Assembly: GCA_018224385.1 (NCBI GenBank)
Contig: JAGTVB010000272.1
Span: 1-33,249 of the forward strand
DNA from: Gammaproteobacteria bacterium
GTDB taxonomy: Bacteria > Pseudomonadota > Gammaproteobacteria > HK1
DNA: 33,249 nucleotides
Direction of reading: 5' to 3'
Part shown: in pieces, positions 1 through 33,249 of the stretch
How the letters are laid out: each line of letters begins with the position of its first letter
Numbering within the stretch: position 1 is the stretch's first letter
The notes under the pieces: generated by a model
Told to the model about the DNA's origin: nothing
Databases searched by the model: none
Seen by the model: the letters and a program-made list of their open reading frames with translations, nothing else
Position numbers and translations under genes: made by a program

Positions 1-161
1 GTCTCGCTTCTGGCAGACAAAAGGTTGCCACACAGCCGCCGGGCTGGCTGTCATGTTTCGGCGCGCAAACGTCAAAACTCTGCAGCATGATTAGCCCAGC
101 CCGCCTCAGCATTTTTCCCCGTTGACGAAGTAACTAATTGTTTCACTTTCAAAAAGTACGC

Positions 162-196
162 TTATCCACAGAACCTGTGGATAAACCTGTGGATAA
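162..196. promoter_or_regulatory. DnaA-box cluster 1 (three perfect boxes)
   Basis: TTATCCACA is at 162-170, and its reverse complement TGTGGATAA is at 176-184 and again at 188-196. All three match the strong consensus TTATNCACA. The first two form a perfect 10-base inverted repeat (arms 162-171 and 175-184) around a 3-base spacer. Box starts are 14 and 12 bases apart. Cluster 2 at 9628-9662 has exactly the same spacing. Confidence 0.8.
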
Positions 197-367
197 CCTT
201 TGTGAATCTTCCATGAACCCGCGTCATTACTCGCCTTTTGTTTTCCTTGGCTACCTCCTGCTCAGTATTTTTTTATATTTATTATCAAATAGTTAGGATT
301 ATCTGCTGGAAGCCGCCATAAATCCCTCATGCGCCGCGACTCGTGTCAAAGTCAGTGCCAAGATCCC

Positions 368-376
368 TGTGCATAA
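368..376 (-). promoter_or_regulatory. Single DnaA box (TGTGCATAA)
   Basis: TGTGCATAA is the reverse complement of TTATGCACA, which fits TTATNCACA. It starts 206 bases after the first box of cluster 1. A box with the same sequence starts 190 bases after the first box of cluster 2. Confidence 0.55.
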
Positions 377-673
377 ATCCATTATCCTGTTGTCAGAACG
401 CAATCAAGCTGCCTTGTTTATGGCCTGCTTGTACAAGAATTGACGACGATCGTTTGGCTTTCGACAGGCTGCACTGATCAAGGGTGCGCCGCGCCGTTCC
501 AGGCTACCATTAAGGCGCGGGACGATCCGCAATGCTTGCCGGGAGAATGACGTGGGAGGGCACTATCGCATGACGCGCCGGCCCGCTGCCCACCTCGAAG
601 CCCACAGCGGACAGATTAACAACGGATAGCGGAGGCAGACAGGGACTTTACCTCTGCAAGCCTCCAAGGGGTG

Positions 674-1285
674 CTACTTGGGCGCCATCAGTCCCTGCTC
701 CATCAGCTCCGCGCCAACCGCGCGAGCGATGTCATCAACAACTTCACGGGTTGTGCGGGGATTAAAGGTTTCGCTGGTGCCCGACCAGATAAGCTTTTCA
801 GGATTCAATGCGTAAATGTTGGTCTCAATCGTGGCAACTGTGTCGGTGCGCATATAGCCTGAATCATAGGCTGTCGGCCAAGCATAGCCGTAGTAACCCC
901 AGAAGGACGAATGAGGACCGGCATAGCTCCCCGGAACATAGGTAACGGTCTTATCCACATTCGCCACCCGCAGGGTCACCACACCGTCAAAGCCTTCCTC
1001 TTGAATCTTCTCCTTGGCTCGTTCAGCGTTCTGCAAGTCGGCCTGGGTGAGTACGGTGTAGGAGGGCACAACCTCCCCCCTTTCGATAACCTGCACCAGT
1101 TCGTCCTCCGCCACGCGTCGCGTTACGATGTCATCCACGATGGCCATGGCCAGGATCTTCTCGAACTGAAAAGACTCCGGCGTCGCCTCGGGGTTTCGCC
1201 AACTGTCTTTAATCTCTGTGGAGGCGCATCCCACCATCACCCACGCGACTACTGAGAGCGCCGCCGCACCGGCAACATGCTTCAT
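674..1285 (-). CDS. Predicted lipoprotein of unknown function
   Basis: This encodes a 203-residue protein. The chosen ATG at 1285 is preceded by AAAGGAG about nine bases upstream; a longer frame reaching 1360 has no such site and would bury the signal sequence. The N-terminus is a lipoprotein signal: Lys2, a hydrophobic stretch, and a lipobox ending VGC with Cys20 as the expected lipidation site. The mature part has a mixed alpha/beta look, with a segment FDGVVTLRV near the middle and an aromatic Gly/Tyr-rich loop (FWGYYGYAWPTAY) before a C-terminal beta-rich portion. It resembles small proteobacterial lipoproteins of the DUF4136 type in general form, but I cannot assign it firmly. Location is probably the inner leaflet of the outer membrane. 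It stands alone, and no function can be stated. Confidence 0.8.
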   Translation of the reverse strand: MKHVAGAAALSVVAWVMVGCASTEIKDSWRNPEATPESFQFEKILAMAIVDDIVTRRVAEDELVQVIERGEVVPSYTVLTQADLQNAERAKEKIQEEGFDGVVTLRVANVDKTVTYVPGSYAGPHSSFWGYYGYAWPTAYDSGYMRTDTVATIETNIYALNPEKLIWSGTSETFNPRTTREVVDDIARAVGAELMEQGLMAPK

Positions 1286-1633
1286 CTTGTGTGCTCCTTT
1301 TGTATTCTCATTTCGAGCCCGGGTCAGCGAGCTGTACCGAGCAGAAACCTGTTGAGACAAACCTCTAAACGTGAAACAGCACGCACCTGGCCCCGCCTGG
1401 CCGAACTCTAGAGCCCGGGCTCGCAGGAGGCAGGTGATCGATGCTCACTGACTGTCGCCACCTCCTTCAGCTGGGATCACCTCATCGCGCAGGTTTGAAA
1501 TACGCTGTCGGTGGATAGCGGAATTCTTGCCGGATCGCAGGCGTCTAATGGGGGGTTTGTTGGAATCAATGCAGCGCCAGATACGTGCAGCGGCCCCTAG
1601 CAGGTGGCTCCTAAATTTCGATGGAGATGGTAC
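1286..1633. other. Intergenic, nothing recognised
   Basis: This gap lies between two divergently oriented genes and must carry their promoters, but I could not pick out convincing -35/-10 pairs. A minus-strand frame at 1445-1702 has no family-like sequence and overlaps the start of the DUF427 gene, so it was not accepted. Confidence 0.5.
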
Positions 1634-1915
1634 ATGAAAGCGGTTTGGAACAATGTGACGCTCGCAGAAAGCCATGCAACTATTGTCGTAGAAGGTAATC
1701 ATTACTTTCCCCCTGGGTCTGTGCGTGAAGAATTTTTAAAGCAAAGTGACACACACACCACCTGCCCGTGGAAAGGCAAAGCCAGCTATTATCACATCGT
1801 GATTGGCGCCAACCGCAATCCGGATGCCGCCTGGTACTATCCGGAGCCCAAAGAAGCGGCCGCGCAAATACGCCACTATGTGGCCTTCTGGAACGGTGTC
1901 GAAGTGGTTCCTTAG
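1634..1915 (+). CDS. DUF427 domain protein
   Basis: This encodes a 93-residue protein that is a single DUF427 domain (PF04248) over its full length. Typical family signatures are visible: a VVEGNHYFPP segment, SDTHTTCPWKGKASYY with the conserved Cys-Pro-Trp-Lys-Gly core, DAAWYYPEPK, and VAFWNGVEV near the end. Start ATG 1634 is chosen because GGAGA lies at 1623-1627, six bases upstream; the ten residues of the longer frame are not family-like. DUF427 proteins are small, soluble and widespread, and their biochemical role is not established. The gene is single and is followed by the convergent SDR gene 53 bases downstream. Confidence 0.93.
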   Translation: MKAVWNNVTLAESHATIVVEGNHYFPPGSVREEFLKQSDTHTTCPWKGKASYYHIVIGANRNPDAAWYYPEPKEAAAQIRHYVAFWNGVEVVP

Positions 1916-1968
1916 TTGGCGAGGATCCTGTGCTTGGCCGAAAGGGCGTGGCCGCCCGCAATGCCCGC

Positions 1969-2685
1969 TCAGCTGCGCCCATACACGGGCAGCGCCGCGC
2001 CAGTGATGGCCTCCGCCTGCGCCGATGCCAGAAATTGGATGGCGAAGGCGACAGCCTCGGGACGAACCCACGTCGACGGGTCCGCATCGGGCATTGCGGC
2101 ACGATTTTGCGGCGTATCGAGGGTTCCGGGAATGACCGCATTGACCGTAATACCCTGCCCCTTGACTTCCTCCGATAGGCTCTCGGTCAAACGCAGTAAA
2201 GCGGCTTTCGAAGCACTGTAGGCCGCCATCCCAGCCCTGCCGGCGTAGCCGGGACGAGCGCCGACATTGATGATGCGGCCGTAGCGCCGCTCCAGGAAGT
2301 GAGGAACGACCACTCTTGCCATCATAAATGCCGTGCGCACATTGAGATCAAACATAAGATCCCAATCCTCGAGCGGTGTCTCAGCCACTGGCTTACCGGC
2401 GCGGAAGCCGCCGACTGTATTCACCAAAACATCGAGGCGCCCAAACCGCTCTAATGTCCTGCTGACCGTGGTGCTCACGCTGTCAGGCTGGGTGACATCG
2501 ATTCCAGAGAGCCGCAGGGGCTCGTGGGCGACGCCTGCGCCGGCATAGAGAGTTTCGAGCCGGCCCGACGATCGATCCACCACCGCGGTCTGCGCCCCCG
2601 CCTCCATGAATCCATTTGCCACCACACGCCCCAAATTCCCGGCTGCGCCGGTCACCAAGACGACACGTCCAGAAAAATCCAACAC
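1969..2685 (-). CDS. SDR family oxidoreductase, catalytic Ser replaced
   Basis: This encodes a 238-residue classical-length short-chain dehydrogenase/reductase. The start is GTG at 2685, with AGGAGG seven bases upstream. The Rossmann nucleotide-binding motif is TGAAGNLG (residues 12-19). Asp37 at the end of the second strand (VVDR) suggests NAD(H) preference. An NNAG-like NTVGG lies at 89-93, and the active-site Asn115 is present (LNVRTAF). The Tyr156-Ser-Ala-Ser-Lys160 motif is intact. However, the position 13 residues before the Tyr, normally the catalytic Ser, is Ala143 in NVGARPGYAG. I recall similar SDRs with a VGAR motif, so this may mark a subgroup rather than decay. The substrate is unknown and no neighbour suggests a pathway. 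Confidence 0.9.
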   Translation of the reverse strand: MLDFSGRVVLVTGAAGNLGRVVANGFMEAGAQTAVVDRSSGRLETLYAGAGVAHEPLRLSGIDVTQPDSVSTTVSRTLERFGRLDVLVNTVGGFRAGKPVAETPLEDWDLMFDLNVRTAFMMARVVVPHFLERRYGRIINVGARPGYAGRAGMAAYSASKAALLRLTESLSEEVKGQGITVNAVIPGTLDTPQNRAAMPDADPSTWVRPEAVAFAIQFLASAQAEAITGAALPVYGRS

Positions 2686-2936
2686 TCTCCGCCTCCTGAT
2701 GAATCTCGCAAATCAAACGTTACCTTGCGTTGTTGCCATCGGTGCTGCGAAATGACGGCGCATCACCCCCCATTACAGGATCGGTCGCAGTCAGTAGTTG
2801 ATACCATCGCGGTGCGCGCCCAACTCTGCTGCCCTCCATGACCTCTCGATGCCGTGACATGCCGCACCTCACCGCAGACTTTATATTATCTTGCCAAGCA
2901 ATGTCCCCAAGATAGGGTTACAAACATGTAAGCGGA

Positions 2937-3100
2937 TGTTTTAAGACCTGTTGCGCTTGCCCTAGCCGCGTTGTGCGCTGGCTCGAAACCCTCATGCCCT
3001 CCCGTGTACACTGCAGTTTACGCGCGCCATCCCTAGGGTTCGCCCTTGCAGGGTCAGCCTGCGGCTATGCAAAATCGTTCCTGACGATTTTGTCTCGCCA
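2937..3100 (+). repeat. Dispersed intergenic repeat, copy A
   Basis: The first 90 bases match copy B (from 16789) at roughly three in four positions by eye, including the identical runs TGCGCTTGCCCT (2952-2963) and GCGCTGGCTCGAAACC (2975-2990). The second half resembles copy C, for example TGCGGCT at 3060-3066 followed by a hairpin with arms AAAATCGT (3071-3078) and ACGATTTT (3084-3091) around five bases. It sits directly upstream of the glutamate-synthase-like gene. The boundaries are approximate. Confidence 0.6.
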
Positions 3101-3217
3101 CCGTGGGGCCTTGCTCAGCCTATGCTCGCCGGGGCTGTAAACCATCCTCTATGAAGCCTGGTCGGCGACATCGACGCAGTGCCTTCGAACGGCGCTTTCG
3201 CGCTAAGGAGCAGAACA

Positions 3218-4753
3218 ATGGTACCTGAACAGCTTCCCGCTTTCGTGTTGCTCTTCCTTGAGCTTATGGCGGCGGCTTCCGTTCTTCTATTCGGCCTTGC
3301 CGCCGTTACGTTGGTCGTCTTCTACATCATCGACCGCACCCAGACCACCCATGCTATCCGCCGCAACTTTCCTGTGGTCGCCCGTTTCCGTTACGTCTTT
3401 GAGCGTTTGGGGGAGTTTTTTCGCCAGTATTTCTTCGCCATGGACCGGGAAGAACTCCCATTTAACCGCGCCCAACGCGCCTGGGTGTATCGTGCAGCCA
3501 AGAATCTCGACAACACGGTGGCGCTTGGCTCCACAAAAGATCTGCGACGGGTGGGAACTGTGCTCTTCGTTAATTGCCCCTTTCCCACTTTGGACGAGGA
3601 TGCCGTCCCGGCGCAGCCGCTGACCATCGGTCCAGACTGCAAACAGCCGTATATTGCCCACTCCATTTTCAATATCTCCGGCATGAGTTTTGGGGCGATC
3701 TCAAAACCGGCGGTGCTGGCGCTCTCCAATGGGGCACGCATGGCAGGATGCTGGCTGAATACCGGCGAAGGCGGTCTCTCGCCGTATCATCTGGCCGGCC
3801 AGGCAGACATCGTCTTTCAAATTGGCACCGCCAAATATGGCGTTTGCGATAGACCCGGCCACTTGGATGAACACAAGCTGCGCATCGTTGCCGCCCACGA
3901 TATGGTACGCATGTTCGAGATTAAGCTCAGCCAGGGTGCGAAACCCGGCAAGGGCGGCATTCTGCCTGGGGAGAAAGTAACCGAAGAAATTGCGGCGATC
4001 CGCGGAATTCCCGTTGGCCGGGACTCACTCAGTCCGAACCGCCATCCCGACATCGACACGCCAGAAAGGCTGCTTGACGCTATCGAGCGAATTCGGGAGA
4101 TAACCGGCAAGCCGGTCGGCTTCAAGGCGGTCCTCGGAAGCTATGGTTGGCTCGATGATCTGTCGCATGAGATTCACCGCCGGGGCCTTGACAGCGCACC
4201 CGATTTTATCACACTCGATAGTGCTGATGGGGGAACAGGGGCCGCGCCTATGCCGCTCATCGACGACATGGGGCTGCCACTGCGGGAAAGCCTGCCGTTG
4301 CTGGTGGACAAGCTCCAGCAAGCCCAGCTTCGCCAGCGCATCAAAGTCATTGCATCAGGAAAGCTCATTACGCCGGCCGACGTGGCTTGGGCATTGTGCG
4401 TTGGCGCTGACTTTTGCGTCTCTGCGCGGGGCTTTATGTTTGCTCTGGGCTGTATTCAGTCCCTTCACTGCAACAAAAACACTTGTCCGACAGGAATTAC
4501 CACGCACAATGAGCGGTTGCACCGCGGACTGGTCCCCGAGGACAAAGCAGTCCGGGTCATGCATTATCATAACAACCTCGTCCATGAGGTTGGAATTATC
4601 GCCCATTCCTGCGGGGTGCGATCCCCTCGAGCATTGCGCCGCTACCATGCCCGCGTGGTGATGGCAGACGGCCGGTCCGTGCCCGTTGACGAGCTTTTCC
4701 CTGAGCAGATCGCCTCCCGACCAAAAGCGGCCGCGGCGCTAAGTACATCATGA
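3218..4753 (+). CDS. Membrane-anchored FMN-binding glutamate synthase family protein
   Basis: This encodes a 511-residue protein. Start ATG 3218 is preceded by AAGGAG (3205-3210). Residues 8-38 form one or two hydrophobic segments that should anchor the protein in the inner membrane; residues 140-470 are the glutamate synthase alpha-subunit central/FMN domain (PF01645). Visible signatures are GEGG (183-186), the flavin-site motif KPGKGG (242-247), DSADGGTGA (334-342), and a Cys cluster C412-x5-C418-x4-C423 matching the 3Fe-4S ligands of glutamate synthase. The glutaminase domain and the C-terminal GXGXG domain of full GltB are absent. It is therefore one of the stand-alone GltB2-like proteins, whose electron donor and exact reaction are not established; glutamate synthesis is possible but inferred. 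No gltD-like partner is in the window. Its stop is only ten bases from the stop of the convergent signalling gene. Confidence 0.93.
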   Translation: MVPEQLPAFVLLFLELMAAASVLLFGLAAVTLVVFYIIDRTQTTHAIRRNFPVVARFRYVFERLGEFFRQYFFAMDREELPFNRAQRAWVYRAAKNLDNTVALGSTKDLRRVGTVLFVNCPFPTLDEDAVPAQPLTIGPDCKQPYIAHSIFNISGMSFGAISKPAVLALSNGARMAGCWLNTGEGGLSPYHLAGQADIVFQIGTAKYGVCDRPGHLDEHKLRIVAAHDMVRMFEIKLSQGAKPGKGGILPGEKVTEEIAAIRGIPVGRDSLSPNRHPDIDTPERLLDAIERIREITGKPVGFKAVLGSYGWLDDLSHEIHRRGLDSAPDFITLDSADGGTGAAPMPLIDDMGLPLRESLPLLVDKLQQAQLRQRIKVIASGKLITPADVAWALCVGADFCVSARGFMFALGCIQSLHCNKNTCPTGITTHNERLHRGLVPEDKAVRVMHYHNNLVHEVGIIAHSCGVRSPRALRRYHARVVMADGRSVPVDELFPEQIASRPKAAAALSTS

Positions 4754-4763
4754 TCCTGAACGA

Positions 4764-7700
4764 TTAGGCATGCGCTGCGTTGACGACGGTTGGCTGAAGG
4801 CGCAGGATCTCCTGAAAATCGTTGGCCGGTACCGGGCGACTATAAAGGTATCCCTGTCCTTGGTGGCAGCCTTCCCCAATGAGAAATGCTTCCTCAGCGG
4901 CAGTCTCAATGCCCTCAGCAACAACAGTCAATCCCAAACTTTTACCTAAGCCGATGATCGCTTTGGCGATGGCTTTGTTGTTGGGGTCTCGGGGAAGGTC
5001 ATGAACAAACGACCGATCAACCTTGAGTTTGGTGACCGGAATGCGTTTCAGATAGCTCAAGGAGGAATAGCCCGTTCCGAAGTCATCAATGGCGAGCTCA
5101 AATCCCAGGTCGCGCAGACGTTTCAGCGTCCGGATAGATTGGTCGGCTTCGCGCATGATGAAGCTCTCGGTAATTTCCAGATCCAGGAGCTCGGCTGGGC
5201 AGCCGGTCTCTTCGATAACCTTCCGCGCCACATCGGCTAAATTCCCCCGCTTGAGCTGCTGGCCGGAAATGTTCACCGCCAAGCGCATTTGTGGAAATCC
5301 GGCGTCCAGCCAAGCGCGTAACTGTCCGCAAGCGATGCGCAGCACCCACTCCCCGATAACGTCTATTTCGCGGGTCTCCTCTGCCAGGGGTATGAATTTA
5401 TCCGGTGCAATGAGTCCCATGGTTGGGTGGTGCCAACGGATCAGCGCTTCCGCACCGACCAAAGCACGATCTTCAAGGTGGGTAAGCGGTTGATAGTGAA
5501 GTAAGAACTCCTGCCGCCCCATGGCCTGACGCAAGGCATTAAGCAGACGCAGCCGGTCATTGGCTTCTTCAGCCATATCCCGGGCATAGAACTGATAACG
5601 GTTGCGGCCGAGCTCCTTCGCTCGGTACATGGCGAGATCGGCGTTTTTCAGCAAGGTATCCACATCGAGCCCATCTTCCGGATAGACACTGATCCCGATA
5701 CTGCCAGAGATGAAGGTTTTTTGTTCTCCCACACAAAACGGCTTTGACAGGGCGTGTAATACCTTGCGCGATACCGTTTCGGCCGCTGAAATTCCTGTGA
5801 TGTTCTCCAGCAGGATGGTGAACTCGTCGCCGCCAATCCGCGCCACAGTGTCCTGACGGCGCAGGCATTGATGCAGCTTCTCGGCAACCTGCTGCAGGAG
5901 CTTGTCTCCCATAGGATGGCCGAGCGTATCATTGATAGTCTTGAAATGATCGAGGTCAATGAAGAACACAGCCATTTGCATGGTTTCTCTCTTCGACCGC
6001 TCCAGGGCATGGTGTAGTCGGTCGACGAACAGCAGGCGATTGGGCAGCTTGGTGACAACATCGTAATGCGCTAGGCGGTAGATACGCTCTTCTGAAAGCT
6101 TCTGCTCGGTAATGTCGTAATAGGTCGAAATGTAGCGCCGGATGTGTCCTTCATCGTCACGCACAGAAGATATGGTCTGCCACAGGGGAAATACATGGCC
6201 ATCCTTGTGGCGATTCCAGATTTCACCTTGCCAGGCACCCATTTCCTGCAGCGACCGCCGCATTTCCGAGCGAAAGTCGTCATTGTGCTGATCCGATCGC
6301 AACAGACGGGGGGTTGCTCCAATGGCTTCCTCGGCACTGTAGCCGGTGATGCGGGTAAAGGCCTGATTGACCTGCACAATGACCCCATCAGCGTCGGTAA
6401 CCATGATGCCATCCATGGTGTTCTCAAAAACGCTGGCGGCCAACGCGAGCTTTTCCTCGGCCCGCTTGTGCGAGGTGATGTCCTGGAACAGCAGGATAGC
6501 GCCATCAATCGTCGTCTGTTCACCACAATACGGCATGATTCTCATTTCGTAGAAATGACCGCTGCCATCGGTGATGACTTGTTCATGGGTGTCGCCGCTC
6601 TCCATCACCGCATGTACCTGAGTACCGATGCTCGGTAGTTCGACCCGCCACTCCATCGTGGTTAGCGACTGGCCCTCGAGCGCTCCTCGGAAAACAGCGA
6701 CCTGCTCGATCGCATCATTCTTTTGAGTAATAAGGAGGTTGCGATCAACCACAAGCAGGGGTAGGCGCAGGCTCTCCTTGACGTTCGCTAGATCACTTGC
6801 CGTGGCCTCCAGCTCAGCGGACTTGATTTGTACCTCATCGTTGACTGTGAGCAGCTCTTCATTGGTGGACTGCAGTTCCTCATTGGCCGTCTGCAGCTCT
6901 TCGTTCAGGGATTGCAATTCTTCATTGGAGGTTTCGAGTTCCTCTACCACCGTTTGCAGATGGGTGCGCGTGCTGGCGAGCTCTCGTTCCAGCTCACCAA
7001 TGATCAGGTTGTCGTGTTCCCTGCCCGCTATGGATTCACGCTCGGCCCGCGACGGCCTGTTCCCGGACTCGAAAGAGACGATCAGCAGCCCCAGTAGATC
7101 GCCCGGTAAGGGCGCCACCACGGGCCGCACGTCCTGTTCTTGGCCATCGTACATTATCCGGTGAATGCCACCCTGCACTTCCCTTTGATCCCTTCGGCAC
7201 CGATACACGAGGGCGCGTAGCTCGGAGCGCAGCGAAGCATCGACCATGTCGAACAGGCACATGGAGGCCTGCCCCTTGGGAAAACGGAGATACGGTTTCA
7301 GATCGCTGGTGAAATACTTCACCGTGTCGTCCTCCGCCAGCACGACCGAGGCCGGTGCATAGCGTTGCGCAAGCTGCTCATTGGCCTGCATACCGATGCG
7401 TTCGGCACCAGTCTTTACGCTCTCCGGCGACTCACGGTAGTCGGACAAGCTGGCGTACGTGCCCTGGACGATCGGCAGGGAATAGTGGGAAACGCCCTCA
7501 CGACGCTGATACAGGCGGGCCGTGCGATCGGCCGATGAAAACAGGTCTTTGTGCTGTTCGATAGACTCCGACTTGCCGAGAAACAGGTAGCCGCCCGCAT
7601 TCAGTGCGTAGTGAAACAGCTCTAGGAGTTTCGTCTGCACCGACTGATTCAAGTAGATAAGGAGATTGCGACAGCTGATAAGGTCGAGACGCGAGAACGG

Positions 7701-8942
7701 TGGATCGTCAATCACATTCTGACGCGCAAACACTACCCGCTCCTTCAGGGACTTGCGCACCCGGCACTGGTCCCCAATGATCTCAAAATAGCGGCTCCGC
7801 AAAACCTCCGGCACGTGCTCCAATGTCACCAGGGAGTAGCGGGCCGCCCGTGCGTGCTCGACCGCGTCGGCATCCAGGTCAGTGGCGAACAACAGGAACT
7901 GCGGCCCATCGTCGCAGACCCGTACCGCCTCGGCGAACAGCATTGCCAGGCTGTAGACCTCCTCGCCCGTGGCACAGCCGGGGACCCAACAGCGCAGCAC
8001 ATCCGTCTTCTTCCCTTTCGCCACCATTTGGCGGATCATTTTGTCAAGGCTAGCGAACGCCTCGGGGTCCCGAAAGAATGATGTGACCGTGATCAGCGTG
8101 TCGCGCATCAGCGCCAGGGACTCCGCCCGGTCATCCTTTAACCGGGTGAGATAGTCCGCAAAGCTGGAGAGACCGAGAATGCTGAGCCGTCGGCTTATCC
8201 GACGCAGCACCGTCGTGCGCTTGTAGTCGTTGAGATTGAATCCGGTATGGCGGCGCACAAGGGTCATCATGGCATTGATACTGTCGCCTTCCGCACCCTC
8301 GTCGGATACCACGAGCCCGATGGGTGCCTTGAGCAAGCGTCCCAGAGTACCGCCGATCTGGTCTGCGGGCATGATCAGATCCACGCTGCCGGTTCGAAGC
8401 GCGGACTTCGGCATGCCATCGTATTTGGCCGTTGCAGGCTCCTGGACAATGGTGATGCCGCCTTCTGCCTTGATGGCCCGCATCCCCTCAGCGCCATCCG
8501 ACCCGGTGCCCGACAAAATAATAGCGATGGTATGTTCCCCGAGCTCCTTTGCTAATGAATTAAAGAAACGATTGATGGAGGGTTTTGGCCCTACGGCTTC
8601 TTCGGGCGCGGTCAGATGTAGCACGCCGTCCCGAAAAGTGACATCACGATTGGGCGGGGTGATGTAGACCACCCCCGGCTCCGGCCGTTGCCTGTCGCGC
8701 AGGTTGTGCACTGTGAGCTTGGTCATCGGCGCGAGCAGATTCATGAGCAGGCTGACGTGGGTTGGCGAAACGTGCTGTGCGATGATGTAAGAAAACGGTG
8801 CGGCAGGTGGCAATGCCGCCACGAAATCACGCAGGGCTTCGAGGCCGCCCGCCGACGCACCGACGCCCACTATTCGGACCGGTGTGTCGCTGGTCGATCC
8901 GCTTTTTTTCTTACCACGATTTGCCGTTTGGTTTTTCACCAT
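4764..8942 (-). CDS. CheB-CheR-PAS-PAS-GGDEF-EAL signalling fusion
   Basis: This encodes a 1392-residue cytoplasmic protein with no transmembrane segment or receiver domain. Start ATG 8942 follows GAGAGG; 45 further upstream codons look non-coding. Domains in order: CheB methylesterase (20-200) with its triad visible as Ser30 (GASAGG), His57 and Asp149 (GTGSDG); CheR methyltransferase (221-480) with the SAM-binding motif GCATGEE (322-328); a PAS-like linker; a coiled coil (about 640-720) built of repeats such as [14 protein letters not shown]; a weak PAS (725-825); a clear PAS (830-945); GGDEF (950-1115); and EAL (1130-1380). The diguanylate cyclase motif GGDEF is intact (1037-1041), with the inhibitory I-site R1028-x-x-D1031 five residues before it. 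The EAL site is also intact (EAL 1165-1167, DDFGTGYSS from 1286). It may link methylation-type sensing to c-di-GMP turnover. No chemotaxis genes are nearby. Confidence 0.95.
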
Positions 8943-9627
8943 ATGGGCCTCTCTTGCTCCGTTGGCCGAAACCGCGTGTCTCCAAACAAGGGGCGTTGTC
9001 GTTCCATCCGTGGTGGGCGGATTGTCGTGGGAAAGAAACGCTCTTGCGCGCTTTCTAATCCGGCTACACTGGCCCAAATCTGCCGCCTGGCCGTGATTAC
9101 CATGGACAGGTGCGGTTGGATTCCCTTGTCACCTGCTCGACGCACAACGTCATAACCATGATTTTCGTCAGGCCAGCCGCTGCTGCTGCTGCGCGAAACA
9201 GGATAAGCGCGCGTCAATCAGCTAAGTGAAGAGATAGCCGACGCTCGAATGAACAAGCCAAGGAGACGACCGAGGTCGTTAAGGGAGTGGACCAAAAAGT
9301 TGAGCGTATCAGCACATCCATGCGCCGCTAGGAAAGCCTGCTAAAAAGTAGTGTAGCAGAGGCATTGCGAGTCCAGGGAAACGCAGGACCGGCGAACCGC
9401 CCTGGCGGTCATGGAGTCAGTGCGCGTGAACACGCCTACTGCGCCGGCGCATCGAGAGGCCAAAAGATCTCCATCCGCAAGCACTGTCGCCAACCCCAAT
9501 CTGGCCCCCTGGCGCCATGATCTCGTCTTCTCCGGGGGACGGGGTTTACCGGTCATCAGCAGCACACAGCCCCAGGGAATGCGCCCCGGCGCAAGCTAAC
9601 TGTTTAGATCTCCGAAAAAAATGAAGG
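8943..9627. other. Intergenic, no intact gene
   Basis: No frame here looks like an intact protein. Around 9228-9332 on the plus strand a short stretch reads as a plausible coiled-coil tail (EQAKETTEVVKGVDQKVERI) ending at a stop, with a second plausible piece just upstream in another frame. It could be the end of a decayed gene, but it is too short to name. The rest carries nothing I recognise. Confidence 0.4.
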
Positions 9628-9662
9628 TTATCCACAGTTTCTGTGGATAACCCTGTGGATAA
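9628..9662. promoter_or_regulatory. DnaA-box cluster 2 (three perfect boxes)
   Basis: TTATCCACA is at 9628-9636 and TGTGGATAA at 9642-9650 and 9654-9662. The spacing of the starts, 14 then 12 bases, is identical to cluster 1. The inverted-repeat arms are again ten bases around a 3-base spacer (TTT here, AAC in cluster 1). The two 35-base cores differ mainly in the spacer and one further position. Confidence 0.8.
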
Positions 9663-9721
9663 CTTTGGCAAACACATCGTAAGGCAGCGCCCTTATTGGG
9701 GTCTTCCTCCGTGATGGTGGT

Positions 9722-9752
9722 TTAATCAATGCTTAAGTCATCCATTGATCAA
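9722..9752. repeat. Inverted repeat in AT-rich segment
   Basis: Arms TTAATCAATG (9722-9731) and CATTGATCAA (9743-9752) are complementary except for one position and flank 11 bases. They lie between DnaA-box cluster 2 and its single downstream box, in the most AT-rich part of this gap. They could be an operator or part of an unwinding region; no T-run follows, so a terminator is unlikely. Confidence 0.35.
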
Positions 9753-9817
9753 TAACTTACCAACAAGGCGAGAGCTGACAGAAATCGGTCTCGTGTCACA
9801 CACTTCTGGACTGGTCC

Positions 9818-9826
9818 TGTGCATAA
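9818..9826 (-). promoter_or_regulatory. Single DnaA box (TGTGCATAA)
   Basis: It has the same nine bases as the box at 368-376 and also shares the preceding CC. It starts 190 bases after the first box of cluster 2, compared with 206 bases in the other array. Confidence 0.55.
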
Positions 9827-9947
9827 CTCTGTCGTGAGTGTCACATTCGATATCACTCGACCCGGTTAGCCGCGCTGCCGAAACCGCCTTCAGATCAAGC
9901 CGCCCCGGTGCACAGCACCGCGCGCGCATCATCCTTATTACGGCACA

Positions 9948-10157
9948 ATGGATCCGTCTGAACATCCGGCACAGGCGCAAACAACAGCGCGCAGCTTTGG
10001 GCGACCCTATGACATCAGAGGCTACCTCATTGGCCGCGGGCGTGAATCGATTCACATCAAGGATATCGAACCGGGATCGTTGCCCCTCCTTCAGCAAAAA
10101 ACGCGCTCTTGGTGTGACTCAGTGGACAATAACCTGGCCGTCGAGGGATTAATCTAG
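9948..10157 (+). CDS. Small hypothetical protein
   Basis: This is a 69-residue frame in the same orientation as the next gene, ending 29 bases before it. The composition is protein-like, with a central segment GYLIGRGRESIHIKDIEPGS of mixed charged and hydrophobic residues. There is no clear ribosome binding site before the ATG, and I recognise no family. It has no signal peptide or membrane segment. It could be the first gene of a two-gene unit with the frame at 10187, or a chance ORF. Confidence 0.35.
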   Translation: MDPSEHPAQAQTTARSFGRPYDIRGYLIGRGRESIHIKDIEPGSLPLLQQKTRSWCDSVDNNLAVEGLI

Positions 10158-10186
10158 CAAGCCCGAGTAGCTTCTGGAGTGGGTGT

Positions 10187-10462
10187 ATGGCCGAAAAAAT
10201 CGTTGTCGTTACAGACCGGATCGCGTTTCACATTGACCCAGAAGGCGTGAGCGGAAAGACCTACGTTGTTTATCTCGACGAAACCATCACCACGCACGCG
10301 ATTACCTTCTTTCAGGATCAGAACATCCCTGTATACGATTGCCGCAACGAGAGCAGCATCTTAGCTGAAGTGCTGCGACGCGTGTCGGAGGTGGAATTCA
10401 CTAAATTCCAGGAGGAGCAGGAATCCCAGTCGCATTGGGGTGCGGAAACCCGGACTCATTGA
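10187..10462 (+). CDS. Small hypothetical protein
   Basis: This encodes a 91-residue soluble protein. ATG 10187 follows GGAG (10176-10179) at seven bases. The sequence begins with a strand-rich part (EKIVVVTDRIAFHIDP and KTYVVYLDETITTHAITFF) and ends in a charged helix rich in Glu and Gln (EFTKFQEEQESQ). The alternation of short hydrophobic strands and polar turns suggests a compact alpha/beta fold. I do not recognise the family. It stands between the second DnaA-box array and the convergent pyruvate kinase gene. It is likely a real gene because of the ribosome binding site and sequence character. Confidence 0.7.
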   Translation: MAEKIVVVTDRIAFHIDPEGVSGKTYVVYLDETITTHAITFFQDQNIPVYDCRNESSILAEVLRRVSEVEFTKFQEEQESQSHWGAETRTH

Positions 10463-10743
10463 GCGGGGGCCGACGGCGCCAGCAACCGGCTTGATAACGG
10501 CGCGAGGAATTAGCGGGCAATATGCTGTGAAGCATCATTGCGGCGCAAAACCGCTGGGATGAACACGCCGGCGGCCGGTGCAAAACGCGGGTTAGTCTGT
10601 GTGATGCTGGCCGCCGTGGTGGTCCGACAGCGCCCATTGAATGCGGCCCAACAGATCGAAGGTCATGAGACCATTGGGCTTCATTCCAGGGCGCCGCGCG
10701 AATCATGGGTTTTGCGATGGCCGCCCGCTCTAGGGATCTGAGC

Positions 10744-12153
10744 TTACTCCACGGTTTCCATCAGGATGGTATCGATGAGCCGACCGCCGAGATTTACCGG
10801 GGTTACCACAACGACGTTGTTGCCGCTGCCGATGCGGTTCTCTTTTTTCAGCAGGTCAACCGCATTTCGGGCATTCATTGCCGGATCTTCATTGAACTGA
10901 AGAAAATAGGGCTTTATTCCCCAATACAGAGTGAGTTGGTTCAGCAAGGACCCGTTGTCGGTAAATACATAAATCGGCGAGTGCAGCGGCCTCAGCCAGG
11001 CCGCATTGCGCGCCATGCGGCCGGTGTGGGTAAACACAATCAGTGCCTCGGCCTCCACCTCCTTGGTCAGTACGTTGGCCGATTTGACCAGCCGGGCGCC
11101 AAGGCTATCCATTTGCGCCATCTGCGCATAATTGGCGCCGCCGCTGCGTTCCACCCGACGGGCTATGCGGTCCATCATGTCGATGCACTTCAGGGGATAC
11201 TTGCCCACCGAGGTCTCTCCCGACAGCATTATCGCATCGGCTTGTTCGAAAACCGCGTTGGATACGTCGGTGATTTCGGCACGGGTGGGCGAGGGACTTT
11301 CGATCATCGACTCCAGCATGTGGGTCGCGACGATCACCGGTTTGCCCCTGATGATGCATGTCTTGACGATGCGGCGCTGGATAATCGGAAGTTCCTCATA
11401 GGCACACTCGATGCCGAGGTCGCCGCGCGCCACCATGATTCCGTCGGCATTCTCAATAATTTCCTCCAGGTTGCGAATGGCCTGCTGGTCCTCCAGCTTC
11501 GCAATCACTTTCTGCCGGGCGCGACGGTAATCCAGTATGCCCTTCAGCCTCAAGACATCCTCGGGCTCGCGGCAGAAGGACAGCGCGATGAAATCCACTC
11601 CAAGCTCGATGCCAAGGTCCACATCCTGAATATCCTTGTCGGTTAATGCCGGCATGCTGACACGCACGCCGGGGAGATTGATGTGGCGACGGCTACCGAG
11701 CGTTCCTTGGGTTATCACCTCACAGGTGATTCGATTCGGTCGCTTTTCGAGAACGGTGAGATGCAGGTTGCCATTATCGACCAGAACGGCATCGCCGACT
11801 CGGATGTCATTCACCAGATGGTCGTAGTTGACGGAAATTGACGGCAGACCCTCATAAACCTCGCCGCGTACAGTGAACGCGATGCGGTCGCCCGGCGCTA
11901 GATGGAGTGGTTCCAACAGGTCGCCCGTTCGTATCGCCGGACCCTGAAGGTCCATGAGGACACCCACACACCGCTGAGCGTTGACGCTGATTTCGCGAAT
12001 GCTCTGCACGATTTGCCGGACCTGATCCGGGTGCGCGTGGCTCATATTGATACGGGCAATGTCCATGCCCGCAGCGATCAAACGTTCGATCATCCCGGCA
12101 TCCATCGTTGCAGGTCCGATGGTCGCTATGATCTTGGTCTTCCTCGATTGCAT
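10744..12153 (-). CDS. pyk: Pyruvate kinase
   Basis: This encodes 469 residues, the usual length for bacterial pyruvate kinase, which converts phosphoenolpyruvate and ADP to pyruvate and ATP at the end of glycolysis. Substrate and K+ site residues are visible in ARINMSH (Arg34, Asn36, Ser38). The catalytic Lys219 and metal ligand Glu221 lie in IAKLED, followed by MVARGDLG with Asp245. The signature VIVATHMLESM has His where most enzymes have Gln. PTRAEITDVSNAV and MLSGETSVGKYP follow. The C-terminal regulatory domain (about 350-469) is complete. ATG 12153 has AAGGG four bases upstream. The gene stands alone; no other glycolytic gene is nearby. The assignment to PykA or PykF type is not settled by eye. 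Confidence 0.96.
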   Translation of the reverse strand: MQSRKTKIIATIGPATMDAGMIERLIAAGMDIARINMSHAHPDQVRQIVQSIREISVNAQRCVGVLMDLQGPAIRTGDLLEPLHLAPGDRIAFTVRGEVYEGLPSISVNYDHLVNDIRVGDAVLVDNGNLHLTVLEKRPNRITCEVITQGTLGSRRHINLPGVRVSMPALTDKDIQDVDLGIELGVDFIALSFCREPEDVLRLKGILDYRRARQKVIAKLEDQQAIRNLEEIIENADGIMVARGDLGIECAYEELPIIQRRIVKTCIIRGKPVIVATHMLESMIESPSPTRAEITDVSNAVFEQADAIMLSGETSVGKYPLKCIDMMDRIARRVERSGGANYAQMAQMDSLGARLVKSANVLTKEVEAEALIVFTHTGRMARNAAWLRPLHSPIYVFTDNGSLLNQLTLYWGIKPYFLQFNEDPAMNARNAVDLLKKENRIGSGNNVVVVTPVNLGGRLIDTILMETVE

Positions 12154-12325
12154 AATACCCTTGCCTTAGAAGCCGTGACTTATCATCATACACTGCCCGC
12201 GGGTGGGCCGAAGAGTTCTCTTTGGCCACCTACGTCGGATAGCCGCAGAACAGTCGCGATCGCTGTTACGACTAATGAGTCGCGCCCGCGGCCCGCGGCT
12301 AACGACACCCTGAAGGAGCGTGCAC

Positions 12326-12685
12326 ATGATCGTCGTCACCAATCGCATTCCGATTGCTTCTGGGCACGAAATCGATTTTGAGGACCGTTTCCGACATCGC
12401 GTTCATCTGGTGGACCAGGCTCCCGGGTTCATACGCAATGAGGTGCATCGACCGCGCCCCAAGAAGTTCGATCATGAAACCGGCACCTGGCGCGATGATA
12501 CGGACACCCAGGGCTACTACGAGGTGAAGACTTGGTGGCGATCGTTTGACGACTTCGTAGCATGGACCGAAAGCCCCGCTTTCGCCGAAGCGCACCGTAA
12601 CCGGCCACCCAAGGAAATGTTCGCCGGGCCGAACATACTTGAGGTTCACGAGATCTTTCTCAGCACGGAACATAAAGAGTACTGA
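12326..12685 (+). CDS. ABM/IsdG-like heme-degrading monooxygenase family protein
   Basis: This encodes a 119-residue protein of the antibiotic biosynthesis monooxygenase fold (PF03992, dimeric alpha/beta barrel). ATG 12326 lies seven bases after AAGGAG (12313-12318); a GTG two codons earlier is less well placed. Members of the IsdG/MhuD heme oxygenase branch use Asn, Trp and His. Candidates are present here at matching places: Asn6 in VVTNRI, Trp80 in FVAWTESPAF, and His90 in AEAHR. The segment YYEVKTWWRSFDDF is typical of the family. Heme breakdown is therefore a reasonable inference but not proven, because many ABM proteins have other roles. No heme uptake genes are nearby. Confidence 0.85.
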   Translation: MIVVTNRIPIASGHEIDFEDRFRHRVHLVDQAPGFIRNEVHRPRPKKFDHETGTWRDDTDTQGYYEVKTWWRSFDDFVAWTESPAFAEAHRNRPPKEMFAGPNILEVHEIFLSTEHKEY

Positions 12686-12693
12686 AACCGCCT

Positions 12694-12720
12694 AGCAGGC
12701 CACCGCAAGAGTGGCTTGCT
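12694..12720. terminator. Stem-loop between convergent genes
   Basis: Arms AGCAGGCCAC (12694-12703) and GTGGCTTGCT (12711-12720) pair over ten bases with one G-T pair, around a 7-base loop. It lies nine bases after the stop of the ABM gene and before the stop of the convergent SpmAB gene. There is no T-run on either side, so it is a weak or bidirectional terminator candidate only. Confidence 0.5.
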
Positions 12721-12753
12721 ATCTGCAACGATGCAAACGAACGGAACGCAACC

Positions 12754-14064
12754 CTAGCCGCCAAAAAGGTAAAAGCAGATGGCGACGGCCGCGATAATCC
12801 CAGCCAGATCCGCACTCAGCGCCGCCGCCACGGTATGCCGAACCCGCCTGATCTGCACCGCACCATAGTAGACCGCCAAAACGTAAAAGGTAGTCTCTGT
12901 TGATCCTTGTAAGGTGCTCACAAGATAACCGGTGTAGCTGTCCGGCCCAATCGCCGGATCTTGAATGATGGAGGCAAGAATTCCATAGGCACCGGAGCCG
13001 GAAAGGGGGCGCAGGATGGCCATTGGGAGGGCTTCTGCGGGCAGGCCGTAGGCCCCGGTGATGCTTCCCAAGGGCGCGATAATGAGGTCCATGGCGCCGC
13101 TGGCGCGAAACATTCCGACGGCAACGAGGATGGCGACTAGATAAGGAATGATCCGCAGTGCCACCTGAAAGCCTTCTCGTGCACCCTCCACGAATGCCTC
13201 ATAAACGGCGACGCCCCGCAGCAAACCGAACGCCAGCAGAGCAACGATCAAACCGGGCACGATCCAGGGCGCGATGGCCTGCCCATAAAGTATGGTGAGG
13301 GGGATAAGCGCGACGATGCCACCCAGCACAAGTACCGAGACCCAGGTGGGATAACCGTCGGCCGTTTGCGCATTCAGCGAAGCCTCGGTTGCTGCGACTT
13401 CGGCTGGCGCAGTGGCCGTGTTCGGCGGTTTCGCCGCGGCAGCGGCGGGGCTTGCCACCGAGAAACGCTGAAAGGTCTTCGCCGCCAGGATAGCAACAGT
13501 GGTCGAACAAATGGTCGCAAACAATGTTGTTGGCAGGATTCCCGCTGGATCCTCTGACCCGGCAGCCGCCCGCAGCGCGATGACGCCGGTGGGCAGTAAC
13601 GTCACGCTGGAGGTGTTAATCGCCAGGAACAGCGCCATGGCATTGCTCGCCGTCCCACGGTAAGGATTGAGCTTATCGAGTTCCTGCATCGCACGGATGC
13701 CGAAAGGCGTCGCGGCATTACCAAGTCCTAAGACGTTGGCCGACATGTTGAGGATCATCGCGCCCATCGCCGGGTGATCAGGCGGAACATCAGGGAAGAG
13801 CTTCACCATCAAGGGCCTCGTAGCCCGCGCGATGATGACTAACAAGCCACCGCTCTCAGCCACCTTCATGAGTCCCAGAAACAAAGCCATGACACCCACC
13901 AGGCCGATTGCCAAGGTTACGGCGCTGCCTGCCGCGTCGATGACGCTTTGGCTCAAGAGCGCCATCGGTGCCTGCGTTTCGTGGCTTTCCGCTGTCCAGA
14001 CCAGTTGCCGGTAGGCAGCCAGGGAGAAGGAAACGAAAACAAGCGAAAAAAAGATTCCGTTCAA
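12754..14064 (-). CDS. SpmA-SpmB fusion, nucleoside-recognition (Gate) membrane protein
   Basis: This encodes a 436-residue inner-membrane protein made of two halves that are separate proteins in Bacillus (SpmA and SpmB, spore maturation). Residues 1-200 are SpmA-like, with the hallmark NMSANVLGLGNAATPFG (106-122). Residues 202-240 form an Ala/Pro-rich linker, and 240-436 are SpmB-like, with LRPLSGSGAYG (351-361), GPDS and GSTETTFYVLAVYYGAV. Each half carries a Gate/nucleoside-recognition domain (PF07670). I chose TTG 14064 as start because AAGGA lies eight bases upstream and the protein then begins MNGIFFSLVF as expected for SpmA; upstream codons to 14130 do not look like membrane protein. 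Many non-sporulating Gram-negatives carry this fusion, where its transported substrate is unknown. Confidence 0.92.
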   Translation of the reverse strand: MNGIFFSLVFVSFSLAAYRQLVWTAESHETQAPMALLSQSVIDAAGSAVTLAIGLVGVMALFLGLMKVAESGGLLVIIARATRPLMVKLFPDVPPDHPAMGAMILNMSANVLGLGNAATPFGIRAMQELDKLNPYRGTASNAMALFLAINTSSVTLLPTGVIALRAAAGSEDPAGILPTTLFATICSTTVAILAAKTFQRFSVASPAAAAAKPPNTATAPAEVAATEASLNAQTADGYPTWVSVLVLGGIVALIPLTILYGQAIAPWIVPGLIVALLAFGLLRGVAVYEAFVEGAREGFQVALRIIPYLVAILVAVGMFRASGAMDLIIAPLGSITGAYGLPAEALPMAILRPLSGSGAYGILASIIQDPAIGPDSYTGYLVSTLQGSTETTFYVLAVYYGAVQIRRVRHTVAAALSADLAGIIAAVAICFYLFGG

Positions 14065-14202
14065 AGCGGGCGTCCTTGCATCCGTGGAAAGGCAACGGGG
14101 GAAGAGCCACGCATCGGTGCAAGCGCGCACCGAGGGAACGATTTTGCGAGCCAGGTCTCAGCCGGCGGCACCGGCGTTACGCTACGCTTTAGCTTGCATT
14201 AG

Positions 14203-14260
14203 GCCTCATCCCCCCTGAGGCGTTTAGCCCCCGCTTCCCCTCCCAAGCGGGGGCTTTTTT
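14203..14260 (+). terminator. Tandem hairpins with T-run, rho-independent terminator
   Basis: A small hairpin (GCCTCA 14203-14208 with TGAGGC 14216-14221) is followed by a strong one: arms GCCCCCGCTT (14227-14236) and AAGCGGGGGC (14245-14254) with an 8-base loop, then six T (14255-14260). The T-run works only for plus-strand transcripts, yet both flanking genes are on the minus strand. It may end an unannotated plus-strand RNA from about 14070-14200, or an antisense transcript. Confidence 0.8.
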
Positions 14261-14310
14261 ATGCGCGCTTATGCGCGAGACGCCGACCTCCGACCCTAGC
14301 CGGTTACGAC

Positions 14311-14598
14311 CTAGCGGGAAACGGGTTGAATGATGATCACGGGCCGCTGTGGAACGCCCCAAGGTCTTCCCCAGCCGGGATAACCCCATGGCCCGTAGCG
14401 ATGGTACGGATAACCCCAACCCCGCCTCCAGCCCGGATAGCCCCACGGTCCTCCCCAGCCAGACCCCCACCCCCAATTCTGCCCGACATTCATGCCAAAC
14501 ATGTTAAAACCCCACGGCTGAGCTTGAGCCGAATGCAGCGGAATCGCTGAAAGCATGACCAGCATGGCCGCCGCAAGTAGTCCCGTCATCTTCTTCAT
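14311..14598 (-). CDS. Secreted Gly/Trp/Pro/Tyr-repeat small protein
   Basis: This encodes a 95-residue protein. ATG 14598 is preceded by AGGAGAG ten bases upstream. Residues 1-26 are a classic signal peptide (Lys-Lys start, hydrophobic core, HSAQA end). The mature 69 residues are low complexity, with ten Trp and many Gly, Pro and Tyr. The octapeptide GPWGYPGW occurs twice perfectly (50-57 and 69-76), 19 residues apart, with a related GWGYPYHRY between. The tail is VPQRPVIIIQPVSR. Composition and signal peptide recall sulfur globule envelope proteins of purple sulfur bacteria and other aromatic-glycine-rich secreted proteins, but that likeness may be compositional only. It should be exported to the periplasm or surface. 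There is no operon partner. Confidence 0.8.
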   Translation of the reverse strand: MKKMTGLLAAAMLVMLSAIPLHSAQAQPWGFNMFGMNVGQNWGWGSGWGGPWGYPGWRRGWGYPYHRYGPWGYPGWGRPWGVPQRPVIIIQPVSR

Positions 14599-14915
14599 AT
14601 GAATTACTCTCCTACGATCGCATAACGAAGCCGCTTTCGTTCAAACACCCTTAGAGTCTAGCTTTTGTCTCGCTTTCAGGCCAGTTCCGGAGCGCGCGCC
14701 TTGGTTTGTCGTTGCTTTCAAAGGTATTGCCGAACTACCCGCCATCTGTTCCTGAGACGAGTGATCGGGCATAAGCCGACGTCGCTATCGCCGCCACCGG
14801 CGCCTGGCGACAAAGGCCCAACCGCAGTGGACCCGATCGTCTCGGGGTTGGGCTTCACCCAAGCGGGTGCCGGGTAGAATTGGGTGAGTTCCTGTTGAGC
14901 GCCGCGGCCGCCGCG
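14599..14915. other. Intergenic, nothing recognised
   Basis: This gap holds the upstream region of the Gly/Trp-repeat protein gene and the downstream region of the universal stress protein gene. I found no coding frame with family-like sequence and no clear promoter or terminator. Confidence 0.5.
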
Positions 14916-15422
14916 TCAATCACCCCAGCTGCTTCCTTCAAGCACCGGCACGATGAGTACGGGCTTTCGTGAAATCAAGGTAATTCGCTGCGCCGTGGAA
15001 CCGAGGAATAAGTGCCGCAGGGTAGAATGCCGGCCTCTTCCGGTGATGATAAGATCGGCCCCCAACACCTCCGCCTCCCGTGCAATGACCTCCGATGGGA
15101 CGCCCGGAATGACCTTGATAGCCTCAATGAAATCCAGTTGCTCCAGAGTCATGTTCATTTCTTCGGTGCAGAATCGCTCGAGCCTGCCGTGGATTTTATC
15201 GAGCACGTGCTGCGGCACGTCGTTACGCAATTGCTCCGTCATCGAAGCGGAAAGATAGGCCTCGACCATAAAACGGCTGGCATCGCTGAGAGGCTCTACC
15301 ACATGCAACAGCGTGAGCTTGGCGTTATGGGTCTTCGCCAGACTGACGGCAAACCGCAATACCGGTCGGGTGTCGTCGTGCAGATTAGTGGTGTACAGAA
15401 TCTTCTTGATTTCCGGTAACAT
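14916..15422 (-). CDS. Universal stress protein family (UspA) protein
   Basis: This encodes 168 residues, a single Usp domain (PF00582). ATG 15422 lies seven bases after AAGGGGAG. The N-terminal strand IKKILYTTNLHDD and the following helix (VLRFAVSLAKTHNAKLTLLHVV) are typical. The C-terminal ATP-loop region reads ITGRGRHSTLRHLFLGSTAQ. Compared with the G-2x-G-9x-G(S/T) consensus, the second Gly is replaced by Arg, so ATP binding is uncertain, while the final GS is kept. It is a cytoplasmic protein; Usp proteins are usually induced by starvation or stress. It is monocistronic as far as can be seen, with the orphan binding-protein gene lying 130 bases upstream on the same strand. Confidence 0.92.
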   Translation of the reverse strand: MLPEIKKILYTTNLHDDTRPVLRFAVSLAKTHNAKLTLLHVVEPLSDASRFMVEAYLSASMTEQLRNDVPQHVLDKIHGRLERFCTEEMNMTLEQLDFIEAIKVIPGVPSEVIAREAEVLGADLIITGRGRHSTLRHLFLGSTAQRITLISRKPVLIVPVLEGSSWGD

Positions 15423-15552
15423 GGATCGACTCCCCTTAAGAATCGAATAATGAGCACCGCTTCTTGCCGCTTGGAAGCTATAGAAAAAACGACTGAGCTG
15501 GTAATTGCGACGCGGCGCGACATTTGCTGAAACAGCTTCTCATCCGCGCGGC

Positions 15553-16749
15553 TCAGTGATGGGCGGAGGGAACCTTGGCAAGGTCCAACGGCCACACCAG
15601 CTGAAATTCGCCATCTCTGACCTGCAGCACTTGCGTGCGAACACTGTTCTGTCGCTCAAAGTCCTCGTAAGCATAAAACCTTACCGGACCAAAGGGCGTC
15701 ATCAACCGAGTCTTGGCAAGCGCTTCCCGAACGTCTGCTGGCCCGAGCGAGTCGGCCCGTTTCAACGCGTCCGCCGCCACCAGGGCAGCGGAGTAAGCCT
15801 CCGCCCCGTGATAGTCCGGCGCCACACCATAGGCCTCGAGGTAACGGTCGAAAAAGGTCTTGGCACCGGCATAAGGGAGTTGCTCAGACCAGAGGGTCAC
15901 CACCAACATTCCCTCCGCGTCATCCGCCGCTTCTGCGAGAAAGCGCGGATGCGTGAAGCCACCGGCGCCGCCGCTTATTTGCGCTGGGATGCGTAAATTT
16001 CGGATGGTTCGGACGAGTGCGATGCCATCGGATAGATAGGAGATCATGTAGATGATATCTGGAGACTCGGCTGTCAGCGGCGCCAACAAGGAACGCAACG
16101 CAAAGGGCGTGACTTGCGCGCTGGAGTAGCTGATGAGGTGCGTCATCTCGATGCCTGTTTTCCGCAGAAAGGTCATCATGGCCGCGGCCGCGCCGGTGCC
16201 GAACATACTGTCCTCGTACACGATGGCCATTGATTTGGGCTGCAGCTCCTTGATCAGAAAGTTCTCGAAGCCGGCGGTGTATTCGCTGACGGGCGGATTG
16301 AGCCGGTAGATATTGCGCCACCCCTTCTGGGTAATCTTGTCGGCGGCGGCGGTGGAGACCAGGAAGGGCACATCGCGCGCGTTGGCAGCCCGGGCCAAGG
16401 CATAGGTTGTATCGCTTTGATAACCACCGGTAAGCATGACGGCGCCGGCCCCCTCGATCAAGTCAACAACGACCTGTTCCGCCAATTTCGGATTGCTTCG
16501 ATCATCGCCATAGCTCAGTTGCAGCGGGCGGCCATTGATACCTCCGCCCTGGTTGATGGTTTCCAAGGCCAGCTCAAACGAATTCTTCATCATCAAGCCG
16601 AACGCCTGGTATTCCCCGGTCAATGGCAGGGGCACGCCGATCACTACGGGCTGGGCGCGTGCTACCGAGGGACCCGTCTGTGCCATGATTGCGGCGCTGG
16701 CCACTGCCAGTACCAAGCCGTAGAGCATGTTCTGCAGCCGTTTGCTCAT
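15553..16749 (-). CDS. ABC-type branched-chain amino acid (LivJ-like) binding protein, orphan
   Basis: This encodes a 398-residue periplasmic binding protein of the Peripla_BP_6 family. A signal peptide covers residues 1-32 (SKRLQNMLYGLVLAVASAA to ARA-Q). The mature part begins PVVIGVPLPLTGEYQAFG, the usual first strand and ligand loop. GGGINGRPLQLSYGDDRSNP, GGYQSDTTYALA and PFLVSTAAADKITQ follow, all typical of the family. ATG 16749 was chosen because Lys and Arg follow at once; ATG 16767 and GTG 16770 are alternatives, and none has a strong ribosome site. No permease or ATPase genes (livHMGF) are nearby, so it is either served by a distant transporter or acts as a sensor. The ligand is unknown: an amino acid, amide or short acid is likely. 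Repeat copy B starts 40 bases upstream. Confidence 0.92.
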   Translation of the reverse strand: MSKRLQNMLYGLVLAVASAAIMAQTGPSVARAQPVVIGVPLPLTGEYQAFGLMMKNSFELALETINQGGGINGRPLQLSYGDDRSNPKLAEQVVVDLIEGAGAVMLTGGYQSDTTYALARAANARDVPFLVSTAAADKITQKGWRNIYRLNPPVSEYTAGFENFLIKELQPKSMAIVYEDSMFGTGAAAAMMTFLRKTGIEMTHLISYSSAQVTPFALRSLLAPLTAESPDIIYMISYLSDGIALVRTIRNLRIPAQISGGAGGFTHPRFLAEAADDAEGMLVVTLWSEQLPYAGAKTFFDRYLEAYGVAPDYHGAEAYSAALVAADALKRADSLGPADVREALAKTRLMTPFGPVRFYAYEDFERQNSVRTQVLQVRDGEFQLVWPLDLAKVPSAHH

Positions 16750-16788
16750 GGTTGTATCTCTTTGCATCACCCTGCGGGTCCAAGAGAA

Positions 16789-16960
16789 TGTCTTAAAGCC
16801 TGCTGCGCTTGCCCTGGCGGCGGTGCGCGCTGGCTCGAAACCTCATGTACTCCCCGCTACACTTCGGTTGTTACTCGCCCCCTCCCCGGGGCTGTTCACC
16901 ACCGCTCCAGACGATGCTGTCACCACCGGGTACCTTGCGACTCCGGGGCTCGCAACGTCC
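16789..16960 (+). repeat. Dispersed intergenic repeat, copy B
   Basis: It shares its first 90 bases with copy A, including TGCGCTTGCCCT (16804-16815) and GCGCTGGCTCGAAACC (16827-16842). Its later half resembles copy C, with ACTCGCCCC at 16873-16881 and a similar order of GC-rich blocks after it. It lies between the SLC13 gene and the orphan binding-protein gene, so it may contain the promoter of the latter. The boundaries are approximate. Confidence 0.6.
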
Positions 16961-17018
16961 TTAAGCAAGCTTTTAGGCGGCGCGGGCATCGGCCTCACGC
17001 CGCCCCGGGTTTGCCTCG

Positions 17019-18563
17019 TTACTGCGCGGCCGACACGGCCCAGTCCGGCTGCACTCCCGACTCAATCGAGAACACGGCAGTCCCTAGGAAATAGAACATA
17101 AGCGAAATGATGATCACGCCGAGAATGTTGATGACGAATCCTGCCTTGACCATGTCGCCGATGGCGACTCGGCCGCTGCCAAAAACGACGGCGTTGGGAG
17201 GTGTCGCCACCGGCATCATGAAGGCACAAGACGCGGAAAGCGTCGCCGGGATCATGAGCAGCATGGGATTCTCCCCCATGGCAACTCCGACAGAGGCCAA
17301 TATGGGCAGAATCATCTGGGTTGTGGCCGTGTTGGAGGTCACCTCGGTGAGAAACGTCAATGATAGACAGATCAACGCGATCATCAGCAACGGCGGGAAG
17401 CCAGCAAGCAGCTGCAACCGGCTGCCGAGGTAATCCGCAAGGCCCGTCACCTGAAATCCTTCGGCCAGCGCAAAACCACCGCCGAATAAGATAATGATCC
17501 CCCAAGGCAGATTCTTAAAGACCGAACCGTCCATGAGGGTCGCCGCCTTGGCGCGCGCTTCGAGGCTGCGTGTCGGGACCAGGAACATGAGCGAGGCCAT
17601 AAACAACGCGACGGTGCCGTCGTCGATCATCTTCGGATCAGGAAGCAAATCCGACCAACCCGGTATGTTGAGAAATCCGAGGTTGAGATCCTTGCGAAAC
17701 ACCCACAGCAAGGCGGTGGTCATAAACACCAGGAATACGATTCGCTCCTCGAAGCGCATGGAGCCCAGGCTCTTCAGCTCTTGATCGACGATGTTCCGGT
17801 CGACTCTCAGGTGGGCAGCGGGACGGAACAGGATTTTGGTGATAACAACCCAGATCACCGCGAGCATGATCAGTGTCAAGGGCAGCGCCATGATAAACCA
17901 CATGCCAAAGGCGATACCCGGCCCCTCGGGGAACGTCAGCTCGAACACTCGTTGAAAAGCCAGATTCGGCGGCGTCCCAACCAGGGTCGCCATTCCCCCC
18001 ACGGAAGCGGCGTAGGCAATCCCGAGCATCAGGCCTACCGAGAAATTGTGCGTCTCCTTGGCATCGAACTCACTTTCCATCTGTAACACGATGGAAAGCC
18101 CGATGGGGAGCATCATGACCGCTGTTGCCGTATTCGATATCCACATGGACAAGAAGGCCGAGGCTGCCATGAAGCCCAATATGATGCGCGGCGGTCCCCC
18201 GCCAATGGTCTTGATCACCACCAGCGCGATCCGCTTATGCAGGTTCCATCGCTCCATGGTCAGCGCGATCATGAAACCGCCCATGAACAAAACGATGGTG
18301 CTGTTGAAATATAAGGGTGCAGTGCCCTCGCCGGTCAGAATGTCCAGTATTGGAAACAACAACAGTGGCAGTACTGCGGTCGCGGCCAGAGGAATCGCCT
18401 CGGTGATCCACCACGTCGCCATGAGAACGGCGACCGCCGCCATACGGGTGACCACGGGTTTGTCCGGCTCCAAGTCTAGGGACAAGACGAGGAAGAACAG
18501 GACTACGCCGAGCACTAGCCCTACTTGTTGCAGCCGGGTTCTTGCGTACAGCACTGTTGACAC
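17019..18563 (-). CDS. SLC13/DASS family sodium:anion symporter
   Basis: This encodes a 514-residue polytopic inner-membrane protein of the divalent anion:Na+ symporter family (PF00939), which takes up dicarboxylates such as succinate, or sulfate. GTG 18563 follows AGGAGG at about seven bases; the frame extends 17 codons further without a ribosome site. Both conserved SNT motifs are present, one per inverted half: WISNTATAVMMLPIG (SNT 143-145) and TEVTSNTATTQMILP (SNT 410-412). These form the Na+ and substrate sites. The paired VGTPPN (195-200) and VATPPNAVV motifs are also intact. The overall length and the many hydrophobic segments fit the family. The substrate cannot be told from sequence. 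The neighbouring orphan binding protein belongs to another transporter class and is not a partner. Confidence 0.94.
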   Translation of the reverse strand: MSTVLYARTRLQQVGLVLGVVLFFLVLSLDLEPDKPVVTRMAAVAVLMATWWITEAIPLAATAVLPLLLFPILDILTGEGTAPLYFNSTIVLFMGGFMIALTMERWNLHKRIALVVIKTIGGGPPRIILGFMAASAFLSMWISNTATAVMMLPIGLSIVLQMESEFDAKETHNFSVGLMLGIAYAASVGGMATLVGTPPNLAFQRVFELTFPEGPGIAFGMWFIMALPLTLIMLAVIWVVITKILFRPAAHLRVDRNIVDQELKSLGSMRFEERIVFLVFMTTALLWVFRKDLNLGFLNIPGWSDLLPDPKMIDDGTVALFMASLMFLVPTRSLEARAKAATLMDGSVFKNLPWGIIILFGGGFALAEGFQVTGLADYLGSRLQLLAGFPPLLMIALICLSLTFLTEVTSNTATTQMILPILASVGVAMGENPMLLMIPATLSASCAFMMPVATPPNAVVFGSGRVAIGDMVKAGFVINILGVIIISLMFYFLGTAVFSIESGVQPDWAVSAAQ

Positions 18564-19184
18564 GGCTTCCTCCTGGTATCGATTGGTTCGCGAGAGCTTA
18601 GGCGCCAAAAACAACGCGATTCGCCATTGCCGCCTGTGGCGGTGTCGACAGAGACAACAGCCTGAAGGAGGCCTTCAGCGCGCCGTGCGCCTTTCAGTAA
18701 TGGCGATAGCCAGCCGCGATAAGTCTGCTATTTCTCGTGTTTTGATGCAATTTGTTTATACCTGCATCTAATGAGCTTTACCAATGATGCCGGCCTGCGG
18801 GCGGCACGCGGCCCCGAAAGCCCATTCCGAAACCGCTTCGACTGTAGGAGAATAACCGCGCGACCCGAGGAAACGTGATCAGCGGACTGTGCAACCACGA
18901 TTTCGCTATAATTATTGGTGCGATGTTCTGGTGTGCCCTGCTTGGCTTTCTTGGTGGTCCGCCAGAGCCCGCCCACGAGGCGTTTTTCAATAAGGCCACG
19001 AGCCCTGGTAGAACTAAGGGGCAGAGACGCGACAAGGTCGTTTGCAACGATGCTGAACAGCCGCAAGCTAGCCCCGCCCAAGGGGCGAGTCACAACGGGC
19101 ATGTACAAGGGAGTACCTGGGAAGTGTAAGCCGCCACGCCACAGCATTATGGCAAGCGCGGTACTTTTTGAATCAGATTCTTAA
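18564..19184. other. Intergenic with repeat copy C
   Basis: This 621-base gap lies between divergent genes. Its right part is repeat copy C. A minus-strand frame across it (18728-19147) gives 139 residues without family-like sequence and appears to be generated by the repeat, so I do not call it a gene. The left part is AT-richer around 18720-18780 and may hold the promoter of the SLC13 gene. Confidence 0.45.
18965..19130 (-). repeat. Dispersed intergenic repeat, copy C
   Basis: Read on the minus strand, it shares with copies A and B a GTAC-containing start, ACTCGCCCC (19082-19090), a GGGGCT block and TGCGGCT (19059-19065), and then a region like the hairpin part of copy A. Identity is lower than between A and B and was judged by eye. 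It is inverted relative to the other two and lies just upstream of the 90-residue protein gene at 19185. Confidence 0.5.
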
Positions 19185-19457
19185 ATGCGCTTCTTCATCA
19201 GCGGTAGGCTTCGACCAAAGGTAACACCGGAGCGCTTCCTCGAGTACATACGCCGCCAAGGCATGGTCGATTGGAACAACTTCAAGAACGGCGTTTTGCT
19301 CTATCCTCATTACCGCATGGGGGCATCTGTGGGTATTCTGGGCTTCATCGAAGCCAGGGACGAGACCCATGCTCGGGCCATTCTCGCAGAATCGCCGCTG
19401 GCGCTTTTTCTGGAGTTCGACATCGAGCCGGTCTGTGCTGTGGCGCTGTTCGAGTGA
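19185..19457 (+). CDS. Small YCII/ABM-like alpha-beta barrel protein, uncharacterised
   Basis: This encodes a 90-residue soluble protein. ATG 19185 directly follows an in-frame TAA; no Shine-Dalgarno sequence is visible. The order of elements (strand MRFFISGRLRPKV, helix PERFLEYIRRQ, strand GVLLYPHYRMGASVGILGFIEA, helix DETHARAILAESPLA, strand FDIEPVCAVALFE) is that of a ferredoxin-like dimeric alpha/beta barrel, as in YCII-related proteins and muconolactone-isomerase-like proteins. The repeated phrase RAILAESPLA before a final strand is typical of such folds. I cannot name a reaction. It is a single gene between the repeat-rich gap and the DUF2892 gene. Confidence 0.7.
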   Translation: MRFFISGRLRPKVTPERFLEYIRRQGMVDWNNFKNGVLLYPHYRMGASVGILGFIEARDETHARAILAESPLALFLEFDIEPVCAVALFE

Positions 19458-19709
19458 CCGCGTAAGTTGGTGCTGCGCCGCTAGGGCAAGCGCCGGCGCC
19501 TCCCTGCATTCGCCGGAGTTATAAAACACCCTCTCAGAGACTCTATGTAACACCAAACGGGCATGAGGGCATTGACGCAGCGCAATATGCTTTCAAAAGG
19601 CACAGACTTCCCCTTTGCCCTGATTGATTCAGGCGCAAACATGCCGCGGAAGCCCCAGCTGCAGTCCGCGGCGTAATAGGGCGGCCGCTCAAGGCGCGTT
19701 TTTGTCAGG

Positions 19710-19958
19710 CTAGAGTACTTGTCGGGGCTGTCCTGGTCCGGCACCGCCATGCTCCACTGCCATCTGCGCTTCAGTTTTCAGCCCGAATTTCTTCATGGCC
19801 CACGCTGGGGGACAGAATCGCGTAAAGGAGCTCTGAAAACAATTGAACCCGATGAATAAGGTAAACCAGGTCCACAGGGCATTATGAAAAAGAGCGAGCA
19901 AAGAAGTCAGCATCACCATAACGCCGCCGAAGGCAAAGAGTGCGCGCTCAACTGACAT
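19710..19958 (-). CDS. DUF2892 (YgaP transmembrane domain) inner-membrane protein
   Basis: This encodes an 82-residue protein. ATG 19958 follows AAGGAG at seven bases. It starts SVERALFAFGGVMVML, and two hydrophobic hairpin segments cover residues 6-26 and 28-46. It ends the domain with FQSSFTRFCPPAWAMKKFGL, the typical DUF2892 motif (PF11127) with Cys49 before Pro-Pro. In E. coli YgaP this domain anchors a rhodanese; here no rhodanese part is attached and none is adjacent. The tail from residue 60 is polar. It is probably a small inner-membrane protein, possibly connected with sulfur metabolism by family association only. Confidence 0.88.
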   Translation of the reverse strand: MSVERALFAFGGVMVMLTSLLALFHNALWTWFTLFIGFNCFQSSFTRFCPPAWAMKKFGLKTEAQMAVEHGGAGPGQPRQVL

Positions 19959-20609
19959 CTAATTCTCCTTTCTAAAGGTAGGCACTGCCTGCACGGGCAT
20001 CGTCAATGAAGGCACGCCATCGAAGCAATGACCCGAAGCGCACGCCGAGACATTTTCAGGCGACTACGAAGAAAACACGACAGGCAATTTCTTTCAAGAC
20101 CCGGCATAGACCGCCCCGAGAGCGGCTTAGACTCCCTTGCGGTAACCTTGCACACCGATGGCCTCGGCGCGCAACACCGCCGTGCCCAACGCAGTAGGTG
20201 TGCGAACAGCTTCTTAGAAGAACCCCATGGGATTCGGATCGTACTCGCCCTTTGTTCGTTTGTTGAGCGCGCTCCAGCATCAGCTTGTGTTGCCCGCGAC
20301 AGCAACGTCGCTGAGGATTCGTTCCACCTGCTCAGCCGATGCCTGGCCCCCGCAATGGTTTCGATGTCCGACCAAGGCCCGCGCTGGATGGCCCGTAACC
20401 GCCCAAGGACCAATCCCATGAAATCATCTTTAACGGGAGTCGTGACTCCATGCGCACAGCGGATCGTCCGGACGTTCGCATAACATGGGATAACATATAA
20501 GCAAGGTGCAGCCGCGGGCCAAGCAAGTTCAATCCGCGGCGATCCGGCGGAGCGTAAAAGATGCCGTTCGTCGGTTGAAGGTTATAAAGTTATATAGAAA
20601 GGAATATAA
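19959..20609. other. Intergenic with a possible gene remnant
   Basis: No intact gene is seen in these 651 bases. Several overlapping open frames exist on both strands but none looks like a protein over its length. The stretch 20214-20430 contains protein-like pieces in changing frames and is listed separately. The last 40 bases before the PAP2 gene are AT-rich and may hold its promoter. Confidence 0.4.
20214..20430 (-). pseudogene. Possible decayed small gene
   Basis: On the minus strand, protein-like pieces appear in successive frames: MGLVLGRLRAIQRGPWSDIE, then ASAEQVERILSDVAVAGNTS, then TGA, then NKRTKGEYDPNPMGFF with a TAA at 20214-20216. The second and last pieces share one frame, separated only by the TGA. 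Joined, they would make a soluble protein of about 70 residues. The family is not recognised. It could be a pseudogene with one frameshift and one stop, or chance. Confidence 0.3.
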
Positions 20610-21389
20610 GTGATCGACCCCACACCCGAGCCGAGACGACGTCACGGACGATGGCGCCTCTTGGGCCTGATGGCTCGGCTCGGACGCTATGAGCTGGCAA
20701 CGCTGATTGCCCTGGTGCTCGTCATGGGAGGCATTTGGGCATTTGTGACGATCGCCGAGGAAGTCATCGAAGGAGAAACGCATTCCTTTGACGAAGCCAT
20801 ATTGCTCGCCATGCGTAACGCGAAGGATCCCGTCGATCCGCTGGGTCCGAAATGGCTTGAGGAATTAGCACGAGATTTTACCGCCCTTGGCAGCGTCGGT
20901 ATAACGATGCTTATAACGGTGACCGTCGCAGGCTTTTTCTTGCTTCAGTCTCGGCGCCGGGCAACGTTGTTGATTCTGGCTGCGGTGGGCGGGGGCCTAC
21001 TCATCAGCACACTGATGAAACAGGGCTTTGATCGACCGCGCCCGGATATTGTGCCTCATGTAGCGTACCTTTATACGGCAAGCTTTCCCAGCGGTCATTC
21101 CATGATGGCAGCTGTAACTTATTTGACACTCGGCGCACTGCTTGCCCGCGTACAGCCGAGGCGGCAGTTGAAGGCCTATCTCTTGATGATTGCGATAGTG
21201 CTTACCCTACTGGTGGGCCTCACCCGCGTCTACCTGGGAGTGCATTGGCCAACGGACGTATTGGCAGGTTGGACAGCGGGTGCCGCGTGGGCGCTGATAT
21301 GCTGGCTGGCTGCGCGGTGGTTACAGCATCACGGACAGCTGGAACCGGACCGCTCAATGCCGCCATCGGGCAAAACGGAACGCACCTGA
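20610..21389 (+). CDS. PAP2 family membrane phosphatase
   Basis: This encodes a 259-residue inner-membrane protein. GTG 20610 lies about seven bases after AAAGGA. All three PAP2 motifs are intact: K137-x6-R144-P145 (KQGFDRPRP), PSGH at 160-163, and R206-x5-H212-x3-D216 (TRVYLGVHWPTD), where the usual Ser of the third motif is Thr. Hydrophobic segments lie at about 28-48, 93-113, 118-136, 165-180, 190-205 and 218-235, the usual six-helix arrangement with the active site facing the periplasm. Family members remove phosphate from lipid phosphates such as phosphatidic acid, phosphatidylglycerol phosphate or undecaprenyl diphosphate; which one applies here is unknown. A charged N-terminus (PRRRHGRWR) precedes helix one. 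Confidence 0.93.
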   Translation: MIDPTPEPRRRHGRWRLLGLMARLGRYELATLIALVLVMGGIWAFVTIAEEVIEGETHSFDEAILLAMRNAKDPVDPLGPKWLEELARDFTALGSVGITMLITVTVAGFFLLQSRRRATLLILAAVGGGLLISTLMKQGFDRPRPDIVPHVAYLYTASFPSGHSMMAAVTYLTLGALLARVQPRRQLKAYLLMIAIVLTLLVGLTRVYLGVHWPTDVLAGWTAGAAWALICWLAARWLQHHGQLEPDRSMPPSGKTERT

Positions 21390-21897
21390 CTCTGGCTCGC
21401 GCGAAGGGGAGTACTGGCCACCCAGTAACGCGCAAAAGAGCTTGCCTTTAGGAAGCTGTCTTAAAACCCGCGAACCCGAGCAAGACGTCCACCAGAGCAC
21501 CCGCCGCCAGCCAAACCCAGGGCTTTACTGTCCCGCGGAGTCGCCAGAGCATTGTCCGTAAGGCGTTGTTCATTCCAGTCGTGGGACCTGTAGACCATTG
21601 CATTCTATCTCGCCTAGTGCGGCTGCCGAGGCAAGCCATCCCTGGCCGCTGGATTCCGGCGCCTCGGCTGGGATGAAGGGGGTATTCATCTGAGTCAGTG
21701 CATTATCCATCAAAAACAAAGGTATCCTCCGCCAAGCCTCTCGCTCCATCACCTTTAAGCTGCTATCTTGGCGCGAGCCAACCTGAATTCCGGGGCTATT
21801 GCGAGCCTCCGATTCTCAGTTGCTCGCAACCGCCTCATAGGCATCGCTCCTTGTTATCATTCTTAACAGTCAGAGCACCTTCGGAGCACCTACTAGT
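21390..21897. other. Intergenic, no convincing gene
   Basis: On the minus strand, 21448-21573 could encode a 41-residue peptide ending KPWVWLAAGALVDVLLGFAG, with one hydrophobic segment. Its start has no good ribosome binding site, so I do not call it. The remainder carries nothing I recognise. The Uma2 gene's promoter must lie at the right end, where the sequence is AT-richer (about 21850-21870). Confidence 0.35.
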
Positions 21898-22449
21898 ATG
21901 GGCAGTCGGGCGAGCCAAGAGCTCATCGGCGTCGAAGAGTATCTCGCAGGAGAGAAAGACTCTGAAGTTCGCCATGAATATGTGGCCGCGCACGTCTATG
22001 CCAGGGTCGGCGCCAGCGTCTATCACAACCGGATTGCCCTCGCCTTAGCCTCGGAACTGCGATCAAAACTGAAAGGGAGATCTTGTGACGTCTTCCTGTC
22101 GGACATGAAGCTGCGCGCCGCGGATGCCTTTTACTACCCGGACGTGATGGTTTGCTGCGACACCGCAGACAACGACCCTTACACCAAGACGCGGCCGATC
22201 TTCATTGCCGAAGTCCTCTCTCCGGCTAGCCGCACCATCGATGAGCGAGAGAAGCAAATGGCTTATCAATGCTTGCTTTCCCTCCCAGAGTATCTGTTGC
22301 TGGAGCAGGATCGAGCGAAAGTGCGCCTCTATCGCCGACAAGATAACCGCTGGGTGGTATTGCAAATCGGCTCCGAAGGGGTGATGGATCTGCATTCCCT
22401 CGCATTGATGGTGTCCGTCGAGACCCTCTACGAGGGGGCATGGCGATAA
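21898..22449 (+). CDS. Uma2 family (DUF820) putative restriction-type endonuclease
   Basis: This encodes a 183-residue protein of the Uma2/DUF820 family (PF05685), a PD-(D/E)XK nuclease fold known chiefly from cyanobacteria and often found in many copies. It opens with the family pattern GVEEYLAGEKDSEVRHEYV. The core shows YYPDVMV (Asp82), the strand IFIAEVLSPASRTID (Glu105), and the following helix EREKQMAYQCLLSLPEYLLL. GGAG lies eleven bases before ATG 21898. Whether it cuts DNA is not established for this family at large. Nothing nearby looks like a methyltransferase or toxin-antitoxin partner. The presence of a Uma2 gene in a region of remnants fits horizontally mobile accessory DNA. Confidence 0.9.
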   Translation: MGSRASQELIGVEEYLAGEKDSEVRHEYVAAHVYARVGASVYHNRIALALASELRSKLKGRSCDVFLSDMKLRAADAFYYPDVMVCCDTADNDPYTKTRPIFIAEVLSPASRTIDEREKQMAYQCLLSLPEYLLLEQDRAKVRLYRRQDNRWVVLQIGSEGVMDLHSLALMVSVETLYEGAWR

Positions 22450-22504
22450 CGGAAATCCGCACAAAAACACCCTGTGCGCTATCAAGCAATGACCCCTAAC
22501 CAAC

Positions 22505-22993
22505 GTGACTGAAGGTTCAACGTTGCTCCCCGTGAAAACGAAGCCTCGTGCCGCCGAAAGGCACCCCAGAATCCATGCCCCTCGACTGGTCGAACGGCTC
22601 AAGGAAATGGCCAACATCGGACGCACCCCGACGCCCTGGCGCTCCCCGATCATGACGGCGTCCGCGTCAAAGACGCGCTCCAACTCAATCCGGTTCCCGT
22701 TGCTGGCCGCCTGTGCCGCGGTGCAATCCATGGATCGTTTTTCCGCTTCCCTTTCCGACGACTCGCGGTTCACCGTCGGACGGCTCGATGTGCTTCCCAA
22801 CTCGCCAAACACGATTGCAGGAGAAGTGAGCTTTACCATCGACTTGAGGTCGCCGAAGGAATCCGAGCTGGATGTGCTTGAAACAGAAATCCGGCGAACG
22901 ATCACAAACCTTGCTCTCGAGTCGGAAGTCAACCGAACGCTGTCCCTTTCGTCGATCGACTTTGACCGCGAGATACGCAACATCACGCAATGA
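22505..22993 (+). pseudogene. Remnant of an M20-type amidase (N-carbamoyl amino acid hydrolase/allantoate deiminase family)
   Basis: The frame gives 162 residues, against about 410 for the family. Residues 22-43 (IHAPRLVERLKEMANIGRTP) match the usual N-terminus of hydantoinase/carbamoylase-family amidases. Just after this the family's LALxDHD motif appears in another frame (LALPDHDGV, about 22638-22664). The main frame resumes family likeness at SDDSRFTVGRLDVLPNSPNT and GEVSFTIDLRSP, the dimerization domain, and stops early. The metal-binding and central parts are missing. This fits an internal deletion plus a frameshift, with the 3' part also lost. It is almost certainly non-functional. Confidence 0.75.
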
Positions 22994-23054
22994 TCACGGT
23001 TGAGGATGACCCCTTTTGTGTGTGACCGCATTTGACGATAACCCCGTATTGTGA

Positions 23055-23474
23055 ATGTTTGCAAAGCGTCGCATTTATCGAGCACTCGGCCTGTTCTTTT
23101 TCGGCCTTGGCGGGCTCGGCATCGCCGTACCGTTGTTGCCCACCGTGCCCTTATGGATTTTGGCGGCGCTTTTCTTTGCCCAATCCGCACCAGAGCTGCA
23201 GCAACGGATCTACGATCACCCGCAATTCGGTAACACCGTACGGCAATTCGTGGAACATCGCGTCTTATCAAAGAAGAGCAAAGGATTCGCAATGGCTGGT
23301 GCCAGTGCAGGAACTGGAGTCAGTCTCTGGGTGATGCAGCCACCCGCCTCTGTGGTCTGGACAGTGGCTACCATTATGGCGGGGGTCGTTCTTTGGTTAG
23401 GCACGCGGCCCGGGCCGGCAAGCCGCGAACAAAGCGACAGTACCGGTAAAGAAACGCCGACACCCCATAATTGA
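23055..23474 (+). CDS. YbaN family (DUF454) inner-membrane protein
   Basis: This encodes a 139-residue protein. The DUF454 domain (PF04304) covers residues 5-115: IYRALGLFFFGLGGLGIAVPLLPTVP with the conserved Gly and LLPTVP, LAALFFAQSAPELQQRIYDHPQFG, and a C-terminal pair of membrane helices (about 78-94 and 98-115). Between these halves lies the basic cytoplasmic stretch RVLSKKSKGF. The tail from residue 118 is polar. No good ribosome binding site precedes ATG 23055. The family is found across proteobacteria and has no proven function. It lies after the decayed amidase and 120 bases before baeS; there is no sign of an operon. Confidence 0.92.
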   Translation: MFAKRRIYRALGLFFFGLGGLGIAVPLLPTVPLWILAALFFAQSAPELQQRIYDHPQFGNTVRQFVEHRVLSKKSKGFAMAGASAGTGVSLWVMQPPASVVWTVATIMAGVVLWLGTRPGPASREQSDSTGKETPTPHN

Positions 23475-23594
23475 GCACCTAAAGAACCGTCACCTTGCCG
23501 CGTGTTGGAAAGCGCCGCTCAACGTCCTCGGGTATTGGTGCATCCACTTTTCTTGCTTATTCCCGGTCAATAATGCGTATTTGAAGTTCGGGTC

Positions 23595-25040
23595 ATGCGC
23601 GTGCGGCTATCGATTCGGCACAAATTGTTCTTTACCCTGTTATTGGTCAGCGCCGCTGTGGTCGTAGCCACATACGGATTCATGCGCTGGTCATTCGAAC
23701 GAGGCTTCATTCGTTTTGTAGAGGCTCGCCAGCAGCAGCACATCGACAATCTCGTGGCGAGCCTCACCGATGAGTATGTGCGTAACGACGGCTGGCAAGA
23801 ACTGCGCGGTAACAAGCAACGCTGGATACAGCTCTTAGTGACGCGCCAGCCGCACCGCAGGCCTCACCGGGCGCCGTGGATCAAGGATGCGCTGCGCGAC
23901 ACCTCAACCACTTGGCCGCCGCCGTCGAAGCTACCTCAGCGACGCCCGTTTCGACCTCTGGAGCTTCGGGTCATGCTGCTGGATGCCAGCCGGTCTTTGA
24001 TTTTCGGCGATACCAGCCAAGTTGAGCACCTCACCTTAAATCCGATCCGGGTCGCCGGACAGACCGTGGGTTACCTCGGTGTCCTGCCTGGACCGAGCCT
24101 CAGCGAGATCGGCGAAATCCGCTTTCTGCAACAACAAACCGAAGCCTTTGTGATCATTGCCATCATCATGGTCGTGATGTCGGCGGCGCTGACCTTGCCG
24201 TTGGCCTACACGCTCGTGAGGCCCCTGCGGCGCATTATTGATGCTTCCAAGGATCTGGCCATCGGGCGCTACGAGACCCGTATTCCGGTTCCTTCCAACG
24301 ACGAGCTGGGTCAGCTCGCCCGCGATTTCAATGAGCTCGCTCATGCTTTGGAGCAGACAGAGCGGGCCCGTCGCCAATGGGTCGCCGATATCTCCCACGA
24401 ACTGCGCACGCCCCTCAGCGTCCTTCGCGGTGAGATCGAGGCCCTGCAGGACGGGATGCGTGTTCTCGATCGAGCGGCGCTCGATTCACTGCATGCCGAT
24501 GTGATGCGCCTCAGCCGATTGGTGGGCGATCTGTACGAACTATCGATGACCGATCTCGGCGCGCTGAGTTATCACAAAGCGCCGGTCGATCCCGTGCCGA
24601 TTCTGCAGGACGACGTGGAAGCGCTGGCGGGCGAATTCGTGCAACGCCGCATCGCGGTTCATGTTGACAACCAACTGGCTGGCCCAGTGATCATGTACGC
24701 CGACGCGGACCGGTTGTCCCAGCTTTACCGTAATCTGCTCAGGAACACGCTTCGCTATACTGAAGCGGGCGGCAGACTGGAAATACACATCAGGCAACAC
24801 CAACACGAAGTGCTGCTCTGCTTTCAAGATACGCCACCGGGTGTTCCTGAATCGGAGCTACCCCGTCTGTTTGAGCGCTTCTACCGAGTAGAAACCTCGC
24901 GCAGCCGCTCCCACGGAGGCGCGGGATTAGGGCTCGCCATCTGCCGCAACATCGTCGAGGCCCACGACGGACGTATTGGCGCCCAAGCGTCGCCGCTTGG
25001 GGGGCTGCTAATTCATCTCGAGCTACCCCTTATGCCATGA
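23595..25040 (+). CDS. baeS: Sensor histidine kinase BaeS
   Basis: This encodes a 481-residue inner-membrane kinase. The N-terminus (RLSIRHKLFFTLLLVSAAVV, then SFERGFIRFVEARQQQHIDNL) follows the E. coli BaeS pattern. The first transmembrane helix is at about 12-29. A periplasmic sensor region of about 150 residues follows, then the second helix (about 182-207), HAMP (208-260), and the kinase core. The phosphoacceptor is His268 in DISHELRTPL; the N-box RNLLRNTLRY is near 378, and the G-box GGAGLGLAICRNIVEAHDG is near 440, all intact. BaeS senses envelope damage by misfolded proteins and toxic compounds and phosphorylates BaeR. The stop overlaps the start of baeR by four bases (ATGA), so the two are translationally coupled. 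Confidence 0.93.
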   Translation: MRVRLSIRHKLFFTLLLVSAAVVVATYGFMRWSFERGFIRFVEARQQQHIDNLVASLTDEYVRNDGWQELRGNKQRWIQLLVTRQPHRRPHRAPWIKDALRDTSTTWPPPSKLPQRRPFRPLELRVMLLDASRSLIFGDTSQVEHLTLNPIRVAGQTVGYLGVLPGPSLSEIGEIRFLQQQTEAFVIIAIIMVVMSAALTLPLAYTLVRPLRRIIDASKDLAIGRYETRIPVPSNDELGQLARDFNELAHALEQTERARRQWVADISHELRTPLSVLRGEIEALQDGMRVLDRAALDSLHADVMRLSRLVGDLYELSMTDLGALSYHKAPVDPVPILQDDVEALAGEFVQRRIAVHVDNQLAGPVIMYADADRLSQLYRNLLRNTLRYTEAGGRLEIHIRQHQHEVLLCFQDTPPGVPESELPRLFERFYRVETSRSRSHGGAGLGLAICRNIVEAHDGRIGAQASPLGGLLIHLELPLMP

Positions 25041-25738
25041 CTACTGCTGGCCCAAAGCGCATCCTCGTTGCCGAGGATGAAGTGAAGCTGGTGCGCGTAC
25101 TGGAGGATTACCTCGCCAATGCCGGGTACCGGCCGCATTGGATTGACGACGGACTAAAAGTCGTCCCCTGGGTAAGGCAAGAAGCACCGGACCTCATTCT
25201 TCTGGATCTCATGCTGCCGGGGCGCGACGGGTTTGATATTTGCCGCGACATCCGCAGCGCTAGCCGCGTTCCGATTATCATGGTCACAGCGCGGGTCGAG
25301 GAGATTGACCGGCTGCTGGGTCTTGAACTCGGCGCGGACGACTACATTTGCAAGCCCTGTAGCCCGCGGGAGGTGGTCGCTCGAGTCAAGGCGGTGCTAC
25401 GACGCACAGCACCGGAAACCGCCCCGTCCGACGAAAGCCCGTTGGAACTCGATGTGCGCAGCTATCGCGTGCGAACCGGCGAGCGTCAGGTGGAGTTGAC
25501 GACCGTTGAATTCCATCTTTTCCACACCCTGTATCGGGAGCCCGGTCGAATCTTCTCCCGTGAGCAGCTGATGGATCGAATCTATGCCGATCGCCGGATC
25601 GTGTCCGATCGCACCATCGATAGCCACATTAAAAAGCTGCGGAAAAAGCTTGCCGAACTGTTGCCTGCCGAGGAGCTGATCCATTCCGTCTACGGAGCGG
25701 GCTATCGCTACGAGCTGCAACTGAAGGACCCCGGCTAG
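25037..25738 (+). CDS. baeR: Response regulator BaeR
   Basis: This encodes a 233-residue OmpR/PhoB-type regulator. The receiver domain (8-120) has acidic Glu13/Asp14, the phosphoacceptor Asp57 in LILLDLMLPG, a Thr in MVTARVEEIDRLLGLELG, and Lys in ADDYICKPCSPREVVARVKA, a segment nearly identical to that of E. coli BaeR. The winged-helix DNA-binding domain (about 135-230) shows LTTVEFHLFHTLYREPGRIF, DRTIDSHIKKLRKKL and VYGAGYRYE. It is expressed together with baeS. BaeR in E. coli activates spy and multidrug efflux genes; here a spy-like gene starts 165 bases downstream, while no efflux pump is in the window. I could not identify a BaeR box by eye. Confidence 0.93.
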   Translation: MTTAGPKRILVAEDEVKLVRVLEDYLANAGYRPHWIDDGLKVVPWVRQEAPDLILLDLMLPGRDGFDICRDIRSASRVPIIMVTARVEEIDRLLGLELGADDYICKPCSPREVVARVKAVLRRTAPETAPSDESPLELDVRSYRVRTGERQVELTTVEFHLFHTLYREPGRIFSREQLMDRIYADRRIVSDRTIDSHIKKLRKKLAELLPAEELIHSVYGAGYRYELQLKDPG

Positions 25739-25903
25739 ATCACGCGCCGTTTTGGTCGTGGCACGCCGCGTCGGACAACTTCCACAATTGGTGCAAAATT
25801 GCTCCCGATTTTTTGCGCGGTTGATCGCTATTTTGTTCCCGTAAGGACAGCGGATCGCCGTCCCACAAACATCTTTCCCAAGAACCTTAACGAGGAACAC
25901 GTC

Positions 25904-26242
25904 ATGAAGAAAACCGTTCTTGCTATCGCATTGAGCCTGGCTATCCCTGCGGCCGTTGCAGTAGGCCTCGGATCGCAAGGTGAAACCGGTGCGCCGCGCG
26001 GCCCGAACGTTGAGCGCCTGGCGCAAACGCTTGACTTGACCGATCAACAGAAAACACAGCTGGAAGCTATTTTCGCGGAACAGGGAGAAAAACGCCGGGC
26101 GCTGCGGGAAGAAACGCGGGCCCGCATGCAAGAGGTATTGACTGCCGAACAACTCACCCAGCTGGATGAGATGCGCCAACACCGCAAGGGACGCCACGGT
26201 GGCAAATTCTGCAATAAACCGCAGCCGCAAAGCCAGCAATAG
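25904..26242 (+). CDS. Spy/CpxP family periplasmic chaperone-like protein
   Basis: This encodes a 112-residue protein. GAGGA (25892-25896) lies seven bases before ATG 25904; the in-frame extension to 25799 is not signal-like. A signal peptide covers about residues 1-20 (KKTVLAIALSLAIPAAVAV). The mature part is helical and carries both LTXXQ motifs of the Spy/CpxP family: LTDQQ (45-49) and LTAEQ (79-83). A basic Glu/Arg-rich helix lies between them, and the His/Gly/Gln-rich tail includes a lone Cys103. Family members are periplasmic chaperones or stress-signal modulators. Its position right after baeR strongly suggests BaeR control, as for spy in E. coli. It is shorter than E. coli Spy (about 160 residues). 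Confidence 0.9.
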   Translation: MKKTVLAIALSLAIPAAVAVGLGSQGETGAPRGPNVERLAQTLDLTDQQKTQLEAIFAEQGEKRRALREETRARMQEVLTAEQLTQLDEMRQHRKGRHGGKFCNKPQPQSQQ

Positions 26243-26338
26243 GTTGGGCGGATCGGGGCCCGAGAAGAACCTGGCACCGATCCGTTCTCGCTTGCACACG
26301 CAGGAACACCAGCGTCTATGAAAACGGAGGAGCCCTCG

Positions 26339-26896
26339 ATGAAGCACCGACGAAATCCAAGCGCTGTCATCTTAGGTTTGGCGGTTGCGGCATTTGCTCT
26401 AGCCGTGTCCGGCAACGCTCGAGCCGATCGAATTATTGTCGTGGACGGATCGCCAGGTCATCACCGCGGCTCGCCGCACCACCATCAGGCGAAGCCAGTA
26501 CCTCAAGTTCGTCACGATCGCAATGTCCGCGTGGTTCGCCATCACGGGCGGCCGTACCACGGCTATGCCCACTTCTATGACGACAATGACGCCTACAAGT
26601 ATTTATCCTTCACCGCTATCACGTTGAAACTGCTTGATAATCTCAATGAAGCGCAGCAACGTCGACACGAGGCGGCCCAGGTGGCCGCCACCAGAGCCGA
26701 AATGGGCGAGGTGGTTGTTTGGGACGACGACAATGCGTCCGGTTCGGTGCAAATCGTCCGCACGGGCACAAGTTCCTTCGGACGGCAGTGTCGTGAATTC
26801 CTGCAGACCGTAACCATCGGCGGCCGATCGGAGCAGGCCTACGGCACTGCCTGTCGTCAACCCGACGGGTCGTGGGAAATCGTCAGCACTCAATAA
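26339..26896 (+). CDS. Secreted His-rich protein with 17-kDa surface-antigen-like domain
   Basis: This encodes 185 residues. ATG 26339 is preceded by GGAGGAG eight to ten bases upstream; an earlier ATG at 26318 has a poorer site and would hide the signal peptide. The signal peptide covers residues 1-29 (ends ARA-D). Residues 38-78 hold ten His (GHHRG, SPHHHQ, RHHGRPYHGYAH), which suggests metal binding or acid buffering. Residues 85-120 form a charged helix. The C-terminal domain (about 122-185) includes GRQCREFLQTVTIGGRSEQA and YGTACRQPDGSWEIVS with Cys151 and Cys172, the pattern of RT0821/Lpp0805-type surface proteins (PF16998). It lies 96 bases after the Spy-like gene in the same direction, so it is perhaps a stress-responsive outer-envelope protein. 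Confidence 0.85.
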   Translation: MKHRRNPSAVILGLAVAAFALAVSGNARADRIIVVDGSPGHHRGSPHHHQAKPVPQVRHDRNVRVVRHHGRPYHGYAHFYDDNDAYKYLSFTAITLKLLDNLNEAQQRRHEAAQVAATRAEMGEVVVWDDDNASGSVQIVRTGTSSFGRQCREFLQTVTIGGRSEQAYGTACRQPDGSWEIVSTQ

Positions 26897-26914
26897 CCGG
26901 CCAAGGAGAGGACT

Positions 26915-27013
26915 ATGAAAGGCATCAGATTCGAAACACTCGGTGTATGGGCGCTTACCTACATCGTATTCTGCGCCGCCGTGATCACGTTTTTCAAAAC
27001 ATTCATGAGCTAG
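26915..27013 (+). CDS. 32-residue single-pass membrane peptide
   Basis: This small ORF begins 18 bases after the stop of the surface-antigen-like gene. A strong AAGGAG lies seven to eight bases before ATG 26915. The peptide starts MKGIRFETLG, has a hydrophobic core WALTYIVFCAAVITFF of about 16 residues, and ends KTFMS. Gene-like features are the ribosome site, the tight spacing and the basic residues at both ends of a membrane helix. It is likely a small inner-membrane protein co-transcribed with the two envelope genes before it. Function is unknown; no family is recognised. Confidence 0.7.
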   Translation: MKGIRFETLGVWALTYIVFCAAVITFFKTFMS

Positions 27014-27162
27014 CGCCTGTTTCGAAGTCCTTATCGCGCCGCTCGTCGAGCGGCAGCATTCCAGCGAGAAACGTCCCTTGTGCGTAAAAAAACCCGGTGA
27101 CGCTGATCGCCCCTGTGGTGCTAAGCTATTAGCCCCAGTTTCATTCATCGGGGATCCCTTCG

Positions 27163-28260
27163 GTGCCACGTCTTTGCCTAATCGCACTTCTGATCGTAAC
27201 TCTGTTTAGCGCTCGAGGTATTGCGGCCGAGCAGCCGGTGCTGCATATCTACAACTGGAGCGATTACATAGCCGACGAGGTTCTGGAACAGTTCCAGGCC
27301 GAGACCGGGATCGAGATCGTATACGACGTCTACGACTCCAACGAGGTGCTGGAAGCCAAATTGCTGGCTGGACGCAGCGGTTATGATCTGGTATTCCCCA
27401 CCGCGCGCCCGTTCGCCCAGCGACACATCAAGGCCGGTATCTACCAAAAGCTCGACAAGGCCCAACTCACCAACTACGGTAATCTGGATGCGTTGATGCT
27501 GAAGAATCTGGCAGATGTCGATCCGGGCAACGCCCATGTCGTACCCTACCTATGGGGGACCACCAGCATCGGTTACAACCGCACCCAAGTGGCGGACAAG
27601 CTCGGCGCCAGCACAGCGGCGGCTACCTGGGCTCTCATCTTCGATGCGGCCAACGCGGAGCGTCTCGCCGGTTGCGGTATCAGTCTGCTGGACGATCCCA
27701 CCGAAGTGTTCAGTGCGGCACTCATTTACCTCGGTAAGGATCCCAACAGCACCGATCCGGTCGATCTCGAAGCGGCCACTGCGCTGCTGCAGCAGGTGCG
27801 TCCCTACATCCGCTACTTCCACTCCTCGCAGTACATCAATGACTTGGCGAACGGCGATCTGTGCCTGGCGCACGGCTACTCTGGGGATATTCTTCAGGCA
27901 CGCAACCGCGCCCATGAGGCGGGCCATGACGTGCAGGTGGCCCTTGCCATTCCGCGGGAAGGAGCAATCCTGGCGGTCGACGTGATGGCGATCCCCGCCG
28001 ATGCGAGGCATTCACAAAACGCCCATCGCTTCATCGACTTCATCCTGCGGCCCGAGGTGATCGCCAAGATCACTGACGCCGTCGCCTTCGCTAATCCCAA
28101 CCTGGCTTCCTTGCCGCTGCTGACTCCCGCGGTGCGCAACGACCCCGGCATCTTCCCACCGTCGCACGTACGGCAGCGGCTGGTATCACCCGCCGAATTG
28201 GCACCGGCAGCGCAGCGCGCGCGCACGCGCGCCTGGACCCGGATCAAGGCCGGTCGCTGA
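27163..28260 (+). CDS. potF: Polyamine ABC transporter binding protein (PotF/PotD type)
   Basis: This encodes a 365-residue periplasmic protein. GTG 27163 follows GGGGAT about eight bases upstream. The signal peptide ends around residue 22 (GIAA-EQ). The mature protein begins VLHIYNWSDYIADEVLEQFQ, the first strand and Tyr/Trp-Ser-Asp ligand site of PotD/PotF proteins. ETGIEIVYDVYDSNEVLEAK, GYDLVFPTARPF and VPYLWGTTSIGYN follow, and the later parts LCLAHGYSGDILQAR and PREGAILAVDVMAIPADA are also typical. The presence of the PotG/H/I genes right behind, with PotG closely following the E. coli protein, favours putrescine (PotF) over spermidine (PotD), but ligand specificity is inferred. It is the first gene of a four-gene operon. 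Confidence 0.94.
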   Translation: MPRLCLIALLIVTLFSARGIAAEQPVLHIYNWSDYIADEVLEQFQAETGIEIVYDVYDSNEVLEAKLLAGRSGYDLVFPTARPFAQRHIKAGIYQKLDKAQLTNYGNLDALMLKNLADVDPGNAHVVPYLWGTTSIGYNRTQVADKLGASTAAATWALIFDAANAERLAGCGISLLDDPTEVFSAALIYLGKDPNSTDPVDLEAATALLQQVRPYIRYFHSSQYINDLANGDLCLAHGYSGDILQARNRAHEAGHDVQVALAIPREGAILAVDVMAIPADARHSQNAHRFIDFILRPEVIAKITDAVAFANPNLASLPLLTPAVRNDPGIFPPSHVRQRLVSPAELAPAAQRARTRAWTRIKAGR

Positions 28261-28266
28261 CCCGCA

Positions 28267-29397
28267 GTGACGGGATCCGCACCTCGACTGGAGGCGTGGC
28301 AGGACCCGGCTGCCGCGCCTCTGGTTGCGATCAAGGGCGTCAGCAAATCCTTCGACAGGCAGGCTGCGGTCAGCGACGTATCGCTCGCAATCTACCCCGG
28401 TGAGTTCTTTTCCCTGCTGGGAGCGTCCGGCTGTGGCAAGACCACGTTGCTGCGCCTGCTGGCGGGCTTCGAGCGGCCGGACCAGGGGCGGCTGCTGATT
28501 GCCGGCCAGGATGTCACCGAGCTGCCACCGTACCAGCGACCGGTCAATATGATGTTTCAATCCTATGCGCTGTTCCCGCATCTGTCGGTGGCAGACAATG
28601 TGGGCTTTGGACTGCGCCAGGAAGGCCTACCGCGGCGCGACATCCGGGTGCGGGTGGCGGAAATGCTCGACATGGTCAAGCTTGGCAGTTTTGCCCAGCG
28701 CAAACCGGATCAGTTGTCCGGCGGGCAGCGCCAGCGCGTGGCTTTGGCCCGTTCGTTGATCAAACACCCCAAGCTGTTGTTGCTGGATGAACCGCTCGCT
28801 GCACTGGACCGAAAGCTCCGGGAGCACACGCAGTTCGAGTTGGTGAACATCCAGGAGCGCGTCGGCATCACCTTCATCATGGTCACCCACGACCAGGAAG
28901 AAGCCATGACCATGTCAACGCGCATGGCGGTGATGAACGAGGGACGTATTCGCCAGATCGGCACGCCCGTGGAAATCTATGAGTTTCCGGCCAACCGCTT
29001 CGTCGCCGGGTTCATCGGCGCCGTGAACCAGTTCGAGGGACGCGCCTTGGCTCAGGCGGGCGATGTGCTCCAGGTGTATGCCGAGAGCGCCGGAACGGAG
29101 CTGCGGGTGCACGTGCCACAGGCGGTGGTTGCCGGCTCACCGGTGGTGGTCGCGGTGCGGCCGGAAAAGGTACGCCTCGGGCGCGAGCCGCCGCCTGGGG
29201 ACAATCGGCTGCAGGGCACAGTTGAAGAAATCGCCTACCTGGGGGATGTCTCGGTTTACCACCTGCGCGTGGCCGGCGGCGCATTGATCGAGGCGCAGCT
29301 CACCAATCATACCCGTGGCGCGGCGCCACCGCTCACCTGGGGCGATCGCGCCTGGGTGGGCTGGAACGCAGACGATGCGTTCGCCCTCGTGGAGTAA
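28267..29397 (+). CDS. potG: Putrescine ABC transporter ATPase PotG
   Basis: This encodes 376 residues, with GTG 28267 six bases after the potF stop. Walker A is GASGCGKTT (52-60), the Q-loop is in MMFQSYALFPH, the signature LSGGQ is at 150-154, Walker B is LLLLDEP (170-176), and the H-loop is VTHDQEEAMTM. The segment RPVNMMFQSYALFPHLSVAD is nearly that of E. coli PotG. The C-terminal part (about 245-376) forms the TOBE regulatory domain, with VAVRPEKVRLGREPPPG and EIAYLGDVSVYHLR. It drives uptake by ATP hydrolysis at the inner face of the membrane. It is co-transcribed with potF, potH and potI. Confidence 0.96.
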   Translation: MTGSAPRLEAWQDPAAAPLVAIKGVSKSFDRQAAVSDVSLAIYPGEFFSLLGASGCGKTTLLRLLAGFERPDQGRLLIAGQDVTELPPYQRPVNMMFQSYALFPHLSVADNVGFGLRQEGLPRRDIRVRVAEMLDMVKLGSFAQRKPDQLSGGQRQRVALARSLIKHPKLLLLDEPLAALDRKLREHTQFELVNIQERVGITFIMVTHDQEEAMTMSTRMAVMNEGRIRQIGTPVEIYEFPANRFVAGFIGAVNQFEGRALAQAGDVLQVYAESAGTELRVHVPQAVVAGSPVVVAVRPEKVRLGREPPPGDNRLQGTVEEIAYLGDVSVYHLRVAGGALIEAQLTNHTRGAAPPLTWGDRAWVGWNADDAFALVE

Positions 29398-29401
29398 GAT
29401 C

Positions 29402-30313
29402 ATGCGGCGCCGCTCCGCGCCATGGCTTCGCCGTTTCCGGCCGGGTCGGTGGGTCGTGGCCGCTGTGCCCTTGCTGTGGCTCGGGTTGTTCTTCGGGCTG
29501 CCATTTTTCATCGTGGTCCGCATCAGCCTTTCGGAAACAGTGATCGGGCTGCCGCCCTATTCGGCACTGCTAGAGTGGATCGAAGGCGGCATGCTCAGCA
29601 TTCGCCTCAACTTCGCCAACTTTGCCCTGCTCTGGCAAGACAGCCTGTACCTGGACGCCTTCATCAACTCGGTGCGTGTCGCGGCAACCGCCACACTACT
29701 GTGCCTGTTGCTCGGTTATCCGATGGCGCTCGGCATTGCCCGGGCCCGGCAGAGCCTGCGCATTCCGCTGTTGCTGTTGGTGATTTTGCCCTTCTGGACC
29801 AGCTTTTTGATCCGCGTGTATGCCTGGATCGGCATCCTCAAGGGCAATGGGCTCGCCAACAACGTCTTGCTGTGGATTGGTTGGATCGAGCAACCGCTGC
29901 CGCTGCTGCATACGGACTTCGCCGTGCATCTGGGCATCGTGTACGGCTACCTGCCATTCATGGTGCTGCCGCTCTACGCCACCCTGTCGCGCATGGATAG
30001 CAGCCTGTTGGAAGCGGCAGCCGATCTGGGCTGCCGCCCCTCGCGTGCCTTCTGGCGGGTGACCGTGCCCCAGTCACGGCCCGGCATCCTCGCCGGCTCG
30101 CTGCTGGTGTTCGTGCCGGCGGTCGGAGAGTTCGTGATTCCGGACCTGCTGGGCGGACCGGATACCCTGATGATCGGCAAAGTGCTCTGGAGCGAGTTCT
30201 TCAACAACCGCGACTGGCCGGTAGCGGCCGCCGTGGCGGTGGCTCTGCTGGTATTGCTGGTCGCCCCGGTGCTGCTGTTCGAGCGGCTTCGGGAGCGGGC
30301 GCAGCCGAGATGA
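29402..30313 (+). CDS. potH: Putrescine ABC transporter permease PotH
   Basis: This encodes a 303-residue inner-membrane permease. ATG 29402 comes four bases after the potG stop, with GGAG overlapping the end of potG; the longer frame from 29315 lies inside potG and is rejected. A charged start (RRRSAPWLRRFRPGR) precedes the first helix. About six membrane segments follow. The cytoplasmic EAA loop reads EAAADLGCRPSRAFWRVTVP, which docks on the ATPase. PFWTSFLIRVYAWIGILKGNG and VGEFVIPDLLGGPDTLMIGK are typical of PotB/PotH. Its stop overlaps potI by four bases. Confidence 0.95.
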   Translation: MRRRSAPWLRRFRPGRWVVAAVPLLWLGLFFGLPFFIVVRISLSETVIGLPPYSALLEWIEGGMLSIRLNFANFALLWQDSLYLDAFINSVRVAATATLLCLLLGYPMALGIARARQSLRIPLLLLVILPFWTSFLIRVYAWIGILKGNGLANNVLLWIGWIEQPLPLLHTDFAVHLGIVYGYLPFMVLPLYATLSRMDSSLLEAAADLGCRPSRAFWRVTVPQSRPGILAGSLLVFVPAVGEFVIPDLLGGPDTLMIGKVLWSEFFNNRDWPVAAAVAVALLVLLVAPVLLFERLRERAQPR

Positions 30314-31128
30314 ACGGCAAACGTCCCAGCCTGGTGTTCAGTCTGCTGGCGTTCGGCTATGCCTTTCTGTACGCGCCCATCGTGTCCTTGATCGTGTATT
30401 CGTTCAACGAGTCGCGCCTGGTCACGGTGTGGGCCGGCTTCTCGACCAAGTGGTATGTCAGTCTCTTACACAACGATCAGCTTTTGGGCGCGGCCTGGGT
30501 GAGTCTTCGCATCGCGGTGATGAACGCCACTCTGGCGGTGGTGCTCGGCGCGTTGGCCGCCACGGCACTGGTTCGCTTCGGGCGCTTCCGCGGGCGACCG
30601 GCCCTGGCGCTCATGGTCGGAGCGCCGCTGGTGATGCCCGACGTCATCCTCGGGTTGGCCTCGCTGCTGCTCTTTGTTGCCATGGAACAGCTGATCGGCT
30701 GGCCGGCGGGACGCGGCATGACCACCATCACCATCGCGCACGTGACGTTCTCATTGGCCTATGTCGCGGTGATCGTGCAGTCGCGCCTGGTACGCCAGGA
30801 TCCGTCGTTGGAAGAGGCGGCGATGGACCTGGGGGCGCGCCCGTGGAAAGTGTTTTTCGTAATTACCCTGCCTTTGATTGCCCCAGCGCTCGCGGCCGGA
30901 TGGCTGCTCGCCTTTACCTTGTCGCTGGACGATTTGGTGATCGCCAGTTTCGTGTCCGGTCCCGGCGCCTCCACCTTGCCGATGGTGGTCTACTCCAGCG
31001 TGCGCCTCGGGATCAGCCCAGAGATCAATGCCCTGGCCACAGTGCTCGTGGTGCTGGTCACCAGCGGTATTGCCATCGCCGGCTGGCTGTTACATCGCCG
31101 CGAGGCACGCCGGCAGCTCGCCGAGTAA
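30310..31128 (+). CDS. potI: Putrescine ABC transporter permease PotI
   Basis: This encodes a 272-residue inner-membrane permease, the partner of PotH. ATG 30310 overlaps the potH stop (ATGA), which indicates translational coupling. LYAPIVSLIVYSFNESRLVT and WAGFSTKWYVSLLHNDQLL match the PotC/PotI start. The EAA loop reads EEAAMDLGARPWKVFFVITL. SLDDLVIASFVSGPGASTLP and VYSSVRLGISPEINALAT are typical near the end. It completes the transporter: binding protein, ATPase and two different permeases. There is no clear terminator after it. Confidence 0.95.
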   Translation: MNGKRPSLVFSLLAFGYAFLYAPIVSLIVYSFNESRLVTVWAGFSTKWYVSLLHNDQLLGAAWVSLRIAVMNATLAVVLGALAATALVRFGRFRGRPALALMVGAPLVMPDVILGLASLLLFVAMEQLIGWPAGRGMTTITIAHVTFSLAYVAVIVQSRLVRQDPSLEEAAMDLGARPWKVFFVITLPLIAPALAAGWLLAFTLSLDDLVIASFVSGPGASTLPMVVYSSVRLGISPEINALATVLVVLVTSGIAIAGWLLHRREARRQLAE

Positions 31129-31517
31129 CCAGCCGGAAGCGCGGTAGCCTTTAGCGGCACTCTCTACGGAACAGCTTTGTCTTGGCCGAAATCGCGTTCT
31201 CGTAAAGACACTGGCCTCTTGGGATTATTCCGGTTAGTTTGTTCATGGCATGGGCCATACTCACTAATGAACAAATCTGCCACGTCTGTGGTGCACCCGG
31301 GTCTAATCACTCTCTGCAGGATGCCTGTCGGTAGGTCCGAAGGCTTGTATTGAGATCGAGCCTGGAGCCTGCATCCAGTGATGAGCCCCTTGCCGTTTGG
31401 CTTCCAAATTGATCGATGTCTGGATCAGGTGGGCACGTATCCTGCCGGGCGTCGTCACCTAACAAGCTGTTGAACGCGTGCTCGGAATCCTGGGGCTCGC
31501 GCAAGAGAAAACCGAAC
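31129..31517. other. Intergenic with an inverted repeat
   Basis: No gene is seen. An inverted repeat (TTTGTTCAT at 31238-31246, ATGAACAAA at 31267-31275, 20 bases between) lies in an AT-rich stretch and may be an operator for the downstream SDR gene or part of its promoter region. It lacks a T-run, so it is not a typical terminator. The in-frame extension of the SDR gene to 31416 is not protein-like. Confidence 0.4.
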
Positions 31518-32225
31518 ATGAGCAAAACATACGTCCTGGTGGGCGCAACCTCTGGCATTGGCCGCCAAGTCGCCGCTCGGCTGGTCGAGCAAGAGGCGGC
31601 CGTTCACGTCCTAAGCCGTCATGCTGATCAGGGAGCAGCGCCACCCGGTGTCATGGCTGCAAGCTGTGACGTGATAGCCGAAGAGCCGGTGTTTCCCGAG
31701 ATCGAAACACCTATCGATGGCCTAGCTTACTTTCCCGGCACCATCAAGCTACGCCCCTTTCATCTGCTGCGACGCCGAGATTTCCTTTACGACCTTGAGG
31801 TCAATTACCTCGGTGCGGTCAAGACGCTGCAGCGTTACTTGCCCCAGATGAAGAAATCGGGCAGGGCATCGATAGTCTTGATGAGCACGGTGGCGGTGCA
31901 AGTAGGACTTCCTTTTCATGCCTCCATCGCCGCCGCGAAGGGGGCCATCGAAGGATTGACGCGCGCGTTGGCGGCGGAGCTTGCACCCACAATCCGTGTC
32001 AACGCCATAGCGCCGTCCCTGACCGACACGCCTCTTGCACAGTCGCTGCTCAATCAGCCCGCAAAGCGGGAGGCGGCGGCTAAACGCCATCCACTGCAGC
32101 GCATCGGTGAGGCCGATGACATCGCCGCTGCCGTGTGCTTTTTGCTGACGGAACAATCGAGCTGGATCACGGGACAGGTGCTTTCGGTGGACGGCGGCCT
32201 GTCTCGGATAAGGCTGCTGTCTTAG
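31518..32225 (+). CDS. SDR family oxidoreductase-like protein lacking catalytic Tyr
   Basis: This encodes 235 residues. ATG 31518 gives a protein that starts right at the first strand, SKTYVLVGATSGIGRQVAAR, with the nucleotide motif GATSGIG (9-15). The ribosome site (AAGAG) is weak. The middle has DGLAYFPGTIKLRPF, in which the usual NNAG is replaced by YFPG, and Asn96 in VNYLGAVKTL. The active-site strand is MSTVAVQVGLPFHASIAAAK: Ser123/Thr124 and Lys141 are present, but the position four before Lys, normally Tyr, is Ile137. The C-terminus (RVNAIAPSLTDTPLA, SWITGQVLSVDGGL) is typical. Similar proteins with HASIAAAK exist as I recall, so this may be a subgroup with another chemistry or a binding role rather than a classical dehydrogenase. 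Confidence 0.88.
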   Translation: MSKTYVLVGATSGIGRQVAARLVEQEAAVHVLSRHADQGAAPPGVMAASCDVIAEEPVFPEIETPIDGLAYFPGTIKLRPFHLLRRRDFLYDLEVNYLGAVKTLQRYLPQMKKSGRASIVLMSTVAVQVGLPFHASIAAAKGAIEGLTRALAAELAPTIRVNAIAPSLTDTPLAQSLLNQPAKREAAAKRHPLQRIGEADDIAAAVCFLLTEQSSWITGQVLSVDGGLSRIRLLS

Positions 32226-32410
32226 CATGCCTGCACATAACGCTGAGTTGTTGCTTGCATTACCCCGACTAAGAAAACCGGTCACAACTCTCCAGCGGGG
32301 ACGAGACCGAATTCGGGTCCTTCTGCATGAGTCCAAGCGGGCACGCCAATCGCTGCCTTCACCAAGGATGGGAGAATCTATTAGAGTCTCAGTAGATCCA
32401 AATTTCATAG

Positions 32411-32998
32411 TCTGGGGGTCGCCGTTTCGGGGTCTGGCTCGCGTACACCCAACAGAGCCAATGGCAAGTCTTTAACGACGAAGCATCACGTCCCTTTCGC
32501 GAGACCAATTATGAGCCGGAATTGTTGCTGAGCTTCAGCCCCGATGTAGAGCTCGGCGGCTTTCATTGGCGGTTATTCAACGTTGGATACAACCACCAGT
32601 CCAACGGTCGCGCGGATCCCATCTCGCGGAGCTGGGACCGCCTGATCGCAGAGTTCGGGATCGAGCGAGGTGACTTTGCCCTGCTAATCCGGCCCTGGCA
32701 TGTCATCGACGAAGGCGGCGACGACAACCCGGATATAACCGATTATTACGGCCATGGTGACATCACGGCGGTGTATAAATGGCATGATCATAGCTTTTCT
32801 CTGATGGGTCGCGGCAGCTTCGATACCGGCAAAGGTGCCGCTATGCTGAGCTGGACCACGCCACCCTTGCTTGGCCCCCTGCGCGGCTATGTACAGGCCT
32901 TCGCCGGGTACGGGGAGAGCCTGATCGATTACAACTGGTACCAGAATACGCTCAGCATTGGGATAGCCTTAAACGACCTTTTAGATCGGCCCCGATAG
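32411..32998 (+). pseudogene. pldA: Outer-membrane phospholipase A (PldA), 5'-truncated remnant
   Basis: The open frame after a TAG at 32408-32410 gives about 195 residues of OMPLA-type sequence; intact enzymes have 270-290. Family matches run from GVWLAYTQQSQWQVFN and PFRETNYEPELLLSF through the active-site strand YNHQSNGRADPISRSWDRL, DDNPDITDYYGHGD and YGESLIDYNWYQNTLSIGI to the end, so the C-terminal barrel strands are complete. His and Ser of the catalytic site are present (NHQSNG), but the third residue, Asn156 in E. coli, is Asp. No start codon suits the frame, and the signal peptide and first strands are absent. A plausible piece (RVSVDPNFIVW, about 32381-32413) lies in another frame, which suggests a frameshift. 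It is probably non-functional unless the sequence has an error. Confidence 0.75.
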
Positions 32999-33249
32999 CG
33001 TCAATGACGTCGCTGGATCTAGTCCGGGCGATGGAGTGATGAGCCAGCCTAAGGTAAACGATGGGCAGCCGTTAAAGTGCAGCACCCGCCCTGCGTTAAC
33101 GCAATGACATGGGCACACGGTTTTTATATACTGCTAACTCCTTCCGGAAGAACAGTCCGCAAAAAAAAACATAAAAACGGTGAAAGGCAAACTTCTGGAT
33201 AAACCTTCCGGTATGCAGCGCAGAGCACCCAAGGGACCGCGTTTGCTGA
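32999..33249. other. Window end, no complete gene
   Basis: This region is AT-rich, with TTTTTATATA around 33120 and a run of nine A near 33161. An ATG at 33212 opens a frame to the window edge (MQRRAPKGPRLL), but it has no ribosome site and is too short to judge. Nothing else is recognised. Confidence 0.3.

Follow-up and report, generated by a model that had tools for sequence, protein, structure and literature searches.

The protein encoded at positions 4764..8942 (minus strand) of the window, by which we mean the whole stretch of 33,249 nucleotides of contig JAGTVB010000272.1 (C272) that was analysed, carries by sequence a complete CheB and a complete CheR fused to a motif-bearing heptad coil, with PAS domains and an intact GGDEF-EAL pair behind it. 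In the usual textbook account, adaptation through methylation of glutamates requires a chemoreceptor. Since the built-in coil resembles the methylated part of a receptor, the protein may tune itself without a separate one, and we consider it possible (probability about 0.4) that it is a self-contained c-di-GMP sensor-enzyme, probably cytosolic, with methylation-based adaptation of its own.

Domain organization of the protein

The gene is complete, running from the ATG at 8942 to a TAA and open throughout its 1392 residues. A frameshift or a joint between two genes, the error against which the first-pass annotation had cautioned, is ruled out by this single open frame and by the coding-type GC of the codon positions: the second position has the lowest GC in 14 of 14 blocks of 100 codons, so that nothing points to a joint. 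The CheB methylesterase domain (residues 25-199, 8346..8870, on the minus strand like all features below; Pfam CheB_methylest, E = 8e-54), with a lead of only 24 residues, lacks the canonical N-terminal receiver domain; neither a receiver nor an MCPsignal domain occurs among the best 25 of the 29 Pfam families matched. A CheB of this form would be regulated from within the protein or by a partner, not by CheA phosphorylation. Next come the all-alpha CheR_N domain (residues 224-271, 8130..8273; Pfam) and the SAM-binding methyltransferase domain of CheR (residues 286-474, 7521..8087; Pfam E = 2e-49). In an 815-residue model the CheB part aligned to the CheB structure 3sft with Z = 28.3 and the CheR part to the CheR structure 5ftw with Z = 28.8 (VIA-align). 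Ser30, His57 and Asp149 of CheB, which we take to be its catalytic triad, are present, as are the residues that presumably form the SAM site of CheR. With both domains in one chain and their catalytic residues in place, the protein is, as judged from its sequence, a member of the CheB-CheR hybrid proteins.

Behind CheR, the heptad coil (a predicted helix of 81 residues, 644-724, 6771..7013) leads directly into a PAS_10 domain (residues 719-823, 6474..6788; Pfam), a layout common to the sampled set. A PAS_4/PAS_9 domain (residues 839-948, 6099..6428; Pfam), the GGDEF domain (residues 958-1115, 5598..6071; Pfam E = 2e-51) and the EAL domain (residues 1135-1370, 4833..5540; Pfam E = 1e-70) complete the chain; the GGDEF motif, the RxxD I-site (R1028/D1031) and the EALIR and DDFGTG motifs are all there. 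The open frame and the Pfam matches thus agree with the first-pass annotation in placing CheB, CheR, coiled coil, GGDEF and EAL in one chain with all catalytic motifs intact. Its two PAS domains are both recovered by Pfam, but that count is probably too low. Since CheR/CheB and other methyltransferase folds took up the VIA-align matches of the 815-residue model, the middle domain (residues about 510-627, 7062..7415), missed by Pfam, was modelled alone; AlphaFold2 gave a pLDDT of 71.5, and the Foldseek matches listed, the best with E = 4.5e-5, are PAS/LOV domains or chains that contain PAS. This additional PAS-like domain would bring the PAS-type domains to three, probably.

Occurrence of the architecture and the CheB-CheR tree

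A search for the full domain order, as proposed earlier, retrieved 11 genes from 9 of the 369 genomes sampled in the class, two of these genes being in this genome, and also found the order on a Shewanella plasmid (LC6); a contig search with the single window protein had yielded only 4 GGDEF-EAL relatives. On domain order, then, the arrangement is rare but recurrent. These relatives rule out an architecture unique to this genome, and a recent duplication is likewise ruled out for the paralogue on contig C276, as the two genes sit in different well-supported sets of the tree. Open-licence papers yielded no literature on the full architecture or on methylation of the CheB-CheR coil.

About 7 changes of the output label (GGDEF-EAL) are needed on the CheB-CheR tree, suggesting repeated gain or loss of the fusion. 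In the first count cut-off ORFs were entered as 'other'; in a repeat, six such rows were left out and L138 was scored as GGDEF-EAL in view of a coil-PAS-GGDEF-EAL frame that its genome carries at a different contig edge, and the number of changes was still 7. The fixed unit, as far as gene layouts go, is CheB-CheR-coil-PAS, a portable module that is found on histidine kinases elsewhere. The coil lies in the same frame in 59 of 65 CheR-containing rows; in three more it follows in line after a stop or shift (L107, L118, L136), two rows stop at a contig edge or close to one (L133, L138), and one CheB-CheR protein is without a coil (L122). Conversely, a coil profile run on the 369 genomes gave 61 matches of at least 67 bits, of which 58 fall within a CheB-CheR gene or in line with one. 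PAS_10 was present in 28 of the 30 C-termini scanned against Pfam (30 of 43 listed, with L188 and L190 outside the scan). The earlier suggestion that methyl chemistry is coupled to c-di-GMP is partly supported: it is the natural reading, strengthened by the repeated output changes and by the CheB-CheR genes of L118 and L122, which adjoin separate PAS-GGDEF-EAL genes.

Methylation-like motifs in the coil

The coil repeats have the form N-E-E-L-Q-[ST]-x and bear, in heptad arrays, the relaxed receptor methylation motif EExx[AST][AST]. The first-pass annotation had named the coil, but neither its receptor-like motif nor any methylation substrate. Counted as [EQ][EQ]xx[ASTG][ASTG], the relaxed motif occurs 222 times in 54 coils, against a mean of 27 and a maximum of 43 in 500 shuffles. 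Heptad arrays of at least two motifs are present in 84 of 90 coil ORF rows versus 11 of 24 receptors; they occur in 2 of 20 ORFs with CheR or CheB only and in 6 of 820 other ORFs, of which five are coil ORFs that lie apart from CheR. In a control set of 15 receptors, all 15 have the relaxed motif, 14 have at least three copies and 11 have heptad arrays. The strict receptor methylation consensus is [ASTG][ASTG]xx[EQ][EQ]xx[ASTG][ASTG]; this ten-residue pattern is not enriched (2 in 54 coils versus 1.6 after shuffling) and has no match in the window protein, whose array is short, with two consecutive motifs and one more 14 residues earlier. Arrays are absent from 4 of 59 coils, including L141 of the receptor-less genome G203. 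The core 'a' positions are mostly Asn, the AlphaFold2 model of the helix has low confidence (pLDDT about 40-66), and several glutamate pairs are conserved above 90%; the heptad glutamates could be purely structural.

Proposed mechanism and alternative explanations

In the mechanism that we propose, two chains would pair via the coil, on whose glutamates, at about residues 667-697, CheR would place methyl esters that CheB would remove, either in cis or between the two partners of the dimer. The lower negative charge would change the packing of the weak, Asn-rich coil, as in the methylation bundle of receptors, and the resulting shift would alter how the PAS signal sets the balance between diguanylate cyclase and phosphodiesterase. 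We counted in favour of self-methylation the near-constant company of coil and CheB-CheR, the enrichment of the relaxed motif and its heptad arrays, shared with control receptors, the genomes that have fusions but no receptor match, the state of this genome (every CheR in a fusion, no cheB between cheA and motC, receptors poor in motifs) and the repeated output changes. We counted against it the lack of enrichment of the strict consensus, the coil-less L122 and the EEL coils without CheR, as well as the coils without arrays, the changes at CheB Asp149 and at CheR Gly322, which is Ala in L141, and the short array of the window protein.

It is unlikely, in our estimate, that CheR and CheB merely sense a metabolite (the level of S-adenosylmethionine, or a c-di-GMP effector) or serve for docking, with the coil a plain signalling helix and catalysis unimportant for the output. 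Coils similar to that of the fusions but weaker are found in the hybrid kinases L187, L188, L190 and L191, with no CheR gene within the 9-kb stretch examined for each, a degenerate EEL coil in the PAS-kinase L185, which has no CheR, and L181 and L182 keep the coil while CheR is absent; whole-heptad gaps are possible in coils of any kind. In the same direction, 4 of 60 rows, among them L096 of the receptor-less genome G274, have another residue in place of Asp149 of CheB, and CheR1 of P. aeruginosa binds MapZ, a c-di-GMP protein, according to the title of structure 5xly. However, Arg247, Arg291, Glu327, Asp355, Asn426 and Tyr430 of CheR are kept in 58-60 of 60 rows (two other sites checked in 50 and 51), and the conservation of the glutamate pairs goes beyond the need of a plain exposed coil position. 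Distinctly improbable, given the scores of their coils (32-41 bits, versus at least 67 for the fusions), is that the true substrate is another protein, such as a hybrid histidine kinase whose EEL coil is similar, with the fusion coupling this kinase to c-di-GMP. Such kinases do adjoin a stand-alone CheR (L189) or CheR and CheB (L186), and the cfcA-cfcB-cfcC genes of P. putida are described as similar in content, with a GGDEF/EAL regulator that needs CfcA; but a scan of 20 ORFs of the window showed no such kinase next to the fusion gene, and the cfc genes other than cfcA are reported, in an unpublished remark, to be dispensable for the crinkle phenotype.

The fusion might instead be the genome's main source of CheR and CheB, acting in trans on flagellar and pilus-type receptors and reporting their state as c-di-GMP, which we also regard as rather unlikely. 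This genome does have three receptors as well as CheA/CheW sets, all three CheR domains found in it are in fusions, with no stand-alone CheR in a genome-wide search, and its flagellar che operon has no cheB between cheA and motC; at 91% completeness, however, genes that seem absent may have been lost to gaps in the assembly. On the Shewanella LC6 plasmid the fusion gene is one gene away from a soluble PAS-type receptor, but this receptor has no relaxed motif. The genome's own receptors contain 0, 1 and 1 relaxed motifs, with no arrays and no pentapeptide-like end, though the missing arrays are weak evidence because 4 of the 15 control receptors lack them too. Che genes exist elsewhere in this genome; on C272 the genome-wide searches for MCP, CheW, CheR and CheB matched only the window gene, in line with the earlier remark that no separate chemotaxis operon is nearby, and with no MCPsignal or CheW-type match the contig carries no Wsp-type receptor/CheA/CheW cluster. 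Among the 44 genomes with CheB-CheR, 5 are without an MCPsignal match, and a CheW-type domain is absent from 4 of the 16 checked (G203, G274, G293, G326). In three of these (G203, G274, G293; 96-99% complete) a CheB-CheR-coil fusion is the only CheR, with no detectable receptor or CheW-type domain, which argues against action on receptors in trans. The single fusion of G293 (L135) retains each of the 11 sites checked in it.

Relation to known systems

CheB-CheR hybrids such as RC1_3878 of Rhodospirillum centenum and the 'cheBR fusion' of Geobacter share with the window protein the union of both domains in one chain; the passing mentions of them describe no substrate, coil or c-di-GMP output. 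Dual PAS-GGDEF-EAL enzymes (MucR, DosP, PA0861 and others) are related to its C-terminal part, where solved GGDEF-EAL chains match residues 944/959-1377; such entries match only the GGDEF-EAL or PAS-GGDEF-EAL part, whereas CheB and CheR match other, separate chains. Like methyl-accepting chemotaxis proteins, the coil has EExx[AST][AST] at seven-residue spacing, but the protein has no MCPsignal or HAMP match and its coil is predicted, with low confidence, as one continuous helix.

Wsp-type systems rely on a true receptor together with CheA, CheW and a regulator that is phosphorylated. They resemble the window protein in linking methylation machinery to a c-di-GMP output, but none of these four components is present in the protein or on C272; accounts of Wsp and other chemosensory systems with alternative functions are found in PMC3447774. 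In Pseudomonas putida, CfcA-CfcB-CfcC with CfcR are described as placing CheR and CheB outside chemotaxis, beside a multisensor kinase on which a GGDEF/EAL protein depends. By analogy this set looks like a split version of the window protein, though its genes are separate, a kinase takes the place of the direct fusion, and phosphotransfer from kinase to regulator is described as probable.

For CheR and CheB copies outside chemotaxis, such as CfcB and CfcC of P. putida, the accounts consulted describe no substrate. We tentatively suggest that CheB-CheR-coil proteins are one-piece adaptation systems, performing receptor-type methylation without a receptor, whose module was repeatedly attached to kinases and c-di-GMP enzymes; on this view the window protein would act as a c-di-GMP switch that has a methylation memory of its own. 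If the coil is the substrate, one purified protein would be enough for a test, and fusions now labelled 'chemotaxis protein', 'CheR family methyltransferase' or 'EAL domain-containing protein' could be reinterpreted as sensors that adapt themselves. Such proteins would, if this is true, provide a direct covalent link from S-adenosylmethionine-dependent methylation to c-di-GMP turnover.

Domain organization and surroundings of the window protein

The window gene (4764-8942, minus strand) encodes 1392 residues with no internal stop, and Pfam places CheB, CheR_N, CheR, two PAS, GGDEF and EAL domains in it, each above cut-off; the single chain that the first-pass annotation had described, with its coil (a heptad helix after CheR), is thus confirmed. 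No receiver domain is found on CheB by Pfam, and phmmer matches the protein to solved GGDEF-EAL, CheR and CheB chains. In every 100-codon block (14 of 14) GC is lowest at codon position 2, which gives no hint of two genes joined by error, and the frameshift named earlier as a possible refutation finds no support in the open frame. Residues 496-642 were folded alone (6 sequences, pLDDT 71.5) and the model was searched against the PDB; since the matches are PAS and LOV domains or PAS-bearing chains, a third PAS-like domain probably lies between CheR and the coil. In an 815-residue model (pLDDT 70.6) the coil is one helix at residues 644-724, with local pLDDT of about 40-66.

Across the whole genome, searches with MCPsignal, CheW, CheR and CheB give no match on the window's contig outside the window gene, in agreement with the earlier remark that no separate chemotaxis operon is nearby. 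Among 20 scanned ORFs of the window, every neighbour that Pfam recognizes has a housekeeping, transport or two-component role; these are a short-chain dehydrogenase, a glutamate-synthase-like protein, pyruvate kinase, transporters, a kinase/regulator pair (HAMP-HisKA-HATPase and receiver/Trans_reg_C, 23595-25738) and, downstream of this pair, an ABC transporter set (27163-31128: solute-binding protein, ATPase with TOBE, two permeases).

Distribution and outputs of the fusion

With residues 1-720 as query, 44 of 369 genomes of the class Gammaproteobacteria match at E ≤ 1e-60. The frequency of the full order, which the first-pass annotation had left to a domain architecture search, can be read from the domains of the fetched loci: CheB-CheR-coil-PAS-GGDEF-EAL is complete in a single frame in at least 9 of the 369 genomes (11 genes including the window's) and on one plasmid; it is rare but recurrent. 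The EAL motif is altered in L098 and L099, CheB is missing in L137, and in genome G343 the two parts are on two contigs (L138, L192). The plasmid gene, from Shewanella sp. LC6, is annotated just as 'EAL domain-containing protein'; in a tblastn search of 72,556 plasmid records, LC6 alone among 1430 matching records covers at least 80% of the query at one place. On this conjugative plasmid transposase genes flank the CheB-CheR-PAS-GGDEF-EAL gene (L143:7500-15251), and nearby is a gene for a soluble PAS-type receptor that lacks the relaxed methylation motif, [EQ][EQ]xx[ASTG][ASTG]. Viral-contig data (IMG/VR) yield 7 loci: six carry a full CheB-CheR fusion with its coil (L198-L203, two of them near-copies) and are either mobile or mis-assigned cellular DNA, and L204 spans only about the first 120 residues.

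There are 43 other coil-bearing C-termini. PAS_10 occurs in 28 of the 30 scanned with Pfam; after the coil, 16 have a kinase of the HisKA or HWE type (in some cases with a receiver) and 14 have PAS domains only. A tree of 60 CheB-CheR cores requires 7 changes of the GGDEF-EAL label, of which well-supported branches force at least 6; a recount with 6 cut-off rows left out and L138 relabelled again gives 7. Two loci show other arrangements: at L118:3795-8996 a shift puts CheB-CheR and coil in two frames, and a separate gene for PAS-GGDEF-EAL comes next on that strand, and at L122:4735-9853 a multi-PAS GGDEF-EAL gene directly precedes a CheB-CheR gene whose protein lacks the coil, with a bacteriophytochrome-like stretch (by eye) after it in another frame.

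A receptor-type motif in the coil

From the sequence patterns that follow, we propose that the window protein's own coil could be its methyl acceptor. The consensus of 54 coils comprises 48 letters; several glutamates are conserved above 90%, and coils gain or lose whole heptads. Position a is Asn (66%), b-c Glu-Glu, d Leu, e Gln/Glu (65%) and f Ser/Thr/Ala (87%), in registers set by the Glu/Leu pattern, only the preferences at a, e, f and g being independent of this choice. The relaxed motif occurs 222 times in the 54 coils, versus a mean of 27 and a maximum of 43 in 500 shuffles. The strict motif, [ASTG][ASTG]xx[EQ][EQ]xx[ASTG][ASTG], is not enriched (2 versus 1.6 shuffled), the main reason being that Gln usually occupies its first position in coils. 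Arrays, i.e. relaxed motifs at seven-residue spacing, were counted in the distinct ORFs of at least 250 residues from the fetched loci (954 in all). Of the ORFs that have both CheR and the coil, 84 of 90 show arrays, versus 11 of 24 receptors, 2 of 20 with only CheR or CheB, and 6 of 820 others; five of these six are coil ORFs parted from CheR (stop, slice end, loss), and the sixth is a CheA frame. This measures specificity only roughly, because CheB-CheR, GGDEF-EAL and receptors were the basis on which loci were picked, a gene can be represented by several overlapping slices, and the 'other' group includes non-coding frames.

Coils apart from CheR

A coil profile gave 72 matches in the same 369 genomes (E ≤ 1e-6). 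Among the 61 with at least 67 bits, 58 lie inside a CheB-CheR gene or in line with one; the other three are L181 (CheB fragment in another frame, no CheR), L182 (no CheR part) and L192 (at a contig edge). The 11 weaker matches comprise L194 and L195 (CheR in the same frame), L118 (in line), a fragment in G211 (a genome with no CheR match), the PAS-kinase L185 and a group of six that are hybrid kinases or similar; Pfam was run on four of this group. Stand-alone genes follow two of the six directly on the same strand: CheR and CheB behind a CHASE3-HAMP-GAF hybrid kinase with an EEL coil (L186:1412-6543), and CheR behind a HAMP-GAF hybrid kinase with an EEL coil (L189:1268-5745). No CheR is near the other four in the fetched 9-kb stretch; it is present elsewhere in their genomes.

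Fusions and receptors

MCPsignal has no match in 5 of the 44 CheB-CheR genomes, and CheW-type domains (CheW, CheA) have none in 4 of the 16 tested: G203 (99% complete, one contig), G274 (96%), G293 (99%) and G326 (78%). In G203, G274 and G293 the fusion is the sole CheR match. These fusions match the window protein at the CheR sites checked, except for Gly322 to Ala in L141 (G203); the CheB Asp is conserved in G203 and G293 and replaced by Glu in G274. L141 has a short coil without an array; the coils of L096 (G274) and L135 (G293) have one. Since neither receptor nor CheW-type domain is matched, a receptor is not the substrate of these three fusions, unless the searches missed one.

The window's own genome (91% complete, so that an assembly gap may hide a missing gene) has three CheR domains, all within CheB-CheR fusions: the window's, one of 1548 residues also carrying PAS-GGDEF-EAL (contig C276) and one of 993 residues (C321). 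CheB is matched in these three and in one separate protein of 207 residues; there are 3 receptors and 8 CheW-type domains. Contig C205 (6160 bases) holds a flagellar-type set, CheY-CheZ-CheA-MotC-like-MotD-like-CheW (L147:1-5741), in which the CheA and CheW frames agree with the CheW-domain search and the remaining names were read by eye. Pseudomonads keep cheB between cheA and motC; none is found there on C205 at this completeness, and chemotaxis in this organism may be methylation-independent. Its three receptors have 0, 1 and 1 relaxed motifs, and all lack a pentapeptide-like end. For comparison, 15 control receptors were taken from other genomes of the class: each has the motif, 14 carry it at least three times, and 11 have arrays (e.g. 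EEQASS-x-EETASS-x-EELTST); because the other 4 (L215-L218) are also without arrays, their absence from the window genome's receptors is suggestive only.

Relation to known systems

In Pseudomonas putida, PMC4951495 reports that cfcB and cfcC are a CheB/CheR pair for which a chemotaxis role was ruled out; they are clustered with CfcA, a CHASE3/GAF hybrid kinase that the GGDEF/EAL regulator CfcR needs for diguanylate cyclase activity (PMC4951495, PMC6849547). A remark in PMC4951495, given as unpublished, states that the crinkle phenotype was not hampered in mutants of the other cfc genes. The L186 and L189 gene sets resemble cfc, which may be a split relative of the window protein. CheB-CheR hybrids receive passing mentions in the accessible parts of PMC2890560 and PMC8396549, and those of a review on c-di-GMP sensing name CheR/CheB once, for chemosensory systems (PMC8846402).

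As far as these searches reach, the idea of the fusion's own coil as methyl acceptor is new; as a proposal it fits several of the patterns described and has clear exceptions. The window fusion belongs both to the CheB-CheR hybrids and to the dual GGDEF-EAL proteins, and is rare but recurrent among them.
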